From Chlorophyllum brunneum (lineage: Eukaryota > Basidiomycota > Agaricomycetes > Agaricales > Agaricaceae), in NCBI GenBank assembly GCA_963576785.1, contig OY756139.1, positions 4,278,001 through 4,342,000 of the forward strand: DNA of 64,000 nucleotides, in the 5' to 3' direction. The translations under genes were made by a program, and so were the position numbers. Of this stretch, positions 1 to 64,000 are shown piece by piece (the first letter of the stretch is position 1; every line of letters begins with the position of its first letter). The notes under the pieces were generated by a model that was not told the origin of the DNA, made no database searches, and was given only the letters and a program-made list of their open reading frames with translations.

Positions 1-1692
1 ATTACTCCATGGACATGATGCTCCTGGATTCCTTTGGGGTGATTTGAAAACCCGCTTTGGGACACCTTCTCCTGCCATGGTGTATTCAATCCTGCAAAGA
101 ATATTGTGAAAGCGCATTTCAGGGAACCAAGATCCTTGGGGGCTGGGCATTTAGATACAATATTGGGATCTTTAGGATCCCATAATTATGTTGATACATG
201 CGAATCCATGAATGAGAAGTGTTTCAACACTTCTCAATTTTCTTGTTTCTCCACGCGTATGCCCAATCAGTATTTAAGAGTACCGGATCAAATTAGATCT
301 CGATTGTTAAGCAATGATCAAATCATAATGCCACTAGAAGAATATAGTGACATATGGTTATTAGACTCAGGGGCATCATGTCATTATACCCCTTATGTGG
401 AAGACTTCATCAACTTCGAAGAACTCGAAGTTTCGATCCCAATTAAGACTGTAGGAGCACAAGGTCCCTACCTTAATGCGGTTGGTCTTGGTGCAGTTAT
501 GCTTAAGCATAGAGTCTATAATAGGAAGACTGATAGCATTCAACCAACACAGATATTAATATATCCAGTCTTCCTTCTAAAAGAAACCTTTGAATGACTA
601 ATGTCAGTGGGACAGTTATGCCAAGATGGCAAAACTGTTAGAATAGATGCCAACAAATCAGTAGTAATTGATAGCAAAGGAAATGCTATTCTTCAAGCAT
701 ATCCTTCAGCAAGTCGCAACACTACTCTACATTTTGTTAATACCAAAATTGTACATTCGGAACATGCAACTATGGCTGCAGATCCAATTGTTGGCTACAA
801 AGTTGTACATGTGAGATTGGGACACCCCTCTAATTGTATCCTCAATCACTTTGAGAAAAATACAATTGGGTTTACTCTGGTGTGGATTCCCAAGCAAAAA
901 CCAGTCTGTGATGGTTGTGCCAAGGGAAAGATGCACCAGAAACCCTTTAGAGAAAACCCTACACATGCAAAGCGTCCATTCGAAAGAATTTACTCAGATT
1001 TAGTTGAACTTCCAATTCTTTCTTACCATAAATTTAAATGGGTCATGACCATAATGGACGACTTTTCCTCTCATGGATGGATTTGTTTCCTCCATAAGAA
1101 ATCAGAAGCAGCAGAAGAAATGAAAAATTTCATTGCTTTAATTCAGACTTAATATGAGACTAAATTAAAATATCTCTGCACTGATAGAGGAGGAGAATAT
1201 GCAACTGACAAGTTACAATCTCATTTGCGCTCATTAGGGATTATACATGAGACTAGTGCACCATACATACACCAACAAAATGGTCGAGCAGAACACTTGA
1301 ACCAAACTTTAATGCATAAAGCAGAAGCCATGAGGCATCATGCTTGTATTCCTGATGGTTGGTGGGAGTTTTCTATAGATCATGCAATACATATCTATAA
1401 TAAAACACCAGTATCATGGCTCATGTGGAAAACACCTTATGAAGTGTTGAATCAGAAGATTCCAGACATCTCCAAAGAGAGAGTCTTTGGCTGCGGTGCT
1501 TATGTCTTTCTCCCAAAAGAGATAAGAGACAATAAACTGACAGCAAAGTCAGAACTCATGATCTTCCTTGGTTGGACATCAGACAGGAAAAACTATTGTT
1601 TCATGAGGCACCTAAGTGGAAATGTTATCTATACATCTCCGACAGCCGTATTTAGTAAAGAACACTTCCCCAAATGTATTGGGAAGAAGTGA
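1..1692 (+). pseudogene. Copia-1 gag end, protease, GAG-pre-integrase and integrase
   Basis: This is the N-terminal half of a Copia polyprotein. The aspartic protease motif WLLDSGASCHYTP is at about 355-393. A GAG-pre-integrase segment with RLGHPS and CDGCAKGK (HHCC-type zinc binding) is at about 813-930. The integrase core follows, with FERIYSDL, the MDDFS block and DRGGEY at about 1183-1200, then the HIHQQNGRAEHLNQT block. In-frame stops occur at 16-18, 40-42, 595-597 (TGA), 1150-1152 (TAA) and 1690-1692 (TGA). Most sit where related proteins carry Arg or Gln, fitting CGA to TGA and CAA to TAA. The frame continues unshifted into the RT half. Non-functional. Confidence 0.9.
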
Positions 1693-1701
1693 GAAGAACG
1701 G

Positions 1702-3999
1702 ATGAACCAACCATCATCTTCTACTTCTCGAAGCACACCTTCGGAAGTAATTGTCTTCCATGCTCCAGATCCATATACCAGTGTACCTATTAATAGACCA
1801 CCAAATCCTATACTCCGAACTTCTCCTGAAAGTTCTCCAGAAGATAGGACTTATAGATCTGTTCATGGACGTATTCCAACTCCTTTCCCTGAACCTAAAA
1901 AGAATAAAGGAAAGGGAAAAGCACCAAATATTGATACAGATGTTCAGGAGGAGTGGGATAGTATTGTTCAAAACATTCTCTTTCCACCAAGAGAAGCACA
2001 AACACCAGAAGATGATGACAGTGATGGGTTATCATATGCTGATCCACCCAATCACCCTGAAGGTCCGAACCATCCACCTTCTCCAAGAGATGATCCGGAT
2101 GTACAACCTTTCATACCCTATACCCCTATCGAAGATGATTGGAATGCTGGTCCTTCTGTACCACGAGGTCACTCGGATCAAATACTGGTTCCTGAAATAC
2201 CTCAGAGACCACAAAGAACCAGAAAAGTACCTGAACGTCCAGGGAACTTCTATGGTTCTACAAAGTATCTGACCAAAATTCTCCAGGACTATGAAATGTT
2301 CCAACCTCCTAAGTCAAAAATAACAAGTTCTACAAGTAGACTTGTTAGACAAATTCAATCAGAACTTTCCAAACCTGGAATAATCGATAGACGTTCTCAG
2401 CATAAAGCTTCTACAATAGAAGACTTATGCAGAGAAGGAGGAGTAGGGATGATTGATTATCTGTGCACTCAAGAAGTCGAATCACCATTAGTTCCTATTT
2501 CTTTCAAGGATCTAGATCAACTACCACCAGAAGAGAAATCTAAATGGTGGAAAGCATGCTTAGAAGAGTTAAATTCACTCAGAGAAAGACATGTTTATGA
2601 CTTAGCTAAACTTCTGCCTGGAAGAAGAGCTGTCAAAAATAGATGGGTCTTCACACCCAAATCAGACAGTCGATACCGTGCTCGACTAGTAGCAAAAGGA
2701 TTCTCTCAGATAGAGGGAATCAATGATGATGAATTATTTTCACCAGTAGTCCGTTATGAGACAGCACGACTTATATTTGCAGTCGCTGCCCTCAACGATT
2801 GGGAGATGCTCAGTTTAGATGTTAAAACTGCTTATCTCTATGGAAAACTGGATGAAGAACTCTATATGGAACTTCCAGAAGGTTTCAATACAGGTCGTGG
2901 TAATACGGTTTGGAAATTAAACCGAGCCATATATGGACTAAAGCAGTCTGGACAACAATGGTGGAAGGAATTGACTAAGTCAATGACTGACCTAGGATTT
3001 GTCCAATCCAAGTTAGATGCTGGAGGCTATTATTACTATGACCCTGAAACCAAAGAGCTTATTATAGCTCTTGTCTATGTAAATAACTCAATGTTCATTG
3101 GAATCAGAGGTTTGAGACTTCTACACGAGAAGTGAGCACTCTTTATGAAGAAATGGGAATGCTGAGACCTTGGTCCAACCAAAGAGTTTCTTGGCATGAA
3201 GATTTCGCAAAATCCTATAAACTGATCAATTACCCTAGACCAAATGGATTATCTAGGAAAGGTTCTTGATCAATTTAAAGTAATTGGAAAAGAAGAAATC
3301 CCATTACCAAATGGATTTATCTTTGAATCCAATACAGGACAAGTGACACCTGATTTCATAAAGAGGTATCAACAGTTAGTAGGATCAGTTATGTATCTGA
3401 TGATAGGCAGTCAGCCCAACATAGCCTTTGCCATTGTCAAATTATCACAACATATGACCAATCCTACCAAAGCGCATTATAATGCAGGCTTACATTTGCT
3501 AAAGTATCTTAATGCTACTCACAAATATAGAATTACCTATAATGGAAGTTCTATGGAAGGCCTTAATGCCTTTTCTGACTCTGATTGGGCTGGTGATCCA
3601 ATTAGTTGTAAATCTGTGACTGGATATTTCTGTTTATTAGCCAGTGGAGCCATTGCTTGGCTAAGTATAAAACAGAAAACTGTTGCATTATTTTCCACCG
3701 AAGCTGAGTATATGGCTCTTTCAGATTGCAGTCGACAACTTGTTTGGACTGCCAATTTGTTGGAAGAAATTGGTATCCAATCATTGGCTCCTTATCTCTT
3801 CAGTGATAATGAGGGCTCAATATTTTGGGCCAAAAATCCAGTAACAGAAAAATGATCAAAACACACCGACGTCAAATACCATTACATTTGTGACTTGGTA
3901 GAAGAAGGAAAGATTGAAATATTCTCTGTGAAAGGCACAGAAAATCCTGCCAATATTCTCACAAAGAATTTAGACAAAATTAAATTCAATCTATTCTGA
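1702..3999 (+). pseudogene. Copia-1 reverse transcriptase and RNase H
   Basis: After a Ser/Pro/Asp-rich linker (about 1702-2300) comes the RVT_2-type RT: NRWVFTPKSDSRYRARLVAKG at about 2638-2700, LDVKTAYLYGKLDEELYM at about 2815, and AIYGLKQSGQQWW at about 2929. The catalytic YVDD motif reads YVNN (about 3076-3087), with both Asp changed to Asn, so polymerase activity is lost. RNase H follows: the DSDWAGDP, STEAEYMALSD and SDNEGSIF motifs lie between 3570 and 3825, and a NPANILTKNL-type C-terminus ends at the TGA at 3997-3999. Internal stops at 3133-3135 and 3853-3855, and two or more between them, are again mostly TGA at Arg positions. Same frame as the integrase half. Confidence 0.92.
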
Positions 4000-4047
4000 C
4001 CTCACCTTGGCTTGATGTTTGAGTGATTAAAACTCTACATCAATACA

Positions 4048-4060
4048 GAGCAAGGAGGAG
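4048..4060 (+). promoter_or_regulatory. Copia-1 polypurine tract
   Basis: GAGCAAGGAGGAG directly abuts the 3' LTR. A purine run in this position primes plus-strand DNA synthesis in LTR retrotransposons. Confidence 0.75.
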
Positions 4061-4641
4061 TGTTGAAGTTTCGGACATATTCTAGAAATAGACTATGAGG
4101 TCATTATGATAATAATAGACTGATCTGTTACTTTCCAGTAACTTCAATCTGTAGCAACTTCCTATGAGTTGCTCTGCATACAATAAGAGTCATAAAGTCA
4201 ATTGGTACTTGATAGATTATTCTACATAGTTCCAATGACTGGTATAATGAGTTCCGCAGTACTCCACAGACACTACACTGCAGTTAATAGGAGTCATAAG
4301 GAACCTTCTATGCATTCCTAGTATTTTATGTAGTATGACTTGCCCATGCTCTAACATGTATATAAACCCCATGTAGCAGACCTAGTTCTGCATCTTGTTC
4401 AATTGAACAACTTCTTCATCATCGCTTATCTTCTTGAGTACAACACAAGTCTTGATCTCCTCAACTTTGACCAATCTACCTCTGACACCAACTGCTTCAT
4501 TACTAATATCTGTCTATCTGAATTACCTTTCTATAGGTATCAGATAGAAGCTTATTATCTTGGTGAGTAGACCCTACATTCTCTCCCACTGCATTTACTG
4601 CTGCCCCCAGCAAACAACTTGTTACGGTCATTTCCTCAACA
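4061..4641 (+). repeat. Copia-1 3' LTR (581 bp)
   Basis: Bounded by TGTTGA and TCAACA, preceded by a purine tract, and matching the solo LTR at 58891-59462 end to end. A TATA-like ATGTATATAAACC lies at about 4357-4369. Bases 4642-4785 beyond it show no gene. Confidence 0.93.
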
Positions 4642-4785
4642 AATGTGAGTTCATTGAACTCATCAGCAACCACATTCGATCCATTCCCAAATTCCCTCTA
4701 CTGTGGATGATATGTAGTTGACCAGGGTGGCATCTCAAGTACTTGCTATTGCAGCCAGACTTTCAGGTCACCTGTAAATGGAAGG

Positions 4786-5050
4786 TGTTAACCAGTGAAT
4801 AGGGTTGCTCAAATGAAGCAAATGAGTGAAACTATAGAATTCCAAACTAGAGATACTGTTACATTTGTTGTAGTGTTTTATAGGGTTTTACTGGAAGCAA
4901 CGGAAAAGGGAATATCAATGGGTTAGAGTTCTGAGGTCATAGACAAGTCATTGTAAGATCATAAATGAGTCAGGAGTGGAGAGGAGTGGAGAGAAGTGGA
5001 GAGAAGTGGAGAAAAGAAATTGGAGTAGGGTACAGGGTATGTTGGTAACA
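4786..5050 (-). repeat. GypB-1 3' LTR (265 bp)
   Basis: Bounded on the plus strand by TGTTAA and GTAACA. Nearly identical to 26585-26839, but with four instead of three copies of a 10-bp GGAGTGGAGA-type unit, which explains the 10-bp length difference. The minus strand carries CCCTATAAAACAC as TATA box, giving its direction. Confidence 0.9.
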
Positions 5051-5089
5051 TAAGGTCCTTCCTATATTTGAAGTTATATGAGAAAATGT

Positions 5090-5866
5090 TCAGAGGGAAC
5101 TGTAAGGTTCTCTGGTCATATTGGACATAGTGACATTGTTGTAGACTTTGTCATAATGGTTATCTTGGTAGCATGTGGTAGATTTGTGAGAGGAGAATTT
5201 GGCATCTTCAAAGTCTTCTTTTTCTTCCTTGGTAATCTTGTCATATTTACAATAGTTGGAGATATGGCCTGGGGAGTATTTGTTACAATTCTTGCAATAA
5301 TATTTGGGGCAATTCATGATTTGGTGGGAGGGTTTCTTCTTATGGCAGATAGGACAGTGATAAGCTGGGCAATCAAGACGATAATGTCCAGGGGTGAAAG
5401 TCATGCAGATGGAGCATTGAAAGAATCTGCAGTCGAGGGAGTAATGGCCAAATCATTGACATTGGTAGCATCAGGCTGCTGATTGGTTTGGAGTCTTATG
5501 GGGAGTGGTGGTGGTGAAATGGGGAGCTGGTTGTTTAACTCTGGACCTTGAAGGTCCTGGTGTATTCTGGGATCGGATGGGAGGATGGGGAATGGATACT
5601 GTAGTGTAGGTGGACTTTCAGGCAAGTTGTTTGGGGCATGGCTGAGGTTTTCCATGATGGAAAAGGTCTTTAAGAGCAGCTCCAGCTCCGCAAGATTTGA
5701 GGCTTCTTTTATAATATTTAATGTTGTTGTTAAGTCCTGGAATTGAATCTTGGTGGTATTGGATGAGTTGTTGGTTAAACACAAGATCAATGAGATTAGC
5801 TCTTTGATCATTTGTATGCATGAAATGCATGGCTTGAATAATGTGACTTGTTGTTGAGAGGAATTC
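5090..5866 (-). pseudogene. GypB-1 ORF3, C-terminal part with four tandem CCHC knuckles
   Basis: One minus-strand frame runs from the L1 insertion point to the stop at 5090, with three internal stops. Its second half holds four consecutive zinc knuckles (about 5230-5470): CYQC..FGHYSLDC, CSICMTFTPGHYRLDC, CPICHKKKPSHQIMNC and CKNCNKYSPGHISNYC. The last three are CX2CX6HX4C, joined by short aromatic linkers such as PAYH and PKYY. The N-terminal parts are at 19152-19493 and 19867-20214. The protein lies after pol, just before the 3' LTR, so it is not the ordinary Gag. A nucleic-acid-binding role is inferred from the knuckles only. Dead in this copy. Confidence 0.7.
5852..5866 (-). repeat. L1 target-site duplication, 3' copy (15 bp)
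   Basis: GAATTCCTCTCAACA on the minus strand directly follows the L1 poly(A). The identical 15 bases occur on the plus strand at 19479-19493, because that end was later inverted. Confidence 0.85.
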
Positions 5867-5879
5867 TTTTTTTTTTTTT

Positions 5880-6316
5880 AAAAATCAACAATTTATATAG
5901 CAGTGCTCGATTGCAGTCCGCATGTACATATATACAAAGGTAGAACATACAGAATGTTCAGAGCAAGGAAAGTAGACTAAATGTAGACTAACCCCATGAG
6001 ACTTGATACCATCTAGCGCGTACACTAGAGAGATGTTTGGTACCTAAGTTGAACGGCGGAAAGAAGAATGAGAGGAATTCGGAGAGAGAGAGTGAAGGAG
6101 AGAAATTGATAGAAAGGAACTATCGACTCGCAAACACAAGGGAGAACAATGAACGGTACTAGCGTGTGGGAGGGCTTTTGCCCAGACACCACGGGAATGA
6201 TGGACACTGAATGAAAACTATATAAAATAGTAGACGAGCAAGGGAAGGAGAGATAGAGAAATGGGAATGAAATCCATAACCAGGAGAACATAAGAAAAAG
6301 AGAAAAAGAAAAGGAT
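5880..6316 (-). other. L1 3' UTR
   Basis: Non-coding tail between the ORF2 stop and poly(A). Strongly similar in all five LINE copies, and ends in AAATTGTTGATT before the A run. No gene seen. Confidence 0.7.
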
Positions 6317-9300
6317 TCACACAGGCACAGACCCAAACCTCTGATGGACTTGATGACAATGTAGCAGGGGTATTGAACTGGTGCGGAAACAAGAGCAATC
6401 AGGCTCCGGGGGGAAGCTGAACGTGGTAGGGTTATGATGCAAGAAGTTGACTAGTGCCTTGATGGTGTCGATGCCAAGATGATGATCGAAGGTGTTACAA
6501 TAATAGAGGATGTGCGACCTAGTCTGGACCATTTGATTGGCATAGTGGTGGCAAGATAGGTTCTTGTTGGGGAAGAACCATAGTCGGTATTCACCAATTG
6601 GGGCATGGCATAGGATGGCACAACATGCTCTTGTGAAGAGCTGTGGCTGGTAACCGCATTCTCGTATCCAGGGACTGGACTTGATGTGCGACAGTAAAGC
6701 AGAGGCTCCATTTGCTCACACTAGGAGGTAAAGGAAGGAGCTACTGCTGTATTTTTTGAAGCCAAACATGGCTTGCCATGTGTGAATGGCTCATTCAGTG
6801 GACTTCTTGCATAAGTAGTCTATGGAGTTAGGGACTCGGTGATTTCGACCCTGGTTAGGCCAGGCGACTGTTTGGATCCAATTATGTGTGGCTTTTTGTA
6901 TTCCATATTTGCACTTTGACGGAGTGTGGTAAAACAAGAGGCTGTGTTGGTCAGACTTGTTGAACCAAGCCAGGAGTGCCTTCGATGTAAGGATAGACTG
7001 TTGCTGGCAAGAGTGTGGCAAGCAATCAAGTAGGAGCCGGGAGGCTGTGAGGGAGTCGGTGAACACATGAATATGTTTGATCTGGTCATAGTTGTTGGTG
7101 GTGAGTACCTTGGTAATTCCCAGGTATTGCACGACCAGTTCTGTGTCAGTCAACATCGTTCCTCCAAGTCTCTTCATGATAGAGCTCCCTCTGTCTAAGT
7201 GTTGAATAGTAGCTACCACCGTGAACTGGCTAGCAAGTGGGTTTGGGTTGGGGTGGACTGAGCCGTCCATGCTGATAATAATGGACTTGAAGTCCATCAT
7301 CACATTTGTCGTAACATCATCCCAAAGTGTCTTTGAGAGGTGAGGGTTGTCCTGGTTGAATCCTATGAAAGATACATTAGTAGGGAAGCGGTCAAGTAAC
7401 CTACATCCGGGCCAGACAGATTTGGAAACAGAGTTAAAATGTTCTATGTACTGAGTCTCGGGGGTGGGGTGCAAAACATCCATCACAGCTCCAAGTGTCT
7501 TCTTCTTCTGAATCTCCATGAAATTCTTGATGTGAAGGCGGTGGGGGGAAGAATGATACTCCTTCATCAATCTTGCCAATGTATGTTCATCATCCAATGT
7601 GTGAAGCCTTGATGTTTGTCATTTGGCCAACTTTCAGAGGTGGAGTTTGATGGGCATGAGCCCCGCGAGGGACTTGACACTGCCAGTGGGAGAAGTCCGG
7701 AAGGCTCCAGTAATCCAGAGGGCCGCGCTTCACTGTATCTTGTTGAGAATTTTGCAAGTCCCTTTTGTTCATGACTTGTTGTGAAACCAAAGTTGGTATC
7801 CATATGTCGCCACTGGTATGACACACAAACAGTATAGTAATCTTTTATTACCAGGGGACAAACCTTGTACGGAGTTCTCTAGCATTTTCATTGCCTTGAT
7901 CATTGATATAGCCTTGGCGGAGTAGTAGCGGACGTGCTCCTTGAAGGTTAACGTCTGGTCAAAGTAGAAACTGAGGTAATGCCAGTGGGCTTTTGGTTTG
8001 AGAGGGGTGTGGCCAGTGAACGGTGGGGATCCCAAATCAATAGAGGGATTGGAGTCCTGTCTCGCATGTGTGAAGTGATAGACTTCGGACTTACTGTGTT
8101 CAATTTCCAGGCCAAATTCATTCATGAGCCACTCCATTTTGTGGTACATGTGTTGAAGTATTTCGATGTTCCGTTCAAGGGATGGGGATTGCATGACTAG
8201 GGTGCCATCATCTACAAAAGATAGGATATCAAAATCCCATCTGTCATGGTGATCCTCCATATGGACGTCAAAGATTCGAAGGAGGGGGGCAAGGTACAGG
8301 GCAGAGAGAATGGGACTCAGGGCTGAGCCTTGGCCCACTCCCACTGCTGCGTCATATTCTGGGGAGTTTTTGTTGTTCCACTGGTAGGTAGTACGGTGTT
8401 CTTTGAGGTAATTATTGAAGAACCCCGTGATTTGAGGAGGAAATCCTTGTCAAGTGAGGATGTCGGTAAGGAGGTCATGGTTGAGGGAGGGGAAGAATTG
8501 GGCAACATCAAATGCGAGCACCAATGTCTTCTTCTTCTTCGTCCAAGCTCCCTGGATGATGTGAGTTAGGAAAAGCCCTGCATCCTCAGTGGATCATTGT
8601 CGGATGGCTCCCAGTTGGTGAGGGTGGAGAACCTTGAATTTCACCACCTCGAATTGGAGTTGTTTGGCTAGCATTTTCTCTATTAACTTGCCAAGTGTGT
8701 TGAGTAGGACAATCGGTCTGAACGCCTTCAGGGTGGAGTAGTTGGGTTTGTTGGGTTTGGGGATAATAACCGACATTGACTTTTTGAAGTGCGTGGGCCA
8801 ATGTCCAAGAGATAGGCATGCGTGGCTGATTCTGAGGAGAAGATCAGCGCAGGTGTCAATGGCGGTGATCTGTTTAAGGTGGGACCAGGAAATGTGGTCG
8901 GGGCCAGGGGCAGAAGAATTCAAGGTATCCTTGAGTGATTCCATCATCTCAAGGAGAGAGAAATCTACCCAAGTCCTATTCTCCATCCCAATTGGCAGAG
9001 GAAGTTCATCTAAGACAGCTGTATTAACTGGTCTGTCATGAGCCGCATTATAGTGCTGGTCAAGGGCCATCCATAGGCTGTCCATAGTGAGACAAGGCCA
9101 GCCATTGTGGTGAATTGCTTCTGTAGCTGGGAGCACTCGTGCTTTGACCTAGGGCATCAGATCTCATGGATGCCAATTATCGACTGAGATTTCTTGGATC
9201 TTCTTGTCAAAATAAGCTCTTTTCGTTTTCCTTGTGGTCTTGTGAAATGCATTCCATTTGTGCTTGTTCTTGCAGTCTGCATGGTGTGTTGCAAGAGCAG

Positions 9301-10283
9301 TAGAGCACTCCTCATTCCACCAGGTTTTGGACCTAGTGGTGATCTTGGTTTTCTTTGCATTGCAATTCCAGGACCTGTCAAATAAACCTCCCAATTTGGC
9401 AACAGCTCTCTCCAGCTTGTCCATGTTATTCATCAGCCAGTTCTTGGTGTTAATTCCTTCCATGATGTCCATCAGGAATTTGGTTTCCTCTTCCGATTCT
9501 CTGGGAATTGTTAATCTTTCGATGATGACTTCCATCTGCGGAATAGGAATCCTGATTAGAAGGGGGGCATGGTCCGAATTGTATCAATCACCTTCCTGGA
9601 TAGCATGGATGGGGATGTATGGTAACATTCCTGAAACAAACAACAGATCTATGACTGTGTCTGGTAGGTTGGGGTCTGAGGCATAGCCAGTTGGTATAGC
9701 CGCAGATGGGATTGACCTCTCTAAGTTGAGGGCTTCAGTGATCATGAGGAGACAGTCCGCACTCGCCGGATGTTGGTCTGTTGAAGGGTCCCATTGCTCA
9801 GATCGAATGTTAATATCTCCACCCAGTAAGAGAAAGGGCGGAAGGTCGAAGAGGTGCTCCTCGAGGAAGTGGAGCGCAGTGTTACGGCTGTCATTGTATA
9901 CATTCAGCAGCAGTAGTTCTTCTCCTCCTGCACAAAGAGAGATACACAAGAGGTCTCGATGATTTATAATGTCTCTTCTAACGGAAGGTCAGAGATGCTT
10001 GAGTCTCTTGTGAGCGAAGGCAAGGACTCGGGGAGTGGTACGGTGTTCCATGTTCACCATCCGTTGGGGGTGATGCCAGTGTCCAACTTGGAGGACTTCT
10101 TCGGCAACAATTGGATATGAAAGGAGCATCCAGTCTGGGTGAACCGGGCCTCCCACAAGGGGGGAGCCGTCATTGGAGATGGGGGAGAGGATATCACAGA
10201 GGTATCTCCATGGAGGTTCTTGTATGAGGAGGAGGTCAATGTCACCTCTACGCATGAGGACTGTCTCCATCACTCCATACGAT
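6317..10283 (-). pseudogene. L1 ORF2: APE endonuclease, RT, RNase H, CCHC (most of it)
   Basis: Reading leftward: endonuclease with LLIQEPPWRY (about 10210), LLLGGDINIRSEQW (about 9825) and the DTVIDLLFVSG region (about 9650). RT with SVIIPKPNKPNYS (about 8755), the VGQGSALSPILSALY block (about 8300-8345) and catalytic FVDDGTL (about 8195-8215). RNase H with MDGSVHPNPNPLASQF (about 7230-7270), DTELVVQYLGI and VFTDS. The C-terminal CX2CX9HX4C knuckle is at about 6500-6560. At least six stops or frameshifts break it. The first ~29 codons lie beyond GypA-1 at 17115-17202. It would nick the target and reverse transcribe the LINE RNA. Inactive here. Confidence 0.88.
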
Positions 10284-10585
10284 TGTTACGACCTTAGTCT
10301 CTGACTCAGGTTGCAAGCCTTTGGATACAGGAAAGGAAGTAGAGAAAGGAAGAAGGGATGATACGATTGGTAAAGTGTAAGGAATACATCAAGTATTACT
10401 ACACTTTATATACTAGTGGTGAGGGCTAAGAATAAGGGAGTTGAGTAAAGGAGTCATAGGAGATGAGTAGAATGAGTCAGGCAGAAGGCATAGCCTCTAG
10501 GGGTGATACAGGAGATGAAACGAGTATGTGGGTACACGAGGTAACAGGCGCATGATAGGAATGAATGGCCTATAGTTCGTAACAA
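10284..10585 (-). repeat. GypA-1 3' LTR (302 bp)
   Basis: TGTTACGACC to GTTCGTAACA. On the minus strand it is preceded by the purine tract GAAAGGGAGGTA (about 10588-10599). Same family as the LTRs at 16814, 23981, 38849, 39869, 53570 and 58060. Confidence 0.93.
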
Positions 10586-10690
10586 TACCTCCCTTTCAAG
10601 CTTCATGTCCTCATGATGCATATTACTGTAAAGGTCCTTTGTAAAATAAAGCATACGAGATTTGGGGTAGATAGGAAACGCGATGAGTAT

Positions 10691-11527
10691 TTACTCATTC
10701 ATAGGCACGGCCGCTCCCAGAGCTCTGGCCAGGTCCTTCTTGTTTCCTCCGATGGGAGGTGCTTTGTCAACTCGTCGTAAGCCAATCCAGAGGGGTGTGT
10801 GTGGCGGTCCTTCTTTGAACAGGAAGTGGGTGTGATTGTTATATGTGGTGTTGTTGTTGGTGTGATTGCTTAAGAGCTTGTGCACGATGCCCTTCCAGTA
10901 ATCATTGTCCTTTTCACCTTCTGATTTCAAAGTGTTATATCCTGTCGGTGGGTGGAAGGTCATGGGTGTGATGGGGGGTACTACTGTGGTGAGGATGGTT
11001 TGAAGATGGGCTACTTCTTCTTCGATGTCGGGGTGAAGTAGTTGATCAGCGGCGGTTCTTCCTTGAGTCTTTTGTTCGCATGTGTAGCAGATGTGATGTT
11101 GGATGGGGAACGGGTCATTACTAACGAGTAGTCGGTTAACGATGTGGTGGGAGAGATTGTCGGTGCTCCTTGACTCGTACGTATTGAGTCGCTCAGCTAG
11201 GGCTACAAGGATGCTATGCATCTGCGCTCGTATGTTGGAGATGACGAGGAGTTGCAGGTCATCGTTGATTTTGTATAAGTGTCTTTCCAATTGATCTCTC
11301 CTTCCTTCATCGATGATGAACTGGTTGAGTCTCGGGGTGGCCTCGGATAAGGTGTCCATTATTTTAGAGGCGCCTTCTTGGGTTGCTTTCACTGCTGCGC
11401 CCAATAGTATTATGGTGTCAACTAGGGTTTCTCCTTCTACGAGTTCCTCGTGGCTGGTTCTTTCTGGAACGAGTTCCTCGAATTCTTTGAGGTAGGGGTA
11501 TGGGGTAAGTTGGCGTTCGGCAGGCAT
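10691..11527 (-). CDS. GypA-1 ORF3, 278-aa protein of unknown function
   Basis: An intact frame after pol and before the 3' LTR. I chose the MPAERQLTPYPYLKEF start because the GypA-4 copy (57116-57952) starts there with the same 278-aa length. The longer upstream reading is not conserved. The family is recognised in three GypA copies, the third (38473-38805) keeping only the C-terminal third. I recognise no catalytic motif. The N-terminal half is acidic and probably helical (VPERTSHEELVEGETLV), there is a CYTCEQ pair, and the C-terminal part holds a conserved YWKGIVHKLL and PLWIGLR stretch. It shows no signal peptide or membrane segment, which argues against an envelope gene. Function unknown. 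Confidence 0.75.
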   Translation of the reverse strand: MPAERQLTPYPYLKEFEELVPERTSHEELVEGETLVDTIILLGAAVKATQEGASKIMDTLSEATPRLNQFIIDEGRRDQLERHLYKINDDLQLLVISNIRAQMHSILVALAERLNTYESRSTDNLSHHIVNRLLVSNDPFPIQHHICYTCEQKTQGRTAADQLLHPDIEEEVAHLQTILTTVVPPITPMTFHPPTGYNTLKSEGEKDNDYWKGIVHKLLSNHTNNNTTYNNHTHFLFKEGPPHTPLWIGLRRVDKAPPIGGNKKDLARALGAAVPMNE

Positions 11528-11624
11528 GGTGTGTTGTAAAGATAATTGGTGAAGTCGAGTGTGAAGTGGATACCTCGATTGATGCGTTGAGTGTAGTGGT
11601 TGTTTGGAATGCAAGGTTTGTTGT

Positions 11625-14600
11625 TCATAATTGCTGCTTTTTACCTCCCCTTTTTATAGGTTTCGTCCTCAAAATCTTGCTCATAAATTCTTGTACCGCT
11701 TCCTTGGCGTTGTCTAAATTTGTCTCGTCTTCCCATGTATCTTCTTCGGACGTATATCCTTTCCAGTGTACTAGGTACCGTTTTCGTTTTCCTTTTGTGC
11801 GGTGTCCTCAGACTTCGTCTACTTCGTAATGTTCCTCATCATTGACTATCTCAGGGATTGGTGGTGGCGGATTGCGCTGGCTGTCATACTCGGGGTTATG
11901 ATAGGGGGAGAGTAGTCTGCTGTTGAACACATCGTGTATCGCCCATGTTTCAGGTAGCTCCAGCTGGTAGCTTGTTTCGCCTATTTTTTCTTTTACTCAG
12001 AACGGTCTGTATCTCCTGTGGTCAAGTTTTTTTGTTGGTCTTGTTGTCCTAATATTGTCTGCCTTGAGCCAAATTTGGTCTCCTGCTCGGTACTCATGTT
12101 CTGGCTTTGTGCTGTTCCATTTCTTCATTTGTACCTGGTTTTGTTGTAGCATCTTGATCGTCTCTTGGCATATGTCCTGTAGCTCCTGTATTCGCTCCGT
12201 GATTGCAGGGGCCTTGATCTCATTTGAGATGTCTCCTTTCCATGGGTGTTGTCCGTATACTATCTGGAACGGCGAATGTCCCGTGGCACTATGTGTTTTA
12301 TCGTTGTACTGGAATTCTGCGGTGCTGAGCCATTTCTTCCAGTTGTCCTGTGCATGGTTGATTACGTTTCTGAGGTATGCCTCGACCTCTTGGTTGATGC
12401 ATTCCGTTTGACCATCTGTTTGTGGATGGTATGCTGTGGATAGGTTACGTTGGGTGCCGGTTGCTCTGCAAAGTTCCGCCATGAATTTTGATGCGAATTG
12501 TGGACCTCTGTCACTGATGATCCTGCGTGGTATCCCATGTTGTCTCCATATGTCGTCCCGATATATATCTCCTAGCTCCTCGGATGATAGGGTGGTGTTA
12601 ACTGCACGTAGTCTGATCATTTTGCTGAAACAATCAACGATGACAAGTATCGCATCGTATCCCTCTGATTCTGGCAGTGGTCCTATCATGTCGATTGATA
12701 TCTCTTCCCATGGTCCGGTGGGTATTGGTAGCGGATGGAGGTGTGTGGTAGGTCGTGTTCGGAGTATTTTGTTTCGTTGACATGTGTCGCATCCCTTGAT
12801 GTATCGTTTAACATCATTGCGCATTTGTGGCCACCAATATGTCCTTTTGAGGAGTTCGATCATTCTGTGTTGTCCCGGGTGTCCTACGTCCGTTCTGTCG
12901 TGGTGTTGTTGGAGTATTTCTTGGCGTAACTCGGTGTTTGGTGGTACGTATATTCTTCCTTCGAAGATGGGTAATCCATCAGTTTCCCATATCTCTTCTG
13001 GTCGTTTCTCTTTTTCTCTTAACCATTGTGTTTCTCTCCTCTGCTCCTTTTGTAATCGGTGTTTCAGGTCTTCTTCTCCCGATATATCCCAAATTTGTCT
13101 GATCTCGGTGGTATTGTTGTCGAATAAGTGGTCGGGTAATAGTGTGATATTTGTGTTGTCTCTGGTTGTATCCGTTTTCGCTAGTCTTGATAACACATCT
13201 GCTTTTGTGTTTGTTTTTCCGGGTATGTGTTTTAATGTGTAGTGATATTCCTGTAGTTCCAGTTGCCATCTCGCCTGTCATCCTGTGAGTTGTTGCGGTT
13301 TCCTGAAGTATTCCAAGTTCTTGTGGTCCGTCCATATCTCGAATGGTTTGTCGGCATCAAGTAGATATTGTCTCCAAGTTTTGATTGCTTCTCGGATTGC
13401 CAATAGTTCTTTGTCGTAGATTTGGTAGTTTCGTTCTGCTGGTGTCATTGTTCTCGAGTGGAAGGCGATTGGGTGCCACTGGTCATTCTGGTCTTGTGAT
13501 AATACCACTCCTACTCCGTATCCTGACACGTCCACTTCCACTCTATATTGTCCTTTGTCTCGGGGCATTGCTAGTACTGGTTCGCTTGTGATTTTCTTCT
13601 TGATTTTTTCAAACGCTTGCTGTTGTCGTTCTGACCATGACCATTGCGCATCCTTCTTCTTTAGCTCGTGTAGTGGTGTTGCTATGTTACTGAAGTCTTG
13701 TATGAATCGTTGGTAGAAGTTTGCAAAGCCCAGGAATTTTTCGACGTCTTTCATGGACTTGGGTGTTGGCCATTCCCTTACTGCTTTCACCTTCTCTTCC
13801 TCCATTTTAACGCTGCCCTGTCCTACTACAAAGCCCAATATGGGTATTTCCTTCACGTCGAACATACATTTTGATCGCTTGAAGTAGAGCTGGTGTTTGG
13901 CTGCAATGTCTAAGAACCGCATCGTTCTTTTCTCGAGTTCTTCCTGTGTGGTCCCTGGAATGACAAAATCGTCCATGTAGTTGACGAGCGCTCCTTCATG
14001 TAATAGTTCCCGAAATATCGTGTTCATCATTCTCTGAAAGGTTGCTGGTGAATTGCTCATCCCGAAGAACATGACCGTAGGTTCGAATAATCCGCTGTTT
14101 GTTACGAACGCTGCCTTCCATTCATCTCCTTTCCTGATTCTGATGTTGTTGTATCCCCAAATGATATTGAGCTTGTTAAACACTTTTGCATCCTTTAATC
14201 AATCTAGAACTTTGCCTATGAGTGGCAGTGGCATTTTATCCTTGATAGTGTGTTCATTCAGCTTTTTGTAATCTTGTACCAGGCGTTTTGTTCCGTCCTT
14301 CTTTGGTATAAAGAAACATGGGGTGGCGTAGGGGGATTGTGATGGTCTGATTTGTCCTGAGGCGAGGTTTTCGTCGAGGAACTTCTGTAGTTCCTGTTTT
14401 TCCGTTATTGTCATCGGATAAACTTTGGACTGTAGTACCGGGGGTGCATCCTCTGACAGATTTATCTCGTGGTCCCATACTGTGTGTGCGGGTAAATTAT
14501 CAAAGTTCTTCTTGTTGAATAGGTGGGTGTATTGTCAGAGGTATGGTGGTAGATCTTCGTCATCCGTCCGGTCTGCCTTTTTCTCTTCAATGTGTTCCTT

Positions 14601-15047
14601 GACTGTCTGTATTTTCTCGTTGAACTGTATGTCGCTATGTGATATTTTGCAATCTTCTGGACATCTAGTGAATCATATGACGTGATTGTTCCAATCGATT
14701 TCCGGGTTATGCTTAACCAGCCAATCGTGTCCGAGATATAAGTCCGCGCTTTCCAATTGTGTTACTAGAGCGTCGATTTGTTCCATGTGGTTGCCGTTGT
14801 TTAGTACCAGTTGTGCCTTGTCCGTTATTTTTCCTTTCCTGTTTTCCGTTCCGTCGGCATTGATTACTTTGATCAGGGTTTCCAGGGGTTTAGTCGGGAT
14901 CTGTTCTTCCTCTATTGTTCGTTGTGCTATGCACGTGTGGGTGCATCCGGAGTCTACCAGGGTTGTAATTGGTCTGCGTCCTTTTCTTGTCTGGATTGTT
15001 GAGTCGAGGAGAAGTTCGCGCGTAGAGTTTCGTTTTTGGGGAATCAT
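11625..15047 (-). pseudogene. GypA-1 pol: protease, RT, RNase H, integrase, chromodomain
   Basis: One frame with several stops. Protease TTLVDSGCTHTCIA (about 14925-14965). RT from the TPCFFIPKKDGTKRLVQDYK block (about 14270-14330) to catalytic VNYMDDFVI (about 13960-13985). RNase H with VEVDVSGYGVG (about 13520) and TDHKNLEYF (about 13320). Integrase zinc domain HHDRTDVGHPGQH to CDTCQRNK (about 12780-12920), then DMIGPLPE, SDRGPQFASKF and the QTDGQTECINQEVEAY block (D, D, E). The chromodomain YLVHWKGYTSEEDTWE is at about 11725-11775. A TGA lies between RNase H and integrase (about 13277), shared with GypA-4. Pol is in the -1 frame relative to gag. Its stop overlaps the next ATG (ATGA). Confidence 0.92.
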
Positions 15048-15106
15048 GTATCATCTATTGTGTGATAGAACAGAAACTCTAGGTTTATTGGCTCGCAGGT
15101 TTGCGC

Positions 15107-16351
15107 CTACTCGGAGCCTTCGACAAAATCCTCTTTCTCCTCCCTTTCTTGTTCATCGTCCTCGTTGATCTTTCTGATATGCGCTTTCTTGGGCGCCCGG
15201 CAGTTCTTCGAGATGTGGCCCTGATTGCCACAATTGTAACATGTTATTTTGGTGTATGTGACTTTCATCTTCTTCCTGCAGTATTTGGCGATATGCCCAT
15301 AGAGGTTGCAATTGTAGCACCTCGGTTTTCCATTTTGATCGGTGTCTGCTCTTTGTCTTCCTATCTCCATTGGTTGTCTTCTACCTCCATAGATAACTCC
15401 GGTGGTGGTTCTGACATCTCCTCGGGTGATGTCCGTTGCTTCATAGCCTTGTCCTACTGCAAGGATCGTGGTTTTCCATTTGCTATATGTCATTGGGACG
15501 GAGGCTGTCGGGTAGCCTACTATGGTTCGAATAATGTCTGCTCGGGTGTGACGTTTGAGGAGGAATATTGCATGGGTGTTGTCTGTCCCCGCTTGGGCTC
15601 TTAATGCCTCGAATTCGATTAAGAAATCTGCCGTGTTCTTCTTTCCCTGTTTAAATGTCTCTATTTCTCCTTCTGCTATAGCTTTCCTATTCCCCAAGGA
15701 GAATGTGGCTTCTATTTCTTTTGTGAAGTCATCCCAACCCAGGGTTTTCTTATTCTGGATGGCCTGTAGCTGTGTGTTGGCGTAAGGGCCTGCTAGCCCC
15801 CCTTTCATTCTTGCCAAAATAGCTACTATCTTCTGTTCATCTTCATCTATCTTATTGAACATTAGCCACAAGGATATGGCTCTCCACCAATCATCGAATT
15901 TAGTTCTATCTCCATCGAAATATCCTGGCTCTGGGGCTAGGTTCTTTGGGACGTTGATTTCGTCTGTCATTTCTGGTTCTAATTCTGGTTTGCTGTGTTC
16001 GTTTTCGTAGGTCTCGGCGATTTCTATATCGGCTGTGGCGTCGGCGACTTCTGTGTTGATTTCTTCTTCAAATGGGGTTGGTTCTTTGTCTGTGCTGTGT
16101 TCGGATTCTTCTTTGTAGGTCTCGGTGACTTCTATGTCGGATGTAGTCTCGGCGACTTCTATGTCGAATTCGGTCTCAAATAGAGCTGTGTTCTCGTCTA
16201 CGCTGTGTTCGGATTTCTGCTGTTTAAGGCCTTCAGGGATTTCTGGTTCTGTTGATCGTTTGGATCCTATTGCTACGGGTGAACCCTGGATGTCGGATGG
16301 TCTCGGAGCTCTGTATCTTCTTGGTGTTCTCGATGAGCTACTGCTGCTCAT
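15107..16351 (-). CDS. GypA-1 Gag, 414 aa
   Basis: Intact open frame, starting with a Ser run and a basic patch (SSSSSSRTPRRYRAPRP). Next come imperfect acidic repeats of the type EVAETTSDIEVTETY (residues ~50-125), then a conserved capsid-like core (FDGDRTKFDDWWRAISLWLMF, from residue ~140). Two CCHC knuckles follow, CYNCNLYGHIAKYC and CYNCGNQGHISKNC (residues ~345-380), and an acidic tail ends the protein. It would form the particle and bind element RNA. The same protein appears broken in GypA-2, -3 and -4, with differing numbers of acidic repeats. The ATG is shared by GypA-1, -2, -3 and -4. Confidence 0.9.
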   Translation of the reverse strand: MSSSSSSRTPRRYRAPRPSDIQGSPVAIGSKRSTEPEIPEGLKQQKSEHSVDENTALFETEFDIEVAETTSDIEVTETYKEESEHSTDKEPTPFEEEINTEVADATADIEIAETYENEHSKPELEPEMTDEINVPKNLAPEPGYFDGDRTKFDDWWRAISLWLMFNKIDEDEQKIVAILARMKGGLAGPYANTQLQAIQNKKTLGWDDFTKEIEATFSLGNRKAIAEGEIETFKQGKKNTADFLIEFEALRAQAGTDNTHAIFLLKRHTRADIIRTIVGYPTASVPMTYSKWKTTILAVGQGYEATDITRGDVRTTTGVIYGGRRQPMEIGRQRADTDQNGKPRCYNCNLYGHIAKYCRKKMKVTYTKITCYNCGNQGHISKNCRAPKKAHIRKINEDDEQEREEKEDFVEGSE

Positions 16352-16431
16352 ATACTGTCATCTTGGTCGGAGGCTATTATTCCAAGCCTAGCTACAAATA
16401 GTGGCACCTCTCTTGCAAGGTGAGTCGAATG

Positions 16432-16443
16432 ACACTTTACCAA
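16432..16443 (-). promoter_or_regulatory. GypA-1 self-priming primer-binding site
   Basis: TTGGTAAAGTGT on the minus strand, one base inside the LTR. It is the exact reverse complement of ACACTTTACCAA in the adjacent LTR (plus coordinates 16528-16539), downstream of its TATATAAAG box. Confidence 0.75.
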
Positions 16444-16444
16444 A

Positions 16445-16684
16445 TGTTACGACCTTAGTCTCTGACTCAGGTTGCAAGCCTTTGGATAAAGGAAAGGAAG
16501 TAGAGAAAGGAAGAAGGGATGATACGATTGGTAAAGTGTAAGGAATACATCAAGTATTACTACACTTTATATACTAGTGGTGAGGGCTAAGAATAAGGGA
16601 GTCAAGTAAAGGAGTCATAGGAGACGAGTAGAATGAGTCAGGCAGAAGGCATAGCCTCTAGGGGTGATACAGGAGATGAAACAA
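16445..16684 (-). repeat. GypA-1 inner 5' LTR, first ~60 bp of U3 missing
   Basis: Matches the GypA LTR from its gag-side end TGTTACGACC (plus strand) but stops at GATGAAACAAG, where the other LTRs continue another ~60 bp. The adjoining 129 bp are foreign. Confidence 0.85.
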
Positions 16685-16813
16685 GGGGATCAAGGCAAGA
16701 ACTACAGAGATAGGAAAAGACACTGTAGTCTAAATATGGACATAATTAGCGATCAGATTCATGGGTGATCAGATCTGTGCCACTGCACTGTTCAAGCTAT
16801 GAACCCTTATTAG
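16685..16813 (-). repeat. Copia-2-type leader fragment between two GypA LTRs
   Basis: The reverse complement (GGGTTCATAGCTTGAACAGTG and onward) matches 27861-27950, the leader just before the Copia-2 gag ATG, over roughly 80-90 bases with scattered differences. It looks like a recombination scar. Confidence 0.65.
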
Positions 16814-17114
16814 TGTTACGACCTTAGTCTCTGACTCAGGTTGCAAGCCTTTGGATAAAGGGAAGGAAGTAGAGAAAGGAAGAAGGGATGATACAATTGG
16901 TAAAGTGTAAGGAATACATCAAGTATTACTACACTTTATATACTAGTGGTGAGGGCTAAGAATAAGGGAGTCGAGTAAAGGAGTCATAGGAGACGAGTAG
17001 AATGAGTCAGGCAGAAGGCATAGCCTCTAGGGGTGATACAGGAGATGAAACAAGTATGCGGGTACATGAGGTAATGGGCGCATGATAGGAATGAACGGCC
17101 TATAGTTCATAACA
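16814..17114 (-). repeat. GypA outer LTR (301 bp)
   Basis: Complete TGTTACGACC to GTTCATAACA. Its outer flank ACAAT pairs with ACGAT left of 10284, so this LTR, not the inner one, is the insertion partner of the 3' LTR. Confidence 0.9.
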
Positions 17115-17202
17115 ACAATCTTCCAATGTTGTGAGAACAGACCTTCAACTCACTCAGAAGCAAACGAGGAGGCCTGTCTTGGTCGTTGGGTGTATTATTC
17201 AT
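17115..17202 (-). pseudogene. L1 ORF2 start, cut off by GypA-1
   Basis: ATG at 17200-17202 overlaps the ORF1 stop as ATGA. The first ~29 codons include DQDRPP and the endonuclease start ELKVCSHNIG, matching L2 ORF2 at 29832. The rest continues at 10283. Confidence 0.85.
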
Positions 17203-19149
17203 TGGGGGGGGTTAGTCTGGCTTTGACTAGCCTGGGATGAGGAGGAGGGGGGCAGTGGGACTCCTCTGTTGGCTCTTAATTCGAGCGCTCTGTTGGCATG
17301 CCAGTCATGGTCAAATTGCTTCTTCCAAAACTGACATTTATGGTCAGTGGCAAGGTGATCCTTGCCACAGTTGGAGCATGTAGCCTTATGGGGGCATGGT
17401 TCTCCAGAGGGGGTGGCCGCGATGGGCGGGTCCGCTTTATCATTGCCCTTGCAGCAGTAGGCGAAGGTGCGGTGGTTGGCGGTGGAGTGGGGACCCTTGC
17501 AGTGAGTGCAGGTGAACAGCCTTGCATGGCATCGGATTAGAGGGTGGCCCCATCTGCAACACTTGGCGCAGAATGGAACCCCCAGGTTGGTGTTGGCCCT
17601 CCTGATGCAGAAGAAACCTCTGTAAATGTTGAGGAACTTGTCCTCAATCTTTGCGATGTTGGACCCCACCTTGGAATCCCAGATTTCGAACCACACCATG
17701 CAGGTGTCTGAGTGTTTAGAGTTGCATCACGAATTGGATAGCATCCGAGTGGATGGAATTCCGGACACTGGTGACAACATCGGCTTCAGTGAGGACCTGT
17801 CCTCGGGGGGTGATATAACTGACATCCGTGACTTTCACGAACGATTTGGATTTGGGGAGGGATGCATCACCTGTAGTGATCCCACCAAACTTCTCTTTGA
17901 GCCACGCTTTGACAATGTCGAGCTCCGTAGGGGTCAACACCTCCGAGGTGTGGACCATGAGGCCCAGCTTACCCTGCGAGGTGGCGATGACCCTAGTTTT
18001 GGACTTCTCTGCTATGAGGCAAGCATTGAGAGAGTCAATAATGGCCCCAAAGTTGGAAACATTAGGCCCGGTAAGAAGAGGAATGATGACCTGCTTGCAC
18101 AAGGGACCATTCAGTGTGGAGTGGATGACGCCAGCTTTCTTAGCTGGCTTTTTGTTTGTGGGGGAGGGAGAGGAGAAGGCAGCATTGTACATCACCACTA
18201 CCTTCTCATGGGACAATTCTGGGAACTTGCTCGCAAACTCTAGGAGTTTGAGAGGATTGTGCCCAGTGGAAGCAGGAGTGGAGACAGAGTTCTTACTACC
18301 TTTGGCCACAGCTGCAGCATAGGAGGTTTTTGCACCTACCTGAGGGTTTTCGGTATCCTTGGGAGGGGAAACCGGAGTTTTGGCAGCCTTGTCAGGCACA
18401 GGAGTGGGAGCAGGGTTTGATGTCTTTGGCCCAGTGGCGGCAGTCTTCATGGCCACTCCTTTGGGTTTCCGACCCCTACGTTTCTTGTTGTGTATGACGG
18501 TCTTGAACTCTACCTTGGTGATCATCTGCATGTCATCATTGGAGATACCCGAATGAGTGACTTTATTGCCACCAGTTCATGTGTCATCATTGGAGATACC
18601 CAAATGAGTGACAACACCCGGAGTGACAATGTGCTCAATGACCTCCATGCAGACGTCGTCGGGTTTGCATGTGGGGGCTTTGGAGGCCGTGTGTCAAAGG
18701 GGGGAAGTGTCTGGTTGAGGTGTTTCCTCAGTGCAGACAGTAATCTTACCAAAATTGATCCCCATCCAACCCAGGAGATCATTCTTCTGCTCATCAATGG
18801 CAACCTTGAGCCATCCCGCCTTCATCAGGGTCTCCGTTAGTTCAGTGAAGGCCCGCCCAAATGCGAGTCCCTCATCACCACTCATATTAAATGTGCTGCA
18901 GGCCTTAACCCACTCGGAGATCTTACAAACCTCCCTAACAGCATTGTCATAAAATTCCTCTGGTCCACCTTCGTGTTCCACAGTGTCTTCTTCCACGTCT
19001 TCTATTTTGAGCTCCAATTCTTCCTCCACTTGGTCGACCCAGTCTTTTCTGTTGTCTTTTCCTGAGTAGTAGTGGTCGCCCTCCAGCCTTACTCGTTTGG
19101 ATGATCGGTGGGCAGTCTTTTCTACATCACTAATAAACCCCCCAGTCAT
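17199..19149 (-). pseudogene. L1 ORF1: Gag-like RNA-binding protein with zinc knuckles
   Basis: The central region is Lys/Ala/Pro-rich (18531 leftward), followed by a conserved block ending in the LTPTELDIVKAWLKEKFGGI segment. The C-terminal zinc array (17250-17580) is CAKCCRWGHPLIRC, then CTHCKGPHSTANHRTFAYC, then CSNCGKDHLATDHKC. It is the LINE particle or RNA-chaperone protein. Broken by stops near 18530-18693 and by a frame change near 17700, where L2 has about 12 extra bases. A duplicated GISNDD phrase sits at 18536-18610. Its first ~120 codons are in the inverted block 19494-19866. Confidence 0.85.
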
Positions 19150-19151
19150 CC

Positions 19152-19493
19152 ATGGATCCCAACCAATCCACTAACCCCTTCCTCAAGCAAAATAGAGTTT
19201 CAGACCCTGATAGACAAGTACCTCTCATGAATCTCACCTATCCCAGTCCCTCAGCAGACTCCACCCTGACCCAAATCACCAAACTCCTCAGCAAATCTCT
19301 CCTGACCTCGATCTACCCCAATCCATCCACCTCGCACAGTCACCCCCACTTTCAATCCAATGATGACCAGCCTCCCATCAGTAGACATTGACAGAACCAC
19401 CAACAAGATAACCAGGGGATACAACCTGACCCCACAAATGCAGATGACCTATCATCTATATCTGATGAGGACCTTTCAGAATTCCTCTCAACA
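19152..19493 (+). pseudogene. GypB-1 ORF3, middle part (inverted)
   Basis: A frame starting MDPNQSTNPFLKQ with one TGA (19389-19391), ending DLSEFLST at the L1 duplication. The next residues of the protein, TSHIIQAMHF, begin at 5851 on the minus strand. Rich in Pro, Ser, Asn and Gln, and probably disordered. Confidence 0.65.
19479..19493 (+). repeat. L1 target-site duplication, 5' copy (15 bp)
   Basis: GAATTCCTCTCAACA, identical to the copy after the L1 poly(A) (5852-5866, minus strand). Its plus orientation records the inversion. Confidence 0.85.
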
Positions 19494-19866
19494 TCCCTTC
19501 TTTGACTCGTACCACCACCATCAATTTTCAAGAGTCAATTGCACAGTGCTAGTCTACAGTACAGAGGATATCCAATGCCTGCGTTACGTTCTAACCTCTC
19601 TCCAAGAGAGACCATGCCAGATGGTGACAGGGACACCTTCTGGGACACACCACGTGTTCCAGCCCCCTCCATTTTCGCAGCCTCTATGGCTCTGCCCCCT
19701 CCCAGTATCCTGTTCCCTAGGACGCCATCTATGACCAGGCCTTTCATCCCCACAGACCAGGCCTATAGCAACACCATCCCTCTGTCAGTTCTCAGCAGAA
19801 AGCCGTCAACACCCCTGCAGTCCTCGGTACCCCTGGTACTTGTGAAGGACCGATGGGCTGGGGGAT
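19494..19866 (+). pseudogene. L1 ORF1 N-terminal region (inverted)
   Basis: It begins at the first L1 base after the duplication. A frame rich in Pro and Ser (ASLQYRGYPMPALRSN, DTFWDTPRVPAPSIF) runs to VKDRWAGG, which continues in frame at 19149 once the inversion is undone. A TGA lies near its start. No other LINE copy in the window reaches this far 5', so the assignment rests on the junctions. Confidence 0.6.
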
Positions 19867-20214
19867 GGTGAATATGTGATGTTTCTGAGGTACTGGTCTT
19901 GTGAAGTTGAGGGATAAGAGGATCTCCGGATTAATAAGGGACATGGCAATAGCAATCTTTGCTGACTGGTCTGCATATCCATCATTTCTGAGGATTCTTG
20001 TGTTCTCATTGATATCATCTCATTGTTGTCTAGTAAGATTACTGATATTTCTAGTGAGAGAACTTATGGAGAGGCAGATTCCGGTGAGTTTGACATCAGA
20101 GTCATTGAGTCTTGCTGGGGGGATTGATTGTTTGACATGTTCAAATGAGGATGATTTAGATGAAGAGGTAATTGGGGTGGAGGCTGAAGAATTGATAGAA
20201 GAGGTAGAGGACAT
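19867..20214 (-). pseudogene. GypB-1 ORF3, N-terminal part
   Basis: Starts with MSSTSSINSSASTPITSSS (Ser/Thr-rich, 20214). After a TGA at 20020-20022 (Arg position) it continues through DDINENTRILRNDGYADQSA to the inversion breakpoint. It lies 40 bp after the pol stop, in the place where GypA and GypC carry their own ORF3. Confidence 0.65.
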
Positions 20215-20253
20215 TTTATAGGTTTATGGTGATTTCTTGTTCTGGTTCTGGAT

Positions 20254-23200
20254 TTATTTTGGATTAACTGGTCCTAGTTTTATATGTCCAGGTTTTAGGG
20301 TCCAAGTATGGTCAAATGGTGCAATCTTGTGGATTTGTCTATAATTGTTGAGAATAGTTAGGACTGTGGGTGCAAATTCTTCTTCTGTTAACCATTTATT
20401 GTCATCATGGCCAAAGTTTCTCCACTTGATGAGGTATTGTATGATATCATCTCTGGAGTGATGGTTAATTATACCTTCGATTTTGTAGTGTTCTTTGTTA
20501 TTGATGATATCAGGGATAGGAGTGATGTCATTAGGTCCATGAATATTGTTTTCTTGGTATGGAGTAAGAAGAGTGGTGTGGAATACTGGATGGATCTTCC
20601 ATTTAAAGGGAAGTTTGAGTTCATATGTCATTGGAGAAATGACTTGTTCGATTTCATATGGTCCTTCTCTTTTTGGTGCCATTTTCTTAGATGGGTATGC
20701 GAGTTTCAGGTTCCAAGACTCCAACCATACCTTCTGACCTAGGATGAAGGGTTTGAAGGTGGAGATAATACATTTTCTCATATGTTCTTGAGCTATTTTA
20801 TGTGCTGAAATTGCTTCATTTCTAGCATGGTCAAGGGTTTGGAGTCTTTCTTCTGATGATTGTATATTTTGGGCTTCGATTATTCCTGGTATGCCTTGTG
20901 GATTGTATCCCATGATTAATTCAAATGGAGTTTGCTTTTGTTCTGAATGAAGTCTCAAATTGTGGGTGAATTCGAGGATAGGAATATGTTTAACCCAGTT
21001 GGTTGGGTTATGCAAAGCACACAGCAATAGATAAGCTGCAATTTCTTGATTAAATCATTTGGTGGTTCCATCGGTTTGAGGATGGAAGGCAGTAGAGAAT
21101 GTTTGTTTAATATTAAGTTCTTTCATTAATGCTTATATTGATTTTGCTGAGAATCTTGGGTCTCTGTCGGATATTATCTTGTCCAGTAGTCCATATTGAG
21201 GAAAGAATTTTGATAGGAATAATGATGCAATGTCTTTGGTGGTTGAATTTTTGGTAGTAGAGATGAAAATAGCCCCTTTCGAAAGTCCATGGTCTACAAT
21301 GGACAGAATAGAATTGTATTTCTTGTTATCATAATCTTTCAATAGTGGTAGATCTGTTATCAGGTCCATTGCAATTTGGGAAAATGGTTTTGTCAATTTA
21401 GGAGGGTCAATTGGTGATAATGCTGGTCTTGTCGGGTGTCTATTAATCTTGTATTGTTGATATTTTGCATATTCTTTTACATAATTTCATACAAAGGTTG
21501 TCATTCCTGGCCAATAGCAATTTTTCTTGACCAATTGATAGGTTTCTTGTTCACCTGGATGTCCTGCGATAGGATTATTATAGTATTTTTCTAGTATTTG
21601 TCTTTTTAGTTGTAAATTATCAGGGATTACAACTTTTTCATCATAAAGGAGAAGGATTCCTTGTTATGCTTGATAAATTGAGTATTGTTTATTAATGCTT
21701 GTAGGGCATTGGTTGATAAGGTGTTGTATTTTGCAGATTGAATGATTGCATTTTGAAGATCTTGGTCAATAATATTAATAAAGACTTTGTCTGAAAGCAT
21801 TGTAATGTCTTTGTTATCATGATCCTTATCTGGGATGTAGTCTGGTCATCTTGATAGTGTATCTGCTGCAGGTATTTTTGATCCAGGAACATGTTTGATT
21901 TTAAAATCAAATCTTGTTAAATATTCGTACCATCTGGCTTGTCGTCTATTAATCTTTTGGGATTTCTTCCAAAAGGTTAAATTTCAATGGTCTGATCAAA
22001 TTAATACTTGGTGTCTTGCTCCTTCCAAGTAATGTTGCCATTCTTCTAATGCTCTGATTATTGAGAGCAACTCTCTGTTGTGAATATTGTAGTTTCTTTC
22101 CAATGGTGAAAATGTTTTGGAAAAGAATAAGACTGGGTGTTGATTTCCATTGGTATTCTTCTGGGTAAGAATAGCACCAGAGGCATATTTTGATGCATTA
22201 CATTCAATTTCGAATGGTTTAGTTTGATCTGGAGTAATGAGGACTGGTTTTTCAGTGAACTTACTTTTTAGTTCATTAAATGATTGGTCGGCTTTGGATG
22301 TCCACTCAAATGTTTTGCTTTTTGATAGCAAACCGTTAAGTGGTCTAGCAATATCAGCATAATGGTGTATGAATTTGTGGTAAAAGTTTGCAAATCCCAT
22401 AAATTTTCTTATTTCTTTTGTAGTTTTTGGTTGTGGCCAGTTGTATATGCCATTGAGCTTGGTTTGATCCATCTCTATTTTTCCTGGTGTAATGATGAAT
22501 CCTAGATATTTGAGTTTTTGAGTCTCAAATTCACATTTTTCTCCTTTGAGAAATAAATTGTTTTGTTCTAGGCATTTGAGTACTTGTTCTGTTCTTTTAT
22601 CCAGTTTTTCAATTGTTGGTACAAAGATAAGGATATTGTCCATATAGACTATGATTAAGCATTGGTTAATCATGTTTCCAAATATGTTGTTCATCATAGA
22701 TTGGAACATGGCAGGAGAGTTGGTTAATCCAAAGAACATAACCATTAGTTCATAAAGGCCAAATTTGGTGGAAAATGCTACTTTCCATTGGTTTCCATTA
22801 TGGATTCAAACATTATTGTATCCTAATCGGATGTCAAGCTTAGTGAAATACTTGGCGCCTTTCAATTTGTCTAGGATGTCAGATATGAGAGGTAATGGAT
22901 AGGTGTTCTTTAAGGTGTAATCGTTTAAGTATTTGTAGTTTTGGTAAGGTTAAAGTTTTCCATCCTTCTTTCTCGGTGTTGGAAAGCCCAAAGGCTTTTT
23001 CTTTATGAGGCTTAAAATCAGGTTTTAAATCTATCTTGTGATTGTAGGATCTTGATGGGGAAAATTGTTCAGATTTCTTGTCGTTGAATATTTTAGCAAA
23101 TTTTTGCCATTTCTTTGGTAGTCAAAATTCTTTCTTGTTATTCTTCAATTTGGCTTTAGTTAAATTGGCAGCAATGGCTGATTTATAGTTAAGTTCAATA

Positions 23201-23823
23201 ATTCTCTCTATTTCTTGAGAATTAGAATATTTGTTGTAGGATTCAGGTGATTCACAGTATCCGGGAGGATCGGATTGCCAATTATCTTGTAACTCTTCCA
23301 TCTTGTCAAGGACAGGAAGATGGTTTAAAGTGATTGATCCTATATCCACAGGTCAATGTAGTGAATGTAGGAGTTCTTGTTCTTGTTGATTGGTTCTCCA
23401 TTGAAATGTTCTTGATTGCCAATTTATATCAGGGTTATATTGTTTAAGGAAGGGTATCTCTAGAATAATATCTTTCGAAGCTAATCAGGTGATTAGAATT
23501 TGAACTTGGCATGTCTTGTTATCGATGATGGTGTTAAGTATAGTCTAATTCTTAACAGCAGCATCAGGATTTGATGATCCATCTGCGTATCGTAGGATGA
23601 TTGGTGTTTTGAGGTTCTTAATGAATAAGCCATGTTTATTGACATATTTTTTGTCAATAAAGTTTTCTTGTACTCCTGAGTCGATTAGAGCAGTTACTTC
23701 AAATGGTTTTGAAGTCTTTTCTGAATGGATTTTTAATGGAAGGAATATAAAATGATTGTTGATAGGTTGGGGAAAATGAATGAGGTTGATTGATGGTGAT
23801 GAAGAGGGAGGTTCCAATCCCAT
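20254..23823 (-). pseudogene. GypB-1 pol: protease, RT, RNase H, integrase, chromodomain
   Basis: Protease TALIDSGVQENFI (about 23675-23715; the usual DSGA reads DSGV). RT/RNase H at 21996-22745: the catalytic motif is VYMDNIL (YMDD to YMDN), and the RNase H FEIECDAS block reads CNAS, so both catalytic Asp are now Asn. The connection LINRRQARW-type motif survives at about 21935. The integrase core with SDRDPRFSAKS is at about 21133-21170 and its C-terminal part at 20254-21027. It ends in a chromodomain (YLIKWRNFGHDDNKWLTEEEF, about 20360-20430) that in related elements steers insertion to modified histones. Numerous stops and frame changes. Confidence 0.9.
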
Positions 23824-23980
23824 TGTCTTGGTCTCCAGATTTAAAAATCTGAAAAAGCATTTTTTACTTCTGATTGATGTTCTTCCAGGATCTGGTTGAC
23901 TATGTTGGCTGCTACTTTTCCCATAGAAATAGCATTTAGTGCTTTTGAAGCTGGTGTTGGTGGTTTGGGAAAAAGGGATC

Positions 23981-24285
23981 TGTTATAACCTTAGTCTAGG
24001 ACTCAGGTTGCAAGTCTTTGGATAAAGACAAGGAAGTAGAGAGAAGAGAAAGAGATGATACAATTGGTAAAGTGTAAGGAATACATCAAGTATTACTACA
24101 CTTTATATACTAGTAGTGAGCTCTAAGAATAAAGGAACAGAGTAAAGGAGTCATAGAGGATGAGTAGAACAAGTCAGTAAGAGTACAGCCATAAGGGATG
24201 AAACAAGGAATGAAATGGATACATAGAAATGATGAATACAACAGGCACATGATAAGAATGTACTGTCTATCTATAGTTCATAACA
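23981..24285 (-). repeat. Solo GypA LTR inside GypB-1 gag
   Basis: 305 bp, TGTTATAACC to GTTCATAACA. The flanks are GGATC and AGATT, a 5-bp duplication with two transitions. The gag frame resumes on both sides. Confidence 0.85.
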
Positions 24286-26284
24286 AGATTGCGGTAGTCC
24301 TTTAGGAGGTGGTTTTCTAAAGGGATTTGGTTTGGGAAATCCTCTTTGAAAATTCTGAGGTGGTCTGTTAAACATTGGGGGTCATCATTGGAAGTTGTTT
24401 GGCTTTGGTTGATTCTGAAATGGTTGTGGTTTTCTTGGTACAGGACAATTTCGAGTGAAATGTCCTTTTCTTCCATATCTAATACATGCTCCACTGGTGA
24501 AGTGTTGTTTCTCCACAAGAGTAAACATTGCATTGAGTTCTGCTCCAGTATATTTCATTTCATATACTTGATCAGCATCTTCTTCATCATCATCTTCTTC
24601 TTCTTGATATTCTTCCTGTGCTTCTTCATCATTGTAGTATTCATAGTATTGATCTTCAGATTGATCTGAATACTGCTGGGATTCTTTGTATCTATTCTGA
24701 TGATAGATATTGTCCACATCCATAGCATAAGGGTCCTGGGCTGGTTGAGGTCAATTTTGATAATTCGACAAGTATTGCTGTTGGTATGGTCAGGGAGTAT
24801 ATCTTTTCTGGTTCCAGTAAGGGTTCATGTGAGATGATCCAAAATCAGCTTTGTTTCTTTGTTGAATGGCTTCATATTGAATAGCCATGTTAAACCATCC
24901 TGTTAATGTGGTAGGAGGGTTGAACTGGGTAGATATTTCCATTGAAATATCATGGCACATAGCACGTCGATAAATGTCGATTAGAACCTCATCCATCTCA
25001 ATTCCTGAGATGTGGGCTTTGATCTGGAATTCTGCATTGAATTCCAGAATGGAATGGTCTGATTAGGTAATTGGACTAAAGATTTTAGTTCTTGGTATGC
25101 AGCAGCTGGTTCATTTGGTGGTGCATAAGCACAGCAAAGTTCTGTCTTGAATTTGTCATAGATAGGTAATACAACTCCAATAGTTGGATTGGCTGGTGGT
25201 GTTAGTTGTATTCTAGTTACTTGTGTGGTGTTTGTTTGGGATAAGATGTATTGATTGGCCCAAATATGCAATTTAGGTCCAGTCATGAGGGTGAGCATAT
25301 ACCACATTTTGTCAGTATTATCATTGAAGAGGGTTCTGTTTGCATTAAAATAAATTTTGCAAGATGATAGCCACTTCTTGAATTCTGAACATTCTCCACT
25401 GAAGCGTGGGGATTTGGGGAATTTAATATGTTGTTGTTGTTGTGCTATTGGTACAAAAGTGGTTCCTGGGGGTGGTGATGGTGAGGGTGATGGGCTCAGT
25501 GATGGATTAGGCATAGGAGTTCTTGGGAGTGTAACAGTTTGGTATTGAGGACTTAAGTAGATCAGGGAGGAACTTGTGATGTTTGGAGGTGATCCTTGAT
25601 TTCCTGGAGTATTACTCAAGCTTCTTCTAGGTGTTCCTTGGCTTGTTCCTGTTTCAGTTGATCCTGAAGATCCTTTTGGTCAAGAAGTTGTTGATTGTGA
25701 AGGATTTCTTGTATCTGTAAATGGATTTCCTCTTCCTATTGAGGGGTTTGTTGAACTGCTAGGCCTTGGTGTGGAAAATTTTGTTGTAGCTTTGGGAGAT
25801 CATAGGTCCAAAGTTCTGGGAGTGATCTGATATAAGTCAGATATTGTAGATGTACTGAGTGAAGATTGAAGGTTGATTCCTTTGTTTTTCCTTTCTTGTG
25901 AATATTGGGAGTCGGTTTCAGTTGCTGGTTGGTATGGAACAGTCAGTTGACTTTCAATAAGTAAGTGAGTCTGGCTTTCACTGCTTGAGGGGAGTTTTGG
26001 AGTAGATAGTGATCCTGGAGATCTTCTATCTGTTGTACTGTCAGGTTTTTTGCGAATCAAGTATTGAGGTTTCCAAATGACTTGAGGTATTGATAGTGGA
26101 TAATTGATTGAGTTTCTGGGTTTAGAGGAAGAGATTCTTCTGGAAGAAGATGTTCCTCGTTGGAATTCTGGAGGGAATGGATTGTGTTGAGGAGCTGGGA
26201 TAGCTTTGTGAGATCCTTTGTCAGATGATTCTCTATTGTTGGCTCTGAAAGTTGGGGCAATTTTGAAAGTGATGAGCTTATCAA
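24286..26284 (-). pseudogene. GypB-1 gag
   Basis: The N-terminal region (26284 to ~25560) is Ser/Thr/Pro-rich. The capsid-like core at 24981-25480 contains FSGECSEFKKWLSSC, NDNTDKMWYML and YDKFKTELCCAYAPPNEP. A very acidic stretch (EDDDEEDADQ, ~24590) is followed by one knuckle reading CIRYGRKGHFTRNC, where the second Cys is Tyr (TGT to TAT). Several stops. The end of gag continues left of the solo LTR toward 23824. Confidence 0.8.
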
Positions 26285-26426
26285 GGCTAAGTGGAACTGA
26301 GGAATGTGCTTATTGAGTTAAGTGGAACTATGAAAGGTTTTTGTGATGCAAAGAGATGTCTATACAGACTTGGTCTTGATGATACACAGGGTGAGAGTTC
26401 AGATAGCTAGTCCAAAGTCTCGAGGG

Positions 26427-26520
26427 TGAAAGAGAGCCTAGTAGCTAGGTTGTCTTTTGAGGATGAGTAAGGATGAAAGAGAGCCTAGTAGCTAGGTTGT
26501 CTTTTGAGGAGGATAGAAAC
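26427..26520. repeat. 47-bp tandem duplication in GypB-1 leader
   Basis: The segment TGAAAGAGAGCCTAGTAGC (start) recurs at 26427 and 26474, both followed by TAGGTTGTCTTTTGAGGA. Bases 26285-26572 otherwise look like untranslated leader without a gene. Confidence 0.8.
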
Positions 26521-26572
26521 AACTGTTTGGTGTCTGATACAGAGGATAACAGTCAAGTCTGGGAGTAGGTTG

Positions 26573-26583
26573 AGTTTGGAATT
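26573..26583 (-). promoter_or_regulatory. GypB-1 self-priming primer-binding site
   Basis: AATTCCAAACT on the minus strand, one base inside the 5' LTR, is the exact complement of AGTTTGGAATT in that LTR (26637-26647). The LTR site begins 34 nt downstream of the TATAAAA at 26675-26681. Confidence 0.75.
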
Positions 26584-26584
26584 A

Positions 26585-26839
26585 TGTTAACTGGTGAATA
26601 GGGTTGCTCAAATGAAGCAAATGAGTGAAACTATAGAATTCCAAACTAGAGATACTGTTACATTTGTTGTAGTGTTTTATAGGGTTTTACTGGAAGCAAC
26701 AGAAAAGGGAATATCAATGGGTTAGAGTTCTGAGGTCATAGACAAGTCATTGTAAGATCATAAATGAGTCAGGAGTGGAGAGGAGTGGAGAGAAGTGGAG
26801 AAAAGAAATTGGAGTAGGGTACAGGGTATGTTGGTAACA
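26585..26839 (-). repeat. GypB-1 5' LTR (255 bp)
   Basis: TGTTAACTGG to TTGGTAACA on the plus strand. The promoter is on the minus strand (TATAAAA at 26675-26681). Partner of 4786-5050. Confidence 0.9.
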
Positions 26840-27273
26840 GGAGGAGCTCTGATCAATGACAATAAAGCTCAGCAAGATGTCCTACATGTTCTGGAAGATG
26901 GATTCCGCAATATTTGTTTGTGAAAATTCCTGGATGATAACTGGCCATCCAAAGCCCACCTTCAACTGATCACTACAGCTGCATCTGGGCTTTTGCTTTT
27001 GCCTCTACAATCATTTGATTCATTGGTGATGCTAGTACCAGTGATCCATGCAGTCAGTTGCAAATCTGTATCTGATTCATAGGAGGTTTTGGTCTACCGG
27101 GAGTCATGAATCCATTACATGCCCTTGATTTTCTCTATTGAGAAATACTTTCAAGTATCCCACCTGGAATCCTTTCAACCACCATGTGGATTTTGGGGGT
27201 GTCCACCCTATTTGACCATAAGCCACTGCCAGTCCAAGCTCAGGCCACTTTTCTTGGCTTAGATCAGTCCACT
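26840..27273. other. Pre-insertion flank, no gene recognised
   Basis: Sequence between GypB-1 and the presumed Copia-2 LTR. No long frame, no repeat match inside the window. Confidence 0.5.
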
Positions 27274-27703
27274 TGTTGTCATTTGCACTTTCTAAGCTGC
27301 ATTACATGTGACTAGCTCTTCAGTATATTATTCATCTAATATTTGTGAGGCTGCACCTTCTGACTCACATTATGCACCTCTTACTCATGTATTTCATGAG
27401 CTGACTGATTGCTGTCACTCCAATTATGCTACTGATGATATCGCAGTGTTTCAAGGGACTCTGTAGTCATTACTGACTCATTATGCATAGTTATTACTCA
27501 TAGGTCTTAGAGTTTGCTACCCAGACACTTAGTATATAAAGCAGCATGTATTCCCTTATGTTTCCTTAGACAATCTACTCAATTATTCTATCTTGCTCTA
27601 CTTGACTCACAGTAACTCTACTAGTAACTTCACTGTCTACTAACCAAAATATCAGTAAGTCAGATTATCCATCTGTCACTGCATGTTACTGTGCTGGAAA
27701 ATA
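27274..27703 (+). repeat. Copia-2 5' LTR (left border uncertain)
   Basis: The right border is set by the copia-type primer site at 27704. A TATATAAAG box is at 27533-27541. The left border is a guess at TGTTGTCATT; an alternative is TGTGAGGC at 27344. The terminal CA is not visible (AAAATA). Confidence 0.4.
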
Positions 27704-27966
27704 GGTTATGGGCCCCAGATCGCCTACTCCCCATATGCTATGGTTAGCTGCAAGTGGGTTGTAGATAGGCTAATCTGACTGGTCCTGTAAAGTATGGTCT
27801 TTCTAGCCCATCCCTCTAACATGACTCAATCATTTCATGCTCTATTAAAGGCTTCCTCATATGGGTTCATAGCTTGAACAGTGCAGTGGTGCAGATTTGA
27901 TTGCCCATGAATCTGATCACTAACTCTATCCATTTATAGAACAATGTCTTCCACTATGAATATCCT
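27704..27966 (+). mobile_element. Copia-2 primer site, leader and first gag codons
   Basis: GGTTATGGGCCC (27704-27715) resembles the half-tRNA-iMet priming site of Drosophila copia, complementary to the anticodon region. The leader ends at ATG 27944, whose MSSTMNIL start is cut by L2 at about 27967. The rest of gag resumes, inverted, at 42259. Confidence 0.6.
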
Positions 27967-27969
27967 TAA

Positions 27970-29835
27970 AACTGGGCTGAGCAAGTAGAAGAAGAGCTTA
28001 CGCCCAAAAAAAGAGTCGAAATCGAAGAAGTCGAAGAAGACAGAGATGAGAATGGGGACCAAGGAGAAGGTCCTGAAGAATTTTATGAGGACGCTGTGAA
28101 AGAGGTCGGTAAGATCTCTGAATGGGTAAAAGCCTGCAGCTCCTACAACATGAGTGGCGATGAAGGCCTGGCATTCGGGCAAGCCTTCACGGAGTTAACG
28201 ACGACCTTGATGAAAGCGGGATGGCTCAAGGTTAAGGTTGATGAAGACAAGAATGACCTCCACAGTTGGATGGGGGTAAATTTTGGTAAGATTATCATCC
28301 GCGCTGAGGAAACCCCCCAGCCAGATGTTTCTCCCCTTCGACATGTGGCCCCCAAAGCCCCCACGCGTAAACCTGACGACGTCCGCATGGAGGTTGTCGA
28401 ACACATTGTCATGCTGGGTATCTCCGCTGGCAATGATGTCATCCATTCGGGTATCTCCGATGGTGACGTTCAGATGATCTCCGAAGTGGAGTTCAAGACT
28501 GTCTCTCACGGCAAGAAGAAGCGGACCAGGAAACCGAGAACACCGGCTCCAGGTACCAAGAAGGCCGTGCCTGCCAAGGCCGCCCCCCCGAAGGCGCCTA
28601 CCGAGACCGCCAAAACTCCGGTCCCAAAAACTCTGGCTCCTGTGCCCAATGACAAGGGAACCAAGACCACACCCCAGGAGGGAGCTAAATCCTCCTATGC
28701 TGCTATGGCAGCCAAAAAGGGTAAGGAGGCTGCCACCCCCTCCACCAACACCCGGGACCCTCTCAAGCTCTTAGAGTTTGCGAGCAAGTTCCCGGAACTA
28801 TCCAACAAGAAGATAGTGGCCATGTACGATGCCGCTTACTCGCCCTCTGCCTCCCCTGCAAACAAGAAACTGGCCAAGAAGGCTGGTACTATTCGCTCCA
28901 CCTTGAATGGTCCCTCGCATAAGCAAGTGATCATCCCCCTTCTCACCGGCCCCACCGTCACCAATTTCGGGGCCATCATCGACTCTCTCAATGCATGCCT
29001 TATCGCGGAGAAGTCCAAGGCGAGGGTTATCGCTGCCTCGCAGGGTAAGCTGGGCCTTATGGTCCACACCTTGGAGGTTTTGACCCCCACGGAGCTAGAC
29101 GTAGTCAAAGCATGGCTCAAAGAGAAGTTCGGAGGGATCACCACGGGTGAAGCTACCCTCCCCAAGTCCAAGTCATTCGTGAAAGTCATGGACGTTTGTT
29201 ACATCACCCCCCGAGGACAAATCCTCACTGAGGCTGATGTGGTCTCCAGCGTCCAGAGCTCGATCCACTCCAACGCCATCCAATTCACGTCACAACCACA
29301 TGTGCAGCGCAACTCAAAACACTCGGACACCTGTACGGTGTGGTTCGAAATCTGGGACTCGAAGGCAGGGACCAATGCTGCGAAAATCGAGGACAAGTTC
29401 CTCAACATCTATGGAGGGCTTTACCACATCAGGAAGGCCTCAGCCAATCCGGGAGTCCCGTTCTGCTCCAAATGTTGCAGATGGGGCCACCCCCTCATCC
29501 AATGCTGAGCAAGGCTTTTCACATGTGCACACTGCAAAGGGCCACATGCCACCACCAACCACCGATCATTTGCCCACTGTTGCAAAGGCAACGATAAGGC
29601 CACTCCGCCCATCGCGGCTACCCCCTCCGGAGAACCATGCCCCCACAAGGCGACATGCTCCAACTGTGGCAAGGACCACCTCGCAACTGACCGTAAATGT
29701 CAGTTTTGGAAGAAGCGATTCGACCATGACTGGCATGCAAACAAGGTGCTCGAGCTACGAGCAAACAAAGGAGTTCCATCACCCGCCTCCTCACCATCCC
29801 GGGCTAGTCGAAGCCAGACTACCCCCCCTCAATGA
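27970..29835 (+). pseudogene. L2 ORF1: Gag-like protein with zinc knuckles
   Basis: Open from 27970 to a single TGA at 29506-29508, and again to the TGA at 29833-29835. Segments: acidic start (QVEEELTPKKRVEIEEVEED), the conserved ISEWVKACSSYNMSGDEGLAFG block, a Lys/Pro/Ala-rich basic middle (~28500-28730), an ITTGEATLPKSKSFVKV block, then knuckles CSKCCRWGHPLIQC, CAHCKGPHATTNHRSFAHC and CSNCGKDHLATDRKC. It is the cleanest ORF1 in the window. The stop falls at a His in L1. It lacks the N-terminal region preserved in L1, because the insertion is truncated there. Expected to package LINE RNA. Confidence 0.85.
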
Positions 29836-32800
29836 ATAACGTCCCTGACGAGCAAGACAGGCCTCCTCGTTCACTCCTGAATGAGTTGAAGGTCTGCTCT
29901 CACAATGTAGGAAGATCATATGGAGTGATGGAGACAGTCCTCACGCGTAGAGATGACGTCGACCTCCTCCTCATACAAGAACCCCCTTGGAGATTCCTCC
30001 GAGATATCCCCTCCTCTGTCTCCAACGACGGTACACCCCTGGTAGGAGGCCCAGTTCACCCAGACTGGATGCTCCTTTCTTATCCAATCATCGCTGAAGA
30101 AGTCCTGCAAGTAGGACACCAATGATACCCTCAATGTACGGTCAACATGGAACACCGTACCACACCGCAAGTTCTTGCCTTCGCTCATAAAAGGCTGAAA
30201 CGACTCTGACCATCCATCTGAAGAGATGTAATTGACCATCGAGACCTCCTGTGTATATCTCTATATGCAGGAGGAGAGGAACTACTGCTGCTGAACGTGT
30301 ATAATGATAGCCGCAACACCGCGCTCCACTTCCTCGAGGAGTGACTCTTCGACCTCCCGCCCTTTCTTCTCGTGGGAGGAGACATCAATATCAGATCGGA
30401 GTTCTGGAACCCTTCAACGGATCAACATCCGGCGAGTGCAGACTGACTCCTTATGGTCACTGAAGCCCTCAATCTTGTGAGGTCAACTCCGTTCGAGGCC
30501 AAGCCGACCCGTTATGCCTCGGACCCCAATTTACCAGACACGGTCATTGACCTACTCTTTGTTTCGGGATTGCTACCACACATTCCCTCCCATGCTATCC
30601 AGGACGGTGATTGGTACAACTCAGACCACGCCCCCCTGCTAATCAGGCTACCTATTCCGCAGATGGACATTGTCGTCGAAAGACTGACTATCCCCAAGAA
30701 TTCGGAAGAGGAGACCAAGTTCCTGACCGATATTGTTGAAGGAATAAAGAACCAAAACTGGCCGATGAATGACGTGGATGAGCTGGAGAGAGCTGTTGCC
30801 GAATTGGGAGTTTTGTTTGATAGATCCTGGACCCGCAATGTGAAGAAGACCAAGATCACCACTAGATCCAAGACCTGGTGGAACGAGGAGTGCTCGACTG
30901 CACTCGCTACGCACCATGCGGACCACAAGAACAAGCGCAAATGGAACGCTTTTCGCAAGACTACGAGGAAGACAAAAAGAGCATACTTCAACAAGAAGAT
31001 ACAAGAAATCTCTGTCGACCGAAAACGCCCGTGGGATCTCACACCATGGATCAAAGATTGCGCACTCCCGGCCACGGAAGCCATGCGTCACAACGGCCGG
31101 CCTTGTCTCACACTAGACAATCTGTGGACGGCTCTCAACCAACACTACAATTCTGCCCAGGATAGACCAACGAACACGGCAGTTCTGGATGAGCTCCCTC
31201 CTCCGAACGGAATGGAGAATAGGACTTGGGTAGACTTCTCTCTCCTTGAGATGATGGAGTTGCTCAAGGATACCTCGAATTCTTCCTCCCCCAGTCCCAA
31301 CCATATTTCCTGGTCCCATCTCAAGCAGATCGTCGCTGATGAAACGTGTGCAGATCTACTCCTCAAAATCGGTAGTAAGTGTCTGAATATTGGACACTGG
31401 CCTACCCACTTCAAAAAGTCTACGTCGGTGATCATACCAAAACCCAACAAACCCGACTATTCCACTCCAAAGGCATTCCGACCGATCGTCCTCCTCAACA
31501 CATTTGGCAAGCTAATAGAGAAAATGCTCGCTAAACGACTCCAATTTGAGGCCGTTAAATTCAAGGTCCTCCACCTGCACCAATTGGGAGTGATCCGCCA
31601 AAGGTCTACTGAAGACGCGGGTCTCTTCCTGACACACATCATCCGGGGAGCTTGGACGAAGAAGAAGAAAATGTCGGTGCTTGCATTCGATGTAGCCCAA
31701 TTCTTCCCCTCCCTCAACCACGATCTCCTTGTCGAAATTCTACGACGGCAAGGATTTCCCCCTCAGGTCGCCGCGTTCTTCAATAACTACCTCAAAGAAC
31801 ACCGCACCACCTACCGGTGGAACAATGAGACTTCCCCGGAATTCGATGCAGTGGTAGGAGTAGGCCAGGGTTCGGCCCTTAGCCCTATTCTCTCTGCTCT
31901 ATTCCTTGCCCCCCTCTTACATGTCTTCGACATTTGTATGGAGGAACACCATGACAAGTGGGACTTTGATGTCCTCTCGTTTGTCGACGATGGCACTCTA
32001 GTGGCTCAATCCCTGTCCCTTGAGAAGAACGTCGAAATCCTTCAACATATGTACCGTGAAATGGAGCGGCTCATGAACGAATTCGGACTGGAAATTGAAC
32101 ACAGCAAGTTGGAGGTCTTTCACTTCATGCGTGTGAGACAAGACTCGAATCCCTCCATCGATTTGGGATCCCCGCCGTTCACCGGTCGCAACCTACTCAA
32201 ACCGAAGACCCACTGGCAGTACCTCGGCTTTTACTTTGACCAGACGTTAACCTTCAAGGAACACGTTCGATTCTACTCCGCCAAGGCGATATCCACAATC
32301 AAGGCAATGAAAATGCTGGGAAACTCCGTTAGAGGACTGTCTCCCACCAACAAGAGGTTACTCTACCGTTCATGTGTCGTGCCAGTTGCGACATATGGAT
32401 TCTGACTATGGTTTCACGATCGATCCCGCACCAAGGGGACTTGTGAAATCCTCAACAAAATGCAACGAAGGGCAGCACTCTGGATCACCGGGGCCTTCCG
32501 GACTTCTCCCACTGGCGGTGTTGAGTCCCTCGCAGGGCTCATGCCCATCAAACTTCATCTCTGAAAGTTGGCCGAATGACAATCATCGAGGCTTTATACA
32601 TTGGACAATGAACACGCATTGGCAAGACTGACGAAGGAATTCCACTCTTCCCCCCACCGACTTCACATCAAGAACTTCACAGAGGTTCAGAAGAAGAAGA
32701 CATTAGGAGCTGTGATGGACTTTTCGTGCCCCAACCCCGAGACTCGGTATATAGAACATTTCAATTCCGTTTCTAAATCTCTCTGGCCCAGACGTAGGTT

Positions 32801-33880
32801 ACTTGACTGTTTCTCTACTAATGTAAATTTTATAGGATTCGACCGGGACAACCCTCACCTCTCAAAGACACTTTGGGACGATGTAACAACGAATGCGACA
32901 ACGGACACAAAATCCATCACGATCAGTACGGACGGCTCAGTCCACCCCAATCCCAATCCACTTGCCAGCCAGTTCACGGCAGCAGCCACCATTCGACATC
33001 TTGACGGCAGGAGCTCTATCATGAAGAGGCTCAGAGGAACCACGTCGATGGACACTGAACTAGTAGCACAGTACCTAGGCATCACCAAAGTACTCGCCAC
33101 CACCGAATATGACCAGGTTGAGCACATCCATGTGTTCACCAACTCCATCGTAGCTTCCCAGCTCCTACTCGACTGTTTGCCGCACTCCTGCCAATGACAG
33201 TCCATCATCACATCAAAGGTGCTCCTGGCTTGTTCAACAAATCAGGCCAACACTGCCTTTCCTTTTACCACACGCCATCGAAATGCAAGTACGGGATACA
33301 AAGAGCCACTCACGACTGGATTCAAACAGTCGCCTGGCCTAACTGGGGTCAAAACTACCGAGTACCAAACTCGATCGACTACCTATGCAAGAAGTCCACC
33401 GAACATGCCATTCACACATGGCAGGCCATGTTCGGGTTCAAAACCTACAGTGGTAGCTCCTTCCTCCACCTCCCGGTGCAAGCGAATGGAGCCTCCACCT
33501 TACCGTCGCACATCAAGTCCGGACCATGGATACGAGAATGCAGATACCAGCCCCAGCTCTTCGCAAGAGCTTGTCGCGCTATACTATGCCATGCCCCGAT
33601 TGGAGAGTATTGACTTAGATTCTTTCCTAATGAGGACCTTTCGTGCCACCACTGCAACAGTCAAATGGTGCAAACGCGGTCACACATCCTGTATCGTTGC
33701 AACAACTTCGATCATCACTTCGGCGTCGACACGATCAAGACATTCGTCAACTTCTTGTGTTGCAACCCCTCCGTGTTCAGCTTCCCCCCGGAACCTGATC
33801 GTCCCCGTATTCGTGCCAGTTCAATCCCACCGTTACATCGTCATCAAGTCCGAAGAAGGTTTGGGTCTGCGCCTGTGTAG
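29832..33880 (+). pseudogene. L2 ORF2: APE endonuclease, RT, RNase H, CCHC
   Basis: The ATG at 29832 overlaps the ORF1 stop (ATGA). Endonuclease: LLIQEPPWRF (~29965), VGGDINIRSEFW (~30375), SDHAPLLIRL (~30622). RT in a 650-codon open segment 30453-32405: SVIIPKPNKPDYS, FDVAQFFPSLNHDL, GQGSALSPILSAL, catalytic FVDDGTL (~31980). RNase H 32601-33197: STDGSVHPNPN and DTELVAQYLGI, but VFTNS where L1 has VFTDS. A one-base deletion near 33225 shifts the frame to the C-terminal CHHC...HILYRC knuckle (~33650-33710). The end is TAG 33878-33880. Stops at 30123, 32403 and 33195 are TGA. Inactive, but the best-preserved RT of the five LINE copies. Confidence 0.9.
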
Positions 33881-34316
33881 GGTCCTTTTCTTTTATCTTT
33901 CTTCTTTTGCTTTCCAGGTTATGGATTTCCAATTCATTTCTCTATCTCCCCTTTCCTCGCTTGTCTACTTTTTTATATAGTTTTCGTTCAACTTCCATTT
34001 CTCCCGTGGTGCCTGGGTAAATACCTGCCCACACACTATGTACCATTTGATGTTCCCCCTTGTGATTGCGAGTAGATAGTTTCTTTTCTATCAATCTCTC
34101 TCTCTCACTCTCTCTTTTTCCAATTCCCTCTCTCCTCTCTCTTTGCTGAACATTGTAGGTACCAAACATCTCTCTAGTGTACGCGCTAGATGTCGTCGAG
34201 TCTCGTGGGGTTAGTTTACTTGTAGTTTACTTTCCCTTCTCCGAACATTCTGTACGTTCTACCTTTGTATGTATGTACACGTGGACTGCATTCGAGCACC
34301 ACTATATAAATTGTTG

Positions 34317-34350
<34 letters not shown>
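33881..34350 (+). other. L2 3' UTR and poly(A) tail
   Basis: Non-coding, with a CT-rich stretch at 34095-34142, and a 31-base A run from 34320. Confidence 0.8.
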
Positions 34351-34352
<2 letters not shown>

Positions 34353-34365
34353 CACTCTTTAACAA
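34351..34365 (+). repeat. LINE target-site duplication, 3' copy (15 bp)
   Basis: GACACTCTTTAACAA follows the L2 poly(A). The reverse complement at 45023-45037 directly abuts the 5' end of L3, 10.7 kb away. Confidence 0.88.
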
Positions 34366-35104
34366 AATCAATGATAATGAACAGAGGATAATTGGAGTAC
34401 TAGCATAAATGAAAGGAGGGCTAGCAGGACCCTATGCCAATGCCAAGTTACAAACAATTCAAGACAAGAAAACACCAGCATTTGATGATTTTGCAAAGGA
34501 GATGGTAACCACCTTCTCCTTGGGGAACAGGAAAGCAATAGCAGAAGGGGAAATTGAGTTGTTCAAACAAGGAAAAAGGAACACTGCGGACTTCTTAATA
34601 GAATTCGAAGCATTAAAGACCCAAGCAGGAACAGACAATGCACATGCCATATTCCTCCTCAAATGACACACCAGAGCAGACATTATTCGAACCATTGTGG
34701 GCTATCCGGCAGCCTCAATCCCAGACACATACAGCAAATGGAGAAACATGATCCTTGCAGTAGGACAAGGATATGAAACAACAGACATCACCCGAGGAGA
34801 TGTCAAAACAAACACAGGAGTCACATATGGAGGTGGAGGACAGCCAATGGAGGTGGGAAGACAAAGGGCCAATACCAATCAGAATGGTAAACTGAGGTGT
34901 TTCAACTGCAACCTATACAGACATATTGCCAAATATTGCTGCAAGAAAACAAAGGTTGCATACACTAAGATAACATGCTATAATTGTGGCAAACAAGGCC
35001 ACATCTCGAAGAATTGTAAAGCACCAAAGAAAGTGCACATTAGAGAAGTCACTGAGGAGATAGAAGAAGAGGCAAAAGAGGATTTTGCTGAAGGCTCTGA
35101 GTAG
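34351..35104 (+). pseudogene. GypA-2 gag, C-terminal half
   Basis: Begins in the capsid core (TLFNKINDNEQR), then KGGLAGPYANAKLQ. Two CCHC knuckles follow, CFNCNLYRHIAKYC and CYNCGKQGHISKNC (~34890-35020), then an acidic tail ending with TAG at 35102-35104. Stops at about 34405 and 34663 replace Arg codons of GypA-1. Gly to Arg in the first knuckle. Confidence 0.85.
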
Positions 35105-35163
35105 GCACAAACTTGCAAGCCCAGAAACCTAGAGTCCCTGTTTTACTTCACAATAGATGATAT

Positions 35164-38100
35164 GTGATCCCACAGAAATGGAACTCAACATGCAAACTTC
35201 TCCTCAACTCAACAATTAGAACAAAGAAAGGACCCAAACAAATCACCACACTGGTAGATTTGGGATGTACCCACACATGCATAGCACAAAGAATAGTAGA
35301 AGAAGAACAAATCACAACCAAACCCCTAGAAACCCCAATACATATAATCAATGCCAATGGAACCAAAAACAAAAAAGGAGAAATAACAGACATGGCACAA
35401 CTAATATTAAGCAATGGCAGACACACAGAAGAAATTGAAGTGATGGTAACACAACTGGAGAACACAGATCTATATCTCGGACATGACTGGCTAGTTAAGC
35501 ACAACCCGGAAATTGACTGGAAAAACAACATAATACGCTTCAATAGATGCCCAAAGGATTGCACCACACACCACAATGACATACGGTTCAACAAAAGGAT
35601 ACATATGGTAAAGGAACACATGGAGAAAAAGAAAACCAATCAAACAAACCTGGAAGACCTACTGACTTACCTACAGCAATATATGCACCTATTCAACAAG
35701 AAGAACTTTGACAAACTGCCAGAACACACGATATGGGACCATGAAATAAACCTGACAGAAGACGCACCCCCAGTACTACAGTCCAAGGTCTATCCAATGA
35801 CATTAACGGAGAAACAAGAACTGCAGAAATTCCTCGATGAAAATATTGCCTCAGGATGAATTTGACCATCACAATCCCCCTACGCCACCCCATGCTTCTT
35901 CATACCCAAAAAATATGGAACCAAACGACTGGTACAAGATTACAAGAAGCTAAATGAACACACAATCAAAGATAAAACACCACTTCCACTCATAAGTGAA
36001 GTTATTGACAGACTCAAGGATGTGAAAGTCTTTAACAAACTTGACATCATCTGGGGATACAACAACATGAGGATAAGAGAAGGCAATGAATGGAAAGCAG
36101 CATTCATAACAAACAATGGACTATTTGAACCAACAGTCATGTTCTTTGGAATGAGTAACTCGCCAGCAACATTCCAAAGGATGATGAACACTGTCTTTCG
36201 AGAAATGGTACATGAAGGGGCAGTTGTCAACTATATGGATGACTTTGTCATCCCCAGAACCACACAACAGGAACTTGAGGACAGGACAAAATGATTCTCG
36301 ACATTGCAGCAAAACACCAACTATACTTCAAAAGATCAAAATGTGTATTTGACACAAAAGAGATACCTATATTAGGATTTGTGGTAGGACAAGATAGCAT
36401 TAAAATGGAGGAGGAGAAGGTGAAAGCAGTGAAAGAATGGCCAACACCCAAATCCCTAAAAGACATTGAGAAATTCATAGGATTCGCAAACTTCTACCAA
36501 CAATTCATTCATGACTTTAGCAACATAGCAGCCCTGCTACATGAGCTGAAGAAAAAGGACACACAATGGGAATGGATGGAATGACAACAGCAAGCCTTCG
36601 AAAGAATCAAAGAAAAGGTCACAAGTGAACCGGTACTAGCAATGCCACAAGACAAGGGGCAATACAGAGTAGAAGTGGACACATCAGGATATGGAGTAGG
36701 AGCAGTACTATTGCAAAAACAGAAAGAACACTGGCACCCAATCACATTCCACTCAAGAACAATGACACCTGCAGAATGAAACTATCAAATCTATGACAAA
36801 GAATTACTCGCCATTCAAGAAGCAATCAAGACCTGAAGACAATACTTACTTGATACAGATAAACCATTCGAAATATGGACCGATCACAAGAACCTGGAAT
36901 ATTTCCGAAAACCACAGCAACTCACAGGATAACAAGCAAGGTGGCAGATGGAGCTACAGGAATACCACTACATGCTGAAACACATACCCGGAAAAACCAA
37001 CATGAAAGCTGACATCCTATCGAGATTCACAAAAACCAACACCACCCGAGACAACACTGACATCATTTTACTACCTGACCACCTATTTGATAACAACACA
37101 ATTACCATAATCAGACAAATCTGGGAGAAATGACCAGAGGAGACATGGGAAATAGATGGAGTACCAATGTTTGAAGGAAGAATATATGTCACACCCAACA
37201 ACCAAATATGACAAGAAAGACTTCAACAAAACCACGACAAAACAGATGTAGGACACCCAGGACAGCATCAAATGATTGAACTCCTCAAATGGAGTTATTG
37301 GTGGCCTCAGATGTGTAATGACGTCAAACAATACATCAAAGGGTATGAAACATGCCAACAAAACAAAATACTCCAAATAAGACTGACAACACATCTCCAT
37401 CCAATACTGACACCAGTGGAACCTTGGGAGGAAATATCAATTGACATGATAGGACCACTACCAGAATCAGAAGGATATGACGCAATACTTGTCATAGTCG
37501 ATCAGTTCAGCAAAATGATCAGATTGTGCACAGTCAACACCACCTTAACATCTGAGGAGCTAGGAGATATCTATTGAGACAACATATGGAGAACACATGG
37601 AATACCCTACAGAATTATCAGCGACAGAGGACCACAATTTGCATCAAAATTCATGGCAGAACTATGCCGAGTGACAGGAACCCAGCAAAACTTATCCACG
37701 GCATACCACCCACAAACTGACAGTCAAACAGAGCACATCAACCAAGAGGTTGAAACATACCTCAGAAGTGTAATAAACCATGCACAGAACAACTGGAAAA
37801 AATGGTTAGCCACAGTGGAATTCCAATACAACAACAAAATCCACACAGCCACCAGATATTCACCATTCAAAGTAGTTTATGGACGACACCCTTGGAAAGG
37901 AGATATAACAAGCAGCATCAAGGCTCCTGCAATCACGGAATGAATACAGGAGTTACAAAACATGCAACAGGAGGCAATAAAGATGTTACAACACAGTCAG
38001 ATGCAAATGGAGAAATGCAACAGCACCAAACCAGAACATGAATATACTCCAGAAGAACAAGTCTGGCTCGAAGCAAGCAACATTAGAATAACAAGACCAA

Positions 38101-38488
38101 CTAAGAAGCTGGATCATAAATGATATGGACCATTCAGGATAAAAACAAAAATAGGCAAAACAAGTTACCAACTGGAATTACCTGAAACATGGGCAATACA
38201 TGATGTATTCAACAGCAGACTTCTCTCCCCCTATCAAAAACCCAAGTTCAACAGCCAGCGCACCCCACCACCACCGATGCCCAAGTAGAAGAGATCCGAG
38301 GACACCGCACAAGGGGACGACAAAATCAATTCCTAGTACACTGGAAAGGTTATACCTCCGAAGAAGACACATGGGAGGACGAGTCAGAATTGGAAAATGC
38401 TAAGAAGGCAGTTCAAGAATTTTTAGACAAGATTTTGAGGATGAAACCTATAAAAAGGGGGGTTAACCAGATATGCGAGATGAGGTAG
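35164..38488 (+). pseudogene. GypA-2 pol: protease to integrase and broken chromodomain
   Basis: Protease TLVDLGCTHTCIA (DSG now DLG, ~35250). RT with the PCFFIPKKYGTKRLVQDYKK block (~35890) and intact VNYMDDFVIP (~36226-36255). A one-base frame change near 36285. RNase H VEVDTSGYGVGAVL (~36675) and WTDHKNLEYF. A stop (TAA, ~36930) at the site where GypA-1 and -4 have TGA. Integrase zinc region DKTDVGHPGQHQ to ETCQQNK (~37240-37365), then DMIGPLPES, ISDRGPQFASKF and QTDSQTEHINQE. The chromodomain has lost ~40 bp (near 38285) and keeps TSEEDTWEDE. About a dozen stops, mostly TGA for Arg or Trp. Confidence 0.88.
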
Positions 38489-38805
38489 ACCATCTCCTTA
38501 TACAACTACCCGACATAGATCTGCTACCCAAACCAATGATATTTAACCTGCCACCATCTTACCTCACACTTAACGATGATGGACAGTTTGAAGAAAACTG
38601 CTGGGAAGAAATAGTACACAACCTCATTGCAGCCAAGACAAACAATACTGCTACATTCCAGGAACACACTATGGCCCTCTTCCAAGGAGGACAGGACTAT
38701 GACCCCTTCTGGATCAGATGTCGATGCAAATCAGGAGTCCCAATGATTGGTCCTACCAAATGTCAACTCATCAATGCCTTATACAAAGAACAAGATGACA
38801 AGTAA
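38473..38805 (+). pseudogene. GypA-2 ORF3, C-terminal remnant (110 aa)
   Basis: Aligns with the last ~110 residues of the GypA-1 and GypA-4 ORF3: the CWEEIVHNLIAAKTNNTATF and DPFWIRCR stretches correspond to YWKGIVHKLLSNHTNNNTTY and PLWIGLR. The first ~165 residues are missing through a deletion that also removed the end of pol. The remaining frame is open, and its divergence from the other copies suggests past selection on this part. Confidence 0.7.
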
Positions 38806-38848
38806 ACCACGATATTTCATGGGGTCATGAACATAAAAAGGGAGGTAT

Positions 38849-39151
38849 TGTTACAAACTATAGATAAACAGTACATTCCTATCATATGCCCATCACATTC
38901 ATCATTCCTAGGTATCTGTTTCACCCCTTGTTTCATCCCTTAAAGCTATACTCCTCTTGACTCATTCTATTCGTCCTTATGACTCCCTTACTCCGTTCCC
39001 TTATTATTAGCACTTACTACTAGTATATAAAGTGTAGTAATACTTGATGTATTCCTTACACTTTACCAATTGTATCATCCCTTACTCTTTCTCTACTTCC
39101 TTGTCTTTATCCAAAGACTTGCTACCTGAGTTGTAGACTAAGGTCGTAACA
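38849..39151 (+). repeat. GypA-2 3' LTR (303 bp)
   Basis: TGTTACAAAC to GGTCGTAACA, preceded by the purine tract AAAAAGGGAGGTA. The flank CTACC at 39152 is already GypA-3 gag. Confidence 0.92.
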
Positions 39152-39775
39152 CTACCATCTCCTTTGCAAATTCATAAAATGCCGGTGTTTTCTTGTCTTG
39201 AATTGTCTGTAACTTGGCATTGGCATAAGGACCTGCTAGTCCTCCTTTCATTCATGCTAATACTCCAATTATCTTTTGTTCATTGTCATCAATCTTGTTG
39301 AAGAGTGTCCATAAGGACATTGCTCTCCACCAATCATTGAATTTGGTTCCATCTCTATTGAAGTATCCTGGTTCCGGGGCTAGGTTCTTTGGGAAATTGA
39401 TTTTATCAGCCATTTCTGATTCAGTTTCTGGTTCACTGTGTTTGTTCTCGTGGGTCTCGGCAATTTCTGTATTGGATGGGGCTTTGGTGACTTCTATGTT
39501 GGATGTGGTCTTGGCAACATCTGTGTTGAATGAGGTTTCAAAAAGGGCTGTGTCTTCAGCAACTTCTATGTCAAGTGTGGTCTCAACAATGTCTGTGTTG
39601 AATGAGGTTTCGAAAAGGGCTGTGTCTTTGTCTATGCTGTGGTTGGATTTCTGCCGCTTAAGGCCTTCAGGGATTTCTGGTTCTGGTCATTGTTTGGATC
39701 TGGTGATCCCTGGATGTCTGTCAGTCTTGGAGCTCTTGTTCTTCTCGGTGTTCTCGATGAGCTACTGCTGCTCAT
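39152..39775 (-). pseudogene. GypA-3 gag, N-terminal half
   Basis: Starts with the family ATG (SSSSSSRTPRRTRAPR) and continues through degraded acidic repeats to the capsid core. It is cut after KTPAFYEFAKEM by the GypA-2 3' LTR. Indels in the repeat zone and several stops. Confidence 0.8.
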
Positions 39776-39868
39776 ATACTGTTGTCCTGGTCAAAGGCTA
39801 TTATTCCAAGCCTAGCTACAAATAGTGGCACCTCTCTTGTAAGGTGAGTCAAATGACACTTTACCAAA

Positions 39869-40172
39869 TGTTACAACCTGAGTCTACAACTCAGGTAGCA
39901 AGTCTTTGGATAAAGACAAGAAGGTAGAGAAAAGAGGAAGGGATAATACAATTGGTAAAGTATAAGGAATACATCAAGTATTACTACACTTTATATACTA
40001 GTGGTGAGCTCTAAGAATAAAGGAACAGAGTAAAGGAGTCATAGAGGATGAGTAGAACAAGTCAGTAAAAGTACAGCCTTAAGAAGTGAAACAGGGGTGA
40101 GACAGATACATAGGGCCAACAAGTACAATGGGTGCGTGATAGAAATGGACTATCTATCTATAGTTCATAACA
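39869..40172 (-). repeat. GypA-3 5' LTR (304 bp)
   Basis: TGTTACAACC to GTTCATAACA. The primer site complement ACACTTTACCAA lies just left (39856-39867). The LTR anchor here reads GGTAAAGTAT, one mismatch. Confidence 0.9.
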
Positions 40173-40532
40173 TTGTTGATGAATGTGTGGCACACTTGTT
40201 TTGTGAAGGATTCCTTTCTCAGCAAAGTAGTCCTTGAGTTCCTGAGACATATATTCTCCTCCATTATCAGAGCACACCCACTTGATGTGTTTGCCTGTTT
40301 GGTTTGTCACCAATTCAGCATATGCCTTGAAGGCATATGTAGTGTCTGATTTATTGTGCAAAAAGGAAATGTGCACAGAGGAAGAGTAGTCATCAAGGAA
40401 CATCATAACCCATTTGAACTTGTGATAAGAAACAATGGAGAGTTCCTGAAGATCCAAATGGATCAATTCAAGGATCTTGGATGTGCAAGATATGTTCTCA
40501 TGGTAGGCCTTGTTCAGCAGCTTTCCAAGCAT
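40173..40532 (-). pseudogene. Copia-2 integrase core
   Basis: Motifs IHLDLQELSIVSYHKFKW, MMFLDDYSS and CSDNGGEYMSQEL, then HIHQQ, where the GypA-3 LTR interrupts. Asp, Asp and Glu of the catalytic triad are present. The N-terminal zinc segment near 40560-40640 is frame-broken. Confidence 0.85.
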
Positions 40533-40688
40533 GCAACCAGGGAAAACCTTCTATTCCTTCAGTGGAAGTACCAGGACAGATTCCATGTGTTTTAGCACAT
40601 AACCCAGAGCCTGATCAGATGGGTGTGCAAATATTCGATGCCAGATATCATAGGATGTGGTATTTTTGTTAATCAATGCCAAGGAGAA

Positions 40689-41186
40689 TCAAAGATCTCC
40701 ATCATGCAAGATGCATATGTCCACAAAGTGAACTTGGTTTGAAGAAGCACTCTGGTGACATTGTCCACTCAGGAATGGCTTACCACAAACATCATGAATA
40801 ATGGTCTTTCCATTGGACATTTCTGCAATCAGACCAGTTTTATCCATGATGGATCCAGTTGAGAGAAGTCTCATATCTAACTTCAGTATGTGATATACTG
40901 GGTGAAGGTACAGGGTCTGCTGCTGAACTTCACCAGACTCAAGTTTTACTTCTGTCTCTAGATAGACAGTGCTATAAGATCTGATAGAAAGTGTGGATCC
41001 ATTTGTGATTGACGCTGATCCAAAAGAACCTTCAACAATATCAACAAAATCCCTCTTGTTTGGAGTAATGTTGAGGAAAGCACTGGAGTCCAAAAGCCAT
41101 TCATTGCTCATTTTATGAGGTTGCCTATTCATTGCACATCCACATGTGCTATTGTAGCTATGTGTTATTTCACATGTATTCTTCAC
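40689..41186 (-). pseudogene. Copia-2 protease and GAG-pre-integrase start
   Basis: WLLDSSAFLNITPNKRDF (~41045-41100) corresponds to the copia WLLDSGA(S/T)xH(I/M)T protease motif with the active-site Gly changed to Ser. It is followed by a typical beta-rich region up to the LHPVYHILKLDMRLLSTGSI segment. 165 codons are open. Confidence 0.8.
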
Positions 41187-41312
41187 TCTTGAAAACAGAG
41201 GAGAAATTTTTATTTCTGAAGCTTTACATAATCATGCATAATTGTGTACATAGGTAGTCCAGCTATTTATCCAAGAATCTACATTGGCTGAGGTTGCACT
41301 CCATGCACCCAG

Positions 41313-42218
41313 TCAAGAGTCTCCTTGGACATCAGCAATGTATATGATACTCCTGTGGTGATCTTCAGATTTGTGTGAAGAGCTAGCAAGATTTGGCTTA
41401 CCTGCCATTGCTTTATCTGAGTAGTTCTCATCCTCAGATCCCATCAACACTGCATTCTCATCCATCTTGATGGCAGTTGGAGCTGGAATGCTCACAACCA
41501 GTTTGGCCGCCAGAGTGGCACCAAATAATTCATCAACCTCTATAATGGAGGCAGCCATCAGAGGAGAGGCCAGTTGGGAGAGGGAAGTGTTTCCCATATA
41601 TTTCTCATAAAGATCCAAGGCTTTTGCCTTGGCAGCCACGTATGGAGATGGGCAGTGCTGGGGATCTTGAGACTTTTTCTCAGCAGGATTTGTCATCTGC
41701 AAGAGGAGGGAAGAAGGGAGAGGAGCAGAGGACTACACCTCGGTAATGAGGCTGCAGGTACTCTTCTTTGGTTCAGTCATCATCTTGGCAAAGCCAAAGT
41801 TGACAGAATCCATCATATAGGCCAGTTGCCCAGCATCATTCCTAGAGGGAGCTGGTTGCCCAGCATCAACCTTATTTACTTGGCCTTTGCTGCTGCTGTG
41901 CTTGCCATGTTGTCATTTCTTCTTCTTTTCCTCACCCTGAGGCTGCTGCTGCTGCCCCTAATAATGTGAGGGTGCACCTTGGGGTTTTATGCCAGAGAAC
42001 TTGTTAATTTTCTGGTTTATTTTGATAGTGGACCAATGGTTCATGATAGTGTTTTGTACTTTGTTAAACATAACATTTTGGATGGTTGTATTGACTGTGA
42101 GGAAAGGAATAGTGATATTCCACTGGTTTGGGATACCAGCAAGAAGGGTCATCACTTGGATTACCTCCGGAACATCACAGTCACCAGTTGAATTCAGCTG
42201 TTGGTACAGTAACTCCAA
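41313..42218 (-). pseudogene. Copia-2 gag
   Basis: The ELLYQQLN...EVIQVMTLLAGIP segment (42100-42218) is the UBN2-type capsid pattern. A Gln-rich stretch and a charged region follow. No intact CCHC seen; CGC at ~41150 may be its remnant. Several stops. Confidence 0.65.
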
Positions 42219-42259
42219 TCAGGTGATAGGACCGGATGGATCCTAGTCAGGAGGGATTG

Positions 42260-45022
42260 TTTTTTTTTTTTTTTTTTTTTTCCTTCAACAATTTATATAG
42301 CGGTGCTCGAATGCAGTCTGCGTGTACATACATACAAAGGTAGAACGTACAGAATGTTCGGAGAAGGGAAAGTAAACTACAAGTAAACTAACCCCACGAG
42401 ACTCGACGACATCTAGCGCGTACACTAGAGAGATGTTTGGTACCTACAATGTTCAGCAAAGAGAGAGGAGAGAGGGAATTGGAAAAAGAGAGAGTGAGAG
42501 AGAGAGATTGATAGAAAAGAAACTATCTACTCGCAATCACAAGGGGGAACATCAAATGGTACATAGTGTGTGGGCAGGTATTTACCCAGGCACCACGGGA
42601 GAAATGGAAGTTGAACGAAAACTATATAAAAAAGTAGACAAGCGAGGAAAGGGGAGATAGAGAAATGAATTGGAAATCCATAACCTGGAAAGCAAAAGAA
42701 GAAAGATAAAAGAAAAGGACCCTACACAGGCGCAGACCCAAACCTTCTTCGGACTTGATGACGATGTAACGGTGGGATTGAACTGGCACGAATACGAGGA
42801 CGATCAGGTTCCGGGGGGAAGCTGAACACGGAGGGGTTGCAACACAAGAAGTTGACGAATGTCTTGATCGTGTCGACGCCGAAGTGATGATCGAAGTTGT
42901 TGCAACGATACAGGATGTGTGACCGCGTTTGCACCATTTGACTGTTGCAGTGGTGGCACGAAAGGTCCTCATTAGGAAAGAATCTAAGTCAATACTCTCC
43001 AATCGGGGCATGGCATAGTATAGCGCGACAAGCTCTTGCGAAGAGCTGGGGCTGGTATCTGCATTCTCGTATCCATGGTCCGGACTTGATGTGCGACGGT
43101 AAGGTGGAGGCTCCATTCGCTTGCACCGGGAGGTGGAGGAAGGAGCTACCACTGTAGGTTTTGAACCCGAACATGGCCTGCCATGTGTGAATGGCATGTT
43201 CGGTGGACTTCTTGCATAGGTAGTCGATCGAGTTTGGTACTCGGTAGTTTTGACCCCAGTTAGGCCAGGCGACTGTTTGAATCCAGTCGTGAGTGGCTCT
43301 TTGTATCCCGTACTTGCATTTCGATGGCGTGTGGTAAAAGGAAAGGCAGTGTTGGCCTGATTTGTTGAACAAGCCAGGAGCACCTTTGATGTGATGATGG
43401 ACTGTCATTGGCAGGAGTGCGGCAAACAGTCGAGTAGGAGCTGGGAAGCTACGATGGAGTTGGTGAACACATGGATGTGCTCAACCTGGTCATATTCGGT
43501 GGTGGCGAGTACTTTGGTGATGCCTAGGTACTGTGCTACTAGTTCAGTGTCCATCGACGTGGTTCCTCTGAGCCTCTTCATGATAGAGCTCCTGCCGTCA
43601 AGATGTCGAATGGTGGCTGCTGCCGTGAACTGGCTGGCAAGTGGATTGGGATTGGGGTGGACTGAGCCGTCCGTACTGATCGTGATGGATTTTGTGTCCG
43701 TTGTCGCATTCGTTGTTACATCGTCCCAAAGTGTCTTTGAGAGGTGAGGGTTGTCCCGGTCGAATCCTATAAAATTTACATTAGTAGAGAAACAGTCAAG
43801 TAACCTACGTCTGGGCCAGAGAGATTTAGAAACGGAATTGAAATGTTCTATATACCGAGTCTCGGGGTTGGGGCACGAAAAGTCCATCACAGCTCCTAAT
43901 GTCTTCTTCTTCTGAACCTCTGTGAAGTTCTTGATGTGAAGTCGGTGGGGGGAAGAGTGGAATTCCTTCGTCAGTCTTGCCAATGCGTGTTCATTGTCCA
44001 ATGTATAAAGCCTCGATGATTGTCATTCGGCCAACTTTCAGAGATGAAGTTTGATGGGCATGAGCCCTGCGAGGGACTCAACACCGCCAGTGGGAGAAGT
44101 CCGGAAGGCCCCGGTGATCCAGAGTGCTGCCCTTCGTTGCATTTTGTTGAGGATTTCACAAGTCCCCTTGGTGCGGGATCGATCGTGAAACCATAGTCAG
44201 AATCCATATGTCGCAACTGGCACGACACATGAACGGTAGAGTAACCTCTTGTTGGTGGGAGACAGTCCTCTAACGGAGTTTCCCAGCATTTTCATTGCCT
44301 TGATTGTGGATATCGCCTTGGCGGAGTAGAATCGAACGTGTTCCTTGAAGGTTAACGTCTGGTCAAAGTAAAAGCCGAGGTACTGCCAGTGGGTCTTCGG
44401 TTTGAGTAGGTTGCGACCGGTGAACGGCGGGGATCCCAAATCGATGGAGGGATTCGAGTCTTGTCTCACACGCATGAAGTGAAAGACCTCCAACTTGCTG
44501 TGTTCAATTTCCAGTCCGAATTCGTTCATGAGCCGCTCCATTTCACGGTACATATGTTGAAGGATTTCGACGTTCTTCTCAAGGGACAGGGATTGAGCCA
44601 CTAGAGTGCCATCGTCGACAAACGAGAGGACATCAAAGTCCCACTTGTCATGGTGTTCCTCCATACAAATGTCGAAGACATGTAAGAGGGGGGCAAGGAA
44701 TAGAGCAGAGAGAATAGGGCTAAGGGCCGAACCCTGGCCTACTCCTACCACTGCATCGAATTCCGGGGAAGTCTCATTGTTCCACCGGTAGGTGGTGCGG
44801 TGTTCTTTGAGGTAGTTATTGAAGAACGCGGCGACCTGAGGGGGGAATCCTTGCCATCATAGAATTTCGACAAGGAGATCGTGGTTGAGGGAGGGGAAGA
44901 ATTGGGCTACATCGAATGCAAGCACCGACATTTTCTTCTTCTTCGTCCAAGCTCCCCGGATGATGTGTGTCAGGAAAAGACCCACGTCTTCAGTAGACCT
45001 TTGACAGATCACTCCCAATTGG
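42260..45022 (-). mobile_element. L3: 5'-truncated LINE, inverted partner of L2
   Basis: Poly(A) is the T run at 42260-42281. Its 2.76 kb matches L2 31580-34319, mostly identical. The 5' junction carries the 15-bp duplication whose mate lies after L2. The 3' junction is Copia-2, which should flank L2. Confidence 0.9.
42722..45022 (-). pseudogene. L3 ORF2, C-terminal half: RT, RNase H, CCHC
   Basis: Begins within RT at QLGVI, fused to GypA-2 gag (NWWRAMSLWTLFNN) in one frame by chance. FVDDGTL is at about 44610-44640 and RNase H at 43405-44001. It has the same frame change, same TGA stops and same D-to-N in VFTNS as L2. Almost every defect is shared with L2, so the two became identical after those defects arose. 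Confidence 0.88.
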
Positions 45023-45037
45023 TTGTTAAAGAGTGTC
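45023..45037 (-). repeat. LINE target-site duplication, 5' copy (15 bp)
   Basis: Reverse complement of 34351-34365, in GypA-2 gag at the 5' end of L3. Confidence 0.88.
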
Positions 45038-45468
45038 CACAAGGACATTGCTCTCCACCAATTGTCAAACTTGGTTCTATCTCCATTGAAGTATCCTGGT
45101 TCTGGTGCTAGGTTCTTTGGGAAGTTGATTTCATTGGCCATTTCTAATTCTGTCTCGGGTTCACTGTGTTTGTTCTCATGGGTTTTGGCAACTTCTGTAT
45201 TGGATAGGGCTTCAGCAATTTCTGTATCGAATGGGGTTTCGGCAACTTCTATGTCAGATGTGGCTTTGGCAATTTCTGTATTGAATAGGGTCTCGAAAAG
45301 AGCTGTGTCTTCGTCTACGCTGTGGTCAGATTTCTGCCGTTTAAGGCCTTCAGGGATATCTGGTTCTGTTCATCATTTGGATCCAGTGGTTATGGGCAAT
45401 CCCTGGATGTCTGTTGGTCTTGGAGCTCTTGGTCTTCTTGGTGTTCTCGATGAGCTACTGCTGCTCAT
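45023..45468 (-). pseudogene. GypA-2 gag, N-terminal half
   Basis: SSSSSSRTPRRPRAPRPTD start, acidic repeat zone, then NLAPEPGYFNGDRTKFDNWW and the LINE insertion. Continues at 34351. One TGA at an Arg position. Confidence 0.82.
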
Positions 45469-45561
45469 ATACTGTTGTCCTGGTCAAAGGCTATTATTCC
45501 AAGCCTAACTATGAATAGTGGCACCTCTCTTGTAAGGTGAGTCAAATGACACTTTACCAAA

Positions 45562-45695
45562 TGTTACAACCTGAGTCTACAACTCAGGTAGCAAGTCTTT
45601 GGATAAAGACAAGAAGGTAGAGAAAAGAGGAAGGGATAATACAATTGGTAAAGTGTAGGGAATATATCAAGTATTACTACACTTTATATACTAGT
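45562..45695 (-). repeat. GypA-2 5' LTR, truncated (134 bp)
   Basis: TGTTACAACC to TATATACTAGT, interrupted by the GypC-1 terminus TGTTACAG. Confidence 0.85.
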
Positions 45696-46832
45696 TGTTA
45701 CAGATTTGGCTACTAAGGGCAATCGAAGAGGATGTGACCTCTAGGGTATGGCCTTAATACCTATCTCAGCCAAGTAACCAGATAAGCAAATGTTATCAAA
45801 CTGTCATTACTCAACCAAGAAATGGGAATCCCATTTATCTCATAGCTCTGAGTGATGAGGGTGAGTAGAGAATAAGCAGTTAAGCAATCTTCTATTGATT
45901 GACAGCAACTGTCAATGGAAACTCTTCTTGGGCAATCAAGAAGGCTATCCTTGTAGAAGATCAAAGCTTAAGCTTTGACTTCCTAATACAGTTGGCTGAT
46001 TATACTAACTACTTCTTTTTCTATAAATACTACGGAGTATAGATAATGAGACTGAAACATGTTTCACAATGTGAAACCGATAGATATGAAACTCAAGACA
46101 AAACACTACTAAAGATAGACATGAAACTGATAAAGGTGAAACAACTAAATATAAAGCAAAGTGAAACTGATGAAGGTGAAATGGATGAGTGCTTAGTCAT
46201 CCTCAGAGATCTCAGATGATGATGATAGAGATTTATCAGAACAGCTGCAGTCACAAGACGTGCAGGACGAGGTGGTAGAGGGTGATGATGACAATGGTGG
46301 CAATGGAAGAACTGCATCCATAGGATGATCAGAGTCAGATGATAAGGATAACGTTGATGCGATTGGTTCTTCGGAGAGGTAAGACTCAGGCAACTTGACA
46401 AAGGCTTGAGTAGATTGCAATAGTAGATGGGGAGAGTCATTGCTGTCACTACTGGGTACAGCAGGTTTGTTGTCTGGTGATAAGTCCCTAGGTCACATCT
46501 CTATACAATAGATTCCATTGGTGACTTGTTGGTGAATGAGCGCTTCGAGTGCTGGACCACAAGTGTACATGTAGGGGTGGATGTACTACATAGTTTCTTT
46601 GGTAGTAGGACATGCTTTCCAACTGTTATTCCAAGTGCTGTAGAGGTTGTTCTCAATGGTGCATAAGTAGAGTCCATTGGTATTGCATACATGTAAGTAT
46701 GGTACATATTTCCAAGCTAGTCAAAGTAGAGAGTCAATGACAGTGTCATTGGATCATGGTGGTAGGACAAGTGGTATTACTTCTGGAAACTTGTTGTAAC
46801 CCCTGACATAGGTTCGAGGTTCAGACATAACA
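45696..46832 (-). repeat. GypC-1 3' LTR (1137 bp)
   Basis: Plus-strand ends TGTTACAG and CATAACA. Matches 50354-51489 inverted throughout. Contains the C-terminal ORF3 codons, a GTTTCA cluster, a TATA region and the self-priming anchor AGATCAAAGCTT (45958-45969). Confidence 0.8.
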
Positions 46833-46884
46833 TTATTCCCTTTGTTAGTAATGAATTCCATTTTGTTACATTCAATCTTGGGCA

Positions 46885-46885
<1 letters not shown>

Positions 46886-46917
<32 letters not shown>

Positions 46918-49548
46918 CAACAATTTATATAGCAGTGCTCGACTGCAGTCTGCATGTACATATATACAAAGGTAGAACATACAGAATGTTCAGAGTAAGG
47001 AAAGTAGACTAAACATAGACTAACCCCATGAAACTCGACGCCATCTAGAACATACACTAGAGGGATGTTTGGTACCTAAGTTGAATGGCAGGAAGAAGAA
47101 TGAGATGAATTTGGAGAGAGAGAGTGAAGGAGAGAAATTGATAGAAAGGAACTATCGACTTGCAAACACAAGGGAGAACAATGAACGGTACTAGCGTGTG
47201 GGAGGGCTTTTGCCCAGACACCACGGGAATGATGGACACTGAATGAAAACTATATAAAATAGTAGACGAGCAAGGGAAGGAGAGATAGAGAAATGGGAAT
47301 GAAATCCATAACTAGGAGAACATAAGAAAAAGAGAAAAAGAAAAGGATTCACACAGGCACAGACCCAAACCTCTGATGGACTTGATGACAATGTAGCAGG
47401 GGTATTGAACTGGTGCAGAAACAAGAGCAATCAGGCTCCGGGGGGAAGCTGAACGTGGTAGGGTTATGATGCAAGAAGTTGACTAGTGCCTTGATGGTGT
47501 CGATGCCAAGATGATGATCGAAGGTGTTACAATAATAGAGGATGTGCGACCTAGTCTGGACCATTTGATTGGCATAGTGGTGGCAAGATAGGTTCTTGTT
47601 GGGGAAGAACCATAGTCGGTATTCACCAATTGGGGCATGGCATAGGATGGCACAACATGCTCTTGTGAAGAGCTGTGGCTGGTAACCGCATTCTCGTATC
47701 CAGGGACTGGACTTGATGTGCGACAGTAAAGCAGAGGCTCCATTTGCTCACACTAGGAGGTAAAGGAAGGAGCTACTGCTGTATTTTTTGAAGCCAAACA
47801 TGGCTTGCCATGTGTGAATGGCTCATTCAGTGGACTTCTTGCATAAGTAGTCTATGGAGTTAGGGACTCGGTGATTTCGACCCTGGTTAGGCCAGGCAAC
47901 TGTTTGGATCCAATTATGTGTGGCTTTTTGTATTCCATATTTGCACTTTGACGGAGTGTGGTAAAACAAGAGGCTGTGTTGGTCAGACTTGTTGAACCAA
48001 GCCAGGAGTGCCTTCAATGTAAGGATAGACTGTTGCTGGCAAGAGTGTGGCAAGCAATCAAGTAGGAGCCGGGAGGCTGTGAGGGAGTCGGTGAACACAT
48101 GAATATGTTTGATCTGGTCATAGTTGTTGGTGGTGAGTACCTTGGTAATTCCCAGGTATTGCACGACCAGTTCTGTGTCAGTCAACATCGTTCCTCCAAG
48201 TCTCTTCATGATAGAGCTCCCTCTGTCTAAGTGTTGAATAGTAGCTGCCACCGTGAACTGGCTAGCAAGTGGGTTTGGGTTGGGGTGGACTGAGCCGTCC
48301 ATGCTGATAATAATGGACTTGAAGTCCATCATCACATTTGTCGTAACATCATCCCAAAGTGTCTTTGAGAGGTGAGGGTTGTCCTGGTTGAATCCTATGA
48401 AAGATACATTAGTAGGGAAGCGGTCAAGTAACCTACATCCGGGCCAGACAGATTTGGAAACAGAGTTAAAATGTTCTATGTACTGAGTCTCGGGGGTGGG
48501 GTGCAAAACATCCATCACAGCTCCAAGTGTCTTCTTCTTCTGAATCTCCATGAAATTCTTGATGTGAAGGCGGTGGGGGGAAGAATGATACTCCTTCATC
48601 AATCTTGCCAATGTATGTTCATCATCCAATGTGTGAAGCCTTGATGTTTGTCGTTTGGCCAACTTTCGGAGGTGGAGTTTGATGGGCATGAGCCCCGCGA
48701 GGGACTTGACACTGCCAGTGGGAGAAGTCCGGAAGGCTCCAGTAATCCAGAGGGCCGCGCTTCACTGTATCTTGTTGAGAATTTTGCAAGTCCCTTTTGT
48801 TCATGACTTGTTGTGAAACCAAAGTTGGTATCCATATGTCGCCACCGGTATGACACACAAACAGTATAGTAATCTTTTATTACCAGGGGACAAACCTTGT
48901 ACAGAGTTCCCTAGCATTTTCATTGCCTTGATCGTTGATATAGCCTTGGCGGAGTAGTAGCGGACATGCTCCTTGAAGGTTAACGTCTGGTCAAAGTAGA
49001 AACTGAGGTAATGCCAGTGGGCTTTTGGTTTGAGAGGGGTGTGGCCAGTGAACGGTGGGGATCCCAAATCAATAGAGGGATTGGAGTCCTGTCTCACATG
49101 TGTGAAGTAATAGACTTCGGACTTACTGTGTTCAATTTCCAGGCCAAATTCATTCATGAGCCACTCCATTTTGTGGTACATGTGTTGAAGTATTTCGATG
49201 TTCCGTTCAAGGGATGGAGATTGCGTGACTAGGGTGCCATCATCTACAAAAGATAGGATATCAAAATCCCATCTGTCATGGTGATCCTCCATATGGACGT
49301 CAAAGATTCGAAGGAGGGGGGCAAGGTACAGGGCAGAGAGAATGGGACTCAGGGCTGAGCCTTGGCCCACTCCCACTGCTGCGTCATATTCTGGGGAGTT
49401 TTCGTTGTTCCACTGGTAGGTAGTGTGGCATTCTTTGAGGTAATTGTTGAAGAATTCCACAATTTGAGGAGGAAATCCCTGCTGACCGAGTATGTCGATA
49501 AGGAGGTCATGGTTAAGGGAGGGGAAGAATTGGGCAACATTGAATGTG
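46886..49548 (-). mobile_element. L4: 5'-truncated LINE in GypC-1 ORF3
   Basis: T run at 46886-46913, with a body like L1. The flanks ATCTTGGGCAG at 46875-46885 and 49549-49559 form an 11-bp target duplication, and the host frame resumes precisely. Confidence 0.9.
47349..49548 (-). pseudogene. L4 ORF2, C-terminal half: RT, RNase H, CCHC
   Basis: Starts inside RT (NVAQFFPSLNHDLL) and runs through GQGSALSPILSALY, FVDDGTLVTQ (~49240) and YGYQLWFHNKS. RNase H follows (MDGSVHPNPN, DTELVVQYLGI, VFTDS; 47823-48689) and then the terminal CCHC region (to 47349). Nearly identical to L1, including SMDGS. Stops near 48799, 47820 and 47750. An artificial frame joins GypC ORF3 to this RT (48801-49934). 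Confidence 0.88.
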
Positions 49549-50357
49549 ATCTTGGGCAGTTGGTAGTAAGGACTGTCCTCAGGGAGTTCTTCAACTCCAT
49601 ACAGTTTGACTGGGTGGTATCTAATGTGATTGGCTGCTTCCAACATCTGAGAAGGGATCCTCGTAATGGCCTTTGTCCTGGTAGGGTGGTAAGGTTGAGG
49701 TGGCAGATGGTAAAGGGGGCGAGATGCTGCTTCAGGTCCTGGTGGTGGCAGTTCTGGAGCACCAGTGTCCATTGGGATGGGGAGGCCCGAGCCTAATAGT
49801 ATGATAGCTTCGAGTACTTGCTCCATTTCTGGAACTGTGAACACAGCTGATGACCTCATCGAGTTGATTGTATAGTTCTTGCATGTTGGGATCCAGTTGT
49901 TGGGTTTGATAAGCCAGAGTGGTAGTTTGGCCATATCATTGTTGGGTCAGCTATCATAGTTGTAGTACAAGTCAAGTATTTTGAGGTTGGGCGCCTCATA
50001 TGGGCTGCCTATGAACTTGTGGAGTCGGGTTAATTGTTGCTGCAGCATAGGAAATCTGGTGGGGTCTTTCATTTTCATGGTCATGATACCGGTGACAATC
50101 TTGGATAGCCCAGTAATAGTTGAGTGGAACTGCAGGTGGTTCATGCTCATATCGAGGTGGGTCATGATGTGCAGGGTGGCCTTGGACAGGCACAGGTTCG
50201 ACGAGTCTATGCTCCATTCGGGCGTCAGTCTGAACCAGAGTTGATTGATGAGTCAGATTGCCATTGTTAGTGGCATCATGGAAAGGAAGGCCTCAAGGGA
50301 TTCTTGATGTAGGATATATGGGGTGAGGCTCTGGTAGAGGTTCTTGAGGCTGGTGTT

Positions 50358-50992
50358 ATGTCCGAACCTCGAACCTACATCAGAGGTTATGACAAGTTTC
50401 CAGAAGTAATACCACTTGTCCCACCACCACAATCCAAGGATGCCATATTGATTCTCTACTTTGACTAGCTTGGAAATATGCACCATACTTACACGTATGC
50501 AACACCAATGGACTCTACTTATGCACCATCGAGAACAACCTCTATGGTGCCTGGAATAATGGTTGGAAAGCACGACCAACTACTGAAGAAACTATGCAGT
50601 ACATCCACCCCTACATGTACACTTGCAGTCCAGCACTCGAAGCGCTCATTCACCAACAAATTGCCGATGGAATCTATTGCATAGAAATGCAACCTAAAGA
50701 CTTATCACCAGACAACAAACCCACCGTACCCAGTAGTGACAGTGACAACTCTCCCCATCCACTATTGCAATCTACTCGAGCCTTTGTCAAGTTACCTGAG
50801 TCCTATCTCTCTGAAGAACCAATCACATCTACGTCATCCCTATCATCCAACTCCAATCATCCTATGGATGCAGTTCTTCCATCACCACTGTCATCCTCAT
50901 CACTTTCTACCACCTCGTCCTACATGTCTTGTGACTGTAGCTGTTCTGATGAATCATCATCATCGTCATCTGAGATCTCTGAGGATGAGTAA
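50358..50992 (+). pseudogene. U3-encoded C-terminal part of GypC ORF3
   Basis: An ATG at 50358, four bases into the LTR, begins MSEPRTYIRGYDKFPEVIPL. A one-base deletion near 50445 shifts to the frame of LAWKYAPYLHVCNTNGLYLC, then HPYMYTCSPALEALIHQQ, then a Ser-rich acidic tail (SCSDESSSSSSEISEDE) to the stop at 50990-50992. It lies upstream of the TATA box, so it would be untranscribed from this LTR; in a 3' LTR it is the end of ORF3. From the CNTNG block on it is free of stops. Confidence 0.6.
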
Positions 50993-51002
50993 GCACTCAT
51001 CC

Positions 51003-51134
51003 GTTTCACCGTCATCAGTTTCACTTCGCTCTATGTTTAGTTGTTTCATCTTTATCAGTTTCACATTTATCTTTAGTAGTGTTTCACCCTGAGTTTCATA
51101 TCTATCAGTTTCACAATGTGAAACGTGTTTCAGT
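51003..51134 (+). promoter_or_regulatory. Cluster of GTTTCA repeats in GypC U3
   Basis: Eight direct GTTTCA copies (51003, 51018, 51042, 51058, 51081, 51093, 51108, 51127) and one inverted GTGAAAC (51118) within 132 bp, 50-180 bp upstream of TATAAAT. Conserved in the other LTR copy. Possible activator-binding array. Confidence 0.5.
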
Positions 51135-51491
51135 CTCATTATCTATACTCTGTAGTATTTATAGAAAAAGAAGTAGTTAGTATAAATAGCCAACTGTATT
51201 AGGAAGTCAAAGCTTAAGCTTTGATCTTCTACAGGGATAGCCTTCTTGATTGCCCAAGAAGAGTTTCTGTTAACAGTTGCTGTCAATCAATAGAAGATTG
51301 CTTAACTGCTTATTCTCTACTCACCCTCATCACTCAGAGCTACGAGATAAATGGGATTCCCATTTCTTGGTTGAGTAACGACAGTTTGATAACATTTGCT
51401 TATCTGGTTACTTGGCTGAGATAGGTATTAAGGCCATACCCTAGAGGTCACATCCTCTTCAATTGCCCTTAGTAGCTGAATCCGTAACAAT

Positions 51492-51503
51492 AGATCAAAG
51501 CTT
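51492..51503 (+). promoter_or_regulatory. GypC-2 self-priming primer-binding site
   Basis: AGATCAAAGCTT, two bases after the LTR, is the exact complement of AAGCTTTGATCT at 51216-51227, 35 nt downstream of the TATA box start. Confidence 0.7.
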
Positions 51504-52126
51504 CCGCTGAGTCATTTCGGCATAGGGAACAAGAACCCCAGTGTTATCTGCGTCATTGCCATTGTCACTAAACAAGGATAACATCTTCCTGCATCATTGC
51601 CATTGTTGCTGTTACAGGAAGCCAAGAAGAGTTGTACACAGTGCCTATCTGCCACATAGGAGCATAACTTGCTATCAGTCACATAGGACCCACACTGCGC
51701 TTGCCAGTACCTGGAGTACCCCTCAAGTTAGTAGGGCTAAGCACAAAGACCTGCTCATAGAATGTATGCTATCGACCAACTTTGTGGTTTCATCCTTGAG
51801 AAGAAGAGAAACTTGCCTGCCACACGTCCCACCTCTGGATTCCTGTTAAGAAGTCCTCTGGTTGAAAGAAGACCCAGAAGGAATGGAAGGTCACAACCAC
51901 TAGGCTATGGAGAAGCCGTCTGTAGAGAAGCTAAACCAAGTGGCTGCCATCTAGTCAGCCAGACAATACTAGCAACTGTGAAGACGCATCATGCCTTGTT
52001 GCTGTTATGCCAGTAACAGATTCCCTTGAAAAGTGAGAGCACTTAGTAGAGGATGCCCTCGAAACCTGTGGTGTATTCCCAGGAAGTATAGGAAGAAGTT
52101 GTGAATAATTGTTGGTGAGATAAAGG
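51504..52126 (+). other. GypC-2 leader, no gene recognised
   Basis: No coding frame of family type. The phrase CATTGCCATTGT occurs twice at about 51553 and 51595. Confidence 0.5.
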
Positions 52127-53569
52127 TGCAACTTGGTCAAGATTGAACAAGTCCAACGTTGCGTGAAGCAAAAGGAGACTACTCCACCTGCACCTCCGGT
52201 CTACTGGACTAGATTGCAATCCAAGGCTGCAGAGCCTTACAGTGTTGAGCCTACTCAACAAACCTCCTAGCAAAACCCAGAACCAGTTCAATATTCCCCA
52301 CCAGCCTCCATCCAACAGTCCACCTCAACCACTTCCCAACCCCTTGAACATCCCTCAACTAGCGCCACAGCTAGTAGGATTAGAACCAGTGAACCTGCCC
52401 CAAGACAGAGTTCAGAGTCTTATCAGACACCTGCTTACATGCAATCCAACTGGGCACAACAAGTGATCTCAAGACAATAATCACAGCAATCCCAGCAATC
52501 CCAGCAGTCTGACCAACAGTACAGAGAACCCATTTCTACTGAGTCTGAACATTCAGACAACCCTGAGCACTCCAAACATGGAAGTGAGCACTCTGAAGAG
52601 CCACCATCCCAGACACCAGAACTTGAGCCCCAATATGAATTCAATGACAACATATCAAATTTACCAAACCCACTTGCTGGAGCCCTCCAGCTACTCCAAG
52701 AACAAAGAGAAAGGGAAGCTCAATGAAGTCAAACCAGCCAGACAACCAACTATCAGTCAACCAGCTATCAGACAACCCAACCAGTGGTACCTGCCAGCAC
52801 CTACCAGCAGATGACTAGAACACCAGGACCTCCAATTACACTCAGGACAACCCAACGGCCACAAACCCGCCAATCATCCCCATCAAACTCCCCAGCAAGC
52901 TTGCCACCAAACTCACCCACAGGATCAAACATACCAGACCCCAAGCTCCCAAAGCCCACCATTTTCTACAGTGACCTGCTTGACTATCCCAACTGGAAGC
53001 AGAACCTCCAGATCTACTTCACATCACAGCTCAACAATCTACCAAATGACGAGTCCAAAATCATGTATGCCCTCCTTAGCATGGAAGGATCAGCCAGAGA
53101 ATGGAAACAAGCCTACACCATCTCACACACCACCAACAATGTCTTCAGCCCCACCCAGACCATCAAACAGTTCCTCACAGAACTTGACACCTCGTTTCTA
53201 CCAGCAAACGACACCCTCGTCGCCATCAATCAACTATCTAATGTCACCCAGAATGGACAACCCACCGCAGTCTATGTCGAGCAATTCAAGAATATGTGTA
53301 CCTGAGCCGGAATCACCCATGCAGAGACCAAAATCATGTTCTTCATTAAAGGACTGGATCTGTATTACAAAAGGCTTGTCTACAGTCAGAACCCTGCCCC
53401 AAACAACATCAATGCTTGGTACACAGCCACGCAAAATGCAGCAACAATGGCACACCTACAACAGAATTTTAGCTCAACAGGACATCATCACTCAGTACGA
53501 CATACCTCCCATCGCTCGAAATATTGCACTCTGAAAGCATCAAGTTCAATGTCTTATGCAAGACCTTAC
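52127..53569 (+). pseudogene. GypC-2 gag, N-terminal and capsid part
   Basis: One frame with four or more stops (TAG or TAA at Gln, TGA at Arg). The N-terminal region is Gln/Ser/Pro-rich (SQQSQQSQQSDQQYREP, ~52475-52530). The capsid-like core follows: PTIFYSDLLDYPNWKQNLQ (~52960-53015), NDESKIMYALLSMEGSAREW, FLTELDTSFLPANDTL and FIKGLDLYYKRLVY. It is cut at the GypA-4 duplication CTTAC and continues in frame at 58366. Confidence 0.75.
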
Positions 53570-53870
53570 TGTTACAAATTGTAGGCCATTCATTTCTATC
53601 ATGCGCCCATTACCTCGTGTACCCTCATACTTGTTTCACCTCCTGTATCACCCCTAGAGGCTATGCCTCTTACCTGACTCCTTCTACTCGTCTCCTATGA
53701 CTCCGTTACTCGACTCCCTTATTATTAGCCCTTACCACTAGTATATAAAGTGTAGTAATACTTGATGTATTCCTTACACTTTACCAATCGTATCATCCCT
53801 TCTTCCTTTCTCTACTTCCTCCCCTTTATCCAAAGGCTTGCAACCTGAGTCAGAGACTAAGGTCGTAACA
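53570..53870 (+). repeat. GypA-4 5' LTR (301 bp)
   Basis: TGTTACAAAT to GGTCGTAACA. TATATAAAG at 53742-53750, anchor ACACTTTACCAA at 53776-53787. Confidence 0.95.
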
Positions 53871-53871
53871 T

Positions 53872-53883
53872 TTGGTAAAGTGT
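53872..53883 (+). promoter_or_regulatory. GypA-4 self-priming primer-binding site
   Basis: TTGGTAAAGTGT, one base inside the LTR, is the exact reverse complement of ACACTTTACCAA (53776-53787), which starts 34 nt after the TATA box start. Confidence 0.8.
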
Positions 53884-53964
53884 CATTTCGACTCACCTTA
53901 CAAGAGAGGTGCCACTATTCGTAGCTAGGCTTGGAATAATAGCCTCCGACCAGGACAACAGTAT

Positions 53965-55365
53965 ATGAGCAGCAGTAGCTCATCGAGAACACCGAGAAGA
54001 CAGAGAGCTCCGAGACCAACAGACATCCAGGGTTCACCCGTAGCAACAGGATCCAAATGATCAACAGAACCAGAAATCCCTGAAGGCCTTAAACGGCAGA
54101 AATCCGAACATAGTGTAGACGAAAACACAGCTCTATTTGAAACCGAATTTGACACAGAAGTCGCCGAGAACACATCCGATATAGATATCGCCGAGACCTA
54201 CGAAGAAGAATCCGAACACAGCACAGACGAAGAACCAGCTCCATTTGAAGAAGAAATCGACACAGCTTTATTTGAAACTGAATTCGACACAGAAGTTGCC
54301 GACGCCACAGCCGATATAGAAATCGCCGAGACCTACGAAAATGAACACAGCGAACCAGAGTTAGAACCAGAAATGACAGATGAAATCAATGTCCCAAAAA
54401 ACCTAGCCCCGGAACCAGGATATTTCAATGGGGATAGGACCAAATTTGACGATTGGTGGAGAGCCATATCCTTATGGCTAATGTTCAACAAGATAGATGA
54501 AGAGGAACAGAAAATAGTAGCCATTTTGGCAAGAATGAAAGGAGGACTAGCAGGTCCTTATGCCAACACACAACTATAAGCCATCCAGAATAAGAAAACA
54601 CCGGCTTGGGAGGACTTCACAAAAGAAGTAGAAGCCACATTCTCCTTGGGGAATAGAAAAGCCATAGCAGAAGGAGAAATAGAAATGTTCAAACAGGGAA
54701 AGAAGAACACAGCAGACTTCTTAATCGAATTTGAGGCATTAAGAGCCCAAGCAGGAACAGATGACACACACACGATATTCCTCCTCAAGCGTCACACCCG
54801 AGCAGACATTATCCAAACCATAGTAGGATATCCGACAACCTCCGTCCCAACAACATATAGTAAATGGAAAACCACGATCCTCGCAGTAGGACAAGGTTAC
54901 GAAGCAACGGACATAACCCGAGGAGATGTCAAAACCACCACCGGAGTTATCTATGGGGGAAGAGGACAACCCATGGAGATAGGACGACAAAGGGCAGACA
55001 CCGATCAGACTGGAAAACCGAGGTGCTACAATTGTAACCTCTATGGGCATATCGCCAAATACTGCAGGAAGAAGACGAAAGTCACGTACACCAAAATAAC
55101 GTGTTACAATTGCGGTAAACAGGGCCATATCTCGAAGAACTGCTGGGCACCCAAGAATGACCAGTGGCACCCAATTGCCTTCCACTCGAGAACAATGACA
55201 CCGGCAGAACGAAATTACCAAATCTACGACAAAGAACTATTGGCAATCCGAGAAGCGATCAAAACTTGGAGACAATATCTACTCGATGCCGACAAACCAT
55301 TCGAGATATGGACAGACCACAAGAACTTGGAATACTTTAGGAAACCGCAACAACTCACAGGATGA
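53965..55365 (+). pseudogene. GypA-4 Gag fused to RNase H (protease and RT deleted)
   Basis: Gag from its family ATG: Ser run, acidic repeats (one more ALFETEFDTEVA unit than GypA-1), capsid core, knuckles CYNCNLYGHIAKYC and CYNCGKQGHISKNC. At about 55155 the sequence jumps from NCWAPK to NDQWHPIAFHSRTM, which in GypA-1 are about 1.7 kb apart. The shared GAA at the junction suggests microhomology-mediated deletion. RNase H C-terminal motifs WTDHKNLEYF follow, then TGA (55363-55365). Stops at 54058 (TGA) and 54577 (TAA). Confidence 0.9.
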
Positions 55366-57018
55366 CAGGCGAGATGGCAACTGGAACTACAGGAATATCA
55401 CTACACGTTAAAACACATACCCGGAAAAACAAACACAAAAGCAGATGTGTTATCAAGACTAGCGAAAACGGATACAACCAGAGACAACACAAATATCACG
55501 CTATTACCCGACCACTTATTCGATAACACAACCACCGAGATCAGACAAATTTGGGATATATCGGGAGAAGAAGACCTGAAACACCGATTACGAAAGGAGC
55601 AGAGGAGAGAAACACAATGGTTAAGAGAAAAAGAGAAACGACCAGAAGAGATATGGGAAACTGATGGATTACCCATCTTCGAAGGAAGAATATACGTACC
55701 ACCAAACACCGAGTTACGCCAAGAAATACTCCAACAACACCATGACAGAACGGACGTAGGACACCCGGGACAACACAGAATGATCAAACTCCTCAAAAGG
55801 ACATATTGGTGGCCACAAATGCGCAATGATGTTAAACGATACATCAAGGGATGCGACACATGTCAACGAAACAAAATACTCCGAACACAACCTACCACAC
55901 ACCTCCATCCGCTACCAATACCCACCGGACCATGGGAAGAGATATCAATCGACATGATAGGACCACTGCCAGAATCAGAGGGATACGACGCGATACTTGT
56001 CATCGTTGATCGTTTCAGCAAAATGATCAGACTACGTGCAGTTAACACCACCCTATCATCCAAGGAGCTAGGAGATATATATCGGGACGACATATGGAGA
56101 CAACATGGGATACCACGCAGGATCATCAGTGACAGAGGTCCACAATTTGCATCAAAATTCATGGCGGAACTTTGCAGAGCAACCGGCACCCAACGTAACC
56201 TATCCATGGCATACCATCCACAAACAGACAGTCAAACGGAGCGCATCAACCAAGAGGTCGAGGCCTACCTCAGAAATGTAATCAATCATGCACAGAACAA
56301 CTGGAAGAAATGGCTCAGCACCACAGAATTCCAGTATAACGATAAAACACATAGTGCCACAGGACATTCACCATTCCAGATAGTATACGGACGACACCCA
56401 TGGAAAGGAGACATCACAAATGAGATCAAGGCTCCAGCAATCACGGAAAGAATACAGGAACTACAGGACATACGCCAAGAGACGATCAAGATGCTCCAAC
56501 AAAACCAGGTACAGATGGAGAAGCGGAACAGCACAAAGCCAGAACACGAGTACCGAGCAGGAGACCAAATTTGGCTGGAGGCAGACAATATTAGGACAAC
56601 AAGACCAACGAAGAAACTAGATCACAAGAGATACGGACCGTTCTGGGTAAAAGAAAAAATAGGAGAAACAAGCTACTGCCTGGAGCTACCTGAAACATGG
56701 GCGATACATGACGTATTCAACAGCAGACTACTTTCCCCCTATCATAACCCCGAGTATGACAGCCAGCGCACTCCGCCACCACCGATCCCCGAGATAGTTA
56801 ATGATGAGGAACACTACGAAGTAGATGAAGTCCGAGGACACTGCACAAAAGGGAAACGAAAACAGTACCTAGTACACTGGAAAGGATATACGTCCGAAGA
56901 AGATACATGGGAAGACGAGACAAATTTAGATAATGCCAAGGAAGCGGTACAAGAATTTATGAGCAAGATTTCGAGGACGAAACCTATAAAAAGGGGAGGT
57001 AAAAAGCAGCAATTATGA
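55366..57018 (+). CDS. GypA-4 integrase with chromodomain (open segment)
   Basis: 550 codons open after the TGA that all GypA copies share here. KHIPGKTNTKADVLSRL closes the RNase H linker. Zinc domain HHDRTDVGHPGQH and CDTCQRNK (~55740-55870). Catalytic core: DMIGPLPES (~55950), SDRGPQFASKF (~56130) and the QTDSQTERINQEVEAY block (~56225-56270). GPF/Y-type DHKRYGPFWVKEKIG (~56620). Chromodomain YLVHWKGYTSEEDTWEDE (~56865-56925). The stop at 57016-57018 overlaps ATG 57015. It has no start of its own and would need readthrough or fusion upstream. Catalytic residues appear intact. Confidence 0.85.
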   Translation, partial: QARWQLELQEYHYTLKHIPGKTNTKADVLSRLAKTDTTRDNTNITLLPDHLFDNTTTEIRQIWDISGEEDLKHRLRKEQRRETQWLREKEKRPEEIWETDGLPIFEGRIYVPPNTELRQEILQQHHDRTDVGHPGQHRMIKLLKRTYWWPQMRNDVKRYIKGCDTCQRNKILRTQPTTHLHPLPIPTGPWEEISIDMIGPLPESEGYDAILVIVDRFSKMIRLRAVNTTLSSKELGDIYRDDIWRQHGIPRRIISDRGPQFASKFMAELCRATGTQRNLSMAYHPQTDSQTERINQEVEAYLRNVINHAQNNWKKWLSTTEFQYNDKTHSATGHSPFQIVYGRHPWKGDITNEIKAPAITERIQELQDIRQETIKMLQQNQVQMEKRNSTKPEHEYRAGDQIWLEADNIRTTRPTKKLDHKRYGPFWVKEKIGETSYCLELPETWAIHDVFNSRLLSPYHNPEYDSQRTPPPPIPEIVNDEEHYEVDEVRGHCTKGKRKQYLVHWKGYTSEEDTWEDETNLDNAKEAVQEFMSKISRTKPIKRGGKKQQL

Positions 57019-57115
57019 ACAACAAACCTCGCATTCCAAGCAACCACTACACTCAATGCATCACTCGTGGTATCCAATTCACACTTGACTTCGCCAATTA
57101 TCTTTACAACACACC

Positions 57116-57952
57116 ATGCCCGCCGAACGCCAACTTACCCCATACCCCTACCTCAAAGAATTCGAAGAACTCGTCCCAGAAAGGACCAGCCATGAAGAAC
57201 TCGTAGAAGGAGAAACCCTAGTCGACACCATAATACTATTGGGCGCAGCAGTGAAAGCAACCCAAGAAGGCACCTCGAAAATTATGGACACATTATCCGA
57301 AGCCACTCCGAGACTCAATCAGTTCATCATCGATGAAGGAAGGAGAGACCAACTAGAGAGGCACTTGTACGAAATTAACGACGACTTGCAACTCCTCGTT
57401 ATCTCCAACATACGAGCTCGGATGCACAGTATCCTCGTAGACCTAGCCGAGCGACTCAATACGTACGAGTCAAGAAGCACAGACAACCTCTCCCACCACA
57501 TCGTTAATCAACTACTCGTTAGTAACGACCCATTCCCCATCCAACATCACATCTGCCACACATGCGAACAAAAGACTCAAGGAAGAACCGCTGCCGATCA
57601 GTTACTCCACCCCGACATCGAAGAAGAAGTCGCTCATCTCCAGACCATACTCACCACGGTAGTACCCCCCATCACACCCATGATCTTCCACCCGCCGACA
57701 GGATATAACACGTTGAAATCAGAAGGTGAAAAGGACAACGACTACTGGAAGGACATCGTGCATAAACTGCTAAGCAATCACACCAACGACAACACCACGT
57801 ATAACAACCACACCCACTTCTTGTTCAAAGAAGGACTGCCACACGCACCCCTCTGGATTGGCTTACGACGTGTTGACAAAGCACCTCTCATCGGAGGAAA
57901 CAAGAAGGACTTGGCCAGAGCTCTGGGAGCGGCCGTACCCATGAACGAGTAA
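57116..57952 (+). CDS. GypA-4 ORF3, 278-aa protein of unknown function
   Basis: Same length and start (MPAERQLTPYPYLKEF) as the GypA-1 ORF3 and almost identical to it; most differences are conservative. Intact although protease and RT are gone from this element. 97 bp after the integrase stop. Region: acidic N-terminus, CHTCEQ, acidic PDIEEEVAHLQ, YWKDIVHKLLSNHTND, PLWIGLRRVDKAP, KKDLARALGA at the C-terminus. No transmembrane or signal segment. A short upstream frame (MNNKPRIPSNHYTQ, 57015-57206) overlaps its start and may influence translation. Function unknown; proteins of this position are not usual in chromoviruses. Confidence 0.8.
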   Translation: MPAERQLTPYPYLKEFEELVPERTSHEELVEGETLVDTIILLGAAVKATQEGTSKIMDTLSEATPRLNQFIIDEGRRDQLERHLYEINDDLQLLVISNIRARMHSILVDLAERLNTYESRSTDNLSHHIVNQLLVSNDPFPIQHHICHTCEQKTQGRTAADQLLHPDIEEEVAHLQTILTTVVPPITPMIFHPPTGYNTLKSEGEKDNDYWKDIVHKLLSNHTNDNTTYNNHTHFLFKEGLPHAPLWIGLRRVDKAPLIGGNKKDLARALGAAVPMNE

Positions 57953-58047
57953 ATACTCGTCGCGCTTTCTTATCTTCACCAAATTCCGTATGCTTTATTT
58001 TACAAAGGACCTTTACAGTAATACGCATCATGAGGACATGAAGCTTG

Positions 58048-58059
58048 AAAGGGAGGTAT
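58048..58059 (+). promoter_or_regulatory. GypA-4 polypurine tract
   Basis: AAAGGGAGGTAT-type purine run directly before the 3' LTR, also present in GypA-1 (reverse strand, ~10588) and GypA-2 (38836-38848). Confidence 0.75.
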
Positions 58060-58360
58060 TGTTACGAATTGTAGGCCATTCATTTCTATCATGCGCCCAT
58101 TACCTCGTGTACCCTCATACTCGTTCCACCTCCTGTATCACCCCTAGAGGCTATGCCTCTTACCTGACTCCTTCTACTCGTCTCCTATGACTCCGTTACT
58201 CGACTCCCTTATTATTAGCCCTTACCACTAGTATATAAAGTGTAGTAATACTTGATGTATTCCTTACACTTTACCAATCGTATCATCCCTTCTTCCTTTC
58301 TCTACTTCCTCCCCTTTATCCAAAGGCTTGCAACCTGAGTCAGAGACTAAGGTCGTAACA
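58060..58360 (+). repeat. GypA-4 3' LTR (301 bp)
   Basis: TGTTACGAAT to GGTCGTAACA. Differences from the 5' LTR are A/G at base 7 and two T/C changes near 58123-58127. Confidence 0.95.
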
Positions 58361-58365
58361 CTTAC

Positions 58366-58749
58366 CAGCCAACTCAAAGAAGCAGTAACCCCCCAGGCTA
58401 TGGTCCCATGGATGTTGACCACATCCTCGAGCAGCAGCTCAATAATCTTTACCCAATGGGAGAAGGATCTGATGAAGAAGGAGAAGAATCTGAGGAAGAA
58501 GCATCATCAGATAATGATGAATATTTGAACACAACTACCCAGAAAGTTGCCTGCATGGCCACAAAACTTGCCACAGCCCAACTCAATGCTATCTTATCAC
58601 CTGAACTCCGGAAGTTATACAATGAACAAAAATGCTTCACATGCAAATCCACTGGACATTTCTCCAGAAATTGCCCACAACAAAGCCATGGAAAGAACCG
58701 TGCCAGCATGTCCAAGAATGCTACTTATAAGTCCAAATGCTTTGACTGA
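58366..58749 (+). pseudogene. GypC-2 gag, C-terminal part with one CCHC knuckle
   Basis: Continues the gag frame after GypA-4: QPTQRSSNPPGYGPMDVDH, the acidic SDEEGEESEEEASSDNDE, then CFTCKSTGHFSRNC (~58632-58673). The frame stops at TGA 58747. Further gag-like codons (EDASDEEIEELFNIVDG) run to the solo LTR at 58890. Confidence 0.8.
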
Positions 58750-58890
58750 AGCAAGCAATGATTCAAGTCTACCTGAATTGCAAATGTAATAGAAGACGCC
58801 TCCGATGAAGAGATAGAGGAACTCTTCAACATTGTAGATGGTCATCCCAACAAAGACCTAATTAAGTCTTTTGTCTGAAGAGACTAGCTA

Positions 58891-59462
58891 TGTTGAAGTT
58901 TCGGACATATTCTAGAAATAGACTATGAGGTCATTATGATAATAATAGACTGATCTGTTACTTTCCAGTAACTTCAATTCTGTAGTAACTTCCTATGAGT
59001 TGTTCTGCATACGATGAGAGCCATAAGTACTTGATAGATTATTCTACATAGTACCAATGACTAGATACTACATTCCGCAGTACTCCACAGGCACTACGCT
59101 GCAGTTAAAGGGAGTCATAAGGAACATTCTATGTATTCCTAGTATTTTATGTAGTATGACTCGCCTATGTTTCAATATGTATATAAACCCCATGTAGCAG
59201 ACCTAGTTCTGTATCTTGTTCAATCGAACAACTTCTTCATTATTGCCTATCTTCTACCATACAACACCAGTCTCGATCTCCTTGACTTTGAATTGTCTAC
59301 CTCTGACACCGACCTCTTTATTACCCATATATGTCTATCCGAATTACCTTTCTACAGGTATCAGATAGAAGCATATCATCTCGGTGAGTAGACCCTACAT
59401 TCTTTCCCACTGCATTTACTGCTGCCCCCAGCAAACAACTTGTTACGGTTGTTTCCTCAACA
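58891..59462 (+). repeat. Solo Copia-1 LTR (572 bp) with AGCTA duplication
   Basis: TGTTGAAG to CCTCAACA, flanked by AGCTA at 58886-58890 and 59463-59467. Left by LTR-LTR recombination after insertion into GypC-2. Confidence 0.95.
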
Positions 59463-60141
59463 AGCTACTGCATCTAGATCTCAAACTATAAAGAAACTGC
59501 AGATTTCTTATTCGATGCCACAACACAATGACTACCCCCAACCCAAGCCACCTTGCAAACCTGACACTGAACAAATTACCACCATTAACATTGTTCCAAA
59601 GAACAATACTATCTATGTTCCAACTACTGTCCACTTACCTAACACAACTACTGAACACCTTGCCCTCCTAGATTCAGGAGCAGCCGGAAATTGCATTGAC
59701 CCATCTCTTGCAGAACAATGGAACCTACCAACCTGTCCACTCGACACACCAGTCGCCATCCTTAATGCCGATGGAACCACCAATGGACAAGGACAAGCTA
59801 CCCATGATGCTGTCCTTAGACTCACCATAAATGGACAACAAATGATTCTAAAACCAAGAATCATTGGACTAGGAATGCTATGCCTAATCTTAGGAATGCC
59901 CTGGCTATTGCAATTCAACCCAGAAGTCAATTAGTCAAGGAAAACTATGAAATGGAGAACCCCATTTATCAACAACCCCCAGCTCAACTGCCTCATCACC
60001 TCCATGGATAACAGTGCAAATGAAGCCAAACAAGTGAACCACATCTATCTTGAACCTGCCACATTCAAAGAAATAAACTTCAAAGCCAATGCCTCCCAGT
60101 TTATTGCCCAGAAATATGGAGAGAAGAAAGAGACTGACCCT
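59463..60141 (+). pseudogene. GypC-2 protease and start of pol
   Basis: ALLDSGAAGNCIDPSLAEQW (~59662-59720) is the aspartic-protease active site, followed by the ILNADGTTNGQG flap-like region and LILGMPWLLQFNPEV (second protease signature, ~59885-59930). TAG at 59932-59934 replaces the next codon. The frame continues through NHIYLEPATFKEINFK and ends at 60140 where the Copia-1 LTR fragment begins. RT is absent. Confidence 0.82.
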
Positions 60142-60216
60142 CTTTTTTTTTATTATTATTATTATTATCATAATGACCTCATAGTCTATTTCTAGAATAT
60201 GTCCGAAACTTCAACA
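60142..60216 (-). repeat. Copia-1 LTR 5' fragment with ATT microsatellite
   Basis: On the minus strand the first ~57 bases of the Copia-1 LTR (TGTTGAAGTTTCGG onward) run into an AAT repeat and nine A. Breaks both GypC-2 pol and the neighbouring gene. Confidence 0.85.
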
Positions 60217-61268
60217 CTGGGAGTCATTACTTCCCAGCTATGATGGACAGGGATTGCCAACACAAGATAACTGGGAGTCACCTCTCCAACTGTCCTTCCT
60301 CTTGTACCAGGGGGAAATATTCTGTTCCCAGAGTAGTGAAATTCAATTTCATCTCTATTATATTTGTAAGTGAGGTATGAATGATGAAAGTTAATATAGA
60401 CTCACATTGCAAGCAACATGCCATACACCTTTGACCAGTTAGGGTTCACCATTGCTAATGCATCATCAAGTACCTCTGCCAATAATACTATATATGAGAA
60501 ATTACTCCAAAAAGAATATAGAGAACATGTACCAGAGAGGTAGTTGCTTTGCTTCCAAGGTTTTTCCCAAACTCCACAGTCAAGACTTGTAGAATTTGCA
60601 TCTTGAGTGGTTGCAGCCTTTACCTGACATTTTGTAACTTCTACAATAATCTTATTGTCATTGGATGTTACTGCAGCTTTTGCAGCCATTAAACCTGCTG
60701 TCATATGGTGAGAAGCTAAGGAGCTGGTCAGTGGAACAAAGATAAGGGGCTGGCAAGTTAAGTGTGCTATCATTGCTTGTGATCAAGTATTCTCTCCTCT
60801 AGTCCAGAGAGGAAAGGTGGTACAAGAGTTGACTCCAGAAGCTGATTCACTAGTTGAAGTAGTAGCCAGCAAGTCGGACATGATACTACTGCAGTGTTAC
60901 TCACATTTTCCACAGTAAGTAGCTTTGAGGAGCTTGTAACTGATTCCACAGCCAGTGCACTGTGGTATATTCTGTTGTATGTAATCATTACTTAGAATAA
61001 CTGCTAGGCAATAAAGAACAAACATAAATTGTACCTTCCAAACTTCGTATTCTCAACTGTCCTCAGGCATACCATTTAGCTTCTGGCATTTAGCACAGAG
61101 TCCCTCCAATGATTTGTATGGGAAAAGTCTACCACATCCATCACCAGACAATGATTCAGAGGTTCTGGCACATAATTCCATGAGATTAGCAGAAAGACAG
61201 TGACAGTAACACTGAGGATAATGATAGAAAAGAGGAATAACATGGGGGAGAGGGGAAAGGGAACACAT
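60217..61268 (-). pseudogene. Fragment of a multi-exon gene with Cys-rich repeats
   Basis: Two similar Cys motifs: DGCGRLFPYKSLEGLCAKC (~61095-61155) and CTGCGISYKLLKATYCGKC (~60905-60960), each CxxCG..CxKC spaced like a small zinc ribbon. Candidate introns with GT/AG ends: 60972-61034 (63 nt), 60850-60904 (55), 60476-60532 (57), 60355-60405 (51). Downstream exons include LMAAKAAVTSNDNKIIVEV and EVLDDALAMVNPNWSKV. A TGA after MPEDS and truncation at 60216 by the LTR fragment indicate a broken gene. I do not recognise the family with certainty. The start exon is unclear. Confidence 0.45.
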
Positions 61269-61542
61269 TTATTGGCATTGCAATGAGTCCTGGTCAATTC
61301 TGTGTTAAGTACCTTTTATATACTTCACCATACTCCCACTTCATCTCCAATCAATGCACAACTCCAAAGCAAATGATATCTTGTATATAATTTCCTCTTA
61401 TATTTCAGCTCTAGAATATGTTCCAATCTATCTTCAGCACACATAGTTACTGTAGCATGCATTTTTTGGCCAGATATGAGCTTTTACACCATAGCTTCAC
61501 AATAGGATCCAACATCAACTCATCATGGAGTTATTCTTTCAA
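61269..61542. other. Intergenic, nothing recognised
   Basis: AT-rich sequence between the broken gene and L5. No frame or repeat match noticed. Confidence 0.5.
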
Positions 61543-64000
61543 TTTTTTTTTTTTTTTTTTTAATCAACAATTTATAAAGCAGTGCTCAATTGCAGTCTGT
61601 ATGTACATACATACAAAGGTAGAACATACAGAATGTTCAGAGCAAGGAAAGTAAACTAATAAGTACACTAACCCCACAAGACTTGACGCCATCTAGCACA
61701 TACACTAGAGAGATGTTTGGTACCTAAGTTGATCAGCGGAAAAAAGATAAAAGGAATTCGGGAAAGAGAGAGTGAGAGAGAGAGAAATTGATAGAAAAGA
61801 AACTATCGACTCGCAATCACAAAGGGGAACAACAAATGGTACTAGCATGTGGAGGGGCATTTTGCCCAGACACCATGGGAAAGATGGATATAGAATGAAA
61901 ACTATATAAAATAGTAGACAAGCAAGGAGAAGAGAGATAGAGAAATAAAATTGAAATTCATAACCAGGAGAGCATAAGGAGAAAGAAAAGAAGAAAGGAC
62001 TCACGCAGGCACGGACCTGAACCTCTGATGGACTTGGCGACGATGTAACAGGGGTATTGAACCAGTGCAGATACAAGGGCATTCAGGCTCCGGAGGGAAG
62101 CTGAATGTAGTGGGGTTGTGATGCAAGAAATTGACAAGTGTTTTGATAGTGTCAACGCCAAAGTGGTGATCAAAGTTGTTACAACGATAGAGGATGTGTG
62201 ACCTAGTCTGGACCATTTGATTGGCACAGTGGTGACAAGATAAATCCTCATTGGGGAAGAACTGTAGTCAGTATTCACCAATTGGGGCATGGCATAAGAT
62301 GGCATAACATGTTCTTGCGAAGAGCTGTGGCTGGTAACTGCATTCTTGTATCCAAGGACCAGATTTGATGTGCAATGGTAAGGCAGAGGCCCCGTTCGCT
62401 TGCACTGGGAGGTGGAGGAAGGAGCTACCGCTGTATTTCTTGAACCCAAACATGGCTTGCCATGTGTGAATGGCACGTTCGGCGGACTTCTTGCATAGGT
62501 AGGCAATTGAGTTGGGGACTTGGTGATTTCTACCCTGGTTGGGCCAGGCAACTGTCTGAATCCAGTCATGCATGGCTTTTTGTATTCCGTACTTGCACTT
62601 CAATGGAGTGTGATAAAATGAGAGGTGGTGTTGGTCAGACTTGTTGAACCAAGTCAAGAGTGCCTTCGAGGTGAGGATGGACTGCCACTGACAGGAGTGC
62701 AGTGAGCAGTCAAGCAGGAGCCAAGAGGCTGTGAGGGAGTTGGTGAACACGTGGATGTGTTCAACCTGGTCATAGTCATTGGTGGCAAGTACTTTGGTAA
62801 TTCCTAAATATTGTGCCACCAGTTCTGTGTCAGTTGACGTTGTTCCTCCAAGTCTCTTCATGATAGAACTCCCTCTGTCTAGGTGCCGAATAGTGGCTGC
62901 TGCCATGAACTGGCCAGTGAGCAGGTTGGGGTTGGGGTGGACCAAGCCGTCCATGCCAATAATGATGGACTTGAAGTCCATCATCACATTCATCATTACA
63001 TTGTCCCAAAGTGTCTTCGAGAGGTGGGGGTCATCCTGGTTGAATCCTATAAAAGATACATTAGTATGGAAGCAGTCAAGTAACCTATGTCTGGGCCAGA
63101 TAGTTTTAGAAACAGAGTTGAAAGATTCTACATAACAAGTCTCGGGGGTGGGGTGGGAAATGTCCATCACAGCTCCAAGTGTCTTCTTCTTCTGAATCTC
63201 CATGAAATTCTTGATGTGAAGTTGGTGAGGGGAAGAATGATACTCTTTTGTCAGTCTTGCCAGTGTGTGTTCATCGTCCAATGTGTGAAGCCTCGATGTT
63301 TGTCGTTCAGCCAACTTTCGGAGATGTAGTTTGATGGGCATGAGCCCTGCAAGGGACTCAACACCACCAGTGGGAGACATTTGGAAGGCCCCGGTAATCC
63401 AGAGGGCCGCCCATCGCTGCATTTTGTTGAGGATTTCACAAGTTCCTTTTGTTCATGACTTATCATGAAACCATAGTTGGTATCCATATGTTGCCACCAG
63501 TACAACACACGAATGGTACAGCAGTCTTTTGTTGCTAGGGGACAGACCTCGTACAGAGTTTCCTAGCATTTTCATTGCCTTGATTGAAGATATTGCCTTG
63601 GCGGAATAGTAACGGACATGTTCCTTGAAGGTTAACATCCTGTTGAAGTAGAAACCGAGGTAACACCAGTAGGTTTTTGGCTTGAGGGGGGTATGACCAG
63701 TGAACAGAGGGGATCCCAAATTGATGGAGGGATTGGAGTCCTGTCTTGCACATGTGAAGTGAAAGATTTCGGACTTGCTGTGTTCGATCACTAAGCCAAA
63801 TTCATTCATGAGCTGCTCCATTTTGCGGTACATGTGTTGGAGTATTTCAACATTTCTTTCGAGGGATGGGGATTGAGCAACAAGGGTACTGTCATCCACA
63901 AATGATAGAACATCAAAGTCCCATTTGTCATGGTGTTCCTCCATATGTATGTCGAATATTTGGAGGAGGGGGCCGAGGTAAAGGGTGGATAGAATAGGGC
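61543..64000 (-). mobile_element. L5: LINE, 5' part outside window
   Basis: T run at 61543-61561, 3' UTR to 62000, ORF2 from 62001 to the window edge. Closer to L1/L4 than to L2/L3 in protein sequence. Confidence 0.9.
62001..64000 (-). pseudogene. L5 ORF2 (partial): RT, RNase H, CCHC
   Basis: Catalytic FVDDSTLVAQ (~63875-63905; Gly to Ser after DD), SKSEIFHFTCARQDSNPSI and YGYQLWFHDKS. Then a 384-codon open stretch (62268-63422) with the RNase H region: IIIGMDGLVHPNPNLL (usual STDGSV altered), DTELVAQYLGI, and VFTNS instead of VFTDS. The terminal knuckle is at about 62190-62240 and the frame ends at 62001. TGA stops near 62265 and 63450. Degenerate. Confidence 0.88.

What the first reader, a model, noticed from the sequence alone, without database searches (positions are those of the whole stretch)
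53742..53883. GypA elements carry a Tf1-like self-priming signature
TTGGTAAAGTGT (53872-53883), one base inside the 5' LTR, is a 12-nt exact complement of ACACTTTACCAA (53776-53787) in the same LTR. The LTR site starts 34 nt after the TATATAAAG start, that is where transcription would begin. In fission yeast Tf1 (established) the first 11 nt of the RNA fold back to prime minus-strand synthesis. GypA-1 keeps both sites intact (16432-16443, 16528-16539). No plausible tRNA match is needed.
Basis: partly seen in the sequence, partly recalled or inferred. Interest (0 to 1): 0.8.

Follow-up and report, generated by a model that had tools for sequence, protein, structure and literature searches.

The report
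Self-priming retrotransposon family in a fungus
A very abundant mobile element in this probably fungal genome appears to start copying itself by folding the first 12 letters of its own RNA back onto a matching site instead of borrowing a transfer RNA, a trick already known from fission yeast and its relatives.

Summary
ACACTTTACCAA (53776-53787), 34 nt after TATATAAAG, perfectly complements TTGGTAAAGTGT (53872-53883), one base inside the 5' LTR. Dinucleotide-shuffled LTRs reach 12 nt or more in 3 of 20,000. All 4 primer-site copies in the window are exact, and the genome holds 434 near-exact LTR/primer-site junctions. None of 53 tRNA genes examined (a capped, incomplete set) pairs over more than 5 nt from its 3' end. 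GypA encodes a chromodomain and SH3_Tf2-1 integrase. Two distant relatives (34% and 37% identical) on contaminant contigs show the same layout with unrelated letters. One of those families keeps 11 of 11 pairs in five copies, one by a matched change; a sixth copy has lost it. Elements labelled initiator-Met-primed fall across a 97/96 branch. GypA is thus very likely a self-priming Tf1/sushi-type chromovirus, a new member of a known kind. The RNA 5' end was not mapped. One possibly new feature: a U3 arm between TATA and R complements the self-primer in GypA and the L046 family, and could hide the 3' LTR copy of the primer. That rests on folding and weak covariation only.

The parts
53570..53870 (+). 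GypA-2 5' LTR (TGTTAC...GTAACA, 301 bp)
   Evidence: pair with 58060-58360, 3 differences
53565..53569 (.). target-site duplication CTTAC, left copy
53742..53750 (+). TATATAAAG, probable TATA box
   Evidence: 99.8% mean conservation over 49 LTRs
53746..53754 (+). U3 arm TAAAGTGTA, complementary to TACACTTTA 53775-53783 (possible U3-R hairpin)
53776..53787 (+). proposed self-primer ACACTTTACCAA = predicted first 12 nt of the RNA (R)
53837..53851 (+). U5 segment CTTGCAACCTGAGTC that can pair with 53890-53904 or with the U5 end next to the PBS
53872..53883 (+). primer-binding site TTGGTAAAGTGT, one base inside the LTR
53890..53904 (+). PBS-downstream segment GACTCACCTTACAAG, possible pretzel-wing partner of U5
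58060..58360 (+). GypA-2 3' LTR; R copy 58266-58277, U3 arm 58236-58244
58361..58365 (.). target-site duplication CTTAC, right copy
58047..58056 (+). probable polypurine tract GAAAGGGAGG before the 3' LTR
   Evidence: sequence read; function inferred
16528..16539 (-). GypA-1 self-primer site
16432..16443 (-). GypA-1 primer-binding site
45645..45656 (-). self-primer site of diverged copy C45k (PBS 45549-45560)
39952..39963 (-). self-primer site of diverged copy C40k, one change (PBS 39856-39867 exact); U-G pair kept

Best explanation
GypA is a chromodomain Ty3/Gypsy retrotransposon of the Tf1/sushi type that primes minus-strand DNA synthesis with its own RNA. Transcription starts at about A53776. 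The first 12 nt of the RNA fold back over an 84-nt loop and pair with TTGGTAAAGTGT just inside the 5' LTR. RNase H of the element's RT cuts after nt 12 and the freed 3' end is extended into U5. Shown here: the sequence anatomy, its conservation, the lineage, and the lack of a tRNA match in the genes examined. Inferred: the RNA start, the cut and the extension (by analogy with Tf1).
For: Exact 12-nt match unlikely by chance. The leader RNA folds with this 12-bp helix as its closing stem, z -3.06 with 0 of 200 shuffles as stable. At the 23 places in the window and 20 fetched loci that match the leader downstream of the PBS, R is exact in 22 and the PBS in 21; one PBS has one change and one place has no PBS. 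In 49 LTRs the 12-mer is exact in 46 while U3 averages 78% conserved. 434 PBS junctions with at most 3 mismatches, reversed-pattern control 0. Integrase has H2C2, rve, SH3_Tf2-1 and chromodomain. 36 of the 150 scored SH3_Tf2-1 hits lie in open frames of 1175-1176 codons (hand count). In a contaminant genome L046 has AAGGCGAACAA 32 nt after TATA, and TTGTTCGCCTT 2 nt after a CA. L094, L096 and L097 keep the match, and L098 has the matched pair AAGGTGAACAA/TTGTTCACCTT. The full layout (9 nt or more, CA within 3 nt, TATA 20-50 nt upstream) is found in 2 of 27 scanned relatives. Of 60 shuffled sets of the 27, 57 have none and 3 have one locus. Integrase tree: self-priming and iMet-labelled elements are separated by one branch, support 97/96.
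Against: No transcript end was seen. R and PBS do not covary within GypA; the few changes are unmatched. The matched change in L098 is at a CpG and is one event. A sixth copy of that family, L040, has lost the match in R. The LTR end (CA) of the L046 family was not confirmed by an LTR pair. L054's match is only 9 nt and starts about 44 nt after TATA, so it may not be the RNA end. The host tRNA set is incomplete: only 63 of 1531 first-look candidates were scored.
Confidence: 0.88

Rival explanations
1. An ordinary tRNA primes at TGGTAAAGTGTC (53873 on); the LTR complement is coincidence.
For: TGG sits 2 nt inside the LTR, where tRNA primer sites usually start.
Against: The 50 tRNA loci examined: at most 5 nt contiguous from the 3' end and at most 7 of 12 identical. 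The 3 initiator-Met genes share only TGGTA, read from the sequences. A whole-genome pattern for a T arm plus an ACACTTTA acceptor end has 0 exact matches listed; 10 of the 17 one-mismatch sites were tested and none is a tRNA, 7 were not tested. Gaps: no Asp, Cys, His, Phe, Trp, Tyr or elongator Met gene was among the 50, and the tRNA search is a capped list.
Confidence: 0.04
2. The PBS is primed in trans by the 5' end of another GypA RNA or by a small RNA derived from the LTR start, not by the same molecule.
For: The 12-nt helix could equally form between molecules; hundreds of copies carry nearly the same letters.
Against: The short natural loop and the stable intramolecular fold favour cis. 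Tf1 is described as self-primed from its own 5' end (passages of PMC7175516 and PMC10085805).
Confidence: 0.06
3. The repeats TAAAGTGT (U3), ACACTTTA (R) and TAAAGTGT (PBS) are promoter or protein-binding palindromes, and priming is unrelated.
For: The whole TATA-to-R block is about 99% conserved in 49 LTRs, as expected of a core promoter.
Against: The PBS copy lies outside the LTR at the position required for priming. In the L046 family the letters differ completely while the complementarity stays.
Confidence: 0.02

Closest known systems
Tf1/Tf2 of Schizosaccharomyces pombe
   Same: Chromovirus; the first 11 nt of the RNA complementary to the PBS next to the 5' LTR; CA LTR end; further leader duplexes (passages of PMC7175516 and PMC10085805). 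Single gag-pol ORF (passage of PMC10085805 and recall).
   Different: Different letters, 12 instead of 11 pairs; cleavage and RNA start not measured here; the proposed GypA U5 wing uses the same segment as a competing U5 hairpin.
Tj1 of S. japonicus and Tosmo/Tcry elements
   Same: PBS complementary to the mRNA 5' end; Tj1 is active and proposed to self-prime (passages of PMC4600332 and PMC10085805).
   Different: [quoted passage not shown] 36 of 150 scored GypA hits lie in one uninterrupted frame.
Tcn1-like chromoviruses of basidiomycetes and non-seed plants
   Same: Chromoviruses for which self-priming was proposed: Tcn1 of Cryptococcus (passage of PMC7175516) and most plant Tcn1-clade elements (passages of PMC6317226).
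   Different: SM-Tcn1 of Selaginella was reported without any recognisable primer site (passages of PMC2864245). GypA's place among the named fungal clades was not tested.
Chromoviruses with initiator-Met-type PBS (here L067, L052)
   Same: Related integrase.
   Different: PBS is TGGTATCAGAGC, a tRNA match (name of the match recalled); they fall on the other side of the 97/96 branch.

Membership tests
Tf1/sushi group of chromoviruses | Ty3/Gypsy domains with chromodomain at the integrase C-terminus | tested here: met
   H2C2, rve, SH3_Tf2-1, Chromo above cut-offs; Ty3 Gag-Pol is the best PDB sequence match
Tf1/sushi group of chromoviruses | PBS complementary to the 5' end of the element's RNA | tested here: inconclusive
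   complementarity to the predicted RNA start is exact; the position of the RNA end is only predicted
Tf1/sushi group of chromoviruses | no tRNA-complementary PBS | tested here: met
   for 53 genes and one genome-wide pattern; tRNA set incomplete
Tf1/sushi group of chromoviruses | three-duplex 'pretzel' leader | tested here: inconclusive
   Primer helix plus a U5 x PBS-downstream duplex (GypA-1 6/2000, GypA-2 54/2000 shuffles), but the U5 partner overlaps the U5 hairpin and the duplex does not covary
Tf1/sushi group of chromoviruses | phylogenetic position by RT/RH/INT with named reference elements | tested here: inconclusive
   integrase only, 26 rows, no named reference elements; separated from iMet-labelled elements 97/96
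Tf1/sushi group of chromoviruses | RNase H cut freeing the 5' primer | not testable with these tools
   needs biochemistry
tRNA-primed Ty3/Gypsy elements | PBS complementary to a host tRNA 3' end | tested here: not met
   at most 5 nt in the 53 genes examined

The most novel reading that the evidence does not exclude
The LTR carries a third copy of the primer sequence: a U3 'anti-primer' arm between TATA and R. It is absent from the 5' end of the RNA, because it lies upstream of the start, but present in the 3' LTR of the same RNA, where it folds onto R. It would hide the 3' copy of the self-primer, so that only the true 5' end can occupy the PBS. Two families with unrelated letters (GypA and the L046 family) have it, and in L098 all three copies carry the matching change.
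Probability: 0.25. Interest if true: 0.6.

Novelty: new member of a known kind. Interest (0 to 1): 0.4.

Why it matters
It adds a very abundant, apparently recently active family to the documented self-priming elements, with hundreds of natural variants of one primer/PBS pair. If the U3 anti-primer arm is real, it answers a question that self-priming raises: why the identical 3' copy of the primer does not occupy the binding site.

Tried and rejected
Looking for other self-primed families in the same genome failed. SH3_Tf2-1, Integrase_H2C2, RVP_2 and a distant protein query returned capped lists of the best-scoring hits. Of the 20 SH3_Tf2-1 hits that I opened, 18 have a GypA LTR in the hit's orientation; in L009 and L012 it is only on the opposite strand. 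L009's own chromovirus fragment has no blastn match to GypA-1 around the hit and no visible 5' end; I did not check the other hits. The Ty3_capsid search found another family, 34 of 42 hits with stops, whose primer site I did not examine. The IMG/VR scan gave 1 relative, L039, which showed no LTR pair.

Contigs L042 and L068 (overlapping ends) were scanned across the overlap; neither gave the full signature. L040 in the L046 genome does not keep the R/PBS match. The R/PBS helix shows no covariation inside GypA, and the 12-pair helix plus the U5 wing score no better than shuffles on that alignment (500/500), because nearly all pairs are invariant. RNAduplex z-scores for the U5 wing were weak in GypA-2 (-0.69) and GypA-1 (-1.66). 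The wing is not seen in L094, L096, L097 or L098 (538 to 1000 of 1000 shuffles as good). The U3-R arm in GypA is weak if the whole U3 is searched (324 of 2000 shuffles) and is absent in L054 and decayed in L040. My attempt to locate the GypA-2 deletion junction by string search failed. Host identity: only an inference from nearest named proteins (agaric fungi) and 13 large contigs; not pursued.

Full report
What is there. GypA-2 occupies 53570-58360: two 301-bp LTRs with 3 differences, flanked by CTTAC on both sides. The predicted RNA start region reads TATATAAAG (53742) ... TTCCTT-ACACTTTACCAA (53776-53787). The LTR ends ...GTAACA at 53870, followed by T and TTGGTAAAGTGT (53872-53883). The two 12-mers are exact complements. 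GypA-1 on the other strand has both intact. A diverged copy at 45 kb has both, and one at 40 kb has one change in the LTR site that leaves a U-G pair.

Chance. Over 20,000 dinucleotide shuffles of the LTR, a complement of 12 nt or more starting 0-3 nt after the LTR end appears 3 times; shuffling the primer-site window gives 2 of 20,000. Of 4,156 internal start positions, none exceeds 10 nt. The 150-nt leader folds at -34 kcal/mol (z -3.06), and the 12-bp helix is its closing stem.

Genome-wide. The window lies in a 38.9-Mb assembly of 14 contigs. The 23-nt LTR-end/PBS junction occurs 434 times with at most 3 mismatches, and the reversed pattern 0 times; the output lists only the first places, all of them exact. 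I fetched 20 element loci. In 49 LTRs from these and the window, the query LTR included (one further hit dropped because it did not span the region), the R 12-mer is exact in 46, and TATA-to-R is about 99% conserved against 78% for the rest of U3. Taking every place that matches the leader downstream of the PBS, without asking for the PBS itself, gives 23: R is exact in 22 and the PBS in 21; L019 has one change and one place in L024 has no PBS. In the 21 junctions that I aligned, picked because both sites were recognisable and leaving out opposite-strand ones in L009 and L012, 18 keep 12 of 12 pairs; the exceptions are one U-G and two C-A at pair 2. The few changes in GypA are thus not compensated. 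That neither supports nor opposes the helix, since most pairs never vary.

Lineage. The pol part has H2C2, rve, SH3_Tf2-1 and chromodomain. The nearest named proteins are from agaric fungi, for example 57% identity over 61% of the query to an Agaricus bisporus protein, so the host is probably an agaric; this is inference. GypA-2 itself has no RVT_1 match, where GypA-1 has one (alignments). Elsewhere 36 of 150 scored SH3_Tf2-1 hits lie in frames of 1175-1176 codons (hand count; 150 of 495 candidates were scored).

tRNA rival. One search scored 63 of 1531 candidates: 13 lie on the small contig C14, which I took as mitochondrial, and all other 50 were fetched. The best contiguous match from the CCA end is 5 nt, and the longest complement anywhere in them is 6 nt. 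Three initiator-Met genes share TGGTA only. A genome-wide pattern for a T arm followed by ACACTTTA lists no exact hit; 10 of 17 one-mismatch sites were scanned and hold no tRNA. Missing from the 50: Asp, Cys, His, Phe, Trp, Tyr, elongator Met.

Relatives with other letters. One scan of bacterial and archaeal genome records found 33 loci, evidently eukaryotic contamination. Scanning the 27 of them that had 5' flank for the full layout gives 2: L046 (11 nt) and L054 (9 nt). In 60 shuffled sets of the 27, 57 sets had none and 3 had one locus. In the L046 genome four further copies keep 11 of 11 pairs. L098 does so through a matched change (AAGGTGAACAA/TTGTTCACCTT); L040 has lost the match in R. 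Because the change is at a CpG it may have arisen by two deaminations, so I count it as one modest event. A second helix just inside the primer helix (GTTRCGG with CCGTGAC) has two pairs changed on both sides in L096 (all 18 pairs formed in 5 sequences, 3 double changes in both helices together, 11 of 500 shuffles as high). L067 and L052 instead carry TGGTATCAGAGC 2 nt after CA, the initiator-Met type (name recalled). In an integrase tree of 26 rows the 4 self-priming rows (GypA, L040, L046, L054) and 5 iMet-labelled ones are separated by one branch (97/96). Only L067 of the latter has an LTR pair. L055 and L056 are near-identical, and with L064 their label rests on a motif lying after the integrase match.

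Leader structure. Published text describes the Tf1 structure as three duplexes: primer/PBS, plus two between PBS-adjacent and LTR sequences (passages of PMC10085805). In GypA the U5 segment 53837-53851 can pair with 53890-53904 (13 pairs around a 2x2 loop in GypA-1, 6 of 2000 shuffles as good; GypA-2, with one mismatch, 54 of 2000), and L054 has a similar pair of helices around a 2x2 loop (6 of 2000). L046 gives 15 of 1000; L094, L096, L097 and L098 show nothing there. In GypA the same U5 segment also pairs with the U5 end, so the two are alternatives. I call the pretzel inconclusive.

U3 arm. Between TATA and R, GypA has TAAAGTGTA complementary to TACACTTTA (z -3.15 for the hairpin; the diverged copy C45k -2.35). 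The L046 family has GTTCGCCTTG/CAAGGCGAAC (z -3.25 to -6.33 in L046, L094, L096, L097 and L098; -0.24 in the decayed L040; L054 -0.63). In L098 the arm carries the same change as R and PBS, but also one A-A mismatch. Statistics are modest: 65 of 2000 shuffles for GypA within the TATA-R interval and 324 of 2000 over all U3; 10 of 2000 for L046 and 7 of 2000 for L094; pair counts 60 of 500 shuffles. In a folding model with a 60-A linker, the 3' R pairs with the PBS at probability 0.000 when the U3 arm is included, against 0.087 (GypA), 0.199 (L098) and 0.953 (L094) when the piece begins at R. The model replaces kilobases by a linker and is only suggestive.

What is known. Passages read: self-priming is a common feature of Tf1/sushi elements (PMC10085805, PMC6317226), is described for Tf1 with the first 11 nt and a cut after nt 11 (PMC7175516), was proposed for Tj1 (PMC4600332) and for Tcn1 of Cryptococcus (PMC7175516), and was not found for SM-Tcn1 (PMC2864245). 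Searches for self-priming with basidiomycete (2 papers) or mushroom (1 paper) returned no description of a GypA-like case in the passages I read. Searches on self-primer and on stem-loop (listings) showed no title about a U3 anti-primer arm. The original Tf1 papers were not held or not looked up, so absence from print is not established.

Verdict. The finding is right and its interpretation very likely right. It is a new member of a known kind, with one untested structural idea worth checking.

Noticed in passing
53006-53494 (+): Ty3_capsid-type gag fragment directly upstream of GypA-2, one of 42 genome-wide hits, 34 of them with stop codons: an older, second Gypsy family.
   Followed up: no
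55150-55160 (+): GypA-2 lacks about 1.7 kb present in GypA-1 (13490-15185), joining the gag zinc knuckle to RNase H; it looks non-autonomous.
   Followed up: partly
31579-34345 and 42257-45023: 2.77-kb inverted copies 99.5% identical, overlapping what looks like a non-LTR element family: the ORF 30447-32405 has RVT_1 as its only Pfam match.
   Followed up: no
L040-L072: Chromovirus pieces, presumably eukaryotic, sit in records labelled as bacteria or archaea (e.g. Streptomyces, Mycobacterium, Trichormus), i.e. contamination.
   Followed up: partly
A2 columns 62-76 (53837-53851): The U5 segment CTTGCAACCTGAGTC has two mutually exclusive partners flanking the PBS, which could act as a switch.
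   Followed up: partly
L009 about 5871-6053: A chromovirus fragment with the best SH3_Tf2-1 score shows no blastn match to GypA-1 there: probably another chromovirus family of the same genome, 5' end not seen.
   Followed up: partly
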